DNA of 64,000 nt from Flavobacteriales bacterium (lineage in GTDB: Bacteria > Bacteroidota > Bacteroidia > Flavobacteriales_C > GCA-002722245). Where the stretch lies: the NCBI GenBank assembly GCA_002717515.1, contig PBEC01000021.1:48091-112090 (forward strand), read 5' to 3'. The translations under genes and the position numbers were made by a program. Shown piece by piece: positions 1-64,000 of this stretch. The notes beneath the pieces were generated by a model. The model ran no database searches. It had not been told where the DNA came from and saw only the letters and a list, made by a program, of their open reading frames with translations. Every line of letters starts with the position of its first letter. Position 1 is the first letter of the stretch.

Positions 1-228
1 CGAAGTTTATTTTTCTCAATGGTTGAAAGTAACCATGAAGGATTACCTACCAAGAGAGTTTTCATTGGGCAACCCGTTGCTTATGGGGACAAATCTTTCT
101 TAAGGTTAGCCATTGGCGCAAATAATATTGTAAACATTCACAACAGAGGGGGCGATACTTTTGAAATCGAAAAAAGAATTATTGCCATTATTAAACAAAA
201 ATTAATTGATTTTGAAGGAAATCAGTAA
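1..228 (+). CDS. C-terminal fragment of a CDS entering from the left edge; family uncertain
   Basis: Frame is open from base 1 (RSLFFSMVESNHEG...); the ATG at 19 may be internal. Followed by an overlapping decarboxylase gene. Confidence 0.5.
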   Translation, partial: RSLFFSMVESNHEGLPTKRVFIGQPVAYGDKSFLRLAIGANNIVNIHNRGGDTFEIEKRIIAIIKQKLIDFEGNQ

Positions 229-1375
229 AGCATTTGCTGAAAAAATTTTAGCTGAAGCAAAAACAAAAGAATTAACGAGTCCTAAAGCAAATTACTTCTA
301 TCTGAAGAAAGCTCTTGACTACCGCTTAAACTTGCTGGTTGAGCACTTCCCAAAAAACACGCTACACGCAATTGCCGTTAAAACCAATAATCACCCAAAA
401 GTGCTAAAGCATATTGCAGACAGAGGATTCGGCTTGGAAGCAGCATCAATAGAAGAGGTGAAATTGGCGCAGAATGCAGGTGTTCCAACAAATAAAATAG
501 TTTTTGATTCACCTGTTAAAACAAGAAGTGAAATTGACTATTGTCATAATAATCTCAGTGGAGCCTTAGTAAATGTAAATTGTTTAGAAGAAATAAAACG
601 TTATCCAAAAGAATTTTCATGCAAATTAGGTCTGCGTATAAATCCACTAATAGATGTAAATACGGACAAAAGTCTTAACGTTTCAAAAATAAATTCGAAA
701 TTTGGAGTGCCTTTAAACAAACGTGAGGAAATATTTAAAGTCCTTACAGAATCCGACCAATTTACAGCTGTTCATTTTCATATTGGATCTGGAATATCAG
801 ATTTTAAACCCAACTTAAAAGCCTACAAACTACTTACGGAGTTTATTGAAGAAATAAATGAAGAAAGGAAAAAAAACGGTATTTCTAATTCTATTGACAC
901 TTTAGATATTGGTGGAGGAATTGATTTTGAAATGGAAAAAAACAACGGCTTGGAAGATTTTACCAAAAAATTAAGTAAATTAACTAAAAACAATGATATT
1001 AAGATAGTTACAGAATTTGGAAAGTTTATTCATGAAAAAAACTCCTTTGTTTCTTCATCGGTTGAATACGTAACCAAAAACACTTCAGATTCACACAATG
1101 CTTTCATTCATGTAGGAGCCGATTTATTTTTAAGAAAGGTATATTCCTCAATGAAAATTGAATATCCGTTTGCAGTTGTTGGAAAAGAAGGTTCGAAGCA
1201 AAATTATCGAATTGTAGGACCTTTATGCTTTGCTGGAGATGTTCTTTACGAATCCATTCAACTTCCGATTTTAAATGAGGGTGATGAAGTTATTATATTT
1301 AACACTGGTGCTAACACCTATAGTATGTGGTCTAGACATTGCAGTAGGGAGAATATAAACTTTATCTTTCTTTAA
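206..1375 (+). CDS. Fold-type III PLP-dependent decarboxylase (Orn/DAP/Arg decarboxylase-2 family)
   Basis: HFHIGSGISDF, DIGGGIDF, VGPLCFAGDVLYE motifs. Start appears to be TTG (206 or 212), overlapping the upstream CDS. Confidence 0.8.
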   Translation: MILKEISKAFAEKILAEAKTKELTSPKANYFYLKKALDYRLNLLVEHFPKNTLHAIAVKTNNHPKVLKHIADRGFGLEAASIEEVKLAQNAGVPTNKIVFDSPVKTRSEIDYCHNNLSGALVNVNCLEEIKRYPKEFSCKLGLRINPLIDVNTDKSLNVSKINSKFGVPLNKREEIFKVLTESDQFTAVHFHIGSGISDFKPNLKAYKLLTEFIEEINEERKKNGISNSIDTLDIGGGIDFEMEKNNGLEDFTKKLSKLTKNNDIKIVTEFGKFIHEKNSFVSSSVEYVTKNTSDSHNAFIHVGADLFLRKVYSSMKIEYPFAVVGKEGSKQNYRIVGPLCFAGDVLYESIQLPILNEGDEVIIFNTGANTYSMWSRHCSRENINFIFL

Positions 1376-1400
1376 AATTGTGCTTTAATTCAATTTTACA

Positions 1401-2111
1401 ATGAAAAAAATACTTCTGGGAACATTCTTGATTTCATCTCTTTTGAGTTTCTGTCAATCGGAAAAAAAGGAAAAAAAGTTTAAAATAACTCGAGCTAATT
1501 TCAATTTGAATTTTGGGACAGCCTACAATTTACCAACTTATCTAAAAATTCAACAATCAGGATATGAGGCTATAGAACTATGGGCAAGATATGCTACAAG
1601 AGGCTTTGAGGCTCCCGTATATTGGGACTACAAACTGGAAATTGAAACTAAAAATAACGTTGTTGGCTTACGATCCACACATCATAAATTACACCTAACC
1701 AACCCAACTCCTGAAATCAGTACTTTTAGTATTACTCACGGTTACAATTTAGTAACCGCTTATTACGGTTGGAAAATGAAACATTTCGATTTACTTTTTG
1801 GTGGAGGTATTGCTTTTTCTCATCCTGAAGGTGTTGTTCGAAATGAATACATTGCTTTAGAGGAAGGAATTCCACTTTACGGAGGGAAGTACAGGTTGAC
1901 AGCACCTAATTTTGAAGTAGAAATCAAAAGAAAATGGTACTTAAACAAACTAATATTTTTAAATGTAGGCTCTCGATTTATTGGAGGTTATGCAAAGCCA
2001 AAAATTATTAATGGCTATATCGAAACCTATCCGATAGGTTTCCATTTAACGACAGGGTTAGGAATAGATTTTTATAGTAAAAAGAAATGCATCCCTTGCG
2101 ATGAAAAATAA
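1401..2111 (+). CDS. Hypothetical exported protein
   Basis: N-terminal signal-like sequence MKKILLGTFLISSLLSFCQS; no recognised domain. Confidence 0.6.
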   Translation: MKKILLGTFLISSLLSFCQSEKKEKKFKITRANFNLNFGTAYNLPTYLKIQQSGYEAIELWARYATRGFEAPVYWDYKLEIETKNNVVGLRSTHHKLHLTNPTPEISTFSITHGYNLVTAYYGWKMKHFDLLFGGGIAFSHPEGVVRNEYIALEEGIPLYGGKYRLTAPNFEVEIKRKWYLNKLIFLNVGSRFIGGYAKPKIINGYIETYPIGFHLTTGLGIDFYSKKKCIPCDEK

Positions 2112-2161
2112 AAATGCCGAACTAATCTTAGCCCAGCATTTTTCCAAAAATTTAATTCGAC

Positions 2162-2473
2162 CTATTTTTTTCTTGGGTCAGCTCCTTCTCCATTTATAAT
2201 CGAAATTGAAGCTTTTTCAATCTTAAGTTTAGCTTGACTTTCTAAAGCAATTACAACAGCACTATCAGATGTTTCATGAATCACACCGTGTATACCACCT
2301 GCAGTTATAACCTCATCTCCTTTTTTTATTGCATCGCGTTTTTTAGCAAGCTCTTTTTCCTTTTTCTTTTGCGGACGAATCATAAAGAAATACATCACTA
2401 CAAAAATAGCAGCAAAAACCACAAGCATATTCATGCTCGATCCTGCTGGTTGTTCCAGTAAAATTGTGTTCAT
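2162..2473 (-). CDS. yajC: Preprotein translocase subunit YajC
   Basis: Single TM followed by MIRPQKKKEKE and KKGDEVITAGGIHG motif. Confidence 0.93.
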   Translation of the reverse strand: MNTILLEQPAGSSMNMLVVFAAIFVVMYFFMIRPQKKKEKELAKKRDAIKKGDEVITAGGIHGVIHETSDSAVVIALESQAKLKIEKASISIINGEGADPRKK

Positions 2474-2494
2474 TGTAAAGTTTAAGTTTTAAAT

Positions 2495-2947
2495 TTATTT
2501 TTTTTCTAAAGTTGTACCACGCAAAGTTAATCTAATTTTGGAATCCTGCCCATTGGACTCAACAACTATTCCAACTCTGAATTTTTTGCCAATTGGTTTT
2601 CCTGAGTTGTTAACCTCAGCTTTAATAACCCCCTTTTGACCTGGGTTTAATGGCTCTTCTGGGTATTCAACATTGGTACAACCACAAGAGCCCTTAACAT
2701 TTGTGAGAACAAGTGGAGCGTCTCCATTGTTAACAAAGTAAAAGGAATGTTCCAATTCAGTCCCTTCCTCAACAGGTGGAAACTCATATTCTGTTTCGTT
2801 AAAAAGCATACTTGCACCACCATTTATTTGTCGAAAATCTTCTATCGCAGAATAATTATTCACAACAATCGAGGAGTCTATGTTTTCGGTTTTATTCTCG
2901 CAAGAAAATAAAATCAAAATTAACGATGTGAAAAATAAAGTTTTCAT
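2495..2947 (-). CDS. DUF1573 domain lipoprotein
   Basis: Lipobox-like LILFSC; EFPPVEEGTELEHSFYFVNNGDAPLVLTNVKGSCGCT is typical of DUF1573. Confidence 0.85.
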   Translation of the reverse strand: MKTLFFTSLILILFSCENKTENIDSSIVVNNYSAIEDFRQINGGASMLFNETEYEFPPVEEGTELEHSFYFVNNGDAPLVLTNVKGSCGCTNVEYPEEPLNPGQKGVIKAEVNNSGKPIGKKFRVGIVVESNGQDSKIRLTLRGTTLEKK

Positions 2948-2951
2948 ATTC

Positions 2952-3899
2952 TCAATTCACGAGCCCGCGCCCTACTTTTTTAATTTCTCCTTTTTGTTTC
3001 AAATCTGGAACAATTTTATCCAAGATACCATTAATAAACACTCTACTCTTTGGTGTACTATATGTTTTGGAGAGCTCTATATATTCATTCAAAGTGACTT
3101 TAATCGGAACAGAGGATATTTTAATAAGCTCACAAACTGCCATCTTCATAAAGATAAAGTCAACAACAGCAATACGATCGGCTTCCCAATTTTTGGCTTT
3201 ATCCATTATGATATCTTGATAAGAGGAGTTATTAATAAGGGTTTGGCGATAAAGGGTTTTAATAAAATCCAAATCATCTTCAATATCCTTAAACAACTCA
3301 GGAACCCTGAAGTTTTCAAAAAACCTAGATTGATATCCCTTTAGATACTTCACAAGATATCCACAAACAAAGTAATGGTCATCCGTCCAATGAATACTTC
3401 TATCTTGAAAAAGGTCCTGCAATATTTCATTGTCGGCGATAAATTCTCGATAAATTTTAATTAAGAAGTTTTTTTGAATTTCGATGTCGAAATCAAGAGA
3501 AGCCATATACTTTTGATAAGTATCAGACTCTTCAATCGATTTGAAAAGTTTCTGAATAATATCGCTGTTGTTGGTCCATGAAATTTTATATTCCTCTACT
3601 TTTTTTTGAAGAGGCATACTGTTCGTTAATGCATTCAGAACTTCGTTATCAACAAATCTTAAGTTTGGATTTAAATCTTCTTCGGAAGGAAGTTTTTTGT
3701 TTTTACGTTCTTCAACTCTTTTGCTGGCAAAACTTTGCAATTGAGTAAAAACAGATACATGAAGAACAAAGAGTTCATGGATTCTATCAATACTTTTGAG
3801 AAGCTCTCTCTCTCCAACTCCTAAATCGTTTTTTGCCCCTCTTAAATAGGAATAAATCGCTTGAAAAACTTTAATTCTTAGATGTCTTCTGTTAAGCAT
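2952..3899 (-). CDS. nusB: Transcription antitermination factor NusB
   Basis: MLNRRHLRIKVFQAIYSY start and C-terminal NEYIELSKTYSTPKSRVFINGILDKI motif. Confidence 0.92.
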   Translation of the reverse strand: MLNRRHLRIKVFQAIYSYLRGAKNDLGVGERELLKSIDRIHELFVLHVSVFTQLQSFASKRVEERKNKKLPSEEDLNPNLRFVDNEVLNALTNSMPLQKKVEEYKISWTNNSDIIQKLFKSIEESDTYQKYMASLDFDIEIQKNFLIKIYREFIADNEILQDLFQDRSIHWTDDHYFVCGYLVKYLKGYQSRFFENFRVPELFKDIEDDLDFIKTLYRQTLINNSSYQDIIMDKAKNWEADRIAVVDFIFMKMAVCELIKISSVPIKVTLNEYIELSKTYSTPKSRVFINGILDKIVPDLKQKGEIKKVGRGLVN

Positions 3900-3961
3900 A
3901 AGAACGAATAATTATCAAAACAAAGATAACTTAATATTTCAACAAAAAAGCACAAAAAAAG

Positions 3962-5167
3962 TTAATCGTTTTCATTTACAGGCAGTGGTTCATTCAAAAC
4001 TACATTCCACGGCAAACCGTAATCACCTATTTGCTCCATGAAAGGGTCTGGATTCATTTCCTCAACATTAAAAACGCCAGACCTCATCCATACACCTGTT
4101 GCCATTAATTTTGCACCCAACATTGCAGGTACACCGGTTGTATAGGCTACGCCCTGACCATTTACATCCCTGTATGCATCTTGATGCTTACAGTTATTGT
4201 AGATGTAGCAAGTTTTAATCTCCCCATTTTTGACACCTGTTATTTGACAACCAATTGAAGTTTCTCCCGAATAATTAGCGCCCAACTCCGAGGGTTCTGG
4301 AAGGATTGCCTTAAGAAACTGTAAAGGCTGAATCATATGGCCTTCATAATTAATAGGCTCGATACTAGTCATGCCTATATTTTCAAGTACTTTTAAGTGC
4401 GTTAAATATTCTTTTCCAAAAGTCATCCAAAAACGAGCTCTTTTTAGCGTAGGGAAATTTTTTACCAAACTCTCCAATTCCTCATGATACATTAAATAAC
4501 TCTCTTTGTGACCAATTTCAGGATAAAATATAGACTTATGAATTTCCAAAGGCTTGGTCTCTTTCCATGAACCGTTTTCCCAAAACTTTCCAGGCTGAGT
4601 AATCTCTCTGATGTTTACCTCTGGATTAAAATTCGTTGCAAAAGCTTTTCCATGATCACCACCATTACAGTCAACAATATCAAGAAAATGAATCTCGTCA
4701 AAATAATGCTTAGCGGCATAAGCTGTATATATTTGAGTTACTCCCGGGTCAAAACCACAACCGAGTAAAGCCATAATACCTGCAGATTCAAATCGCTTTT
4801 TGTATGCCCATTGCCATGAGTATTCAAATTTAGCTTCGTCCTTTGGTTCATAATTAGCTGTATCTAAATAATGAGTTTTCGTTTGCAAGCATGCTTCCAT
4901 AATTGTTAAATCCTGATAAGGCAAGGCTAAATTCACAACTAACTCTGCTCCTGTCTTTTTTATCAAATCAACAATTTGATTGGTATAATCGGCATCTAAC
5001 TGGGCTGTTTCTATTTTTAACTGTGAAACTTCTGAAGCAATTTTATCGCATTTGGACTTTGTTCTTGAAGCTAATGTAATTTCACTAAAAACTTCGGACA
5101 ACCGAGCTATTTTTTTTGTTGCAACATTGCTTACACCTCCTGCCCCAATAATCAGTACCTTTTTCAT
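3962..5167 (-). CDS. Saccharopine dehydrogenase-like protein; probable carboxy(nor)spermidine synthase
   Basis: MKKVLIIGAGGVSNVATKKIA NAD-binding start. Likely start is the Met at 5167, not the ORF-track start at 5200. Confidence 0.8.
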   Translation of the reverse strand: MKKVLIIGAGGVSNVATKKIARLSEVFSEITLASRTKSKCDKIASEVSQLKIETAQLDADYTNQIVDLIKKTGAELVVNLALPYQDLTIMEACLQTKTHYLDTANYEPKDEAKFEYSWQWAYKKRFESAGIMALLGCGFDPGVTQIYTAYAAKHYFDEIHFLDIVDCNGGDHGKAFATNFNPEVNIREITQPGKFWENGSWKETKPLEIHKSIFYPEIGHKESYLMYHEELESLVKNFPTLKRARFWMTFGKEYLTHLKVLENIGMTSIEPINYEGHMIQPLQFLKAILPEPSELGANYSGETSIGCQITGVKNGEIKTCYIYNNCKHQDAYRDVNGQGVAYTTGVPAMLGAKLMATGVWMRSGVFNVEEMNPDPFMEQIGDYGLPWNVVLNEPLPVNEND

Positions 5168-5228
5168 GCTTTTTTTTTGCAAAAATAATATCCAAATCAA
5201 TTCAAAACACTATAATTGTTAAGGAACT

Positions 5229-6146
5229 ATGAAATTTTTTATTACTCTTATTTTTTTTGCTCACGGTAATATCATTCTTGCTCAACAAGACTCTATAAAT
5301 ATTTTATTTTACAATGTGGAGAATCTATTTGACACCAAAGACGACTCTTTAAAAAATGACAATGAGTTTTTACCATCCAGCAAAAAAAAATGGACAAGTT
5401 CGAAATGGAATATAAAAACGAACAATATTGTTAAGATTATTGCAGCAAACAACTTCCCTGAAATAATTGGTTTGTGCGAGGTCGAAAACTCCGATGTGCT
5501 GAAAAAAATCACAAGTCATTATTTACTACGTACTAAAAACTACTCCATCATTCATTTCGATTCACCCGACAGAAGGGGAATTGACTGCGCTCTGCTCTAC
5601 CAATCTAATAAATTAGATCTCCTTTCTATGAAGCCAAACGAAGTGAATTTAAACGGAAGAAAAACCAGAGATATTCTAAGCGCAACTTTTACCCACCTCG
5701 ATGACACTTTTAGCATTTATGTAAACCATTGGCCCAGCAGATATGGAGGTAGAAAAAAATCAAACTCAAAAAGGGAAATTGCTGCTAAAACCTTATTAAA
5801 ACTTATGGACTCGACTTACAAGGATAATCCAAATTACAAAATCATTGCTATGGGAGACTTTAATGATGAACCTCTGGATTCAAGTTTACTCAACTTTACA
5901 AACTACAGCAATCGTTCTTTGGAACTAAAGGGAACCATAAAATACCAAGGTAAATGGCAAATTTTCGATCAATTTATTTGCTCAAAAAACTTTGAATATA
6001 AACTAATGGTTTATCGCGCAGATTTTTTATTGGAAGAGGATAAAACTTACGGAGGCAGTAAACCTTACAGGACTTATTATGGACCATTTTACAACGGCGG
6101 ATTCTCAGACCATTTACCCATAAAACTCACTTTTTTCGGACCATGA
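5229..6146 (+). CDS. Endonuclease/exonuclease/phosphatase family protein
   Basis: FYNVENLFDTKDD, GLCEVEN, NHWPSRYGG, AMGDFNDEP, SDHLPI motifs. Confidence 0.9.
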   Translation: MKFFITLIFFAHGNIILAQQDSINILFYNVENLFDTKDDSLKNDNEFLPSSKKKWTSSKWNIKTNNIVKIIAANNFPEIIGLCEVENSDVLKKITSHYLLRTKNYSIIHFDSPDRRGIDCALLYQSNKLDLLSMKPNEVNLNGRKTRDILSATFTHLDDTFSIYVNHWPSRYGGRKKSNSKREIAAKTLLKLMDSTYKDNPNYKIIAMGDFNDEPLDSSLLNFTNYSNRSLELKGTIKYQGKWQIFDQFICSKNFEYKLMVYRADFLLEEDKTYGGSKPYRTYYGPFYNGGFSDHLPIKLTFFGP

Positions 6147-6768
6147 ATAAACCATCACGAACAGGAAGTAAAACATTTTCAACACGTTCGTCCTCTTGTA
6201 ATAATTTAGCCAAATCAACAAGAGTTACCGTTTCTCTATCTTTTAGATCAACTTTTTGGGTTACTTTACCACTCCAAAGTACATTATCAAAAATCAAAAA
6301 CCCTCCTTTTTTCACAGAATCAAAAACTAAATTATAATAATTTATATAGTTTTCTTTGTCAGCATCTATAAACACTAAATCCCATTTTCTTTTTAAAGAA
6401 GGAACTACTTTTGTTGCATCTCCAACATGCATTTCAACACATTCTTTCAAACCTGCTTTTTCAATAAATGAAAGAGCAAAATCCTCTAATTCTTCATTAA
6501 CATCTATAGTATATAGCTTTCCTCCTTTTTTTAAACCTCTGGCTAAACATATTGCACTATAGCCTGTATATGTTCCTATCTCAAGAATATACTCGGGTTG
6601 AATCATTTTAGAAAAAAAAGTCAGCAATTGTCCTTGAAGGTGACCAGAAAGCATTCTGGGACGAAGAATTTTTTGATGTGTTTCTCGATGCAACCGATAT
6701 AAAACATCGTCTTCTTTCTGAGTGTAAAGAGTACAATAATCATTAATTTCTTTCGGTAAAAAATCCAT
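6127..6768 (-). CDS. SAM-dependent O-methyltransferase (family 3)
   Basis: ILEIGTYTGYSAICLARGL, VFIDADKENYINYY motifs. Overlaps the convergent upstream gene by about 20 bp. Confidence 0.9.
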   Translation of the reverse strand: MDFLPKEINDYCTLYTQKEDDVLYRLHRETHQKILRPRMLSGHLQGQLLTFFSKMIQPEYILEIGTYTGYSAICLARGLKKGGKLYTIDVNEELEDFALSFIEKAGLKECVEMHVGDATKVVPSLKRKWDLVFIDADKENYINYYNLVFDSVKKGGFLIFDNVLWSGKVTQKVDLKDRETVTLVDLAKLLQEDERVENVLLPVRDGLFMVRKK

Positions 6769-6769
6769 T

Positions 6770-7996
6770 TTATTTCGATTGAAAAGTAAGTTTAAATAAT
6801 TTTTTCGGGTGCATTATTTCATTTGCAACTTCCAATAATTCCGTGGAAGTGATTTTTTCAAATTCACTTAATACTTTATCCAAATTATCTACCTTGTCAA
6901 AAAGCAATTTACTCTTACCATTTGCAAGCATAACTCCCAGGTTATTTTCCATACTAATTACCAATTGTCCTTTTACCTGTTTTTTTGCCTGACTTAACTG
7001 TATTGTACCTAAAGATTGATTACAAAGTTTTAAAAATTCTTTTTGAATTAATTTTTCAACTCTAAATGTGTTTTTTGGATCACTGGCAAAATAAACACTA
7101 AAAGATCCACAATCAGAATATATGGTACAATTACTTTCAAGCATGTAAGTAAACCCATACTTTTCCCTTATACTCAAATTTAACCTACTATTCATTGCAG
7201 GCCCACCCAAAAGGTTGTTGAGCAGCAATAAACTATTTTTTGATGGATGATCGGCGGAGTATCCCCTCCCTCCAATCATAGTGTGAGTTTGGTGAACATC
7301 CCTTTTAACAATTTTATCTTTGGGAAACACCAATTTTGGAAGACTCCTTTTTTGTGATTCAATTTTAGTGGATTTTATTTCAAAATATTTTTCTAAATAA
7401 TTGATGAGTTTTTTTAAAGGATAACTACCTATTGAACTTATTACCATTCTTTCGGGAATGTAGTACTTTTTCACAAAATTTAAAACGTCAGAACGCTTAA
7501 TGGATTTCACCTGAAGTTCAGTCCCTAGAATATCGTTCCCTAAAGAATGACCCTTAAATAACTGCTTATCAAATTCATCAAATATTAAATCCGTAGGAGA
7601 ATCTTTATAGCTGTTAATTTCCTCAACAACAACTTCCTTTTCTTTTTGTAACTCCTGATTGGGGAAATTAGAATTGAATATAATATCGGATAGTAGCTCT
7701 AACGCTCGACTTAAATACTCAATTGGGAAAGAAGCATAGACACAAGTTTCTTCTTTCGTTGTATAAGCATTCAATTCACCTCCAACTGAATCAAGTCTGG
7801 ATAAAACATGAAAAGCCTTTCTTTTTTTTGTTCCTTTAAAAATAACATGCTCAAGATAATGAGCAAGACCTTCTTCGCCCTTTTCCTCATCTCTGGAACC
7901 AACATTAATAAAAACACCTATATGACCTACCTTTGAATACGTATTTTGCTGATGTATGACTTGAATACCATTATTTAAAATCCCTTCTTCTATCAT
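6770..7996 (-). CDS. M16 family zinc peptidase
   Basis: Inverted zinc motif HYLEHVIFKGTKKR and VVVEEINSYKDSP. Confidence 0.93.
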   Translation of the reverse strand: MIEEGILNNGIQVIHQQNTYSKVGHIGVFINVGSRDEEKGEEGLAHYLEHVIFKGTKKRKAFHVLSRLDSVGGELNAYTTKEETCVYASFPIEYLSRALELLSDIIFNSNFPNQELQKEKEVVVEEINSYKDSPTDLIFDEFDKQLFKGHSLGNDILGTELQVKSIKRSDVLNFVKKYYIPERMVISSIGSYPLKKLINYLEKYFEIKSTKIESQKRSLPKLVFPKDKIVKRDVHQTHTMIGGRGYSADHPSKNSLLLLNNLLGGPAMNSRLNLSIREKYGFTYMLESNCTIYSDCGSFSVYFASDPKNTFRVEKLIQKEFLKLCNQSLGTIQLSQAKKQVKGQLVISMENNLGVMLANGKSKLLFDKVDNLDKVLSEFEKITSTELLEVANEIMHPKKLFKLTFQSK

Positions 7997-8518
7997 TCAA
8001 TTCAGCTTTATCCAAAACAAACCTCGATAACCTCTTATTGTTCCATCCTCATCGTAAACCTGTTCCATTGGACAAACATATTTTACCCTCTTATCAAAAC
8101 CACCTGTTGATTTATCGTAATAAAGTTCCTCTTTAAATTTTAAATAAACAATACCGGAGGCATCCAATGTTTCTTCAATCTCAATAGGCTCTAAATATCC
8201 AAATTCATCTTCCACATACTCGGTATCAATGTGATAAAAAATATCATCAAGGACCGAATCTTGCATAGGAATGAGTTCTCCAGGTAAAAAATCAAAAACT
8301 TTAAGCTCCCTACTTTTTACTTTGGATAATAAATCCTCGAGCATGTCTTTTCTGACATCCATAGGAAGCCAAGAATCTTCATACATTTCAGCAGAGGGAT
8401 CTCCTATATTTGTTTTACTTTCAACCACACCAAGTTTATCTCCCACCGAGACTTCTCCTGTAGAATTACCACACCCCATTAAAATCAAAAAACCAAAAAT
8501 TGTCAATACTTTAAACAT
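7997..8518 (-). CDS. Hypothetical lipoprotein
   Basis: Lipobox FLILMGCGN; adjacent to the M16 peptidase gene. Confidence 0.6.
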   Translation of the reverse strand: MFKVLTIFGFLILMGCGNSTGEVSVGDKLGVVESKTNIGDPSAEMYEDSWLPMDVRKDMLEDLLSKVKSRELKVFDFLPGELIPMQDSVLDDIFYHIDTEYVEDEFGYLEPIEIEETLDASGIVYLKFKEELYYDKSTGGFDKRVKYVCPMEQVYDEDGTIRGYRGLFWIKLN

Positions 8519-8627
8519 TAAAACTTTTTTTCTCGCAAAACTAGTATATTTTAGCGTTTAATTTTACCCTAATTCTTTACCTAATTAGCTTAAATAGAAT
8601 TAACCTTTTTAAAAAATTTAAGTAAAA

Positions 8628-10379
8628 ATGATTGTGCCTAAACTGGAAACCTCCATATTGTTAAAGCAGATTAAAACAGTAAATGAAAGTATTAAACTAA
8701 CCATTTTAACCTCCGTTGTTTTAGGTGCTATACTTGGACTTCAGGTTTATGAAGTTCTAAACACATCGTACTTAATCCTATGGATTACAGTGTTATTAAC
8801 CAGTATTTTCTTTCGAGTTTTCTTATTCTTCAAAAGCAAAAATGAGCCGCCTAATCGTAAAAATATAAAAAGATGGATTCAATATTGCTTTATAAACACA
8901 GCGCTATCGGCAATTTCATACGGATTAATTGCTGCCAGCGTAGGTTTCATAATAGACCCTGTAGCGCTTACTATTGTTTATATAATTATGGCAGGGGCAA
9001 CAGCCGCATCAGTTACCGTATATGGCTCACTAAAACACTTATCGAGTGTTTTCATATTCCCTATCTTAATTCCTGCAATTATAGCAAACATTCTGTTCGG
9101 AGACCTAAAGCACTTCATACTTAGCGGAATCACTCTACTTTTCTGCTATATAATATATTCAGCATCCAACATACTTTACAAAACCCTTTTAAATACACTC
9201 GAACAAAACAATGTAATTCGAAATTTAACGGAGGAAAAAGTTAGAATGGAAGAAATGGCAAAACTAAAAAGCGATTTTTTCGCAAGTATGTCTCACGAAA
9301 TAAGAACTCCTTTAAATGGAATCATTGGCCTGGTGGATTTACTTTCAAGTTCGAAAATCAATGAACAGCAAAAGCATTATTTATCTACAATTAAAAGTAG
9401 TTCAGACGACTTGCTGAATGTTATTAATGATGTATTGGATTTAAGTAAAATAGAGTCCGATAAACTGGAATTGTTTCCTCAAAAAACTTCATTAATTGAA
9501 TTTGCTAAAAGGATGGTAACACTATTCAGCGAAAGAGCAAACATAAAAGACCTTGAGCTTAAGTTAGTTCTGGATAAAAACTTGCCAGAATACATTGAGG
9601 CCGACGAACATCGATTAAGCCAGGTTATATCCAATCTTCTTTCAAATGCAATTAAGTTTACAGAAAAAGGCTCTGTAGTTCTTGAAGTTAATCTAATTGA
9701 TGTTAAACAAAATAAGTCAACAATTGAATTTAAAATCCACGACACAGGTATTGGAATCCCATTTGAAAAACAAGAACTTATCTTCACAAAATACAACCAG
9801 ATTCTCAACTCATCAAACTATGTAATAACCCAACCCGGAACAGGACTTGGGTTAAGTATAGCAAGGCAATTGGTAAACTTAATGGGTGGTGAAATCGGGC
9901 TCACGAGTCAGGAGAATAAAGGCAGTACATTTTGGATAAAAATTGAAACTCCTGTTGTTGAAAATATAAAAACTGAAAAGAATGCAGCCGATAATTCAAA
10001 TCAAGAACAATTTGAATTAAATGTTCTATTAGTTGATGATAGAGAAATTAACTTAAAAGTTGCTGGCCTTATGTTAAAAAAACTAGGCTGTAGCGTTGTA
10101 ACCGCCAGGAACGGAGAAGTAGCCATTGAAAAATATGATGAAAATCCGAAAAAGTTTGATTTGATTATTATGGACATACAAATGCCCATTATGAATGGAA
10201 TAGATGCCACAAAAAAATTAAGAAAAAAATATCCCGATAGTTTAGCGCCAATTTATGGACTAAGTGCACAAATTGAAAAAAATCTCGACAAGTCCCCAAT
10301 TGAACTTGGGTTCGATCACTACCTTACCAAACCTTTAAGTTTAGAAACATTAAAAAGCAGTTTAAATAGAATTTCCTGA
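8628..10379 (+). CDS. Membrane-bound hybrid histidine kinase (HisKA-HATPase-REC)
   Basis: Several N-terminal TM helices; H-box FFASMSHEIRTPLNGIIG; GTGLGLSIARQLV; receiver LLVDDREINLKV...DLIIMDIQMPIMNG. Confidence 0.93.
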   Translation: MIVPKLETSILLKQIKTVNESIKLTILTSVVLGAILGLQVYEVLNTSYLILWITVLLTSIFFRVFLFFKSKNEPPNRKNIKRWIQYCFINTALSAISYGLIAASVGFIIDPVALTIVYIIMAGATAASVTVYGSLKHLSSVFIFPILIPAIIANILFGDLKHFILSGITLLFCYIIYSASNILYKTLLNTLEQNNVIRNLTEEKVRMEEMAKLKSDFFASMSHEIRTPLNGIIGLVDLLSSSKINEQQKHYLSTIKSSSDDLLNVINDVLDLSKIESDKLELFPQKTSLIEFAKRMVTLFSERANIKDLELKLVLDKNLPEYIEADEHRLSQVISNLLSNAIKFTEKGSVVLEVNLIDVKQNKSTIEFKIHDTGIGIPFEKQELIFTKYNQILNSSNYVITQPGTGLGLSIARQLVNLMGGEIGLTSQENKGSTFWIKIETPVVENIKTEKNAADNSNQEQFELNVLLVDDREINLKVAGLMLKKLGCSVVTARNGEVAIEKYDENPKKFDLIIMDIQMPIMNGIDATKKLRKKYPDSLAPIYGLSAQIEKNLDKSPIELGFDHYLTKPLSLETLKSSLNRIS

Positions 10380-10590
10380 ATATTATTTTGCAAAAAAACA
10401 AAGTAAAACTAATCAATTTGCATAAGGCTCCTCGATATACTTTTTTCAATTTAATTCATTTATTTTTCTCCTTTTATTGTTTATGAACCTTAACTAAATT
10501 TTTTTGTTAATCAATTTCTATCAAACAAATTGGAAAGGTCATTCAACAACATTAAATTTGTCATCGATATACACGAACACACCGAAATAA

Positions 10591-11592
10591 ATGATTTACA
10601 AAGATTTTATCATTCCTCTTGCCTGGCCAGAGGCTCCTGTAAGAACAGCCGGTGGTCCTTATGATAAAATCCTTGAACTTTTCAAGTTATATCGAAATGG
10701 ATACTATAAGGCAGGTCACGCAGCCTTTCTTTTAATTAATCATACAAATGGAGATATAGATTATTATGATTTTGGCAGGTATATCTCTCCTGACAAAAAT
10801 GGTAGAGCCAGAAGTAAAGAAACAGACCCTGAAATCCTATTCAATGTAAAAGCACATATTGAAGATGGTAAAATCACCAATCTTTTTGAAATTATTAAAG
10901 CAATAGGTGCCCACCCACAAACACACGGTGAGGGAACACTTTACGCTGGTATTCAAGATAAAATCAATCGCGACAAAGCGATTGAATATGTTAAGTCTAT
11001 TCAAGCAGCACCCTACACTCCCTACGGGCCATTTGTTGTTGGAGGAACAAACTGCTCAAGATTTGTTGCACAAACCATAGCTAAATCGATAAAAGGCAAT
11101 GGTTTTAAATTTATTTACCCTTGGTACTTTACTCCTGCACCACTTGGCAATATTTTTTACAGCTCAGGAAAAACCTTATTTAAACTAAGTGACTCAGGTA
11201 GAATAGAAGAGCTACTCATTAAAGGAGTGAAAAAGCAATTTAATTTTATGAAAGAAATTATGTTGTATAAAAATGGTGAAACTACCCCCGACCCTTCAAA
11301 GGCATCTTTGAATAAAATAGATGAGCCTCAAGAAAAAATAAATGCTGGTCCAAAAGCACAGTGGCTTGGCGGAACTGGAGCTGGAGCCTGGTATGAATTA
11401 AAAAGTTATTCTGAAAATGGAATTGAGGTTGCCAGAATTCAAGCAAATGGAGACCAAGATTTTTGTTTTGAATTTATTGGTTCTACGAAGGCAATAAATT
11501 TCAATCACATCTATAAATTTGAACATGGTAGTCATGGATTGAAAATAATACTCTCTCAAAATGGTCAAATCTTCGAATTCATTAAAAAGTAA
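10591..11592 (+). CDS. Conserved hypothetical protein, possibly DUF6695-type
   Basis: IIPLAWPEAPVRTAGGPYDKIL..., GHAAFLLINH, GGTNCSRFVAQTI suggests a Cys/His-containing fold. Family recalled from memory. Confidence 0.5.
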   Translation: MIYKDFIIPLAWPEAPVRTAGGPYDKILELFKLYRNGYYKAGHAAFLLINHTNGDIDYYDFGRYISPDKNGRARSKETDPEILFNVKAHIEDGKITNLFEIIKAIGAHPQTHGEGTLYAGIQDKINRDKAIEYVKSIQAAPYTPYGPFVVGGTNCSRFVAQTIAKSIKGNGFKFIYPWYFTPAPLGNIFYSSGKTLFKLSDSGRIEELLIKGVKKQFNFMKEIMLYKNGETTPDPSKASLNKIDEPQEKINAGPKAQWLGGTGAGAWYELKSYSENGIEVARIQANGDQDFCFEFIGSTKAINFNHIYKFEHGSHGLKIILSQNGQIFEFIKK

Positions 11593-11664
11593 AGTCTTTT
11601 TCTAACTATTTAGGGTTTTAACCGTATGTGTCTTACTTTAAGATGAATTTCAAAAAAAAAGTTT

Positions 11665-12510
11665 ATGATTGTTATTGCAGACATGGGTGCCACAAAAACA
11701 GACTGGAGTTTTACAGAAGGTTCAACCGTAATTAAAAACATAGACACAAAAGGGTTCAACCCTTATTTTCATACAACTGGAGAGATTGTTGATTTACTTC
11801 GCCCTGATTTCATTAATGAAGATTTTAGCTCTGTGGAACAAGTTCACTTTTATGGAGCAGGCTGCAGTACCAAGGAAAAAATAAAAACAGTAGAGCACGC
11901 CCTCAAAATTTACTTCCCTTATGCTTCGATTGAAGTAAACCATGATTTATTAGCCTCTGCGAGAGCCCTATGTGGAAATTCTCCCGGAATTGCCTGCATA
12001 CTCGGAACAGGTTCTAATACATGCCTATATGATGGCATGCATATTATTGCGAATAATCCATCTTTAGGCTTCATACTTGGTGATGAGGGCTCAGGAGGAG
12101 ATCTTGGCAGAGAACTAATTAAGGCTTATTACTATGGAGAACTAAACCCAGAACTCGATAAAAAATTCGAGTCACAATTTAATGTAGACAAAAACTCACT
12201 GCTTGGTAATGTTTACAGCACAGACAAACCCAACGCTTTTTGTGCCGCTTTCACTCCTTTTCTTAATCAAAACATTGAAGAAAAATGCATCAATGAATTG
12301 GTGAAAAATTCATTTAGAGAATTTTTCAGCAGGCACATAATGACCTATGAAAACTACAAAAAAATCCCTATTCATTTTGTAGGCTCTATTGCTCATCATT
12401 TTAAAAATCAGGTAAAAGAAGTCTCTGCCGAATTTGGTGCCCGAGTAGGGATAATTATTAAAGCTCCAGTCGGTAAACTTATTGAATATCACAGTAATCA
12501 AAATTATTAA
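11665..12510 (+). CDS. BadF/BadG-type ATPase; probable N-acetylglucosamine kinase
   Basis: IADMGATKTDWSF, GILGTGSNTCLYDG (ILGTGSN), GFILGDEGSGGDLGREL motifs. Confidence 0.88.
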   Translation: MIVIADMGATKTDWSFTEGSTVIKNIDTKGFNPYFHTTGEIVDLLRPDFINEDFSSVEQVHFYGAGCSTKEKIKTVEHALKIYFPYASIEVNHDLLASARALCGNSPGIACILGTGSNTCLYDGMHIIANNPSLGFILGDEGSGGDLGRELIKAYYYGELNPELDKKFESQFNVDKNSLLGNVYSTDKPNAFCAAFTPFLNQNIEEKCINELVKNSFREFFSRHIMTYENYKKIPIHFVGSIAHHFKNQVKEVSAEFGARVGIIIKAPVGKLIEYHSNQNY

Positions 12511-12901
12511 AAACTTTCTTGCTATTAAACGTTTTTGATTGTACTTTTATTAATAATCATTTGATACAATTCGTTCTTAAAAATACAATGCCTCACAGAT
12601 TAAAGCTTGAGAAACTTTAGGACAACTCCATTTAGGGAAAAGCTCAAAAAGGCCTATGGCGGGCCCGCAAAATCAATACCAGCGGGATTACAGAATCCTT
12701 TGGCGTCTCTATTAATATATTAATGAGGGTTTCATCAAGTCCCAAATCTGTGAGTTTTTTTTATAAACCCCTCGTCCTAATAAACCTCTCCTCCGTCGCT
12801 TTTATTTACATTTCATCTAATATTCAGTCGGTTTTCGAAACAAGACCATTTTGAGAGCGTAATTAATAGACACCGCGAACAATTTTAAAACCCCAACTAG
12901 C

Positions 12902-13195
12902 ATGATCACCACACCCAAATCCAACGTAATCGAGAAAGAAAATATTCATCAACTTGCCTTCGGTTCCACCGATGTGCTTATGGATGAACAACTGAAAATT
13001 CAGAGAAAAAGAAGGCTTAAAAGAGCTGAACAACTTGGAAATTCCTACAAAACAAAATCAAAAATCTTATTTAAAAGTTTGGACGGAGTATTCAAAGTTG
13101 AAACAACTGTTTGGGCAACGACTGAAAAATTCGTTTCTCTAAAAGGAGGAGCAATCATTCCCATACACTGTATAAAAGGAGTTGATTTTTACTAA
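12902..13195 (+). CDS. Small hypothetical protein
   Basis: 97-aa ORF with ATG; basic central region; no recognised family. Confidence 0.5.
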   Translation: MITTPKSNVIEKENIHQLAFGSTDVLMDEQLKIQRKRRLKRAEQLGNSYKTKSKILFKSLDGVFKVETTVWATTEKFVSLKGGAIIPIHCIKGVDFY

Positions 13196-13231
13196 ACATT
13201 TAACCCACCGATATAACCAAAACATTTTTTT

Positions 13232-13278
13232 TAAGGGTTTGGAATCTGTGCCTAAAAGGTGCATGTTCTAGACCCTTA
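13232..13278. terminator. Extended hairpin between convergent genes
   Basis: TAAGGGT...ACCCTTA outer stem with partially paired interior, between a + and a - gene. Confidence 0.45.
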
Positions 13279-13294
13279 ACCTATTTTATACCAA

Positions 13295-13951
13295 TCATAA
13301 ATTCGTTTCAACTTCTTGATTTATTTGATTCAATAAATCATTTATTCTGGAACTTACTTCACCAGCAGAATCAACGATCATAAAATGCCCACCATTAGGA
13401 ATATTTACAGCTCCCTTGACGGGTTTTATTAGCCGATCTTTACTTCCAGAAATAAAAAAAACATTTAATAAAACATTTTGAGATTTCCAGTTTTTAAATG
13501 CAATTAGCGCCCATTTAGTGAAATTCGGGTTTGCATCTCGTAAAATTTGACTCAATAACTTTTTATTGTTCGCACTAAAAAAAAAGTTAGCCATGAAGTG
13601 GGGCAAACAAAAAAACTTCTTAGGAAGAATTTTAAAAAAAATATTTGGAATAAATCTCAGTAGAAACGGTATTTCAGAAGGTTTACTTATCGAGGAAATG
13701 ACAAATGTGAATTTCGAATTTAAAACTTTAGACACCTCTTGTGCAACCAAACCGCCAAAACTTACACCTAAAATTCCAAATGGATTTTCATCCATTATAT
13801 TTTTGGAAATTCGTAATGAATAATCTTCAATAGATTCATTTAGAAGAGGATCTATCCACTTTACGGGAACTAATTCATAGTTAGAATCAATCTCCAAAAA
13901 ATCAAAAACTCTTTCGTCTGCACCTAAACCACTAAAGCAATATATTTTCAC
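13295..13951 (-). CDS. Alpha/beta hydrolase
   Basis: CFSGLGADERVF, nucleophile elbow GILGVSFGGLVAQEV, terminal NGGHFMIV. Confidence 0.8.
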   Translation of the reverse strand: MKIYCFSGLGADERVFDFLEIDSNYELVPVKWIDPLLNESIEDYSLRISKNIMDENPFGILGVSFGGLVAQEVSKVLNSKFTFVISSISKPSEIPFLLRFIPNIFFKILPKKFFCLPHFMANFFFSANNKKLLSQILRDANPNFTKWALIAFKNWKSQNVLLNVFFISGSKDRLIKPVKGAVNIPNGGHFMIVDSAGEVSSRINDLLNQINQEVETNL

Positions 13952-13983
13952 TAAAAAAAATTAAATTTTGTTTCAACAAAACC

Positions 13984-16194
13984 TTAATTTGTATGTATTC
14001 TTTTTATGTTATGAACCCCTTTTACAACTTTTAATTTTTTACTCAACTCAGTTAATTGCTCGGTATCTTGAACATACAGCATAACTTTCCCTTCAAAAAC
14101 TCCGTGATCAGCATCAAATTTAATTGATTTGATCTTCAATTCAGACTCTTGTGAAATTATATTTGTTATTCTGCTTACCAATCCGAAATCATCAGTTCCA
14201 GTAAAACGAATTCCTGTCAAAAACTCATTCTTGGACTTATCCTCCCATACCGCCTTTATAGTTCGATATGCAAAATTAGCCTGTAAATGCATTGCATTAG
14301 GACAGTTTGTTTTGTGAATTTTAATACCATCCCCTACCGTAACGAAACCAAACACCTCATCACCAGGTATTGGATTACAACATGGAGATATTTTATATTC
14401 GAATTTATCTTTTGCATCACCCAAGACAAGAACATCTTGCTTTCCAAATGATTTTGCAGTGATCCCTTCAATCGGTTTTTTCCGTATACGCTCATCGGCC
14501 TCTTTTTTGTGCTTTTCTCTCTGATCAAGATAATTTTTGATTGCCCCTTTTTCAATTTGTTTTTCAGCAATCTTCACGAAAAGCTCAACCGTATCAGGCA
14601 CGTTAAAATGTCTCACCAACTCTTTTAGAAGCTTAGGGTTATCCGTTGGTAATGACTCCAATATTCTTCCATACTTTTCTTTACCCTCAATTGCTATTAA
14701 TTTCCTTTCTCGTCTAACCCCGTTTTTAATTCTTTGTTTCGCTTTAGCCGTCGTAACTATTTTTAACCATTCCAGTTTAGGTTTTTGCTTTTTGGAAGTT
14801 AACACCTCCAATTGTTCACCACTCTTTATTTTATAATTCAACGGAACAAGCTTATGATTAACCTTCGCACCAATGCAGGAATCACCAAGTCTACTGTGAA
14901 TTTCGTATGCAAAATCAAGCGCTGTAGCACCAGCGGGCAATGTTTTTAATTCTCCAATTGGAGTAAAAACAAATATTTCATCGGAAAACAGATTTAACTT
15001 CACATCGTCGATAAAATCGATAGCCTGATTGTGTGGACTATCAAGTAAATTTCTGATTTTATTTATCCATTCATCAACTTTGTTGTTATCAGAATCACTA
15101 CCCTTTGCTTTGTACTTCCAATGAGCAGCTAATCCTCTTTCTGCTATATCATGCATTCTCTGAGTTCTTATCTGAACCTCAACCCACCTTCCCTCCGGAC
15201 CCATAACAGTCGTATGTAAAGCCTCATAACCATTAGCTTTAGGAGTTGAAACCCAATCGCGTAAACGATCTGGCCTGGGGGTATACATATCGGTTACTAT
15301 TGAATACGTATTCCAACAATCCCCTTTTTCGGTTTCAGGAGTTGATTTTAAAATAATTCGTAGAGCAAAAATATCGTACACCTCTTCAAAAGGAACATTT
15401 TTATTTTTCATTTTTTGAGAAATCGAATACGGAGACTTATGTCTACCGTCAACCTCAAAATCATACCCCCTCTCTGTCAATGTATTTATAATCGGAAGGC
15501 TGAACTTATTTATGTAACGAGTTAACCTTCTTTGGTTTTCTTTAAGCTTATCTGTTATTTCGTTGAAAAGTTCAGTTTCGGTGTACTTAAATGCAAGATT
15601 CTCAAGCTCTGTTTTTATTGAGTTCAACCCTAAACGATGAGCCAGCGGTGCATATATAAAAAGAGTTTCATAAGATATCTTTAACTGCTTATTCCGAGGC
15701 ATAAACTCCATTGTTCTCATATTGTGTAATCGATCAGCCAGCTTAACTAAAATAACTCTTATATCCTCCGATAAAGAAAGCATCATTTTACGAAAGTTCT
15801 CAGCTTGAATTGAGTAGTTCGGATCGGAATGATCAATTACCCCACTCATCTTAGTTAAACCATCGATAATCACGCATACTTTAGAACCAAACATATTTTC
15901 AATATCGTCCAAAGTAATTTCAGTATCTTCAACAGTATCATGCAAAAGAGCAGAAACGATGGAAACGGTTCCCAATCCCATCTCTTCAGCAACAATTTGG
16001 GCAACGGCAATTGGGTGATAAATATAAGGCTCCCCAGATTTTCTTCGCATTTCTTTATGTGCTTCAAGCGCTACATTAAATGCTTTTCTTATCTGTTTTT
16101 TATCCAAGTCGTCGCGAGACTTTTTTGCTAGTCTTAAAAGCTTTCTGTAACGCTTTAATATCTCTTTTTTTTCAGCCTCTAAATCAATTTTCAT
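13984..16194 (-). CDS. RelA/SpoT family (p)ppGpp synthetase/hydrolase
   Basis: HD domain ALLHDTVEDTEIT, synthetase, TGS (FTPIGELKTLPAGATALDFAY) and ACT domains. Confidence 0.95.
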   Translation of the reverse strand: MKIDLEAEKKEILKRYRKLLRLAKKSRDDLDKKQIRKAFNVALEAHKEMRRKSGEPYIYHPIAVAQIVAEEMGLGTVSIVSALLHDTVEDTEITLDDIENMFGSKVCVIIDGLTKMSGVIDHSDPNYSIQAENFRKMMLSLSEDIRVILVKLADRLHNMRTMEFMPRNKQLKISYETLFIYAPLAHRLGLNSIKTELENLAFKYTETELFNEITDKLKENQRRLTRYINKFSLPIINTLTERGYDFEVDGRHKSPYSISQKMKNKNVPFEEVYDIFALRIILKSTPETEKGDCWNTYSIVTDMYTPRPDRLRDWVSTPKANGYEALHTTVMGPEGRWVEVQIRTQRMHDIAERGLAAHWKYKAKGSDSDNNKVDEWINKIRNLLDSPHNQAIDFIDDVKLNLFSDEIFVFTPIGELKTLPAGATALDFAYEIHSRLGDSCIGAKVNHKLVPLNYKIKSGEQLEVLTSKKQKPKLEWLKIVTTAKAKQRIKNGVRRERKLIAIEGKEKYGRILESLPTDNPKLLKELVRHFNVPDTVELFVKIAEKQIEKGAIKNYLDQREKHKKEADERIRKKPIEGITAKSFGKQDVLVLGDAKDKFEYKISPCCNPIPGDEVFGFVTVGDGIKIHKTNCPNAMHLQANFAYRTIKAVWEDKSKNEFLTGIRFTGTDDFGLVSRITNIISQESELKIKSIKFDADHGVFEGKVMLYVQDTEQLTELSKKLKVVKGVHNIKRIHTN

Positions 16195-16711
16195 AAATCG
16201 AAACTTTCTTTTTAATTGCTACTAAATAAAAGTAGCGAATAAGTTGTATTGAATAGGGTTTTTACTGTTTTTTCACGCTTTTGTTTCGATGTTTTTCTGA
16301 ATCTATACTTTTACTAAAAGCAAGGTCGATTTTATTGCTGTTTCATCAATTAATATTGTTATTTTTTAGAGATTTATTAAGGCCAGAAACTTCAATTAAT
16401 AGTAATCAATTAGTAACAACGGGATCAAACAATTCTTTACTAAAAATCAATCTTTTTCTGTATTCTTGGAAAAACGTTTATTGATAAGATTTTTGAACAC
16501 AAAATGAGGATTTTAAAAAATAACTATTTGAAAGTTTAGATTAAAAAAGCATTGATTAGATCTGCAAAAACAAATATTCTTAGGGAAGATTTTTCATTTT
16601 TTTGCAAAATCTTAACAAATAACACCAAAAATGTTAATAAATACAGTACTCTAAGCCCTATATTGATTGGTTTTTGGTTATTTTTATATGTCACTCTAAA
16701 TCCGATTTTAT

Positions 16712-18586
16712 ATGGCTGAATATACTGAGGATAATATCCGATCACTTGATTGGAAAGAACACATCCGGTTGCGACCAGGAATGTATATTGGTAAACTTGG
16801 TGATGGCACACAACCCGACGATGGAATTTATATCCTCCTAAAAGAAGTCCTTGACAACTCAATTGATGAGTTTGTGATGGGCAACGGGAAAGTCATTGAT
16901 ATCAAAATTCGTGAACAAAAAGTTACCGTTCGCGACTATGGGCGAGGAATTCCATTGGGAAAAGTTATTGATTGTGTTTCAAAAATAAACACTGGTGGAA
17001 AATATGATTCTAGAGCTTTTAAAAAATCCGTAGGACTTAATGGTGTTGGAACAAAGGCCGTTAATGCTTTATCAACATGGTTTGAGGTCACTTCCTGCCG
17101 AGACGGAAAACAAAAATCTGTAATATTTAAAAATGGAGAAATCACTGAGGACTTGGAAATCATTAAATCTTCAAACAGAAAAGGGACTAAAACAAGCTTT
17201 ATCGCTGATGATAAAATATTCAAAAACTACAAATATCATACCCAGCATGTTGAAACCATGCTTTGGAACTACGTGTATCTTAACCCAGGACTAACAATTA
17301 ACTTTAATGGTCAAAAATTTCAAAGTGAAAATGGGTTAAAAGACTTACTGGAGTCCAACCTTTCTGCAGAAGCTCTCTACCCAACAATTCACCTCAAGGG
17401 ACACGATATTGAAGTTGCTTTGACTCATGCTAAAAAATATGGAGAAGAATACTATTCCTTTGTCAATGGACAACATACAACTCAAGGAGGAACTCACCAG
17501 GGAGCATTTAGAGAATCTATAGTAAGAACTGTCCGTGAATATTTCGGGAAAAACTTTGACGCTCAAGATGTTCGCCAGAGTATTGTTGCTGCAATTTCAG
17601 TAAAAGTTATGGAACCCGTTTTTGAATCACAAACAAAAACAAAACTGGGCTCAACTGAGGTTGAAGCTGGCGGACAATCTATGAAGGCTTTTGTTGGAGA
17701 TTTCATGAAGCAAGAACTTGATAACTATTTGCACAAAAATCAGGAAACAGCCGATAAAATTCTGAGAAAAATCCAACAGGCAGAGAAAGAGCGAAAAGAA
17801 CTCTCTGGAATTAGAAAGTTAGCACGGGAAAGATCAAAAAAAGCATCGCTTCACAATAAAAAATTAAGAGATTGCAGAATCCACGCGCAAGACGGGAAAG
17901 AAGACTCTAAAAACACTATGCTCTTTATTACAGAGGGAGATTCTGCATCCGGATCAATAACAAAATCAAGAAATGCAAATACTCAAGCTGTTTTTAGCTT
18001 AAGAGGAAAACCTTTAAACAGCTATGGGCTAACCAAAAAGGTTGTTTATGAAAACGAGGAATTTAATTTATTGCAGGCCGCACTGAATATAGAAGAAAGT
18101 GTGGATGATTTAAGGTATCAAAAAATTGTAATTGCTACAGATGCTGACGTTGACGGAATGCATATTCGTCTTTTACTCATCACTTTCTTCTTACAATTTT
18201 TTCCCGAGGTAATTCAAAGAGGACATTTGTACATTCTGCAAACCCCTTTATTTCGTGTGCGAAACAAAAAAGAAACGCGATATTGTTATTCTGACCTGGA
18301 ACGACAAAAAGCCATTAATGAACTTGGTAAAAAACCTGAAATCACCCGATTTAAAGGGTTGGGCGAAATAAGTCCCGATGAATTTGAAGCATTCATAACT
18401 CCGGAATCAATAAAACTAGACCCTATTGTAATAGGAAAAGACTCTAAAATCGATGATATGCTTACCTTTTACATGGGGAAAAACACTAAAGAGAGACAGG
18501 ACTTTATAATTGATAATCTTAAGGTAGAGGAAGATCTTACCGAAATGCTTAGTAAGGAAAAAGAAAATAAAGAAGAAGCTGCTTAA
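16712..18586 (+). CDS. parE: DNA topoisomerase IV subunit B
   Basis: [44 protein letters not shown] motifs. Confidence 0.93.
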
Positions 18587-18598
18587 CCATTTTAAATT

Positions 18599-21229
18599 AT
18601 GAGTGAGGACAATATTACCAACGAGGATAATTTAGACGACAACTTAAACATGAATCATAATTCAAATGAGGAGGATAGTAATACAGAACTCGGAGACACA
18701 ACATTAATTTCCGGTTTTTACAAAGAGTGGTTCTTAGATTATGCTTCTTATGTAATTCTTGAAAGAGCTGTTCCTCATTTGAATGATGGATTAAAACCAG
18801 TTCAGCGTAGAATCCTTCACTCTATGAAGGAAATGGAGGACGGCAGATATAATAAAGTAGCCAATATTGTAGGTAATACTATGAAGTATCATCCCCATGG
18901 GGATATGAGTATTACCGATGCAATGGTACATATTGGCCAAAAAGATTTATTGATTGACACCCAAGGAAACTGGGGGAATGTTTTAACTGGAGACAGAGCT
19001 GCTGCAGCTCGATATATTGAGGCGAGACTTACCAAGTTCGCTTTGGAAGTAATTTACAATCCAAAAACAACAAAATGGCGAGACTCATATGACGGTAGAA
19101 ACAAAGAGCCAGAAACGCTTCCTGTTAAATTCCCCCTATTGCTGGCTCAAGGAGTTGAAGGTATCGCCGTTGGTTTATCTTGTAAAATTTTACCGCACAA
19201 CTTTAATGAACTAATCGACGCTTCAATTGCACGATTAAGAGGAAGGAACATGGCGATTTACCCAGATTTCCCAACAGCGGGAATGATTGATACCAGCAAC
19301 TATAATGATGGTTTACGAGGTGGAAAAATCAGGTGTAGAGCGAAAATAAATAAAGCCGACAAAAAAACACTCATCATTACTGAAATTCCTTTTGGATGTA
19401 CGACAGGATCATTAATTGACAGTATTCTCAAAGCCAATGAAAAAGGAAAAATAAAAATAAAAAAGGTAGAGGACAACACATCCGCCAATGTTGAGATAAT
19501 CATTCATCTTGCTCCAAACATTTCTCCCGATAAAATGATTGATGCGCTTTATGCATTTACGGACTGTGAAACAAGCATTTCTCCAAACTCAGGAATAATA
19601 TCGGAGGAAAAGCCTCTTTTTATCGGCGTTTCTGAAATACTAAAAAGAAATACAGAAAGCACAAAAGAGCTCTTAATTAGTGAACTGAACATACGGTTAG
19701 GCGAATTGAACGAACAGTGGCACTTTAGCTCACTTGAAAAGATCTTTATTGAAAAAAGAATATACAGAGACATTGAGGAGTGTGAAACATGGGAAGCTGT
19801 AATTAGTGCAATTGATAAAGGTTTAACACCTTACAAAAAGATCTTCCAAAGAGAAATTACGGAAGAGGACATTGTTCGATTAACCGAGATTAAAATTAAA
19901 CGTATATCAAAGTTCGACTCTTTTAAGGCAGATGAAGCCATTAAAAGAATTGAAGATGAAATGTCTCAAATTAAATATGATTTAGAGAACATTATTGATT
20001 ATGCTGTAAATTATTTTAAAAGTCTAAAGAAAAAATATGGATCAGATAAACAACGGAAAACAGAGATACGTACATTTGAAAACATAGTAGCAACAAAAGT
20101 TGTGGTTGCAAATCAAAAACTTTACGTTAATCGCGAAGAAGGGTTTGCGGGATATGGAATGAAAAAAGACGAGTTTGTTGCCGATTGTTCCGATATAGAT
20201 AACATTATTGTTTTTACCAAAGATGGAACAATGATGGTTTCGAAAATTCAAAACAAGGCTTTTTTTGGTAAAAACATCATCCACGTAGATGTTTGGAAAA
20301 AGGGAGACACGCGCACTGTCTATAATGCAATCTATCAAGATGGCAGGAAAGGAAAAGTAATGGTCAAGAGGTTTTGCGTAAACTCAATTACTCGTGACAA
20401 AGAATATAATATTACAAAGGGAAATCCAGGTTCAAAAATTTTATATTTTACAGCAAATCCCAATGGAGAAGCTGAGGTGATTAATGTTGTATTAAAGCCA
20501 ATACCAGGAATAAAGAAATTTAATTTTGATTACGATTTCAGTCAATTGGCTATCAAAGGCAGAAGCACGCAAGGAAATATACTTTCAAAGTATCTTGTAA
20601 AAAAGGTAGTTTTAAAAGAAGTTGGTGTAAGCACTCTCGCTGCTCGAAAGATTTGGTATGACGATACTGTAAGAAGACTAAACACCGACGAGCGAGGTCA
20701 GTTTCTTGGGGAATTTAAAGGAGATGACCAAATTCTCACAATAAATTCTGACGGAACCTATAAACTTCTTGGTTTTGACCTTTCAACCCACTTCAACGAG
20801 GATATGATTCATATTGAAAAGCTTGATGAAAAAAAACCAATTAGTGCAATATACTGGGATGGGGAAAAAGAACAGTTTAATATCAAAAGGTTTCAAGTCG
20901 AAATAACGAAAAGAAACGTATCATTCATCACTGAGCATGAAAATTCTTATTTAGAAATTGTATCTACAGATTGGAGACCGTTGATTGAAATTATTTATAG
21001 AAAAGTAAAAGGCAAAGAAAAAGAACCTCAAAAAATAAATGTTGATGAATTTATCGCTGTAAAAGGCTTAAAGGCCATCGGAAAACGATTGACAACTGAT
21101 AAAGTAAAAATGATTAACATCCTGGATTCTTTACCCACTCCAGATGAAGAAAAATTAAATATTGAAGAAGGAGAAACCAAAGGAAAAAATGAAGACTCAC
21201 CTACGCAAGTAAAAATTGATTTTGAATAA
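18599..21229 (+). CDS. parC: DNA topoisomerase IV subunit A
   Basis: YASYVILERAVPHLNDGLKPVQRRILH and AAAARYIEARLTKFA active-site region. Confidence 0.93.
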   Translation: MSEDNITNEDNLDDNLNMNHNSNEEDSNTELGDTTLISGFYKEWFLDYASYVILERAVPHLNDGLKPVQRRILHSMKEMEDGRYNKVANIVGNTMKYHPHGDMSITDAMVHIGQKDLLIDTQGNWGNVLTGDRAAAARYIEARLTKFALEVIYNPKTTKWRDSYDGRNKEPETLPVKFPLLLAQGVEGIAVGLSCKILPHNFNELIDASIARLRGRNMAIYPDFPTAGMIDTSNYNDGLRGGKIRCRAKINKADKKTLIITEIPFGCTTGSLIDSILKANEKGKIKIKKVEDNTSANVEIIIHLAPNISPDKMIDALYAFTDCETSISPNSGIISEEKPLFIGVSEILKRNTESTKELLISELNIRLGELNEQWHFSSLEKIFIEKRIYRDIEECETWEAVISAIDKGLTPYKKIFQREITEEDIVRLTEIKIKRISKFDSFKADEAIKRIEDEMSQIKYDLENIIDYAVNYFKSLKKKYGSDKQRKTEIRTFENIVATKVVVANQKLYVNREEGFAGYGMKKDEFVADCSDIDNIIVFTKDGTMMVSKIQNKAFFGKNIIHVDVWKKGDTRTVYNAIYQDGRKGKVMVKRFCVNSITRDKEYNITKGNPGSKILYFTANPNGEAEVINVVLKPIPGIKKFNFDYDFSQLAIKGRSTQGNILSKYLVKKVVLKEVGVSTLAARKIWYDDTVRRLNTDERGQFLGEFKGDDQILTINSDGTYKLLGFDLSTHFNEDMIHIEKLDEKKPISAIYWDGEKEQFNIKRFQVEITKRNVSFITEHENSYLEIVSTDWRPLIEIIYRKVKGKEKEPQKINVDEFIAVKGLKAIGKRLTTDKVKMINILDSLPTPDEEKLNIEEGETKGKNEDSPTQVKIDFE

Positions 21230-21287
21230 ATACAGATTAATATACGATTACATTTTAGATCCGAACTCATTTTCGCTTGCCAACAGC

Positions 21288-21716
21288 ATGCTAATTCCTA
21301 TGGCTGGTGGTCTTTTGCTGACTTACATTTATTATAAGGGATTGAAAAAATATAAAGTGGCAACCGTTGTTACTACAATTTTAGCGATTTGTTTATCATT
21401 ATTAGTAAGCGTTTCTCAGTATGTTGGATATAAAAAAATTGTTTCGAAAATAGAAGAGGGAAAAGTTAAAGTTGTTGAAGGTGAAATTTCGAATTACAAA
21501 CCAATCGATTTAACCAACCATGGTTCATTTGAATCATTTACTATAAATGAAGCTAAATTTGCATACTCTGACTACCATCGTATATCCGGATATCATCACG
21601 CATGCGCTAACGGAGGTGTTATTTGTAACAACGGACAAGAGGTTAAACTCACCTATTATAAAGAGGACAATCTTAACTTCATAGTAAGGATAGAGATATT
21701 AATACCAAATAAATAA
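21288..21716 (+). CDS. Hypothetical membrane protein
   Basis: Two predicted TM segments. The ORF-track start (21216) is a TTG overlapping parC; the first ATG is at 21288. Confidence 0.5.
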   Translation: MLIPMAGGLLLTYIYYKGLKKYKVATVVTTILAICLSLLVSVSQYVGYKKIVSKIEEGKVKVVEGEISNYKPIDLTNHGSFESFTINEAKFAYSDYHRISGYHHACANGGVICNNGQEVKLTYYKEDNLNFIVRIEILIPNK

Positions 21717-21729
21717 TAAAAATACGGGC

Positions 21730-22659
21730 TTAAATTTTCATTCTCTTTATCAAATAGGTCTCAAGTATTTTATTAAAGCCTTTTCGAATATCTGCCTCCA
21801 TATAATCAATACCAAAATTTAAAAGCTTTGTTTTTATAAAATTTAACTGCTTCAATTTCATATTTTGGAATTTTTCTTTGAATTCAGAAGGTGTCAATTT
21901 AATTTCATCACCTGTTTCTAGGTCGATGAATTTATGTGGACGATTTCCAAAATCAAATTCTTCTTCGAACTTTTTATCAAAAACGTTAAAAACAATAACC
22001 TCGTTTTTATTGTGTTTAAGGTGTTGTAAACTTTGCATTACAGAATCTAAATTCTCCTTTTCAGAATGAAAAGAAAAATCTGTAAAAAGTATCACCAAGC
22101 CTCTCCTTGGGCTCTGATCGGCTATACTATGTAAACATTGTGATAAATTTGAAACCCCCTCACCTTTTATTCTACCATCTAAAGCATCTTCCAATTGCTT
22201 TATTAAAAAAGCTAAATGTCTTTTACTTCCTTTAATTTCTGAAGAAAACCGAACCATTTCGTCAAATAAAACAACTCCAGATGCATCTCTCTGACGATTC
22301 AATAAAAACAACAAAGCGGCTGAGGCATATAAGGAAAAACCTAATTTATTTAAGTTAACCAAGTCTGAATTTGATCCTTTAGGAAAAGCCATTGAAGTAG
22401 AAACATCAACAACTATTGTTGACCTCACATTAGTTTCTTCTTCGAACTCTTTCAGAAAAAGCTTCTCTGTTCGGGCAAAAAGCTTCCAATCAATATTTCT
22501 CGTTGAATCTCCTGTATTGTATATTTTGTGTTCGGCAAACTCAACGGAAAAACCATGAAAAGGACTCTTATGTAAGCCTGTTAAAAATCCCTCCACTACT
22601 TGTTTAGCAATTAAACCAAACTTGGAAAAATGAGTTATATTTTGCTTTTCAATTGGCAT
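21730..22659 (-). CDS. DUF58 domain protein
   Basis: GDSTRNIDWKLFARTEKLFLKEFEEETN and VDVSTSMAFP (vWA-like). Start Met at 22659 preferred because a terminator hairpin lies in the longer ORF. Confidence 0.88.
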   Translation of the reverse strand: MPIEKQNITHFSKFGLIAKQVVEGFLTGLHKSPFHGFSVEFAEHKIYNTGDSTRNIDWKLFARTEKLFLKEFEEETNVRSTIVVDVSTSMAFPKGSNSDLVNLNKLGFSLYASAALLFLLNRQRDASGVVLFDEMVRFSSEIKGSKRHLAFLIKQLEDALDGRIKGEGVSNLSQCLHSIADQSPRRGLVILFTDFSFHSEKENLDSVMQSLQHLKHNKNEVIVFNVFDKKFEEEFDFGNRPHKFIDLETGDEIKLTPSEFKEKFQNMKLKQLNFIKTKLLNFGIDYMEADIRKGFNKILETYLIKRMKI

Positions 22660-22703
22660 TATTAGAAATAATAACTTTAAATGTTTACTTTTTATTTTAA
22701 CAT

Positions 22704-22735
22704 AAAAAAGCCCTTTCAATTGAAAGGGCTTTTTT
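22704..22735 (-). terminator. Rho-independent terminator downstream of trxA
   Basis: Perfect 32-nt palindrome AAAAAAGCCCTTTCAATTGAAAGGGCTTTTTT. Confidence 0.85.
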
Positions 22736-22749
22736 ATTAAAAATAATTC

Positions 22750-23067
22750 TCAAAGCAGTTTCTCCAATTTTTCAGCTAAAGCAGCCTTTGGAGCTGCTCC
22801 GACTTGCTTGTCAACAACTTCTCCATTTTTCAAGAACAAAATTGTAGGTATATTTCTTATTCCATATTTTGCTGAAATTTCATTATTTGCATCAACGTCA
22901 ACTTTTCCAACAATAGCCTTTCCTTCATAATCTTTTGACAATTCTTCAACTACAGGGGCAACCATTCTACAAGGTCCACACCACTCAGCCCAAAAGTCAA
23001 CAACAACTGGCTTATCACTTTTTACTGCTAATTCTTCGAAATTTGCATCTGTTAATTCTACTGCCAT
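22750..23067 (-). CDS. trxA: Thioredoxin
   Basis: [18 protein letters not shown] active site and [12 protein letters not shown]. Confidence 0.97.
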
Positions 23068-23228
23068 AATTTATAGTATAATATTAATAAAGTGTCTGTA
23101 AACCAAAAATAAGGTTTATTAGCGAAAGACCAAGCCATAAGCTTAAAATTCCACATTTAATTTATCAAATTGTTCATAAGTAATCTAAATCAAAAAAAAA
23201 CAATTCTTTGAAACACTATTTAATTGAA

Positions 23229-24281
23229 CTAAAAATCAAAGTCTTCATCTCCCATTTGATCCTTTAACCTTCTTTCCTCTTCAACTCGCTCCTGTAAAAT
23301 ATTTAAGTATCGTCTAGCTTTTTTATTTTGATTTTGAATTGCCTGTTCAATCCAATATAGTGCATTTTTATAATCGCCCTTTAATTCATAAGCCAACGCT
23401 AAATTATAAGCACATTTTCCTTTTAATTTTTGCTTTAAAGTAAATTCATATTCATTTTGCCATAAGCCAATAGCCTCGTCGTAATTTTTTTGAATAATTT
23501 TTTGTTTGCCTTGTTTTAAAGCAGAGCTTCCTGAACCATAATAAAGCCTCTTAACAGTTACTCTAGAAGGTGAAATTCTTCTTCCATATTCTTCACCAAG
23601 TTGACTTGCTGTTAGTTTAACAATCGACTCCAATCCAGGCAAATTCCTTCTGGATTGTACTTCTGAATCTCCCGAGGCTCTCCTGGTGTTAGACTTTTGA
23701 TGGCTGTAATTATCGACAATAATCTGCTTATCCGGGTAATAAATTCGCCAACCCACCTCAACATCAACTCTGAGTCGCGATTCATATACTCTTTCTGTTA
23801 CTTCGCCGCCTGAGACCTTTCTGGTAACATCTCTCTCAGAGACGTTTCTTCTCACATCAGAATCAAAAGCTTCAATAACAATTAATGCGTCTGCATTGTT
23901 GCTCTCGCATATTTCTCGAACAACATACCAATCTAAAGGTTCTGCCATTTTTCGAGTTCCTGTACCATATAATTCTAAGGTTGTATGTGCCGATTTAATT
24001 GTAAATCGAGGAGAACGACTTAATTGTAATATTAAACCATTGAGTGCATAACCTGCAGATCTTTTATCCGTTCCTATTCCTTCACCCGAAAAAAGACCTT
24101 CAACACGCTTAGCCAGTTTATCTCCTTTTTTAGCTTCGTTTCGTTGAATAACCGCAAAATGTTTTATTTCAGAGGAGATATTAACATCAGCAGGTTTTAT
24201 AAGATCTAGAGTTGCAGTACTCATACAAGAATTCAGAGTAAAAACAGCAACAAAAAACAATAAATTTAAAATACCTCTCAT
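23229..24281 (-). CDS. DUF6340-like lipoprotein with TPR-like C-terminus
   Basis: Lipobox FTLNSCMS; repeat region NYDEAIGLWQNEYEF...AYNLALAYELKGDYKNALYWIEQAI. Confidence 0.65.
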   Translation of the reverse strand: MRGILNLLFFVAVFTLNSCMSTATLDLIKPADVNISSEIKHFAVIQRNEAKKGDKLAKRVEGLFSGEGIGTDKRSAGYALNGLILQLSRSPRFTIKSAHTTLELYGTGTRKMAEPLDWYVVREICESNNADALIVIEAFDSDVRRNVSERDVTRKVSGGEVTERVYESRLRVDVEVGWRIYYPDKQIIVDNYSHQKSNTRRASGDSEVQSRRNLPGLESIVKLTASQLGEEYGRRISPSRVTVKRLYYGSGSSALKQGKQKIIQKNYDEAIGLWQNEYEFTLKQKLKGKCAYNLALAYELKGDYKNALYWIEQAIQNQNKKARRYLNILQERVEEERRLKDQMGDEDFDF

Positions 24282-24447
24282 AAAATTATATTTTTCATAA
24301 CATTCAGAATTACAAACAATTATAATACCAAAGTTGTCTTAGAATTCAGAATTTCTTTTTTGTAACAAAAAACTGTTCATTTTAAAAGTAATAAAATCCA
24401 AACTTTATTCGGAAATTTAAAGTTAAATTGAAGAAAATAAAACTTGA

Positions 24448-25782
24448 ATGTCAAAAAAACTATTTGTACTCGACACATCAGTAATCATATACGATTATAA
24501 TGCAATAAAAAACTTTGCAGAACACGATATAGCAATTCCTATAACTGTTCTGGAAGAGTTGGACAATTTTAAAAAAGGAAACGATACTAAAAACTTTGCA
24601 GCAAGAGAATTTTCTCGTTTTCTTGACTCTGCATCAGGAAAACAATCGCTTCAAGACTGGATTCCTATCGGAGGAAAAAACAAAGGGAAATTCACCATTG
24701 TAATGAATGAACTCCAATCTAAAGTTGATGCGATAGAAATTTTTGGTGACGACAAAGGAGACCACAGAATATTAAATGCCGCACTGTATATAAAATCTGA
24801 ATATCCAGATCGACAAGTAACCATGGTTTCAAAAGATATTAATCTAAGGATTAAAGCAAAATCTCTAAACATAACATCTGAGGATTATGAAACCGGGAAA
24901 TTAAAAGATTCAGAAATTCAAGCGGATACTGTCCCTACAGGAAGATCTGTAATTGATGATATCAACACCGAAATCATTGATAAATTGTACTCACACAATG
25001 AAGCACTGAACGAAGGTATAATTAAAAAGAAAATAACGTCTAATCAATTCTTTGTGCTGAAAAACGGGAAAAAATCAGCTCTGACTTTTTATAACAAAGA
25101 AAAAGACCTTTTTTCCAGAGTCGAAAAAATTAATTGTTTTGGGATAAAACCAAAAAACGCTGAACAGGCTTTTGCTATGGACGCATTAACCAATCCTGAC
25201 ATTAAACTGGTTACAATTCAAGGGGTAGCAGGAACGGGGAAAACACTTTTGTCGCTGGCTACTGCCCTTTCTCAGCATCACGACTATCATCATATTTTTC
25301 TCGCTCGTCCCGTTGTTCCATTAAGTAATAAAGACATTGGGTATTTACCAGGAGATGCAGGTGCTAAATTGAACCCTTACATGGAGCCTTTATGGGACAA
25401 TTTGAGCTTTATTAAAAACCAATTCTCATTTGATAATAGAGAATATTTGGAGATTGAAGAAATGCAAAGAATGGAGAAAATTGTAGTTTGTCCCCTTGCA
25501 TACATCAGAGGTCGAAGCCTCTCAAATGTTTTCTTTATTGTTGATGAAGCACAAAACCTTACTCCACATGAAGTAAAAACCATAATATCAAGAGCTGGTG
25601 AAAACACAAAAGTTGTATTTACTGGAGATGTTTTTCAAATTGATTCACCATATCTTGACACATACTCAAACGGTTTATCCTATTTGATAGAGAGAGCAAA
25701 AGAGCATCCTCTCTACACACATGTAGCACTCGAAAAAGGAGAACGATCTGACCTTGCAAATTTAGCCAACGATTTACTTTAA
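24448..25782 (+). CDS. PIN-PhoH family ATPase
   Basis: N-terminal PIN domain FVLDTSVIIYD; Walker A GVAGTGKTLLSL; FIVDEAQNLTPHEVKTIISR. Confidence 0.94.
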   Translation: MSKKLFVLDTSVIIYDYNAIKNFAEHDIAIPITVLEELDNFKKGNDTKNFAAREFSRFLDSASGKQSLQDWIPIGGKNKGKFTIVMNELQSKVDAIEIFGDDKGDHRILNAALYIKSEYPDRQVTMVSKDINLRIKAKSLNITSEDYETGKLKDSEIQADTVPTGRSVIDDINTEIIDKLYSHNEALNEGIIKKKITSNQFFVLKNGKKSALTFYNKEKDLFSRVEKINCFGIKPKNAEQAFAMDALTNPDIKLVTIQGVAGTGKTLLSLATALSQHHDYHHIFLARPVVPLSNKDIGYLPGDAGAKLNPYMEPLWDNLSFIKNQFSFDNREYLEIEEMQRMEKIVVCPLAYIRGRSLSNVFFIVDEAQNLTPHEVKTIISRAGENTKVVFTGDVFQIDSPYLDTYSNGLSYLIERAKEHPLYTHVALEKGERSDLANLANDLL

Positions 25783-25810
25783 TATCGAATTAAAATATTT
25801 GTTAAACATT

Positions 25811-25843
25811 AAAAAAGAGCGAGATAAAATCTCGCTCTTTTTT
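25811..25843. terminator. Bidirectional terminator between convergent phoH-like and hisIE genes
   Basis: AAAAAAGAGCGAGATaaaATCTCGCTCTTTTTT. Confidence 0.85.
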
Positions 25844-25869
25844 ATAATTCCTCCCCTTTTTGTTTAAAA

Positions 25870-26472
25870 TTATTTATCTCTTTGTTTTAAAACTTTTATT
25901 ACATCCTCAAGTTTAAAACCCTTTGCCTGTAACAAAACCAAATAATGAAAAAATAAATCAGCAGATTCGTTTAGAAACAACTCCTCATTATCGTCCTTAG
26001 CCTCTATAACCACTTCAACCGCTTCTTCCCCAACCTTTTGTGCAACCTTATTAATTCCTGAATCAAATAATGATTTAACGTAAGAATTTTCCGCATCAGC
26101 GCTTTTCCTTGACTCAATAATCGATTCTAACTTACTTACAAAATCTATTGGGTTATCTTTTGATATATTTTCTTCACCCCAACAATTTCCTGTTCCTGTG
26201 TGACAAACAGGACCAACAGGATTCACTAATATTAATAAAGCATCCTGATCACAATCATTTTTAATCGATACAAGATTTAAAAAATTACCGCTTTCTTCTC
26301 CTTTTGTCCAAAGCCTTTTTTTACTTCTCGAGTAAAAAGTAACCTTTCCTGTTTTGTTGGTAGCTTCATATGCTTCTTCATTCATGTAACCTAACATCAA
26401 AACCTTCTTTGTTGAGGCATCCTGAATGATAGCGGGTACTAACCCATCTGCTTTTGAAAAATCGATGTTCAT
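25870..26472 (-). CDS. hisIE: Bifunctional phosphoribosyl-AMP cyclohydrolase / phosphoribosyl-ATP diphosphatase
   Basis: VLMLGYMNEEAYEAT, SRSKKRLWTKGEESGN, VGPVCHTGTGNCW; C-terminal HisE EEAVEVVIEAKDD. Confidence 0.95.
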   Translation of the reverse strand: MNIDFSKADGLVPAIIQDASTKKVLMLGYMNEEAYEATNKTGKVTFYSRSKKRLWTKGEESGNFLNLVSIKNDCDQDALLILVNPVGPVCHTGTGNCWGEENISKDNPIDFVSKLESIIESRKSADAENSYVKSLFDSGINKVAQKVGEEAVEVVIEAKDDNEELFLNESADLFFHYLVLLQAKGFKLEDVIKVLKQRDK

Positions 26473-26488
26473 AAATGAAAATTTTAAG

Positions 26489-26496
26489 CAAATTTA
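26489..26496 (-). promoter_or_regulatory. Candidate -7 promoter element (TAnnTTTG) for hisIE
   Basis: TAAATTTG on the minus strand shortly upstream of the hisIE ATG; matches the Bacteroidota -7 consensus. No well-spaced -33 element seen. Confidence 0.35.
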
Positions 26497-26529
26497 CATC
26501 ATCTAAAACAAATTGTGAATAAAAATGAA

Positions 26530-27834
26530 CTATTTAACCAACTCATTCGTCATTCTTAACAACTGATAATGATACATTGCAACTCCATAGTTCAGATCAT
26601 TGATTCGATTCTCTACTTGAAGTAAATTTAACTGAGCTTGACGAAATTGCAAACTTGTTATGGAACCATTATTAAATAAATCTTTTGAGCGCTCAAGATT
26701 TTGCTCTGCGACTGCTTTATTATTCTTTTCAAGATTTAACAATTTAATATTTTGAGTTAATGCATCGTAATAATTTTGAACTTCTTTCTCTATGTTTAAT
26801 CGTGTTTGCTCAAGCTTACTAGTGTTTGCCTCAATATTAATTTTTGCTTTTTCAAGAGCTCGTTGCTTTTTTAACCCGTCAAACAAATTCCATTTTAAGC
26901 TCACAGACCCTGTATACCCAATAGATGATGCACTTTTAAACACACCTACATCACTCGCAGAACCTGAATAACCGTAATCTAAATTAGTGGATAAAATAGG
27001 CATAAAATTAGAAGAGGAAATTTTTTTATCCAACTCAGCCATATTCAATTGAATATTTGAAAGCAATATTACGTTGTTATTTTCTGATGCTTTTTTGATG
27101 TATTCTGATGCTTTTTTTACTTCAGGAATTTCAACAATATCATTTACCTTAAAATCAATAGATATTTCTCGACCCAATAAATAATTAAGCTCATTTTTTG
27201 ACCTTTTTAAATTTAGCTCAGTACTTACATATCTGGAACTGTCCGAATTAAAATCAACTTGGGCATTTAACACATCTATTTTACTTGAGTTTCCATACTC
27301 ATAATTGATTAGAACTCTTTCCATACGATCCCTCGACAAGTTCACAGAAGATTCGATCAAGGATAATTGATTACTGAGACGAGCTACCTCAAAATAAGCA
27401 TTAACAACCTGAATTAAAGTACTTTCAATAGTTATTTTTGTTTGAGTTTCTGATAGGCTACTCGAAGTTTTTAACTTCGAGTACATCCGTATTCTTGAAC
27501 CTCCATTATAAATCAAATAAGATGCTGAAACCTTGGCAGCCTGACTATTCTGAGAGGCTTCCATACCTTCAATTGCCGGAAAAATACCTCCGTTAAACTC
27601 TTGATTATTTTGAGAGTAGCTGTAGCTTCCTCCTCCATTCGCATCAACTGTTGGAAGTAACCCTGCAGCACCGGGATGAACATCTGTTTTAAACGCAGCT
27701 TCCTCTTGTTTTGCAATTAAAATCCCATGATTATTAGAAAGAGCAATACGTATTGCATCATCCAAGTTAAAAACTTGACTTTGCAAAGAGCCTGATGCCA
27801 TCAGGAAGAATAATAATTTAATTGTTTTTCTCAT
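26530..27834 (-). CDS. TolC-family outer membrane efflux protein
   Basis: Signal peptide then VFNLDDAIRIALSNNHGILIAKQEE. Likely start is MRKTIKLLFF. Confidence 0.9.
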   Translation of the reverse strand: MRKTIKLLFFLMASGSLQSQVFNLDDAIRIALSNNHGILIAKQEEAAFKTDVHPGAAGLLPTVDANGGGSYSYSQNNQEFNGGIFPAIEGMEASQNSQAAKVSASYLIYNGGSRIRMYSKLKTSSSLSETQTKITIESTLIQVVNAYFEVARLSNQLSLIESSVNLSRDRMERVLINYEYGNSSKIDVLNAQVDFNSDSSRYVSTELNLKRSKNELNYLLGREISIDFKVNDIVEIPEVKKASEYIKKASENNNVILLSNIQLNMAELDKKISSSNFMPILSTNLDYGYSGSASDVGVFKSASSIGYTGSVSLKWNLFDGLKKQRALEKAKINIEANTSKLEQTRLNIEKEVQNYYDALTQNIKLLNLEKNNKAVAEQNLERSKDLFNNGSITSLQFRQAQLNLLQVENRINDLNYGVAMYHYQLLRMTNELVK

Positions 27835-27835
27835 T

Positions 27836-30800
27836 TCAATTCTTTTCCTCATCAATTAGACGTTCATATTTCAATTCTTTTACAGATGCTTCTAATTGCT
27901 CAGATTTATTTTTCAAAACTTTACCAGTTTGAAGCCAATGAATGACCACCTTAATATAATTCAAGGAATAAAGTGTTATTGGTAAAAAGATCAGAGTTAA
28001 AAAAGTTGCAGTAAGTAAACCATATGCAATAGCTATAGCCATAGGAATTAAAAATTGAGCTTGCATACTCTTTTCAAAAATCAAAGGGGCTAATCCTGCA
28101 ATTGTAGTAACAGAAGTTAATACAATTGGACGAAACCTTGATACAGCAGCTTTTTTCAATGCTTCTTTATACTTCATTCCGCTTTTTAAATTAATGTTCA
28201 ATGCACTAATTAAAACAAGCGCATCATTTACCATAATACCAATCAATGCAATCATACCGAAAAAAGAAAACATTGATAGTTGATAATCATGGATAAAATG
28301 CCCGAATACAACACCAGAAAAACCAAATATTGATGTAATAAAAACAGCAATAGCCTGAGTAAACGATCGGAAAGTTAAAACCACGGTAACAAACATAAAA
28401 AGTAAAATAATCCAACCTCTTTTTTGAACCGAAACTCCTACTTTAGCGAACTCTCTTGCCTGACCTTCAATAGACTTCTTTACTTGAGGATATTCTTTAA
28501 GTAGAGAACCAACGATTTCATTATTTACATACGCTAAAAGTTCTGTTTGACTGGAATTTTCTGGATCCATTAAGTCTGCCTCAATTTTCACCATTCTTTT
28601 CCCATCGAGATGTTCATATTTCACCACCCCTCTTCCTTGAGAAATATGAACTAAATCCTTGATTAAATATTCATTTCCTCTCAACTTTATCGTCTTATTT
28701 TCAAAATCACCAATTGAACGACGGGATTCTTTTGAGAAACGGACCCATACCTTTACCTCATCCAATCCTCGTTGTAATCGTTGTACTTCATACCCATAAA
28801 AACCGCTTCTAATTTCATTTATAATCTCTGCATAAGTTAAACCGAGTGAAAAGGCTTTATCTTTTAATTGAATATTCAATTCCAACATACCTTTTTGATC
28901 AGAAGACTCGATGTTTTTGAGTGTGCCCATTTCTCGCATTCTCATCAAAACCTTTTCCTTAAACTCATCCAGAACACTATTATCAGAGGAATATATTGCG
29001 ACTGAAATGGGACGGCCAAAAGGCATTCCGGCCTTTGCTGTCAGTTTCTCTGCATTGGGAATCGAACCAACTTTTTTTAATATTGCAGTAGTTATTTGAG
29101 AAGAATTTATTGTTCTTTCTTCACTGGGAGTTAACATTATTATTAAACTCGCCTTATTACTACCCTCGCCCAAACCTTTGGTAACAGCTTCTACTACGCT
29201 CTCTCCTTCATTGGTTAACGAATCATTATACTCCCAAACAACATCTTGAACCTGATCAATATAACCTTCTGTGATTTCACGATTAGTCCCCGAAGCCATT
29301 TCCAAATTTATTGTAAAACTATCGGCGAAAATCGGAGGAAACATCGACACCTTAACATAACCATAAGAAATCATAAAAATCCCAATCAATAATGCTCCTA
29401 AAGTGATTATAAGAATGAAGGGAATTTGTTTGAAAGAAAATTCAAAAAATGGTTTGTAAAACCTATTTTTCATAAAATTTAAGGCCTTTGTAAACCAGCT
29501 TATCACTTTCAGCCAAAATCCCTTTTGCCCCTGTTTGGATAGTGCCTTGGAATGAGCTACGTGGGCAGGCAAAATCAATGCGCCCTCAACTAAGGAAATA
29601 ACCAATGTTGCAACCACAACAAATCCCATTTCCACAAAAAAGTCACCCATTATACCATCGATGACAAAAAACAAAGAAAAAGCAATAACTGTTGTTAATA
29701 TCGCAGAAAAAACGGCAGGAAGAACCTCTAATGTACCATCAATGGCGGCTTGAGCAGGGTCCTTACCTCTTTCCCAATGCTGATAAATATTTTCCGCAAT
29801 CACAATTCCATCATCTACTAAAATCCCAATTACGATAATCATACCGAAAAGTGAAATAACGTTTATGGAAATTCCTGCTCCGCCAGCTAAAATAAACATT
29901 CCACCAAAAGCTATTGGAATCGCCATGGCAACCCAAATTGCAAGCCTTGGATGTAAAAACATGGACAGTAGAATGAAAACCATTAAAAATCCCAGCAAAC
30001 CATTGTTTATCAACAAATCAATTCGCTCTACTAAAATTTTTGAGCTGTCCCGGATGATTCGTGTTTCAAGCGAAGGGTATTTCTCATTAAAAGCCAGCTG
30101 ATGTTTTTTTACTTTTTCTACTATAGATTTTAAATCCTCATGAATTGTATAAAGAACTTTTACAACAATTGCTTTTTTTCCATTTACAAATCGCTCTGCA
30201 GGCTCATCGACCCATCCATCTCTGATTAAAGCTACATCCTTTAACCTTATTAAATTTCCATTGGGCATTGTTTTAACAACAATTTGCTCAAACTCACCTC
30301 CGATATATTTTTTATTTCTTGCACGAATTAAAATATTTTCTTCTGCTGTTTTTATTTCTCCACCAGTCACCTGAAGGTTATCTTTTTTAACAGAATTGGC
30401 AACAGCCTCTATTGTTAGGCCATACTTTTTAAGCAACTCATCTCTTACCTGTATTTCAATTTCTTCATCAGGAAAACCTTCCAGTTCTACCTGTGATATT
30501 AAAGAGTCTTCTTTTAAAATACTTTCCCATTCACGAGCAATTCCCTTAAGCTCTTTGAGGGAAAGCTCACCACTTATAGCAATTGATATTGCATGCTGAG
30601 GTCTCTGAAATTTAGAGACGGAAACAGGTTCCATGCCCGAAGGAAAGGTATTTATACCATCTACAGCATTTTTAACATCTTGAATGATAACATCCGTGTC
30701 GTAATTTGAATTAACTTCAACAGTGGCACTACCAAAATTTTCCTGAGATACAGATGTAACTCTCTCAACTCCATTTAATCCCTCCAATCTGTCTTCAATC

Positions 30801-31003
30801 TTTAAAACAATTCCTTCTTCTATTTCAGAGGGCGAAGCTCCCGGGTATAAAGCTGAAACTCTTATAAACTTGGACTCCGTCTCAGGAAAAAATGTTGTTC
30901 TTAATGATTTCATTCCTACCCAACCCATCAAAATCAGTAGAATCATAAGTATATTTCCTGCAATAGGATATTTGATAAAGTATGCAATTAGTCTTTTCAT
31001 CAA
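27836..31003 (-). CDS. RND-family efflux permease
   Basis: 1055 aa; ALYPGASPSEIEEGIVLKIEDRLEGLNGV; multiple TM blocks; GIMVNDALVLI motif. Confidence 0.94.
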   Translation of the reverse strand: MMKRLIAYFIKYPIAGNILMILLILMGWVGMKSLRTTFFPETESKFIRVSALYPGASPSEIEEGIVLKIEDRLEGLNGVERVTSVSQENFGSATVEVNSNYDTDVIIQDVKNAVDGINTFPSGMEPVSVSKFQRPQHAISIAISGELSLKELKGIAREWESILKEDSLISQVELEGFPDEEIEIQVRDELLKKYGLTIEAVANSVKKDNLQVTGGEIKTAEENILIRARNKKYIGGEFEQIVVKTMPNGNLIRLKDVALIRDGWVDEPAERFVNGKKAIVVKVLYTIHEDLKSIVEKVKKHQLAFNEKYPSLETRIIRDSSKILVERIDLLINNGLLGFLMVFILLSMFLHPRLAIWVAMAIPIAFGGMFILAGGAGISINVISLFGMIIVIGILVDDGIVIAENIYQHWERGKDPAQAAIDGTLEVLPAVFSAILTTVIAFSLFFVIDGIMGDFFVEMGFVVVATLVISLVEGALILPAHVAHSKALSKQGQKGFWLKVISWFTKALNFMKNRFYKPFFEFSFKQIPFILIITLGALLIGIFMISYGYVKVSMFPPIFADSFTINLEMASGTNREITEGYIDQVQDVVWEYNDSLTNEGESVVEAVTKGLGEGSNKASLIIMLTPSEERTINSSQITTAILKKVGSIPNAEKLTAKAGMPFGRPISVAIYSSDNSVLDEFKEKVLMRMREMGTLKNIESSDQKGMLELNIQLKDKAFSLGLTYAEIINEIRSGFYGYEVQRLQRGLDEVKVWVRFSKESRRSIGDFENKTIKLRGNEYLIKDLVHISQGRGVVKYEHLDGKRMVKIEADLMDPENSSQTELLAYVNNEIVGSLLKEYPQVKKSIEGQAREFAKVGVSVQKRGWIILLFMFVTVVLTFRSFTQAIAVFITSIFGFSGVVFGHFIHDYQLSMFSFFGMIALIGIMVNDALVLISALNINLKSGMKYKEALKKAAVSRFRPIVLTSVTTIAGLAPLIFEKSMQAQFLIPMAIAIAYGLLTATFLTLIFLPITLYSLNYIKVVIHWLQTGKVLKNKSEQLEASVKELKYERLIDEEKN

Positions 31004-31032
31004 TCCGCTATCGTAATCCGTAATTTTAATTG

Positions 31033-32223
31033 TTAGTCTTTAAGAATCTCTTGTTTCCTTAATTCGTTTTTTAATTTCCCGTCAAATTCGTTGTTCAATT
31101 TTGAATTTACTGGAATGTTTAGATGGGTAACGTTTACATTCATACCTTCATACAAATCTTTCATATTGTCCAAAATGTATTGATCTCCGTAATCCAAACC
31201 CTGAATAATTGCCTTTGATTTATTAACATATAAAACGTCAACGGGTTTAAATTTTACTTTTCCTGAATCTACAAGGTAAACTCCATTATTCTTGATTAAC
31301 TTTCTGTTTATTGAAAGTGTGTTTTTAAATGTCGTTCCTCTACCTACTCCATTCAAAAACATCCCCTCCTTTAAAAAAGAACCTGTAACTGAGATATACA
31401 ACTTAACCATTTGAGAAGAAGGATTAATTGATTTATTAATCCTTATCACTTTACCTTTCCATGATTTGTTCAGCTCAGTAGATTTTAAGTCCAAAACACT
31501 TCCTATTGAAATAAACTGCAAATCCGACAGGCTAACTTCTGTCTCAAGCTCATATCCAGTTGGATCAATATAGGTCCCAATTTTTTGACCGGGCATTACA
31601 AGAGTACCCTTTTTTATCATCGAGTTTACAACAGCACCATTATATGGAGCACTAATTACGTATTTAGATAGTTTTTCTTCCTGTGCTTTTAATGAATAAT
31701 AACTATTTAGCACTCCCTTTCCCGATAAAAATCTTTTTAGCTTCTGATTTTTCACACTCGGGAGTTTTGGAAGAGATGAGTCTACGTCAATTGTATTAAG
31801 AAATAAATTCCAATCAGAATATTCATTAGGAAAATCCAATTTTAAATCTCCCATAATTAAAGATACCTGAGCAATTAATTGAGTTTTCTGGGCTTTTAAA
31901 ATTGCTTCAAATTCCCTGGAATTTATAAGAACCAAAGGGTCACCCGAACTGAATGTATTACCCACTCTAAAATTATCATTCAACAAAACACCGCTAACTT
32001 CCGAAAAAATATCAATTCGATTTTTTGCCGATAATTTTCCTGAAAACTGAACTTCTGCATTGTTGTTATTAAGCTGGACATTAGAAACTCGAACACTCCT
32101 GTATGTTTTTTTAACCTCTCCTTTAATTTCAACATCTCGGTTCATCCACAAAAATCCAATTGTTAAAGAAACAACTAGAATCCCCAAGCCAGCAAGGGAA
32201 ATTTTCCTTGTAATATCATTCAT
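31033..32223 (-). CDS. RND efflux periplasmic adaptor (HlyD/MFP family)
   Basis: Barrel-sandwich motifs SGKLSAKNRIDIFSEVSGVL and YVISAPYNGAVVNSMIKKGTLVMPGQ; next to the RND gene. Confidence 0.88.
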   Translation of the reverse strand: MNDITRKISLAGLGILVVSLTIGFLWMNRDVEIKGEVKKTYRSVRVSNVQLNNNNAEVQFSGKLSAKNRIDIFSEVSGVLLNDNFRVGNTFSSGDPLVLINSREFEAILKAQKTQLIAQVSLIMGDLKLDFPNEYSDWNLFLNTIDVDSSLPKLPSVKNQKLKRFLSGKGVLNSYYSLKAQEEKLSKYVISAPYNGAVVNSMIKKGTLVMPGQKIGTYIDPTGYELETEVSLSDLQFISIGSVLDLKSTELNKSWKGKVIRINKSINPSSQMVKLYISVTGSFLKEGMFLNGVGRGTTFKNTLSINRKLIKNNGVYLVDSGKVKFKPVDVLYVNKSKAIIQGLDYGDQYILDNMKDLYEGMNVNVTHLNIPVNSKLNNEFDGKLKNELRKQEILKD

Positions 32224-32346
32224 ATCTAATCAGATTAAAACAAAAAATCGGTATAATTAAATCTAAAGATTTTAATGGATATTTAATTTACCGCTCATCA
32301 TTATTTTTTAAGAAGTTCGTGTTTACGAATAAAGACTTTTCAAGAA

Positions 32347-33168
32347 CTACTCTGAACTTAACTTATAATCCTTACTTAGAAATTTGTTAAGATCTTCTTT
32401 TGAAATATTTGTTTTTAATTTCCCATTCATAGCGTAACCAACTTTCCCTGTCTCTTCTGAAACAATTAAAACAATTCCATTAGAAACTTCACTTATACCT
32501 GCAGCTGCTCTATGACGCATACCTAAGGAAGGTGGGAAATTTTCATTTTCCGTAACAGGGAGAACACATCGCGCTGCAACAATTTTGTCTTTTGCTATTA
32601 TAACAGCTCCATCGTGTAAAGGTGAGTTTTTAAAAAAAATATTTTCTATAAGTCTTGTGTTTATATTCGCATCTATAACATCACCTGTTGAGGAATAAAA
32701 ACTCAAATCAGAATCGTTGCTTAAAACAATTAGTGCTCCGGTATTTGTTTTCGCAAGATTGAAACAGGCATTAACTACAGGTTTAAATTGAGAACTCAAT
32801 TTACCTTTTTGTTTGAGAAAAGGCACCATTTGAAATAACCACCGAGCTTGTTTACTATTGTAACTTTTAATCCCAATTAATATTAAAAATTTTCTTATTT
32901 CTTGCTGAAAAAGAACAACTAATGCTATAGCTCCAACACCTAAGACTTGACTAAAAATTTTACCCAATAATTTCATTTGCATAAAATTCACAATCAGATT
33001 CAATAAAAAGAGAGCCAAAATCCCAATAAAAACGTTAACAGCAACCGTACCCTTGACTATTTTATATAATTGATAAAGTAATATCGAAACAAGAAGAATA
33101 TCAAGAACATCTCTCCAATTAAAGAAACCACCCATCACTGAAGCTAAAGTTGCTGAAAACATGCCCAA
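32347..33168 (-). CDS. cdaA: Diadenylate cyclase (CdaA-type, DisA_N domain)
   Basis: N-terminal TM segments; SPLHDGAVII (DGA) and LGMRHRAAAGISE (RHR) catalytic motifs. Confidence 0.93.
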   Translation of the reverse strand: MGMFSATLASVMGGFFNWRDVLDILLVSILLYQLYKIVKGTVAVNVFIGILALFLLNLIVNFMQMKLLGKIFSQVLGVGAIALVVLFQQEIRKFLILIGIKSYNSKQARWLFQMVPFLKQKGKLSSQFKPVVNACFNLAKTNTGALIVLSNDSDLSFYSSTGDVIDANINTRLIENIFFKNSPLHDGAVIIAKDKIVAARCVLPVTENENFPPSLGMRHRAAAGISEVSNGIVLIVSEETGKVGYAMNGKLKTNISKEDLNKFLSKDYKLSSE

Positions 33169-33397
33169 ATATATACTATTTAGATTTTGATTCTATACGT
33201 CTTGAACGCTAAAAAGATATAATTTGATACAATTATTATAAGTTTTAAGCAATCTGAAGCTTTATAAAAGTCGAAAAAACACATTATTCAATTCAAAAGA
33301 ACCATGATAATTTTGTTGTTGTTGAATAAAATATAAAAAACAGTTAATAAGTTTTTATGGGTTTTAGGAGGTTAAGATTTAACTTTACAGTTCAATT

Positions 33398-34345
33398 TTG
33401 ACAATTATGCTTAAGGAACATGTTAAATTATTAATCATTGGTAGTGGTCCTGCAGGATACACTGCTGCAATATATGCTGCAAGAGCAGAATTAAAACCCG
33501 TAATGTATGCCGGTTTACAACCCGGTGGTCAGCTTACTGAAACAACAGAAGTTGAAAATTACCCAGGCTATCCTGAAGGAATACAGGGTCCCGAAATGAT
33601 GATGGAATTTAAAGCACAAGCTGAACGTTTTGGAACAGATGTTCGTGACGGCCTTGCCACGGAGGCTTATTTAAATGAAACACCTAAAAGAGTTGTTATT
33701 GAAGATAAGGCTGAAATAACGGCAGATAGCGTAATCATATCAACGGGAGCTTCTGCAAAATGGTTGGGGTTAGAATCTGAAGAAAGACTTAAATCAGGAG
33801 GAGTTTCAGCATGTGCAGTTTGTGATGGTTTTTTCTATCGCGGACAAGATGTAGTTGTAGTTGGCGCAGGTGATTCAGCTTGTGAGGAAGCAATGTATTT
33901 GGCAAAACTGTGTAAAAGCGTTACCATGTTGGTAAGAAGAGATGAATTTAGAGCCTCCAAAATCATGGCCAACAGAACAGTCGCTACTGATAATATAACA
34001 GTCTTATATAACACGGAAACCGTTGAAGTTCTGGGGGAGCAAGTTGTTGAAGGAGTCCGAATAAAAAACAATCAAACAAACGAAGAATCAACTTTGGAAG
34101 CTACTGGCTTTTTCGTTGCTATCGGTCATAAACCCAATACAGACATTTTCAAAGGACAACTTAATATGGATGATGTAGGATATCTTGACGTTGAACCAGG
34201 AAGTACAAAAACAAATATTGAAGGTGTTTATGCCGCTGGTGATTGCGCTGATAAAGATTATCGACAAGCAGTAACTGCTGCAGGAACAGGATGTATGGCT
34301 GCTCTTGATGCAGAAAGGTGGCTTGCCGATAAAGGTATTCACTAA
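33398..34345 (+). CDS. trxB: Thioredoxin-disulfide reductase
   Basis: GSGPAGYTAAIYAARA, CAVCDGFF redox motif, GVYAAGDCADKDYRQAVTAAGTGCMAA. Confidence 0.95.
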   Translation: MTIMLKEHVKLLIIGSGPAGYTAAIYAARAELKPVMYAGLQPGGQLTETTEVENYPGYPEGIQGPEMMMEFKAQAERFGTDVRDGLATEAYLNETPKRVVIEDKAEITADSVIISTGASAKWLGLESEERLKSGGVSACAVCDGFFYRGQDVVVVGAGDSACEEAMYLAKLCKSVTMLVRRDEFRASKIMANRTVATDNITVLYNTETVEVLGEQVVEGVRIKNNQTNEESTLEATGFFVAIGHKPNTDIFKGQLNMDDVGYLDVEPGSTKTNIEGVYAAGDCADKDYRQAVTAAGTGCMAALDAERWLADKGIH

Positions 34346-34366
34346 ATATTCTTGCAACAAAAATTT

Positions 34367-34395
34367 AAAAGGTCTCATTTAAAGTGAGGCCTTTT
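34367..34395. terminator. Terminator downstream of trxB, between convergent genes
   Basis: AAAAGGTCTCATTTAAAGTGAGGCCTTTTT hairpin (with G-U pairing). Confidence 0.75.
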
Positions 34396-34401
34396 TATTT
34401 A

Positions 34402-35265
34402 TTAGGATTTGAGTACAGTCTTTTTTAGAAAAAAAGAAAGTACAAGAGTCAAGTAAAAACTTATGAAACTGTAAGCTAATATCAAAAGCTCTACTGAATC
34501 TAATTTTATAAAGGATGTTGCAATCATTAAACCAATTGCACTGTTTTTTAATCCGCTCTCTATCGAAACTGCAATTGCTTGTTTTGATTCAACTTTAAAA
34601 AGCTTCACAAACAAAAGAGATAAGAGCATAGATACTATATTAATTAATATAGCGGGAACAATCATTTCAGTAATATCTACATCTTTACTTTTGGGTTCAT
34701 CAAAAATTAAGATTGCAGTAAAAACAGCAAATAATAGCCCTGGTAAAAGCCACTTTAAGGTTTTCTTTGATTTGATTACAAGGGCTGGATAATTTTCTCC
34801 TACAAACAAACCTAGTACTGTAGGAATGATGGTTAAACAAAAAATTTGGGTTATAATTTCAATATAATCGAGTTGAATACTGGATGAAATACCTTCAGAA
34901 TCAATCAAATACCAATTTAAAATAAGAGGAAAAGTAAATAAACTTTTAAAATTACTAATTGTCGTTAGGGAAACCGATAACGCTAAATTTCCATTAACCA
35001 TTTTTGTAATTATGTTAGAACCTGTACCTGATGGACAAAGGCTTAATACCAAAAGCCCTAAAGTTACTTCATTTCCATAGTTGAACAACCATCCGATTGA
35101 TAGTGCCAGTATAGGCAACAACATAAGCTGTGATATAATTCCAAGAATAGCAGCTTTTGGAAACTTAATCAAAGATTTGAAGTCAACCAATTTAGTGCTC
35201 AGACCAATACCCACCATGATAACAAAAAGCACAATAGGCAATACTGTTTCTCCAAAAAAATTCAT
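34402..35265 (-). CDS. Bile acid:sodium symporter (SBF-like) family transporter
   Basis: Multi-TM protein with LLVLSLCPSGTGSNIITKMVNGNLALSVSLTTIS and SIESGLKNSAIGLMIA motifs. Confidence 0.85.
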   Translation of the reverse strand: MNFFGETVLPIVLFVIMVGIGLSTKLVDFKSLIKFPKAAILGIISQLMLLPILALSIGWLFNYGNEVTLGLLVLSLCPSGTGSNIITKMVNGNLALSVSLTTISNFKSLFTFPLILNWYLIDSEGISSSIQLDYIEIITQIFCLTIIPTVLGLFVGENYPALVIKSKKTLKWLLPGLLFAVFTAILIFDEPKSKDVDITEMIVPAILINIVSMLLSLLFVKLFKVESKQAIAVSIESGLKNSAIGLMIATSFIKLDSVELLILAYSFISFYLTLVLSFFLKKTVLKS

Positions 35266-36502
35266 TAATTAACCAACTGAAGTAAACGGCTTAGAGCACT
35301 AAAAATAGTTTTTTCAACAACCCTGTCTCTACCTTTTCCCATTTGAAATTTTTCGGTAAAAACACCCCTAGGGCCTGCAATAGCAATCCAAACTGTTCCA
35401 ACTGGCTTTTCATCGGTACCTCCTCCAGGACCTGCAATACCAGAGGTTGCAACGGCATAATCTGTACCAAATAGACTTTTAGCAGTAAGAGCCATTTGCG
35501 TAACAACCTCTTCACTTACTGCACCATTTCTCTCTATTGTATCTTTAGAGACATTCAACTGATTTATTTTAACGTCGTTGGAATAAGCAACAATACTACC
35601 AGAAAAATATTCAGAAGATCCAGGCACCGTTGTAATTCGAGAGGCCAATGCTCCACACGTAAGTGACTCTGCAGTGGAAACGGTTAATTTTTTATCTCGG
35701 AAAACGCCACCTAATACCTCCTCCAATTTGGATTCAATTTTTGAAAATACATGCTTGGAAATCCTATTTTCAATTTTTGAAAAAATGAAATCAATTTCCT
35801 TCAATAGGGAGGCTTCATTTTCGCCTCTCCCTGTTAATCTTAACTTTACTATTCCCGGAGAAGGGAGATAAGCTAATTTTATATACTGAGGTAATGCATT
35901 TTCAATATCGCTAATTTTATCTGCAATGTAAGACTCTCCTATCCCTTGAGTCATCATGGTTTGATGCACAATCACCGGAAGCTTGAATTTCTTTTTAATT
36001 TTAGGCAAAACCTCATGTTCCATCAAGTACTTCATTTCACTTGGAACTCCTGGCATACTTACAAAAACAACGTTGTTTGATTCCATCCACATCCCCGGCG
36101 CAGTTCCTGCTTTGTTGAGGAGCATTTCACAACCTGTCGGGACCAAGGCCTGAAGCTTATTAACGGGTAGCATATCTCTATTGTAACGCTTAAAAAATCC
36201 TTCCACATTTTTTAAAGCCTCTTTATTTTCAATCAAGGGAGCATTGAAGTAATCGGCAAAAACCTTTTTCGTGATATCATCTTTTGTAGGTCCAAGCCCT
36301 CCAGTAATAAGAACCAGCTTTGCTTTAGACTCTGCATATTTTAATGCCTCCAGAATTGATTTTGCAGTATCTGAAATGGTTAAAACCTCAATTAATTCGA
36401 CACCATTTTTATTCAATTCGGAACCCATCCATGCGGCATTGGTATTAAGCGTTTGGCCAATTAAAAGCTCATCTCCAATACTTAAAACGATAGCATTCAT
36501 CA
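35265..36502 (-). CDS. cinA: CinA family competence/damage-inducible protein
   Basis: MNAIVLSIGDELLIGQTLNTNA and C-terminal STAESLTCGALASRITTVPGSSEYF. Start Met at 36502 preferred to 36578. Confidence 0.93.
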
Positions 36503-39442
36503 TATTAATGAATTGTAAAAAATTTCTACTGGATGTACTGCTGTCCTGCCTGTACCGTCCTTTATTTGATGCCTGCAACTCGTTCCGGGCGCAGCAATAA
36601 TAACATCATCGGGTTGACTTCGTATTGCAGGAAAAAGGATAAGTTCTCCAACATCCATACTAACCTTGTAATGTTCCTTTTCATAACCAAAACTACCTGC
36701 CATTCCACAACAACCACTCGGAATAAGATGAACTTTATGATTTTCGGGAAAGGATAAGATTCGTTTGGTATGCGTTAAGCTGGATAAGGCCTTTTGATGA
36801 CAATGACCGTGCAGTTTTATCAAGTGACTTTCCTTTTTGAACATATCCTGAGTCACACTACCTTCCTGAACAAGCTTACTCAAAAACTCATCAATTAAAA
36901 AGGTATTGTTGGCAATTTTCTGAGCCGCTTCATGCACTTCCCCAGAAGTTAAATCGAGGTATTCATCCCTGAATATCAATATTGAACTGGGCTCGATTCC
37001 AACTAAAGGCGTTCCTTCTGAAACTAAATTTTTAAGAATGTGAATATTTTGTATGATGGGTTTTTTTGCTTTACTAACCAACCCCTTACTTAGCCAAGTT
37101 CGCCCACTCTCTTTAACCTTCGGTGCAACTACATCAAAACCAAGTTTTGCAAGAGTTTTTATTGCTATTTTACCCTCATGGTCATCGTTGTAGTTTGTGA
37201 ATTCATCGGTAAAAAAAATAACTTTTCCTCTTGTTGGTTTTGGATACCCGAAGTTATTTGACTTGTTTCTCGAATAAAATTTCTCTACTGTTTCATAAGC
37301 AATTTTTGGAACTGGGCGCTCTTTTGCAAAACCAATAGCACCTTTTATAAAGTTCCCAATTGCATTTTCACCGTTAACAAAATTATACAGTCCCGGAACA
37401 ATTGCGCCAAGTTTGTTAGCAGCAGTAACATTTGCTATTATTTTCGTTCGAAGTGGAACCTTATTACTTTTGAAATATTGTTCATAGAACTCTGCTTTAA
37501 GTTTTGCAACATCAACATTAGATGGACATTCTTTTTTACAACCTTTGCAGCTTAAACACAAATCCATGACTTCTTTAATCTCCTCACTATCGAATTTATT
37601 CAAATTCGTTGAGTTGGTTAAAACATCGCGCATGATGTTTGCTCGAGCTCGAGTTGTATCTTTTTCGTTTTTAGTGGCCATGAAGCTTGGACACATCGTG
37701 CCCCCACTAAGCTCACTTTTTCTGCAATCTCCAGAACCATTACACAGCTCTGCAGCTCTTAATATTCCTTGATTTTTTTCAAAAGAAAAAGCTGTGTCAA
37801 ATTCAGGGGTTGGCTGCCCAGGTGAATACCTAAGGTGAGTATCCATTGGGGGGGCATCAACAATTTTGTTGGGATTGAAAATATTATTTTCATCCCAACT
37901 TTTTTTAACCCTTTTGAGAAGTTGATAATTTTTAGAACCAACCATTTGCTCTATGAACTCAGCTCTTAACCTTCCGTCACCATGCTCTCCACTTAAAGAC
38001 CCATTGTATTTTTTAACAAGCTTTGCTATGTCTTCCGCCGATTTTCTGAACAATTCATGACCCTCTTGAGTTTTCATGTTCAAAACAGGTCTCAAGTGAA
38101 TTTCTCCACTGCCTGCATGAGCATAATGAACACATTTTTGGCCATAGCCATCCATAATCACATTGAACTCGGCAATATACTCTGGCAAATCTTGTACATC
38201 AACAGCAGTATCCTCAATTACAGGAGCAGCATTATCATCGCCAGGAATATTGGCCAATAGCCCTAAACCTGCTTTTCTAAGTGTAAGCGCCTTTTTAATG
38301 TCCGCACCATACAAAATCGGAAAATGATATCCCAGTTTATTTTCTCTGTAAGCTTGTTCGAGACTTTTTAAATCAGCTTCCAGTTCTTCTTTAGAGTCTC
38401 TGTGTAACTCTACCATCAAAACTGCTTTTGGGTTACCTTGTACGAAAGCTCGGTTTTCCCTTTGTTCTAAATTGGATTTTGTACATTCCAAAACGATATC
38501 ATCCATTAACTCTACTTGAGAGGGATTGTGCTCAAGAGCAACAAGAGTTCCTCTCAAGGAAGCATCTATAGTGTCGAAATGTGGACACATCATAGCTACA
38601 TTATCAGGAAGTACAGGGACACAATTGATTTTGATTTCAGTTATTAAGCAAATTGTTCCTTCAGAACCGGCTATTAATTTACAAAAATTAAAAGGGGCAC
38701 CATCTTCATTAAAAGGCTCAGAATCGGCTAATAGATCTATTGCGTAACCTGTATTTCGCCTAGGAATAGATTTTTTAGGAAATTCTCGTTCGATTTCAAT
38801 TCTATTTCCTTTATCGCTTAGCATTTCCGATACATCACGATAAATTTGATGTTCCAGTTGGCTAGCCGTGTTCTTACCCTCTACTTTATTTCGAAACTCT
38901 TCAAGACTTAAATCTTTAAACACCACTTTTGTTCCATCTGCAAGAATTGCTGAAACTTCCAAAAGATGTTCCCGAGTTGAGCCATAAATAACCGAGCGAG
39001 CACCACAGGAATTATTCCCAACCATACCTCCAATCATACACCTGCTGGATGTGGATGTTTCAGGCCCAAAAAACAAACCGTAACTTGCTAAAAACTTGTT
39101 TAAATCATCGCGTATTACACCCGGTTGAACTTTAACCCAACTTTCTTCCTTATTCAACTCAATTATTTCTCTGAAATGAACCGATACATCTACAACTATT
39201 CCATTGCCAACAACTTGACCTGCCAAAGAAGTACCAGCAGCTCTTGGTATAAGAGCTAAGCCATTTTCTCGAGCGAAATTTACCAAAGTAAATAAATCTT
39301 CTTCTGTTTTTGGAATTGCTACAGCCAATGGCATTTCGCGATAAGCAGAGGCATCTGTAGCATAAAGAATCCGCATGACTTTGTCAAAATGCAATTCACC
39401 TTGCATTTTATCGCGTAAAGTCTCTAGTTTTTTATTATCCAT
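36500..39442 (-). CDS. FAD-linked oxidase with C-terminal Fe-S domain (GlcD/D-lactate dehydrogenase-like)
   Basis: PRAAGTSLAGQVVGNGIVVDVS, GGMVGNNSCGARS; Fe-S motif CLSCKGCKKECPSNVDVAKLKAEF; CCGMAGSFGYE. Confidence 0.92.
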   Translation of the reverse strand: MDNKKLETLRDKMQGELHFDKVMRILYATDASAYREMPLAVAIPKTEEDLFTLVNFARENGLALIPRAAGTSLAGQVVGNGIVVDVSVHFREIIELNKEESWVKVQPGVIRDDLNKFLASYGLFFGPETSTSSRCMIGGMVGNNSCGARSVIYGSTREHLLEVSAILADGTKVVFKDLSLEEFRNKVEGKNTASQLEHQIYRDVSEMLSDKGNRIEIEREFPKKSIPRRNTGYAIDLLADSEPFNEDGAPFNFCKLIAGSEGTICLITEIKINCVPVLPDNVAMMCPHFDTIDASLRGTLVALEHNPSQVELMDDIVLECTKSNLEQRENRAFVQGNPKAVLMVELHRDSKEELEADLKSLEQAYRENKLGYHFPILYGADIKKALTLRKAGLGLLANIPGDDNAAPVIEDTAVDVQDLPEYIAEFNVIMDGYGQKCVHYAHAGSGEIHLRPVLNMKTQEGHELFRKSAEDIAKLVKKYNGSLSGEHGDGRLRAEFIEQMVGSKNYQLLKRVKKSWDENNIFNPNKIVDAPPMDTHLRYSPGQPTPEFDTAFSFEKNQGILRAAELCNGSGDCRKSELSGGTMCPSFMATKNEKDTTRARANIMRDVLTNSTNLNKFDSEEIKEVMDLCLSCKGCKKECPSNVDVAKLKAEFYEQYFKSNKVPLRTKIIANVTAANKLGAIVPGLYNFVNGENAIGNFIKGAIGFAKERPVPKIAYETVEKFYSRNKSNNFGYPKPTRGKVIFFTDEFTNYNDDHEGKIAIKTLAKLGFDVVAPKVKESGRTWLSKGLVSKAKKPIIQNIHILKNLVSEGTPLVGIEPSSILIFRDEYLDLTSGEVHEAAQKIANNTFLIDEFLSKLVQEGSVTQDMFKKESHLIKLHGHCHQKALSSLTHTKRILSFPENHKVHLIPSGCCGMAGSFGYEKEHYKVSMDVGELILFPAIRSQPDDVIIAAPGTSCRHQIKDGTGRTAVHPVEIFYNSLI

Positions 39443-39704
39443 TTTTTGGCGAACTCAAAACAAAAATAACCATTTTTAAAACTATTTAAAAACCGGTCAT
39501 CATAAGTTTTAAAATTTATTAATTGAATTAGAAAATATTGCTTTTGTAGACTTAATTTCCTTCGATGGTATCAAATATGATTGAAAATTATAGCTGTTAA
39601 TAAAATTATCCCTCTACTACTAAAAAAATAAACATAGTGTATTTTTTAGTTTAGTGTTAAAATCATTAACCAATTTTAAAACTGAGCAAAACTGTTTAAA
39701 AAAA

Positions 39705-39746
39705 TTTTTAGACAACACTAAAAAATTTGCCTAGATGTGTCTAAAC
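39705..39746. promoter_or_regulatory. Candidate DtxR/MntR-type operator upstream of the metal regulator gene
   Basis: TTTTTAG-N6-CTAAAAA inverted repeat (39705-39724) and longer-range TTTAGACA...TGTCTAAA pair (39707-39714 / 39739-39746). Confidence 0.45.
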
Positions 39747-39773
39747 TTTTATATTTACACAAATACCGATAAC

Positions 39774-40436
39774 ATGCAAACCAGTACCACAGAGGATTAT
39801 CTCAAAGCTATTTTTAAACTGAGTGGAATTTACAAAAAAGGAGTTTCAACCAACTCAATTGCTGAAGAACTTTCAACAAAAGCATCTTCAGTTTCAGATA
39901 TGGTTAAAAAACTATCGGAAAAAAAATTAGTTGATTATGTAAAGTACCAAGGAACTACCCTAACAAAAGAAGGTGAAAACATTGCCCTTAAAGTAATTCG
40001 AAAGCATCGCTTATGGGAAGTTTTTTTAGTAGAAAAATTAAAATTTGGATGGGATGAAATACATGAAATTGCCGAACAACTGGAACATATAAAGTCTCCT
40101 AAACTTATTGATAAACTTGATGCTCACCTTGGTTTTCCTAAAAAAGACCCTCACGGGGATCCTATACCCGACAAAAACGGTCTTTTTCCAACAATTAAAA
40201 AACTTAAACTTAATGAGCTGAAAATAGGAGAAAAAGCAATTCTAACAGGTGTTTCAGAAGATTCAAAAGACTTTTTAAGCTACCTCGATACCATTGGGTT
40301 AAAACTCGGTTCATCAATAGAAGTTTTGGACTACTTCAAATTCGACAAATCACTAAAAGTAAAAATAAACAACCGTTCTGATTTAACTTTCTCAGACTTG
40401 GTTGCCAATAACCTCAACATTTCAAAAGAAAACTAA
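39774..40436 (+). CDS. DtxR/MntR family metal-dependent transcriptional regulator
   Basis: STTEDYLKAIFKLSG...STNSIAEELSTKASSVSDMVKKLSEKKLVDYVKYQGTTLT, RKHRLWEVFLVEKL; C-terminal FeoA/SH3-like domain. Confidence 0.93.
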   Translation: MQTSTTEDYLKAIFKLSGIYKKGVSTNSIAEELSTKASSVSDMVKKLSEKKLVDYVKYQGTTLTKEGENIALKVIRKHRLWEVFLVEKLKFGWDEIHEIAEQLEHIKSPKLIDKLDAHLGFPKKDPHGDPIPDKNGLFPTIKKLKLNELKIGEKAILTGVSEDSKDFLSYLDTIGLKLGSSIEVLDYFKFDKSLKVKINNRSDLTFSDLVANNLNISKEN

Positions 40437-40437
40437 C

Positions 40438-41364
40438 ATGTCGAGAAAACATCTCTTACGACTGGTATTTTTAATTTCCTTAACAACTTCGCTTTGGAGT
40501 TGTAATGAAAGACCACCATCAAGCAACAAAAAAAATGTCGTTTGCACTACCAATGTAATAGCTGATGCAATTAAAAACATACTCCCTTCCAATTTCGAAG
40601 TAAATGCACTAATGGGTGCAGGTGTTGACCCTCATACCTATAAAAGTAAAACTTCAGAAATGAAAAAAATGCTTCAGGCTGATGCAATCGTTTACAACGG
40701 TATTCATTTCGAGTCTAATTTGATTGACGCAATCAATGAAATAAGCAAAACAGGTTTTGTTATTGGTTTAGGAAACATTGTTTCGAAGAATCGTCTTATA
40801 AAAACAACTGATTTTGGTTCCGCTTACGACCCTCATTTCTGGCACGATGTTAATCTATTTTCTGAGGCAATTAAATTAGCAGGCAAAGAGTTCGCAAATA
40901 AGTTCCCAACTTCAAAAAACTACATTGATTCGGCTACCGAAGCATATACAAATCGTCTTCATGAGCTTGAAAATCAAGTACGAAGTCAGATTCTAAAAAT
41001 TCCTGACTCAAGTCGCGTTCTTATTACCGCTCACGATGCTTTTGGATATTATGGAAGGCTTTTCAATATCAAAGTAAAAGGTGTACAAGGAATATCTACA
41101 GCTTCGGATGTTTCACTTCGTGGAATTACCGAGCTTACTAAGTATATAATATCAAAGAAAATACCATCAATATTTGTAGAAAATTCTGTTTCACAAAAAA
41201 ATATCAAGGCAATTATTGAGGGATGTAAATCGAAAGGGATACAACTAAAAATGGGTGAAAAATTATACAGCGACGGTTTAGGAGACATGGAGAGTGGTGC
41301 TGATACTTACATTAAAATGATTCAAAAAAATACCAATTCAATAGTCCGAGCCCTTACAAAATGA
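40438..41364 (+). CDS. Metal ABC transporter substrate-binding lipoprotein (ZnuA/MntA family)
   Basis: Lipobox TSLWSCNE; GAGVDPHTYKSKTSEMKKM; AYDPHFWHDV; TAHDAFGYYGRLF metal-binding motifs. Confidence 0.93.
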   Translation: MSRKHLLRLVFLISLTTSLWSCNERPPSSNKKNVVCTTNVIADAIKNILPSNFEVNALMGAGVDPHTYKSKTSEMKKMLQADAIVYNGIHFESNLIDAINEISKTGFVIGLGNIVSKNRLIKTTDFGSAYDPHFWHDVNLFSEAIKLAGKEFANKFPTSKNYIDSATEAYTNRLHELENQVRSQILKIPDSSRVLITAHDAFGYYGRLFNIKVKGVQGISTASDVSLRGITELTKYIISKKIPSIFVENSVSQKNIKAIIEGCKSKGIQLKMGEKLYSDGLGDMESGADTYIKMIQKNTNSIVRALTK

Positions 41365-42152
41365 TAAAAAATATTGACGACCCAATCCTTGAAGTTCATG
41401 ATTTAACGGTTGCTTATGATAATGAGCCCGTTCTTTGGAATGCTGATTTTTCTGTACCAAAAGGTAAGATGATTGGTATTGTAGGACCCAACGGTGCTGG
41501 AAAATCTACACTTCTTAAATCTATTATGGGACTCGTACCTATAGCGAGTGGATTCGTAAAGCTGTTTAATGAATCGTTAAAAAAAACGCGATCTAAAATT
41601 GCTTATGTTCCCCAAAAAGAATCAGTTGACTGGGATTTCCCTGCAACAGTATTAGATGTTGTAGAAATGGGGCGTTACAGCCAAAAAAAACTTTTTAAAA
41701 GGCTAACCAAAAGAGATAAAGAAATTGCAATTGAAGCACTTCAAAAAGTTAAAATGATGGAGTTTGCTAAAAAACATATTTCTGAACTATCAGGAGGTCA
41801 GCAACAGCGTGTTTTTATTGCAAGAGCTTTAGCTCAAGAAGCAGAAATATACTTCATGGATGAACCCTTCTCTGGTGTTGATGTAAATAGTGAGAAAGCA
41901 ATTGTAGACGTTTTATTACAGCTTCAAAAAGAAGAAAAAACAATTTTTGTTGTTCATCACGATCTACAATCGGCAATCAACTACTTTGACTGGTTTATAT
42001 TAATCAATAAAAGAGTTATTGCAAGTGGTCCGATTGATGATGTGTTCACTCCAGAATTACTAAAAAAGACTTACGGGGGAAATCTCACTCTATTAGATCA
42101 AATGGGACAAGTTTTTAAACACAAACAATTTCCAATTAGAGAAGATAAATGA
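41361..42152 (+). CDS. Metal ABC transporter ATP-binding protein
   Basis: Walker A GPNGAGKSTLL, signature LSGGQQQRVFIARAL, Walker B IYFMDEPFSGVD. Confidence 0.95.
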   Translation: MIKNIDDPILEVHDLTVAYDNEPVLWNADFSVPKGKMIGIVGPNGAGKSTLLKSIMGLVPIASGFVKLFNESLKKTRSKIAYVPQKESVDWDFPATVLDVVEMGRYSQKKLFKRLTKRDKEIAIEALQKVKMMEFAKKHISELSGGQQQRVFIARALAQEAEIYFMDEPFSGVDVNSEKAIVDVLLQLQKEEKTIFVVHHDLQSAINYFDWFILINKRVIASGPIDDVFTPELLKKTYGGNLTLLDQMGQVFKHKQFPIREDK

Positions 42153-43444
42153 AATTTTGGCAAGATTTTATATATTTTTTTTCTCTACAGGATGCCACAA
42201 TCAACAACGTTCTTTTTGGAACCATGATTCTGGGATTCACATGCGGACTTGTAGGTGTTTTAGTAGTTTTGAGTAAAAAAGCCTTAATCGTTGATGCTGT
42301 TTCTCATTCAGTTTTACCAGGAATATGCATAGGTTTTATGTTTGCCGGCACTAAAAACCCTATATATTTAGTTTCTGGAGGAATGTTAGCTGGAGGCCTC
42401 GCAGTATATTTGGTGGATTGGATATCAAGAATATCTCGAATAAAAAAGGATGCCTCTATTGCTATAACTCTATCCGTTCTTTTTAGTGTAGGTGTCGTAT
42501 TATTGAATTTAATTCAACATTCGGGAAATAGTAATCAAAGTGGTTTAACCGACTTTCTTTTTGGAAAAGCGGCAACAATTATAGCTTCTGACTTATATGT
42601 TTTTGGTACCATTGGAATAGTCGTGATGATAACAATAACCGTATTTTATCAGCACTTTAAAATCAGTTTATTTGATGATGGTTTTGCAAAAACAATTGGT
42701 CTAAATGAAAAACTAACACAAGGGTTAATCTCGGGATTAATAATAATAAGTACCGCTGTGGGTATTCAAACTGTCGGCGTAATTTTGATGAGTGCTCTAA
42801 TAATAACACCTGCATCCTCTGCTCTATTCTGGACTAATAACTTCAAGAAAGCAATTGTATTATCAGGAATTTTTGCAACCGTAAGTAGTCTGATAGGAGT
42901 TTTAATATCCTTCTTATACATAGATATGCCAACAGGTCCATGGATAATTGTGACACTATCTATTTTTGCTCTTTTCTCTGCATTCTTTTCAAAAAAAGGT
43001 TTAATGACCAAAAAAATTAAGAGATTCAAAAACAAAAGAAAAATGCTATCAGATAATTTATTAAAGGCACTTTACACAATAGATGAAAAAGAAAATAAAT
43101 TAAAAAAGGAAAGAACGTTATCCGAAATAAATATGGAAAACTTAGTTCCTGAACGTCATTTGAATCGTGGCCTTAAAATTTTAAAAACTAAACAATATAT
43201 AATTAAAAAAGGAAATTTATGGGCCTTAACTGATCATGGGCTCAATAAAGCTCAGAAAATTATAAGGGCACATAACTTATGGGAGCTATACATGGAAAAC
43301 TTTATGGAAATACAACCAGACCATGTTCACGATAGCGCAGAGTCAATTGAACATATATTACCCCCTGAGTTGGAAGCTAAACTCATTAAAAAAATTAAAT
43401 CTAAGGTTGATGCACTTGAAGACCTAAATAAACCAAAGGATTGA
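42149..43444 (+). CDS. Metal ABC transporter permease with C-terminal DtxR-like wHTH/dimerisation region
   Basis: N-terminal ABC-3 permease (DAVSHSVLPGICIGF); C-terminal LKILKTKQYIIKKGNLWALTDHGLNKAQKIIRAHNLWELYMENFMEIQPDHVHDSAESIEHILPPELEAKL resembles MntR. Confidence 0.92.
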   Translation: MKFWQDFIYFFSLQDATINNVLFGTMILGFTCGLVGVLVVLSKKALIVDAVSHSVLPGICIGFMFAGTKNPIYLVSGGMLAGGLAVYLVDWISRISRIKKDASIAITLSVLFSVGVVLLNLIQHSGNSNQSGLTDFLFGKAATIIASDLYVFGTIGIVVMITITVFYQHFKISLFDDGFAKTIGLNEKLTQGLISGLIIISTAVGIQTVGVILMSALIITPASSALFWTNNFKKAIVLSGIFATVSSLIGVLISFLYIDMPTGPWIIVTLSIFALFSAFFSKKGLMTKKIKRFKNKRKMLSDNLLKALYTIDEKENKLKKERTLSEINMENLVPERHLNRGLKILKTKQYIIKKGNLWALTDHGLNKAQKIIRAHNLWELYMENFMEIQPDHVHDSAESIEHILPPELEAKLIKKIKSKVDALEDLNKPKD

Positions 43445-44292
43445 TGTTTGATTTTTGGATCATATTAACTGCTTGTATAATTGCTTTAAACTCTAGTTTA
43501 CTGGGTAGTTTTTTGGTGTTAAAAAGGTTAAGTCTTATTGGTGACGCCTTATCGCATGCAGTGCTTCCTGGTATTGTAATTGCCTTTTTAATCTCTGGCC
43601 AAATAAATTCATTTTGGATTTTACTCGGTGCTAGTAGCTTTGGAATTATAGCCATTCTTTTAATAGATTGGTTAAATCGGAAAGGCGGTTTTGCAAAGGA
43701 TAGTTCAATAGGCATTATTTACACTTTACTTTTTGCAGTTGGAATCATACTAATTACATCAAAAGCGAAAAATGCAGATATTGACGTTGATTGTGTTTTA
43801 TTTGGAGACATTAATACTGTACCCATGGTTCCTAAAGTTTTTGGAATACCAGAGCCAACTTTGAATTTGATGATTATTTCATTTTCTACTCTTTATATTG
43901 TTCTATTAGGATTGAAAGGTTTTAAAATAAGTAGTTTTGACAAGGAGTACGCGAAAACTCTCGGCATATCGATACCCTTTTGGAATTATTTACTGATGGG
44001 ACTCTCAAGTGTATCCGCTGTATTCAGTTTCGATAGTGTTGGGGCAATTATGGTTATTGGTCTTTTGGTTATCCCTCCTTCTTTTGCCAATTTACTTACT
44101 CGAAAACTTTCAGTTTTTCTTTTAATCTCAGTTACTTTTGGAGTTTTGAGTTGTATTTTCGGACACCTAATTGCTTTAGTTCTCGATATTCCAACAATTC
44201 CAACAGTAGGTATATTGATGGGGTTAATATTAATGTTAACACTTTTGATACAATTGGTAAAAAAAAGATCTTCAAAAACGCTGAACATCTAG
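43441..44292 (+). CDS. Metal ABC transporter permease (ABC-3 family)
   Basis: LIGDALSHAVLPGIVIAFLISG; multi-TM; follows the first permease with ATGA-type overlap. Confidence 0.93.
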   Translation: MMFDFWIILTACIIALNSSLLGSFLVLKRLSLIGDALSHAVLPGIVIAFLISGQINSFWILLGASSFGIIAILLIDWLNRKGGFAKDSSIGIIYTLLFAVGIILITSKAKNADIDVDCVLFGDINTVPMVPKVFGIPEPTLNLMIISFSTLYIVLLGLKGFKISSFDKEYAKTLGISIPFWNYLLMGLSSVSAVFSFDSVGAIMVIGLLVIPPSFANLLTRKLSVFLLISVTFGVLSCIFGHLIALVLDIPTIPTVGILMGLILMLTLLIQLVKKRSSKTLNI

Positions 44293-44327
44293 AGGAATAA
44301 GCTATCCTTGTTTTTCAATTTTTTACT

Positions 44328-45854
44328 ATGAGGCAAATCATTATTCTTTTTTTATTTTTTAATTCAATACTTAATGCGCAATACTTACTACCACAGCCTC
44401 AAGAGTACAATTTATTGCAGGGAAAATTTAAGATAACAGAAGAAATAAAAGTAAGAATTCCAAACTCATCCGAGGATTTATACCAATACACCAGTCGTTT
44501 TATTGAGCGAATGCAGTATAAATCTGGAATAATTTTTAAAACCCATGAACCACAGGACACATCTACTTCAAAGGAAATAGTCATCATTACCAATAAATTT
44601 TCAGAGAATTTAGATTTAGAAACAAATGAATCCTATTCCATTAATATTTCTTCAAGTAGTATAAAGATAACTTCTGAGAACAATGTAGGAGCATACAGAG
44701 CTATGGAAACACTTCTTCAATTAATAAACACGGATAAAGGAGAAGCTTTTTTCATTAACTGCAATATAATTGACAAGCCAAGATTCAAGTGGAGAGGATT
44801 ATTAGTAGATGTCTGTCGACATTGGATTCCATTAGATATAATCAAACGAAATATCGACGCTATGGCATCTGTCAAGATGAATGTTCTCCACCTTCATTTA
44901 ACAGATGACCAAGGTTTCAGGATTGAATCTAAAAAATTTCCGAAACTCCATGAAATGGGAAGCGATGGAAAATATTACACACAAAATGAAATTAAAGACA
45001 TTATAAAGTACGCTAATGAACGAGGAGTTAGGGTTGTTCCGGAATTTGATATTCCTGGACACATATCCAGCTGGCTTGTTGGCTATCCAAAACTTGCTTC
45101 CATTGATCAAAACTATGAATTACCAAAAGGTTATGGAGTTTTCAAAGCTACTCTAAATCCATCTCAAGATTTTACTTATCGTTTTTTAGACACTCTTTTA
45201 ACCGAAATGTGTTTATTGTTTCCGGACAAATATTTTCATATTGGAGGAGATGAAATCTTAGTAAACGATTGGAATAAAAACAAAAAAATTCAAAGATACA
45301 AAGACAAGTATATGCTTACATCAAATAAAGATTTGCATGCACATTTCAACAAAAAAATTCTGTCTATTCTTTCCAGAAATAAAAAAATAATGATGGGGTG
45401 GGATGACATATATAATCCAAAACTGCCCAACTCAATCACTGTTCAATTCTGGCGAAGTAAAGAGAGTTTGTTCAACGCTGCAAAAAATGGATATAACAGT
45501 ATTTTATCAAATGGATACTATTTAGATAAAGTCAATAGAATTGAAAATTATTATAAAAACACTCCCCTGCCTAAAGGAAATTCATTAACAGAACAAGAGC
45601 AAAAAATGATTTTGGGTGGTGAAGCCACAATGTGGACTGAAATCGTAAATTACCGAACAATTGAATCAAGAATATGGCCCTCTGCTCTCGCGATAGCTGA
45701 AAGACTTTGGAGTAATGATAAAGAATGTAACATAGATACTTTGTATAAAAAAATCCCAATTATTTCAAGTCAGTTGGAAGAATTTGGTTTGATGCACTTA
45801 AATTGTCAAGGCGTCATGTTAAGAATGTTGTCCAGAAATTCAGTAATTGATTAA
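44328..45854 (+). CDS. GH20 beta-N-acetylhexosaminidase, truncated by an in-frame TAA
   Basis: FKWRGLLVDVCRHWIP, HLHLTDDQGFRIESKKFPKL, FHIGGDEILVND motifs; catalytic domain appears complete. Confidence 0.88.
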   Translation: MRQIIILFLFFNSILNAQYLLPQPQEYNLLQGKFKITEEIKVRIPNSSEDLYQYTSRFIERMQYKSGIIFKTHEPQDTSTSKEIVIITNKFSENLDLETNESYSINISSSSIKITSENNVGAYRAMETLLQLINTDKGEAFFINCNIIDKPRFKWRGLLVDVCRHWIPLDIIKRNIDAMASVKMNVLHLHLTDDQGFRIESKKFPKLHEMGSDGKYYTQNEIKDIIKYANERGVRVVPEFDIPGHISSWLVGYPKLASIDQNYELPKGYGVFKATLNPSQDFTYRFLDTLLTEMCLLFPDKYFHIGGDEILVNDWNKNKKIQRYKDKYMLTSNKDLHAHFNKKILSILSRNKKIMMGWDDIYNPKLPNSITVQFWRSKESLFNAAKNGYNSILSNGYYLDKVNRIENYYKNTPLPKGNSLTEQEQKMILGGEATMWTEIVNYRTIESRIWPSALAIAERLWSNDKECNIDTLYKKIPIISSQLEEFGLMHLNCQGVMLRMLSRNSVID

Positions 45855-46334
45855 TGGAAACCTTTTATATCCGTACTTGAACCAATCAGTGGATATGAGA
45901 GGCATCAGTTTCTGAAAAAACAAAATAGATATACTACCGCATCTCCTCTAAATCGAATTGCAGATGCTTGCTATGTTGAAAGTTTTACAGCAAGAAAATT
46001 TAATCAAATGGTCAAAAAAAATTGCTTTTCGGAAGGGTATTGTAAACAAAAACAAGAGATAAAGTATTGGCTTTCCTTGTGGACTAAGTCGGCGGATCAT
46101 TTCACAAAAATACCAAGCAAATCGCTTGCATTAGAAGAGGTAAGCCCTCTTGCTTTAATAGTTCAAGAACTTTGTGAATTAACATGGAGAAAAGTGAACA
46201 GCCCCAATGAGCTTAGTGAAAATGAAAACAAAAGAGCTCACAAATTAATCTCAGATATTGTTTCCTATGATTTAGACGTTCGATTCGCGCCAATAGATGG
46301 GATTAAAATTATATTTAATTATAAAGCTTCCTAA
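45855..46334 (+). pseudogene. C-terminal region of the same GH20 gene, in the same frame after TAA 45852-45854
   Basis: After the stop the frame reads WKPFISVLEPISGYERHQFLKKQNRYTTASPLNRIADACYVESFTARKFNQMVKK... without a stop to 46334. Confidence 0.75.
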
Positions 46335-46452
46335 CTTAATTACAATACCGAAAAATCAATTTCGCTTGTAATTAAAGAGTCGTATAATATCTTATTTATT
46401 ACGAATAATAACTTTTACTGAGCGGTCAAGGCTTATTTTTTAATTTAAATAA

Positions 46453-47010
46453 ATGAAATTATTTAGAAAACGTAAAAAGCGCACGCGACTTGATAAATTT
46501 GTAAATACTCTCATAATTTTTGTTTTTATTCTTTTAATCCTGCCTCAGTCTTTTGTTTTACCTGTTGAGGGAATGAAAAAAAACGACTATAATCAAAATA
46601 GTTATTGGTATTATCCATGGGGAAAATCCGGGACTCACAAAGGAGTAGATATTTTTGGTAGAAAAGGAACGAATGTCGTTTCATCCGTTCGAGGTTTTAC
46701 TTTCGCAACCGGCAATGGAAAACGCTCAGGAAGATACGTCATAATTTTAGGACCAAAATTACGCTTCCATTATTTCGCGCACTTAAATTCCATAGAAACT
46801 AAAGTCGGGGAATGGAACAGTTTGGGAGAGAAAATCGGTACGTTAGGCAACTCAGGAAACGCAAAGGGAAAACCGGACCACCTTCACTACTCTATTATTT
46901 CATGGCTTCCTCATTTTTGGAATATTGACAATGAACCACAAGGATATCGAAAAATGTTTTACCTAAACCCTATTGACTATTTAAATGATTGCTATAATAT
47001 ACCGAAATAA
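46453..47010 (+). CDS. M23 family metallopeptidase
   Basis: GTHKGVDIFGRKGTNVVSSVRG, HYFAHLNSIETKVG, GNSGNAKGKPDHLHYSI. Confidence 0.88.
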   Translation: MKLFRKRKKRTRLDKFVNTLIIFVFILLILPQSFVLPVEGMKKNDYNQNSYWYYPWGKSGTHKGVDIFGRKGTNVVSSVRGFTFATGNGKRSGRYVIILGPKLRFHYFAHLNSIETKVGEWNSLGEKIGTLGNSGNAKGKPDHLHYSIISWLPHFWNIDNEPQGYRKMFYLNPIDYLNDCYNIPK

Positions 47011-47087
47011 TTCACTGTTATTCAATGTGCGAATAATCAGATTATAATTTACCCCAAATAGGATTACCTCGTCTCCTTTTTATATTA

Positions 47088-47095
47088 TATATTTG
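47088..47095 (+). promoter_or_regulatory. Candidate -7 promoter element for the his operon
   Basis: TATATTTG matches TAnnTTTG, just upstream of the His leader peptide. No clear -33 element seen. Confidence 0.45.
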
Positions 47096-47103
47096 TAATC
47101 GAA

Positions 47104-47151
47104 TTGAATAAGAAAATACACATACATCATCATTCAGGAATACTTCGGTAA
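47104..47151 (+). CDS. Putative histidine leader peptide MNKKIHIHHHSGILR
   Basis: ttg aat aag aaa ata cac ata cat cat cat tca gga ata ctt cgg taa: 4 His in 5 codons, directly upstream of a terminator and hisG. TTG start is inferred. Confidence 0.65.
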   Translation: MNKKIHIHHHSGILR

Positions 47152-47218
47152 GCGGGGCAATGATTTTGTATGCATAAAAATAGATCAATGAGCCACGCTT
47201 TAAAGCGTGGCTTTTTAC
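47150..47218 (+). promoter_or_regulatory. Transcription attenuator of the his operon
   Basis: Terminator stem AGCCACGC-TTTAAA-GCGTGGCT (47191-47212) then TTTTTACTTT. Competing antiterminator AAGCGGGGC (47150-47158) pairs with GCCACGCTT (47192-47200) with one mismatch. Confidence 0.7.
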
Positions 47219-47238
47219 TTTTACAACAACATAAAAAA

Positions 47239-48099
47239 ATGGAAAAGACTTTAAAAATAGCAATTCAAAAAAAAGGAAGATTAAACGAGGAATCCATTCA
47301 ACTCCTCAAACAATGCGGAGTGAAATTTAACAACGGTCGTGACCAACTTAAAGTAACCTCCCATAGTTTTCCTGCAGAGCTCTTATTTTTGAGAAACTCT
47401 GACATTCCAAACTATGTGAAAGACGGAGTTGCAGACATAGCTATTTTAGGAGAAAATACGATAATCGAAAAAGGAGTGAAATTAGATATTATTGAAAAGC
47501 TTGGATTTTCAAAATGTAAACTATCTCTAGCTGTACCAAAAAATATAAATTACTCCGATATTAAATTTTTTGAAGGAAAAAAAATTGCGACATCATACCC
47601 AAATACTCTTCAAAAATATTTAGATAAAAAAGGTGTTAATGCAGAAATTCATGTCATTTCTGGATCTGTTGAAATTGCGCCAAATATTGGTTTAGCAGAT
47701 GGAATATGTGATTTAGTTTCATCTGGGTCAACACTTTTCAAAAACGGGCTGAAAGAATGCGATGAAATTCTTAATTCAGAAGCTTGCTTGGTTGCTACAC
47801 CTGGTTTAACAGGAGAAAAAAAAGAAATTTTAGACAGGCTTATGTTTAGAATAAATGCCGTTCATTCAGCAAAAAAGAACAAATACGTCTTACTTAATGC
47901 ACCAAACGATAAATTAAATGCTATTATTTCATGTCTGCCCGGTATGAAATCTCCAACTGTCTTGCCTTTAGCACAAGAGGGATGGAGTTCGGTTCATTCG
48001 GTTATTAAAGAAGGAGATTTTTGGAATTCAATTGATGAATTAAAAGCTAATGGTGCTCAAGGAATTCTTATAGTTCCAATTGAGAAAATGGTCATTTAA
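47239..48099 (+). CDS. hisG: ATP phosphoribosyltransferase
   Basis: LKIAIQKKGRLNEESIQLL; SGSVEIAPNIGLADGICDLVSSGSTL. Start MEKTLKIAIQKKG at 47239; the ORF-track start (47170) lies within the attenuator. Confidence 0.95.
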   Translation: MEKTLKIAIQKKGRLNEESIQLLKQCGVKFNNGRDQLKVTSHSFPAELLFLRNSDIPNYVKDGVADIAILGENTIIEKGVKLDIIEKLGFSKCKLSLAVPKNINYSDIKFFEGKKIATSYPNTLQKYLDKKGVNAEIHVISGSVEIAPNIGLADGICDLVSSGSTLFKNGLKECDEILNSEACLVATPGLTGEKKEILDRLMFRINAVHSAKKNKYVLLNAPNDKLNAIISCLPGMKSPTVLPLAQEGWSSVHSVIKEGDFWNSIDELKANGAQGILIVPIEKMVI

Positions 48100-48116
48100 G
48101 TAAATGGTAAACAAAT

Positions 48117-49400
48117 ATGAAAACAATAAAATATCCAGATAGAAAAAGTTGGGAAAAACTGCTGAAAAGACCGACACAAAAGAAAGCCAACCTAGAAGCA
48201 TTAGTAAATGATGTTTTCAATGAAATTAAAACAAATGGTGATAAAGCTTTGATCGAGCTCACCAAAAAATTCGATGGTGCAGACTTAATTAATATTCAGG
48301 TCTCAAAACAAGAAATAAAGGAAGCTGAAAGCTCCACTCCATCAGAATTAAAAGATGCCATTGACAATGCCATAAGAAACATCTTCAATTTTCATAAGGC
48401 TCAAGAAGCTGTCGAAGAACGAGTAGAAACTCAGCCTGGTGTTGAATGCTGGAGAAAAGTTACTCCAATAGAAAAAGTTGGACTTTATATTCCTGGGGGA
48501 ACCGCACCTCTTTTCAGTACTGTTTTGATGTTGGCTATTCCAGCAAAAATAGCAGGTTGTAAAGAAATTGTCCTATGTACTCCTCCAGATGAAAATGGCA
48601 ATGTTAACCCAGCGATTCTTTATGCCGCCTCCTCAGTTGGTTGTACTAAAATTTTTAAACTGGGGGGGATTCAAGCAATTGGTGCCATGACATACGGTTC
48701 TGAGTCCGTTCCTTCGGTTTATAAAATATTTGGTCCGGGAAATCAATATGTTACTGCGGCAAAACAGCTTGCAAGTCTCGACGGAATTGCTATTGATATG
48801 CCTGCGGGTCCAAGTGAAGTATTAGCATACGCTGATGAAACTGGAAATGCCGAATTCATTGCTGCTGATTTACTTTCACAGGCAGAGCACGGAGCCGATT
48901 CACAAGTGATTTTTGTGACTTGCGTAGAGCCGTTAATTGAACAAGTAAAATCAGCTGTGATTAAGCAGTTGATTGACTTACCAAGAAAGGAAATCGCAAT
49001 TAAAGCGCTAGACAATTCGGTTCTTATACTTCTAAATAATGAAAAGGAAGCTTTAGACCTCATAAATCAATACGGACCTGAACATTTAATAATCGGAGCA
49101 AAAGATGAAGATTTTTTTTCAGAAGGTATTACAAATGCAGGTTCTGTATTTTTAGGTAATTATACTCCTGAAAGCGCAGGAGATTACGCCTCTGGAACTA
49201 ATCATACACTTCCAACAAATGGATATGCAAAATCCTACAGCGGAGTATCTTTGGATTCTTACACAAAAAAAATCACCTATCAAAAAATCAGTAAAGAAGG
49301 TCTTAAGTCTCTTGGCCCTGTTATCGAAATAATGGCAGAAGCAGAAGAGTTATTTGCCCATAAAAACGCTGTTACACTAAGGCTAAAAGAATTAAACTAA
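48117..49400 (+). CDS. hisD: Histidinol dehydrogenase
   Basis: VGLYIPGGTAPLFSTVLMLAIPAKIAGC, GPGNQYVTAAK, DMPAGPSEVL, ADLLSQAEHG. Confidence 0.97.
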   Translation: MKTIKYPDRKSWEKLLKRPTQKKANLEALVNDVFNEIKTNGDKALIELTKKFDGADLINIQVSKQEIKEAESSTPSELKDAIDNAIRNIFNFHKAQEAVEERVETQPGVECWRKVTPIEKVGLYIPGGTAPLFSTVLMLAIPAKIAGCKEIVLCTPPDENGNVNPAILYAASSVGCTKIFKLGGIQAIGAMTYGSESVPSVYKIFGPGNQYVTAAKQLASLDGIAIDMPAGPSEVLAYADETGNAEFIAADLLSQAEHGADSQVIFVTCVEPLIEQVKSAVIKQLIDLPRKEIAIKALDNSVLILLNNEKEALDLINQYGPEHLIIGAKDEDFFSEGITNAGSVFLGNYTPESAGDYASGTNHTLPTNGYAKSYSGVSLDSYTKKITYQKISKEGLKSLGPVIEIMAEAEELFAHKNAVTLRLKELN

Positions 49401-49401
49401 A

Positions 49402-50442
49402 ATGATTTTCGATTTAAATAATATTACTCGTCCCTCCGTTAAAAATTTAAAGCCATATTCCTCAGCCAGAGATGAATTCACAGGTAAAGCTGAAGTTTAC
49501 CTTGATGCTAATGAAAACCCCTTCGATACTGGTTTAAATAGATATCCTGACCCGTATCAACAAAAATTAAAGAATAAAATTTCAAAAATTAAAAACATCG
49601 ACGCGAGAAATATTATTCTTGGCAACGGTAGTGATGAAGTAATTGATTTACTTTTTAGAGCATTTTGTGAACCAGGAGAAGACGAGGTGATTATTCACCC
49701 TCCTACTTACGGAATGTATCAAGTTTGTGCAGACGTGAATAATGTTAAAACGAATAAGGTTCCACTAACTTCAGATTTTGAACTTGATGAAACAAAATTG
49801 TTCGAAGCGATAAATAAGAAATCCAAGATTATTTGGTTTTGTTCACCAAATAACCCAACAGGAAATACTCTCGATCCAACAAGTATAAAAAACACGTTAA
49901 ATTCTTTTAATGGAATAGTCGTTATTGATGAAGCTTATATTGATTTTAGCGACTCACAAAGTTGGATTGATTTTCTTGATTTCTATCCTAATTTATTCAT
50001 TATTCAAACACTTAGTAAGGCGTGGGGACTGGCAGGTCTGCGATTGGGCATGGGTTTCGCTTCAGCTGAAATTATATCAGTTTTGAATAAAATAAAACCT
50101 CCATATAATGTCAATAGCCTCACCCAAGAAAAAGCAATTGAGTCACTTGGATATCTCGATGAAAAAAATGAAACTGTTGACGTTATACTCAATGAGAAAA
50201 ATAGCCTCATAAACGATTTAAGTAATATTCCAACTGTTGAAAAAATTTACCCAAGTGACACAAATTTTATTTTGGTTAAAATTAATGACGCAACAAATAT
50301 TTATAATAAACTTGTTGAACAGTCCATCATTGTAAGAAATCGTTCAAATGTGAAACTATGTGAAGAATGTTTAAGGATAACAGTTGGTAAATCAGAGGAG
50401 AATAACAAACTTATTGAAGCTATTAAAGAAATTATAAAATGA
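49402..50442 (+). CDS. hisC: Histidinol-phosphate aminotransferase
   Basis: [54 protein letters not shown]. Confidence 0.95.
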
Positions 50443-51578
50443 AAAAAGCACTTTTTATAGACAGAGACGGAACCCTAGTTATTGAACCGCCTGTTGATTA
50501 TCAGTTAGATTCATTAGAAAAACTGGAGTTTTATCCGGGAGTTTTCAGGTGGTTGGGAGAAATTGTACGAAAACTGGATTTTGAAATTGTAATGGTGAGT
50601 AATCAAGACGGTTTAGGTACTGAATCTTTTCCTGAAGATAATTTCTATCCCCCGCAAAATGCAATGCTGAAAGCTTTTGAAAACGAAGGAATTACTTTTA
50701 ATGATGTTTTAATTGACAAAACCTTTCCTCATGAAAATGCACCAACTCGTAAACCAAATACAGGACTTCTCAAAACAAAATATCTGAATGGTGATTACGA
50801 CCTATCCAGTTCGTATGTAATTGGAGATCGAATAACCGATGTTGAATTGGCCAAAAATATTGGTGCAAAAGCAATTTGGATAAATCATGATAACAAAAAA
50901 GGACTCAAAGAAATCGCCAGTAAAATTGATGAACTGAAAGGTTTTATTGCGATTGAAACTACCGACTGGAAAGATATTTACCTTCACCTTTCCGCTGGCG
51001 AAAGAAAATATTCTGTACAAAGAAACACAAAAGAAACTCAAATAGCCATTGATATAGATTTAGATGGAACAGGAATTGGAAACATCAATACAGGCCTTGG
51101 TTTTTTTGATCACATGCTGGAACAAATCGCAAAACATTCAGGAATTAATTTAAGAATTGAAGTTAATGGAGATTTGGATATTGATGAACATCATACCATC
51201 GAGGATACTGCTTTGGCTCTTGGTGAAGCATTCAACAAGGCACTTGGTAATAAAATAGGTATTGAACGCTATGGATATTCTTTACCGATGGATGATTGTC
51301 TTTGTCAGGTTTCATTAGACTTCGGCGGACGTCCCTGGATAGTTTGGGATGCAGAATTCAAAAGAGAAAAAATTGGAGAAATGCCCACAGAAATGTTTTT
51401 TCATTTTTTCAAATCCTTTTCAGATACAGCTCAAGCCAACCTTAACATAAAAGCTGAAGGGAAAAATGAACATCATAAAATAGAAGGTATATTTAAAGCC
51501 TTGGCAAGAGCAATTAAAATGGCTCTTAAAAGAGACCCCGAACATCTGATTTTACCGTCTACAAAGGGAACTTTATGA
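50439..51578 (+). CDS. hisB: Bifunctional histidinol-phosphatase / imidazoleglycerol-phosphate dehydratase
   Basis: HAD N-terminus [16 protein letters not shown]-terminal [17 protein letters not shown] and [16 protein letters not shown]. Confidence 0.96.
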
Positions 51579-51605
51579 AAACTATATTACAATAATTTCA
51601 TAAAA

Positions 51606-51628
51606 AAAGGAGGATATAATCCTCCTTT
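51606..51628. terminator. Terminator between convergent hisB and proteorhodopsin genes
   Basis: AAAGGAGGATATAATCCTCCTTT hairpin with flanking A and T runs. Confidence 0.8.
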
Positions 51629-51650
51629 CTCATGTTTTAAAACAAGTTTG

Positions 51651-52373
51651 CTATGCAGCTTGTTGATTTGATGACGAATTAACTGCTAAGCTATAAACAA
51701 CTAAACCAAAACCAATTTTGTTTATGGCATCACCGATATTATAAATCACATCCATTTCTAGACCACCGAAAATACCATCGTACCACCCCGGTGTACCAGC
51801 CATATAACCTATTGGATATATCGCCCATCCAATAAGAACAAACTTACAAAGGATATTGTGAGCGTTTAAGACGTGTCCACCTGCCTGAGTGGCAAGAGAC
51901 TTTGCCTCTCCAAAAAAGATTAAATAAACAATGTAAAAGTATGCTGCTCCAGAAACACCACCCCAAATAGCAGCGTTATCTCTGTCAACACCTTCACCCC
52001 AGTAACCCGTTACTAACATAACCACTGAAGCTCCAATTAAAGTCCACATTAACTTTTTCGTTGCACCTGCAACTTTTAAAATTAAGTAAAACTCAACACA
52101 CATTAAAGGAACAGTAAGAATCCAGTCAACATACCTAAAGAATGTTGGCGATTCTCCATTTTCCGCCCAATAATCCCTCATGTAGTAATAGTGAACTGCA
52201 GCGATAAAAGTTATCAATCCAGAAACTAAAATAGAAGTACGCCACTTTTTATCAAATGAATTCATTGAAAAAAAGAAGAAAACGGATGCAGCCATCATGG
52301 CCATACAACCGACAAAAAACGTAAAGCCAACGTAATCGTTGGTGGCTAATTTGCTGATTAATAATGCATTCAT
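51651..52373 (-). CDS. Proteorhodopsin, predicted green-tuned proton pump
   Basis: RYVDWILTVPLMCVEFYLIL (Asp/Thr/Glu pump residues, Met at tuning position); VHYYYMRDYW; retinal-lysine region GDAINKIGFGLVVYSLA. Confidence 0.96.
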   Translation of the reverse strand: MNALLISKLATNDYVGFTFFVGCMAMMAASVFFFFSMNSFDKKWRTSILVSGLITFIAAVHYYYMRDYWAENGESPTFFRYVDWILTVPLMCVEFYLILKVAGATKKLMWTLIGASVVMLVTGYWGEGVDRDNAAIWGGVSGAAYFYIVYLIFFGEAKSLATQAGGHVLNAHNILCKFVLIGWAIYPIGYMAGTPGWYDGIFGGLEMDVIYNIGDAINKIGFGLVVYSLAVNSSSNQQAA

Positions 52374-52723
52374 GATTCTTTTTTTTATTGGTTTATATAC
52401 CCCAATAAAATGAAATTATTTTAATTATGCACGTAAAAGGAGTAATATTTGACTGATCTTATTAGAGATAAAATGTTGAAAAAGGTTCAAAAAGCCTGTA
52501 AACATTAGCTTGTCTTACAGTTTAATTTTGTTTAATTTTTTTTAAAATTAGTTAAACATTTTTTTTACTAAAAGAGAATTTCTATAGAATTTCAGTAAAA
52601 AAGAAAGGTACGAAATGGTTTATTCTCATAAAATCATCAAATTAACTTAATAAGAAACTAAAACCAACCTCCTCGAAATGTTTTCCGAGTCTTATACCAA
52701 AAGAAATCCGAAATATATGTAAG

Positions 52724-55399
52724 TTACTTAATTACAATATTACTGGTTAAATCAAGAACAGAAACTCTACTTCGTTTACCATTCGGATAAAAGGCCACTA
52801 CCTTTACCTTCTTTCCTGTAACAGCAACTGGCTGATTATAAACAGAGGATTGTAAAGTTGGCTCAGTTCCATCTGTTGTATAGGTGAACTTAGCTCCTGG
52901 ATAATTGGTATTGACATATAAAACACCTTCTTTAAGTTCTATTCCCGGAGGCGCAACACGATAATTAACACCACCATTCAAGTAAGTCAGCCTCGGTAAT
53001 TCAAAATAACCTATCCTGCTGGCAAATTGATTCCAATCTTTATTCAACATTTCAAAACGGATACTGTCTTCTTCAACCGAAGTCCACTTTGGGTCAGCCG
53101 CCCATGCCCTTTCAACCAATCCCAACATTTTAGGAAAGATATAATATTCGAGCATCTCATTTCCTTTAACTGTTTCCGCCCACAATTGCCCTTGAATTCC
53201 TTGAATGTTCGATTTTCCTTTTTCGGTTAAACGAACATGGTTTTTAAAGTCTTCCTTAACATCTAACCTAACACCGTCTCTATTGGTTAAAGGTTCCGCA
53301 TAAACATTCAAAGGAATGAACTCCCATGCTTTTTTTGTATCAACAAATCCACCCCAATAGTAACCAGGATCGGCTGGATCTTTGTCGTATGCCAAATCAA
53401 AATAATTATTTGAAACATTTGAAAGGACTACCTTGAAACCAGCATTCGCTAACTTATACCCTCTGTCCTCATCTCCCCAGCTCCAAACTGTATTCCATAC
53501 ATAAGGAGCAAATCCTCTTTGATTGAAATCCTCATTTAAATCAACTTTAGTATCGCCTTCCTCGTTGTAACTTTTCATCAAACCAATTTCTTCCCAACCT
53601 GCGGTCACTATGTTTCTGTCCTCTAATATTTTGGAAAATCGATCTACAAAGTAGTAAAACAACTGTTCAGAGTTTTCGTAATCGTCATCCGACTCGAGTA
53701 AAGCATTACATTTCGGGGACTTTTTCCATGCTCCGTGCTCTGGATCTTTCTTTGATGGGTGAGGCACCTCATCACCACCAATATGAACTTGTTTCAACGT
53801 TAGACCAGCCTCCTCGTACATAGAAATCACTTCATCAGTAACTTTTGATAAGAATCGATATGTTGACTCCTGACAAACACAAACAACATTATCGTCGTAT
53901 AGCTGGATTGATCTATACCTGGAAGCATCATTAGGATCATGTAAAAGGTATTCATTGGCTTCAGCCTGTTTTCCTTCTGCAATTAAACTTTTCTGTCGAG
54001 ATTTCATGGATACGATTGCAGCTCTTGCATGACCAGGAAAATCTAATTCTGGAATTACTTCAATGTGTCTTTCTTTAGCGTATTTCAAAATATCAATAAA
54101 ATCTTCCCTTGAATAATAACCTGTACCCCACGACTCATCTTCATTAGGGTGTGGTCCCGAACCGTATGCAGGATTCAACATTTCTGTTTCGTTTTTAGAA
54201 TATCCTCTCCTGGAACCAACTTCAGTTAACTCAGGAAGACCTGGTATTTGAAGTCGCCAACCTTCATCATCGGTAATGTGAAAGTGAAATTTATTCAATT
54301 TATAAAAAGACATTAAATCGATTAAGTTTAATACCGTTTCTTTCGTTGAGAAATTTCTTACAACATCCAAATGCATTCCTCTATATTCAAAACGCGGGGC
54401 GTCTTCAATATCCACAAAAACCAATTCTGCTGATCCCGACTTGGAAGCAAGATCATCAGAAGATATCAAAGCTCTCAAACTTTGAACTCCGTAAAATACT
54501 CCTGCTGGATTTGAAGCCTTAATATTGATTCCTTTTTCACCTATTGATAACGCATAAGATTCAGAAGATAAAGAGTTTTCAAAAACCACTTCCTTGATAA
54601 GCACGATGTCACCATCATTACCTTCAACTACTTTTGACTCAATACCAACATCAGATTTTAGTTTTTTTGACAAAAATTTTGCTTCAGATTCGAATGACTT
54701 CTCGTAAGATATTGTTAAGCCCGTTTTAAGCTCTAATTTTCCGTTTGATTCTTCATATTTTATTGGAGTTGGAATAATTTTAACCAGATTTTTAGGATTT
54801 TCAAAAGATAGTGTTTTATTAAAATCATATCTGGATTGGGGGGTTGGAACGGGTAAAGGATCATTTTTGAAACGGTCAGTTTGTTCTTTTTTAACCAATG
54901 GACTGTAGGAAACATTCGTTAAAACTTCAGGTTTTGATTCAATTCCTTCGGCATTGGTAAAAACAATAAACAAACCGTTCGGTGCATCTACGTCCTTAAT
55001 GGCCCAGGCATCACTCTCAAAAGAGACAATTGTCTCTTCTCCTTTTTCCAACCTTGGAAAAAACGCTGTAGGTTCAAGCCTAAAATAATCACCGTTGACA
55101 TGAGTTATTTTTATGTTTTTAGAAGTACTTTCCGTTATTACCCTTCTTGGTTGATGAAAATAAATTGCCCATCCTGTGCTGTCCAAAGTTTTTGAAGAGT
55201 TATTGGTAATCATAAACTCCGACAAATACGAAGTTTTACCTTTATAACCATTCGACACCAAATTCCAGAAAATGTCAATCTCAGTTCCTATAGGGCGCTC
55301 TATAGTTGTAACAGTTGTCTGTCCCACACAGGATTGAAAGAAGATTGGAATTGATAAACAAATGGAAAGTATAGAGGCTTTTAAATAGGATGATTTCAT
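52724..55399 (-). CDS. GH20 beta-N-acetylhexosaminidase (chitobiase-like) lipoprotein
   Basis: Lipobox FFQSCVGQ; N-terminal chitobiase-like domain; FHITDDEGWRLQIPGLPEL, IPELDFPGHARAA, VHIGGDEVPH; C-terminal YTTDGTEPT domain. Confidence 0.93.
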   Translation of the reverse strand: MKSSYLKASILSICLSIPIFFQSCVGQTTVTTIERPIGTEIDIFWNLVSNGYKGKTSYLSEFMITNNSSKTLDSTGWAIYFHQPRRVITESTSKNIKITHVNGDYFRLEPTAFFPRLEKGEETIVSFESDAWAIKDVDAPNGLFIVFTNAEGIESKPEVLTNVSYSPLVKKEQTDRFKNDPLPVPTPQSRYDFNKTLSFENPKNLVKIIPTPIKYEESNGKLELKTGLTISYEKSFESEAKFLSKKLKSDVGIESKVVEGNDGDIVLIKEVVFENSLSSESYALSIGEKGINIKASNPAGVFYGVQSLRALISSDDLASKSGSAELVFVDIEDAPRFEYRGMHLDVVRNFSTKETVLNLIDLMSFYKLNKFHFHITDDEGWRLQIPGLPELTEVGSRRGYSKNETEMLNPAYGSGPHPNEDESWGTGYYSREDFIDILKYAKERHIEVIPELDFPGHARAAIVSMKSRQKSLIAEGKQAEANEYLLHDPNDASRYRSIQLYDDNVVCVCQESTYRFLSKVTDEVISMYEEAGLTLKQVHIGGDEVPHPSKKDPEHGAWKKSPKCNALLESDDDYENSEQLFYYFVDRFSKILEDRNIVTAGWEEIGLMKSYNEEGDTKVDLNEDFNQRGFAPYVWNTVWSWGDEDRGYKLANAGFKVVLSNVSNNYFDLAYDKDPADPGYYWGGFVDTKKAWEFIPLNVYAEPLTNRDGVRLDVKEDFKNHVRLTEKGKSNIQGIQGQLWAETVKGNEMLEYYIFPKMLGLVERAWAADPKWTSVEEDSIRFEMLNKDWNQFASRIGYFELPRLTYLNGGVNYRVAPPGIELKEGVLYVNTNYPGAKFTYTTDGTEPTLQSSVYNQPVAVTGKKVKVVAFYPNGKRSRVSVLDLTSNIVIK

Positions 55400-55519
55400 T
55401 ACTGATTATTTTGTGACAAAAGTAACAATATTAAAGGGGAAACAAAATTTTTTTACCACCACAGCATTATTAAATTTTAGTTGTAATAAACTTATATTTG
55501 GAACTTCAAACATTGTGCC

Positions 55520-56401
55520 ATGATTTACTGTTTAGAAAACGATTTTGTACGTGTGCAAATAAAGGGAGTTGGTGCCGAACTCTGTAGCTATTACGACAAA
55601 CAAACTGAAAGAGAAGTAATGTGGCAGGCGAACCCTGTACATTGGAAACGTCATGCTCCTATTTTATTCCCAATTGTAGGAAAAGTTAAAAACAACTCAT
55701 ATAAATTAGAAAATAATACCTATAACCTTAATCAGCATGGTTTTGCCAGAGATCAAAATTTCAACCTGATTCAGCAATCAGTCTCTTCAATTACACTTGG
55801 AATTAAAGCAAACGAAGAGACTAAAAAGATTTTTCCATTTGATTTTTATCTACGAGTTAAATACATTTTGAGTCAAAAAGAACTTAAAGTGATTTATGAG
55901 GTTGAAAACTTCTCTCAACAAAACATATATTTCTGTATAGGTGCTCATCCTGGCTTCAATTGCCCATTTGACAACAAAACGACTTTTTCAGACTACCAAC
56001 TCAATTTTGAAAAAAAAGAATCTTCCGATCGAATTTTACTAAACTCAAACGGCTTTAGAACTGGAAAAAGATCAAATAAGTGGCTATCCAATCAATCTAT
56101 TCAATTAACTGAGAATTTATTTCTTGAGGATGCACTTATTTTTGACGATTTAGAAAGCAGATATTTATTAATTGAATCCCCAAAAATAAATGAAAAAGTA
56201 AAAGTGGGTTGGCACAACTATCCCCATATGGGAATTTGGAAACCCTTGAACAACGCTCCATTTATTTGTATTGAACCATGGAATGGTATGGCGGACGAAG
56301 ACAATTTAAACAACGACTTTAAGGATAAATACGGTGTGTTAAATTTAAATCCAGATAAAAACTTTGAGTGTTTTTACACCATCGAAAACATTATCGAATG
56401 A
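55520..56401 (+). CDS. Aldose 1-epimerase family protein (LacX-like)
   Basis: KHQ-like NLNQHGFARDQNF; IGAHPGFNCPF; GIWKPLNNAPFICIEPWNGMAD. Confidence 0.85.
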   Translation: MIYCLENDFVRVQIKGVGAELCSYYDKQTEREVMWQANPVHWKRHAPILFPIVGKVKNNSYKLENNTYNLNQHGFARDQNFNLIQQSVSSITLGIKANEETKKIFPFDFYLRVKYILSQKELKVIYEVENFSQQNIYFCIGAHPGFNCPFDNKTTFSDYQLNFEKKESSDRILLNSNGFRTGKRSNKWLSNQSIQLTENLFLEDALIFDDLESRYLLIESPKINEKVKVGWHNYPHMGIWKPLNNAPFICIEPWNGMADEDNLNNDFKDKYGVLNLNPDKNFECFYTIENIIE

Positions 56402-57453
56402 TTTTAATTCTTGATTCGTTTTTTACTGGATCTCATAAGTATTGGGGACTCGAGCTTAAGAGAAGGCTTCCTTTTAATGTTGATCTGCTTACATTGTCCG
56501 GAAAACATTGGAAATGGCGAATGGAAGGGGGAGCATATGAACTTGCTCAAAAGTTCAAAAAACTTAATGTCAAACCTAAAATAATTATAGCAACCGATAT
56601 GGTTAATATTCCATTATTTTATGCTTTTTCTGAAATAACGACGGAAAAAATTCCCTGCATAATGTATTTTCATGAAAATCAATTTGCCTACCCTATAAGT
56701 AATTTAGATACCGATAAAGTCCTAAAAAGAGACAACCATTACAGCTTTATTAATTTAACTTCTGCCCTTTTCGTAAATCAAGTAGTTTTTAATTCCGAAT
56801 TCAATAAAAATTCATTTTTAAAAGGTGCAGATAAATTACTTAAAAAATTGCCTAAAAATAACATTGAAAGAAAAATTTCAAATGAACAAATAATATTTCC
56901 TGGAGTTGATGTCCCGAGAGAAAATCTTAAAAAACTTTCTTCAACACCTACAATACTATGGAACCACAGGTGGGAATACGATAAAAACCCCGACTTATTC
57001 ATTAGAGGATTGGAACATTTACAAAACATATCAATTCCCTTTAAATTAATTGTTTTAGGTAAAGGAACTGAGAAAAAAGAAATTAAAAGTAAAATTGAAA
57101 AACAGTTTAAAAAGGAATTGATTCATTGCGGATATACAGAAAATAAAAAACAATATTTTAAGCTTCTTTCAGAAGCCACCCATTTACCTGTAACTTCGAT
57201 GCATGACTTTTTTGGAATAGGGGTTGCGGAGGCAATGAGTTATGGTTGCTACGCTGTATTACCCAATCATCAAGCTTATCCGGAACACCTAATTAACAAT
57301 TCTGAATCGGGTATACTTTATGACTATCCGGATGGATTTTTCACTGCTTTAGAAAATTCAATAATACATAGCAAAAAAGGAACCGTAAAAAATGAATTCC
57401 TTTTTGAAAACGTAATTAAAAAATGGACACAATTAATTTCAAGCCTTTGTTAA
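56398..57453 (+). CDS. GT4-like glycosyltransferase with DUF3524 N-terminus (tRNA-queuosine mannosyltransferase-like)
   Basis: MILILDSFFTGSHKYWGLELKRRLPFNVDLLTLSGKHWKWRMEGGAYELA; MYFHENQFAYP; GIGVAEAMSYGCYAVLPNHQAYPE. Start overlaps upstream stop. Confidence 0.8.
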   Translation: MILILDSFFTGSHKYWGLELKRRLPFNVDLLTLSGKHWKWRMEGGAYELAQKFKKLNVKPKIIIATDMVNIPLFYAFSEITTEKIPCIMYFHENQFAYPISNLDTDKVLKRDNHYSFINLTSALFVNQVVFNSEFNKNSFLKGADKLLKKLPKNNIERKISNEQIIFPGVDVPRENLKKLSSTPTILWNHRWEYDKNPDLFIRGLEHLQNISIPFKLIVLGKGTEKKEIKSKIEKQFKKELIHCGYTENKKQYFKLLSEATHLPVTSMHDFFGIGVAEAMSYGCYAVLPNHQAYPEHLINNSESGILYDYPDGFFTALENSIIHSKKGTVKNEFLFENVIKKWTQLISSLC

Positions 57454-57466
57454 ACTTATGGTATTA

Positions 57467-58327
57467 TCAGTGAAAAAGGACTTTAATCATGCGATCTTTT
57501 CCCTGAAGGTCTTTTCTTAATTCAACAGAGCAGTTTTTAACATCATTAAAAAGCTGAATTACCTCTCTGCCAAATGATTCATGAATTTCTAAAAACAACT
57601 TTCCAGGTCGAGCCAAATTAAAAACTGCATAATCAACAATTGATTTATAAAAAACAAGTGGGTTTTCATTGGGAACAAACAAAGCCATTTCAGGTTCATA
57701 TTCCAAAACATTTTCATGCATCAAAGCCTTATCGCTTTCCGGAATATATGGAGGATTACTTACGATAACATCAAAACCATCAGGAGAAACGTAAGACTTC
57801 CAGTTTAAAATATCAAACTCTTCAAAATTGACAACGAGACCAAGACTATTTGCATTTGCCTTTGCCGTTTCAAGTGCTTGTTTTGAAAAGTCATATCCAA
57901 ACACCTCTAAATTTTCTAATTTACTTTTTACACTCAATGGAATACATCCGCTTCCAGTTCCTATATCCAGAAGTTTTTTCGATTCTCTGCAATCGCGAAC
58001 AATCCAATCAACCAACTCTTCAGTTTCGGGTCGGGGGATTAATACACCCTCATCAACTTTTAATTCAAGACCATAAAACCATGTTTTTCCCGCAACATAT
58101 TGTATTGGCCTGTTTTTTTTTAAATCCTTTATTCCGTATAGAAATTTCAGAATTTCTGATTCCGAAATTTCTCGATCAGGGTTTATGATTAAATCCGTTT
58201 TTGACAATCCCAACCAAGCATTACATAAAAAACTAAAATATCTTTTTACCTCTTCCCTATTTATTGATTCAAGAGATTCAAAAAAATAAGACTTTAAAGA
58301 TGAGAGTTTATTATTAGGAACTTTCAC
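57467..58327 (-). CDS. prmC: Peptide chain release factor N5-glutamine methyltransferase
   Basis: GVLIPRPETEELVDWI, LLDIGTGSGCIPLSV, VSNPPYIPESD. Confidence 0.94.
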   Translation of the reverse strand: MKVPNNKLSSLKSYFFESLESINREEVKRYFSFLCNAWLGLSKTDLIINPDREISESEILKFLYGIKDLKKNRPIQYVAGKTWFYGLELKVDEGVLIPRPETEELVDWIVRDCRESKKLLDIGTGSGCIPLSVKSKLENLEVFGYDFSKQALETAKANANSLGLVVNFEEFDILNWKSYVSPDGFDVIVSNPPYIPESDKALMHENVLEYEPEMALFVPNENPLVFYKSIVDYAVFNLARPGKLFLEIHESFGREVIQLFNDVKNCSVELRKDLQGKDRMIKVLFH

Positions 58328-59163
58328 TAGCCCTGAGTTTGAATCAGAGGGTCTTCCTCTAAATTATCACCTTCATCTCCTTTCAATTCAAAAGGCTTAA
58401 TATCAATAGTGTCAATATCAAAAGTATCTAGGTCTGGTGCATAAACGGTATCAATATATCCATAATTATAAATAAAAATAGAATCATTTCTACCTAAAGA
58501 ATCACGAATCAACCATTCTCCATCGCGATATCCGTATTCATTAAATTCTCCTTTTTGAATCAAAACTCCATTCTCGTTAAAATAACGCCATATACCAAAT
58601 TTGTATCCGACATCCCATTGTCCATAAGCCTTCTTTTTCCCATTTTTATAGTAAGTAACACCCAAGCCTTGCTCATTGCCCATATCAAAATAAACACTAT
58701 CTTCTATTTGACCGTTATCATAATACCAAACCCATACACTATCTCTTAAACCTCTATTAAACAACCCAATATAATTCTTAGCGCCGTTTAAGTGCCAGGA
58801 ATAAGCTATACCTTCTCTCTTATCAAAAGCCCAATAATCTAATGCCCTGGGCAGTCCATTTTTGTAAAATCTTTTAGACAAACCGTGTGCATCATTTTCT
58901 TCAAAATGACTGGATTCTTTTAACTGCCCATTCTCATAATACCAATACCAATCACTTACTTGAGTTCCAAAATGGAAAGCACCTTCAGACTCCTTTTTAC
59001 CGTTTTTGTAATATCGTACCCAAGGACCATGTTCATATCCTTTGTACATGACACCCTCTGCTTTTATTTCTCCAGAGTCATAATATACCTTTACATCCTG
59101 ATAATCATCATCACAAGAAGTTAACAAAAAGGTGAAGAGTAATATTTGAATTATTTTATTCAA
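58327..59163 (-). CDS. MORN-repeat (YwqK-type) lipoprotein
   Basis: Repeated YYDSGEIKAEG, YYKNGKKESEG, YYENGQLKESS motifs; lipobox LLTSCDD. Confidence 0.88.
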   Translation of the reverse strand: MNKIIQILLFTFLLTSCDDDYQDVKVYYDSGEIKAEGVMYKGYEHGPWVRYYKNGKKESEGAFHFGTQVSDWYWYYENGQLKESSHFEENDAHGLSKRFYKNGLPRALDYWAFDKREGIAYSWHLNGAKNYIGLFNRGLRDSVWVWYYDNGQIEDSVYFDMGNEQGLGVTYYKNGKKKAYGQWDVGYKFGIWRYFNENGVLIQKGEFNEYGYRDGEWLIRDSLGRNDSIFIYNYGYIDTVYAPDLDTFDIDTIDIKPFELKGDEGDNLEEDPLIQTQG

Positions 59164-59185
59164 TTTTAAACAATATTAAACAAAA

Positions 59186-59209
59186 AAGGGCGAATAATTA
59201 CTCGCCCTT
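59186..59209 (-). terminator. Terminator downstream of the peptidylprolyl isomerase gene
   Basis: AAGGGCGA-ATAATTAC-TCGCCCTT with flanking A/T runs. Confidence 0.7.
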
Positions 59210-59227
59210 ATTTTCAATTTCATTTTT

Positions 59228-59665
59228 TTACGCTTCAGAAATTACAATTTTCTCAATTTCGTCGCCTTGCCGGATATCGTCTATTACGTCTATTCCTTCA
59301 ATTACTTTACCAAAACAAGTGTGATTTCGGTCAAGATGTGCAGTATTGTTTCGTGAGTGACAGATAAAAAACTGTGAACCTCCTGTATCTCTTCCAGCAT
59401 GAGCCATGCTTAAAACTCCTCTGTCATGAAATTGATTATCTCCATCCAACTCACATTTAATTTGATAACCTGGACCTCCTATTCCTGTTCCCTGTGGACA
59501 ACCACCCTGAATTACAAAATCAGGCAATACCCTATGAAAAGTTAAACCATCGTAAAAACCATCTTTTGATAGTTTTACAAAATTCTCGACTGTTTTGGGA
59601 GCATCTTTTTCATAGAACTCAACCTTCATTGTACCTTTTTCAGTAATTATTTCAGCTGTAATCAT
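59228..59665 (-). CDS. Cyclophilin-type peptidylprolyl isomerase
   Basis: [47 protein letters not shown]. Confidence 0.95.
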
Positions 59666-59709
59666 ATGTTTATAATTTATGTTTGAATGGATAAATTTAA
59701 ACTTTGTTG

Positions 59710-60447
59710 CTAAGATTTAAAACCATTTTTAATAAATTCTATAAAGGCTTTAAACTCTTGCTTACTTTTAAAAACACTCATCATTACCTCTCCTATAGTT
59801 TGCTTCGGTTTTTGAGTATCATTTTCCTTATATTCTTTCGCTTGTTTATTCTTTATAACATTTTCAATCTCACTTTGAGCTTCGTTCTTATTTAATATTT
59901 CCTCTTTGTCCATATTAAACATACCGAAAAAAGGACTTTTTTCATCTTTACTGAGTTGATCTGCTTTTTTAAAATGATTTTCCGCCTTTTGCTTTCTCCC
60001 AAGCTTATCCTCCAACATACCGAGATTGTTGTATGCAATTGCATCATCAGGGTCCAACTCAATACATTTCTTGTAATCCTCAATGGCTCCCTGGGTATCT
60101 CCACAAGCATCTTTTATGTACGCTCTACTGGAGTACCTATAAGGGTTTTCAGGTTCCAACTTTTGAGCCATATTCATGTTTTCCAAAGCACTAATTAAGT
60201 CCTTCTTATGAAATTGAGTAACGGCCAGCTCACTGTATACAGATGCATTTGAAGGAACAATTGACAATGCCTTTTTTAAATCGTCCAGAGAAGCATCGAA
60301 ATTTTGATTTTTTCTTTGAGCAATCCCTCTTAAGCAAAGGACAGTTGGATTCGATTTATCCTTATTTAAATATTGAGAAAAACATTCTATAGCCAATTCA
60401 AATTCTCCACGTTCTAAGTGCTTCGTTCCTGTCTCTATCAAATTCAT
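59710..60447 (-). CDS. Tetratricopeptide repeat protein
   Basis: Repeated TPR motifs, e.g. [25 protein letters not shown]. Confidence 0.88.
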
Positions 60448-60457
60448 AAATTTCTAT

Positions 60458-62107
<1,650 letters not shown>

Positions 62108-62179
62108 TTATGGGAGAAAAAACCACTCGAACTGTCAGTATTTTTTAAAGGAAACGCCTTCCTTTTGGAAGCACAAAAC

Positions 62180-62707
62180 TTATTCTGCCGCCATTGAATT
62201 AAGGGTCTCTGCTAAACTGGACAGCAAAGCGATTCTATTCTCATCATCAATATCTTGAATGTGCTCGTTAATGATTAAAGAAGCCTCTGTGACTTCATCG
62301 TATGGAAACCCCGATTCAATATTTTCAATTATCGTTGTTATTTCGACTATTGTCATATAGTCGGAATTAACAGCAATCTCAACCAAATCTAAAAGCCGAT
62401 CCTCTGCATTTAACCCAGCTTCCCAGATAGCCGCAGCAATTTCGGATCTGTATTCAATAAAATCTCCCCCTTTTAAGGCATTAAATAATTCACCTACAGC
62501 GTTTTGATCCTTGATGTTGAAAAGTACTTTCTTTCCTTCTTCCAAAGCCTCAGGAAAACCACTTTTAAACGTTGCCAGCAGTAAATGATGTACAACCGCA
62601 GGAGAACCACTTTTAGCAACCTCCTTTATCCCTCGGACAACAGTACTTTTATCTTTGGAAAGTAAATCTTTCTGCAAAGCTAAATTTTTCTTATCGTTAT
62701 CAGCCAT
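62180..62707 (-). CDS. HEAT-repeat-like hypothetical protein
   Basis: Helical acidic 175-aa protein (SKDKSTVVRGIKEVAKSGSPAVVHHLLLATFKSG). Confidence 0.55.
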   Translation of the reverse strand: MADNDKKNLALQKDLLSKDKSTVVRGIKEVAKSGSPAVVHHLLLATFKSGFPEALEEGKKVLFNIKDQNAVGELFNALKGGDFIEYRSEIAAAIWEAGLNAEDRLLDLVEIAVNSDYMTIVEITTIIENIESGFPYDEVTEASLIINEHIQDIDDENRIALLSSLAETLNSMAAE

Positions 62708-62776
62708 TTGTGATTAGTTTAACGCAAATATAGAAACACCATCAAAAACCTGCACATGAAATAAAATTTAATTCAT

Positions 62777-64000
62777 TTAAATTCCTTCCCTTGTTGTACC
62801 AAGACCATACTGAGTTTTAGAAATAGAAGAACCATTTTTAAAATAATAATTACCTCCAAATGAGGTTTTCACCCATTTATACTCTGTAGCTTTTCCTCCA
62901 GAAACAACAACTACGATTGTAATAACTCGATTTCTTTCTTCAATTTTCCTGGTATGCTTACCCTCTCCATATTTCTCAACCAAACTCGACAAATATGTTG
63001 CCTTCTCAGAAGATTGAAGTTTCGAAATATCAACATCATCAGGTTCTGTGGATGCAATAAGCTTTTGTGCACTCTTTTCTTGCTCTGCTTTTGCTTTTTC
63101 AACCTCTGCTTTTCTTCTTGCTACCTCTAATTCAGCTTCCTTTCTTTTTTCAGCTTCAGCGAATTTTGCTTTAGTTATACTATCTGCCCGTGCTTTTTCT
63201 TTTGCAGCTTCAATTTCAGCCAATCGTTTTTGCTCCTCTGCTCTCTTCTTTTCTAACTCTGCTCTTAATTTTGCTTCCTCTCTTTCTTTAGCAATTCGAG
63301 CTTCTTCTTCCTCCCTTTTCTTTTTTTCTTGTTCTGCTTTCAGATGGGCTTCTTTTTCAAGCCTTTTTTGCTCGGCCGCAATGAGAGCGGCCTTCTCAGC
63401 TTTTTTTCTCTCTTCCTCCGCAATTCTTTCAGCCTCTTCGGCCTCAGCCTTTATTCTTGCTATTTCAACTTGACGTAAACTATCTTGTACAAACTTCTTT
63501 CTACTTTCTTCAGCTAATCTTTTTTTCCTCTCTATCTCAATTCGCTCTCTTTCTGCCTTCTCTGCCGCCTCTTTTTCTGCCTGCAAACGCTCTCTCTCTA
63601 ACCTCGCTTTTCTAATTTCTTCTTGTCTTGATCGCTCTTTTGCTTCTTCCGCAAGTCGTGCCTCTTCCTCTTTTCTCAAACGTTCTGCTTCTGCCTCCTC
63701 CGCAAGTCTTTCCTCTTCCTCTTTTCTCAAACGCTCTGCTTCTGCCTCCTCCGCAAGCCTTTCCTCTTCCTCTTTTCTCAAACGCTCTGCTTCTGCTTCC
63801 TCCGCAAGTCGTGCCTCTTCCTCTTTTCTCAAACGCTCTACTTCTGCTTCCTCCGCAAGTCGTGCCTCTTCCTCTTTTCTCAAACGCTCTGCTTCTGCCT
63901 CTGCTGCAAGTCTTTCCTCTTCCTCTTTTCTCAAACGCTCTGCTTCTGCTTCAGCGGCAAGTCGTGCCTCTTCCTCTTTTCTCAAACGCTCTGCTTCTGC
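62777..64000 (-). CDS. Glu/Ala/Arg-rich coiled-coil (TolA-like) protein, partial, extends past the right edge
   Basis: The ORF-track M at 63985 is a TTG inside repeat sequence; the frame stays open to base 64000. Confidence 0.75.
   Translation of the reverse strand, partial: AEAERLRKEEEARLAAEAEAERLRKEEEERLAAEAEAERLRKEEEARLAEEAEVERLRKEEEARLAEEAEAERLRKEEEERLAEEAEAERLRKEEEERLAEEAEAERLRKEEEARLAEEAKERSRQEEIRKARLERERLQAEKEAAEKAERERIEIERKKRLAEESRKKFVQDSLRQVEIARIKAEAEEAERIAEEERKKAEKAALIAAEQKRLEKEAHLKAEQEKKKREEEEARIAKEREEAKLRAELEKKRAEEQKRLAEIEAAKEKARADSITKAKFAEAEKRKEAELEVARRKAEVEKAKAEQEKSAQKLIASTEPDDVDISKLQSSEKATYLSSLVEKYGEGKHTRKIEERNRVITIVVVVSGGKATEYKWVKTSFGGNYYFKNGSSISKTQYGLGTTREGI
63640..64000 (-). 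repeat. 51-bp in-frame tandem repeat (17 aa, LRKEEEARLAEEAEAER), about 7 copies visible
   Basis: Recurrent cctcttcctcttttctcaaacgctctgcttctgcctcctccgcaagtc; unit variants A/E and E/A interchange; continues to the window edge. Confidence 0.9.

Follow-up and report, generated by a model that had tools for sequence, protein, structure and literature searches.

The region upstream of hisG in this marine Flavobacteriales bacterium raises the question of whether the hisGDCB operon is controlled by a transcription attenuator resembling HisL. Within the window (the whole stretch of 64,000 nt analysed here), the operon lies on the forward strand and comprises hisG (47239-48099), which is of the long form with a C-terminal regulatory domain (TIGR00070, TIGR03455), followed by hisD (48117-49400), hisC (49402-50442) and the bifunctional hisB (50439-51578), for which TIGR00069, TIGR01141 and NF003937 are matched jointly. 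A longer call by the ORF tool, starting hisG at ATG 47170, was rejected because the terminator described below would then fall inside the gene; hisG of relatives begins at the position of 47239. The his genes are split in this genome: hisH-hisA-hisF are located on another contig (C17, about 229304-229873), and no His leader was found in the 400 nt upstream of that cluster. Beta-hexosaminidase-like proteins, of the GH20 type by eye, flank the operon at 44328-45854 (forward strand; a weak NCBIfam match) and 52724-55399 (reverse strand). A rhodopsin-like seven-helix protein, proteorhodopsin-type by eye and without an NCBIfam match, adjoins hisB downstream in convergent orientation (51651-52373, reverse strand).

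A first-pass annotation of the sequence had proposed a His-rich leader ORF of 15 codons ahead of hisG. This ORF (47104-47151, forward strand) can be read directly, from TTG 47104 to the TAA at 47149-47151, and would encode MNKKIHIHHHSGILR. Its putative regulatory codons, CAC ATA CAT CAT CAT (47119-47133), include four His in five. The annotation had also remarked that the leader lacks an ATG and had taken TTG 47104 as its start; this was upheld, no other in-frame ATG, GTG or TTG being present between the preceding stop codon and TTG 47104. To this we add that such a start is unusual: 109 of 115 leaders found in genomes of the class begin with ATG, as does the aligned codon of the nearest relative.

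Just upstream lies a -7 promoter box of the Bacteroidota sigma-A type, TATATTTG (TAnnTTTG, 47088-47095, forward strand), identified from the sequence and by comparison. A clear -33 TTTG was not found in the window; one is present in the nearest relative and in the sister genus. In F. psychrophilum, the TAnnTTTG box occupies positions -12 to -5 (PMC9723704); the same position here would place the transcription start (+1) at 47100 and make the 5' UTR about 4 nt long. The same prediction from box position gives mostly 0-20 nt in other genomes. In 91 of 115 genomes the 60 nt preceding the leader start contain a TAnnTTTG box, compared to 2.2% of control windows, and this spacing supports the almost leaderless transcript suggested by the annotation. 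Such short leaders would be unusual, since 5' UTRs of less than 10 nt represent about 3.7% in B. thetaiotaomicron and leaderless messages 5.5% of the mapped mRNAs in F. psychrophilum (PMC9723704). With a TTG start on such a nearly leaderless RNA and no visible -33 box, translation of the leader may be inefficient in this strain, or the TTG may be an assembly error.

The strong hairpin and T-run reported before hisG were confirmed as an intrinsic terminator of ten base pairs, AGCCACGC-TTTAAA-GCGTGGCT (47190-47213, forward strand), in which 47190-47199 pairs with 47204-47213 around a TTAA loop. Its T-rich tail runs to 47216, and the hisG ATG is 25 nt downstream of the terminator. It is the longest of four terminator-like sites found in 1.3 kb, where 0.5 would be expected. 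For the leader RNA as a whole (47100-47226) the folding energy is -30.8 kcal/mol (z -4.07), with none of 200 shuffled sequences as good. The 5' arm of the putative antiterminator, AAGCGGGGC (47150-47158), begins in the leader stop codon and can pair, with one G-A mismatch, with GCCACGCTT (47192-47200) in the terminator 5' arm; including a short extension, this fold (47147-47203) reaches -12.6 kcal/mol. In the window alone the pairing is not significant against leader shuffles (z -1.3, p=0.12) and was rejected as insufficient single-sequence evidence, so that the case rests on the comparison with relatives. The terminator is the more stable of the two structures (about -16.4 kcal/mol in the window, compared to -12.6 for the antiterminator; median gap over 88 genomes 3.1 kcal/mol), so that the antiterminator would have to win kinetically. 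In classical attenuators read-through is likewise kinetic.

While the terminator/antiterminator logic of the first-pass annotation was supported, a further hairpin, which would complete the switch by closing its off state, had escaped it. In the minimum free energy fold of 47100-47226, a stretch covering the His codons (47121-47134) pairs with 47159-47172 (AATGAT..TGTATG), enclosing an inner hairpin (47143-47157) formed by CUUCG (47143-47147) and CGGGG (47153-47157). The inner hairpin of this 1:2 structure hides the antiterminator arm AAGCGGGGC, and the element is thus predicted to have the three classic alternatives: a 1:2 protector, a 2:3 antiterminator and a 3:4 terminator. The pairing of His codons with the spacer has a z of -4.1 in the window and is significant (p<0.05) in 44% of the 88 genomes with a strong terminator.

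An alignment of the regions upstream of hisG, proposed by the annotation as a check, was made with close relatives, namely those in which the region is present: two from the same genus and five from a sister genus. In all seven, a His-rich leader begins with ATG, an antiterminator arm sits at its stop codon and a terminator precedes hisG, at conserved spacing. Leader peptides aligned among relatives include MNKQKHIHHHFTTLPRA and MKLHINIHHHHTINLG (both with ATG) and MNFSVHHHHENNSGQ, among others. The pairing is the same and the paired sequences differ between genera: AGCG.GGC with GCCACGCT in one and TAGGTGAGC with GCCCGCCTA in the other. The sequence that pairs with the His codons (TGAT or similar, then TGTAT) aligns across both genera compared.

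The arrangement also extends to most of the class. Of 296 genomes sampled from the class, 135 yielded a hisG, and 130 upstream regions were analysed. At least four His within seven codons of a leader ORF are seen in 100 of the 130 regions and in none of the 130 corresponding antisense regions, which also bears on the His-rich ORF of the window itself; with a threshold of at least three His in seven codons the counts are 115 and 6. About three in four of the hisG-bearing genomes in this sample have the His leader. Outside the class, in the same phylum, a leader with at least four His was observed in 20 of 40 genomes compared to 0 of 40 in antisense. Between leader and hisG, 88 of the 115 leader-bearing genomes have a terminator with an energy of at most -9 kcal/mol. 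The named genomes with hisG that were scanned comprise one close relative, which carries the leader, and Vibrionaceae, which were used as controls. Genome-wide counts of CAYCAYCAY and TGGTGGTGG patterns were uninformative.

The 88 genomes with a strong terminator were used to analyse co-variation between the terminator and the stretch separating it from the last His codon. This stretch pairs with the terminator 5' arm with a mean z of -2.4, compared to -0.36 with the 3' arm and -0.05 for upstream DNA of equal length. Cognate antiterminator-terminator pairs average -14.1 kcal/mol and permuted partners -10.7, none of 5000 permutations reaching the observed mean (n=88); as this test includes related genomes, the version with one genome per family is the fairer number, and over 30 families it gives -13.96 vs -10.85 kcal/mol without overlap in 1000 draws. 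The compensatory changes that the annotation had suggested looking for are thus seen across 30 families, and the comparison upholds the antiterminator that the window alone supports weakly. In an unrestricted search of the whole leader, 86 of the 88 genomes have their best arm downstream of the last His codon (at a median distance of 14 nt), and in 82 of the 88 it overlaps the region that a ribosome at the leader stop codon would occupy. This geometry fits the proposal that stalling on the His codons exposes the arm and that a ribosome at the stop masks it. Several families place the arm within the coding end of the leader, where the recurrent C-terminal residues SQA are encoded CTCAAGC or CTCAGGC and the partner in the terminator is GTTTGAG or GTCTGAG. 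That these codons double as antiterminator arm would explain the conserved look of this part of the peptide.

Taken together, the parts, their conservation, co-variation and geometry, all of which were computed, make it very probable that the element is a ribosome-mediated transcription attenuator of hisGDCB. The HisL-type logic claimed in the first-pass annotation for a member of the Bacteroidota is supported by the comparison, with a trp-like three-stem design. In the model that we infer, which extends to stalling, kinetics, transcription start and histidine response, RNA polymerase would start near 47100 and a ribosome would load almost at the 5' end and translate the His-rich leader. When charged tRNA-His is short, the ribosome would stall on the His codons (47119-47133) and break the 1:2 hairpin; since its front edge would reach only about 47140-47147, AAGCGGGGC (47150-47158) would stay free and pair with GCCACGCTT (47192-47200) as this emerges, the antiterminator would block the terminator, and hisGDCB would be transcribed. 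When histidine is plentiful, the ribosome would either reach the stop codon and cover the antiterminator arm, or leave and allow the His codons to pair with 47159-47172; in both cases the terminator would form. Because this layout is found again across the phylum, histidine synthesis in these bacteria is most likely turned on when their ribosomes run short of histidine, a form of control well characterised in E. coli and its relatives.

Other readings of the locus can be weighed against the same observations. The hairpin could simply terminate transcription of the peptidase gene upstream (46453-47010), which is on the same strand as the leader and ends 180 nt before the hairpin, with a His-rich ORF arising by chance. 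Ahead of hisG in other genomes, whose upstream sequence differs, the leader ORF, hairpin and pairing are found again at rates far above controls; on this comparison we rejected the idea, which retains next to no likelihood. The signal could also be read by another route, such as control of hisG translation, Rho-dependent termination, or action in trans of the leader peptide or of the released leader RNA. Leaders in some families (f38, f14 and f2) have His codons without an intrinsic terminator, so that another readout may exist in the phylum, and in Sinorhizobium a trp leader peptide is reported to act in trans (PMC7298713). Against this, the window and 87 other genomes of the class have a strong terminator with a 5' arm that co-varies with the leader, which makes such a route very unlikely at this locus.

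Somewhat less remote, and still unlikely, is that the attenuator was inherited and is impaired in this strain by the change from ATG to TTG and the missing -33 box, or that the TTG is an assembly error. If the leader were nearly untranslated, the 1:2 hairpin and the terminator would form by default and hisGDCB expression would be low and blind to histidine. In favour of this reading are the predominance of ATG among the leaders of the class, the ATG aligned in the nearest relative and the general dependence of leaderless messages on AUG. On the other hand, bacteria do use TTG starts, and every part of the switch (His codons, antiterminator, 1:2 hairpin and terminator) has been kept, as would be expected under continued selection.

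How does this attenuator relate to known systems? A scan of positions 40000-56000 (16 kb around the site) with Rfam gave chance matches only and no match to a T-box family. For RF00514 (His_leader), nothing near hisG in the window matched at E<5, and no match reached the gathering score in the ten Bacteroidota loci scanned, whereas three Vibrionaceae control loci scored 76-86 bits; the element thus lies outside Rfam His_leader as modelled. RF01692, the Bacteroid-trp motif of Bacteroidetes (PMC2864571), was not matched at hisG or at trpE of the same genome, the latter having no Rfam match. Like HisL of E. coli, Salmonella and Vibrio, the element combines a His-rich leader, a terminator before hisG, a mutually exclusive antiterminator and a hairpin involving the His codons. 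It differs in being compact (38 nt from stop codon to terminator stem), in the overlap of the antiterminator arm with the stop codon and in its very short predicted 5' UTR (about 4 nt). It shares the 1:2, 2:3, 3:4 logic of TrpL-type elements (E. coli trp; RF01692) and is predicted to sense His rather than Trp. The hisZ/hisS* leader peptides of Bacilli are likewise encoded by a short ORF that contains a run of His codons and precedes a histidine-related gene; these are in another phylum and precede other genes, and a convergent or transferred origin has been discussed for them (PMC2965389).

Within the phylum, the closest precedent is in F. psychrophilum, for which one sentence mentions 'strong clues' of leader-peptide attenuation upstream of amino-acid operons, his being unnamed in the main text (PMC9723704); the hints concern the same class of operons with the same -7 box. 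Together with a general remark on short ORFs in long 5' UTRs of B. thetaiotaomicron, this was all that we found in the open-access literature that might describe a Bacteroidota his attenuator, and an earlier description is possible. The element is broadly distributed and apparently little described.

Some leaders in the class depart from this organisation. Twelve genomes of family f38 (G046, G083, G112, G140, G163, G186, G207, G227, G245, G261, G278 and G295; loci L130, L134-L136 and L138-L145) have a His-rich leader before hisG, such as MEQYKLHHLHLHHHHFVVNR, and no intrinsic terminator. Several of these regions carry a conserved GTATGTTTCTACG-like stretch after the leader stop codon. In families f14, f2 and f47 (G095, G123, G234, G267, G284, G189, G280 and G172; loci L051, L031, L061, L045, L059, L088, L068 and L125), long leader peptides end in HHFHHSS or similar, again without an intrinsic terminator; a small hairpin (TTCCTC..GAGGAA) lies over the stop codon and possibly reflects another attenuation mechanism. 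In the genome of the window, the region upstream of trpE (contig C2, L189) includes TATATTTGTCAAATG, a leader with WW, MTTNKNNTWWCHSL, and a strong terminator. Because the -7 box is so close, the trpE message may also be leaderless, and from its sequence this strain appears to use the same attenuator design for tryptophan.

On balance we lean towards a wider interpretation, in which ribosome-mediated attenuation would be an old, phylum-wide control of amino-acid operons in Bacteroidota, acting on nearly leaderless mRNAs with the leader ORF about 0-20 nt from the 5' end and the antiterminator arm in its last codons and stop, while the terminator-less His leaders of some families would use a different readout. 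A 2010 study was aware of peptide-coupled attenuators only in Proteobacteria and Actinobacteria, to which it added Firmicutes (PMC2965389); a gamma-proteobacterial origin has been suggested for the Rfam attenuator families (PMC3766115), and in a survey of Bacteroidota his genes the sole mention of attenuation that we found concerns enterobacteria (PMC8305728). With a His leader in Bacteroidota, this mainly proteobacterial picture of amino-acid operon attenuators changes, and histidine synthesis gains a simple, testable regulatory model in a phylum that is prominent in the sea and in the gut and that mostly initiates translation without Shine-Dalgarno sequences.
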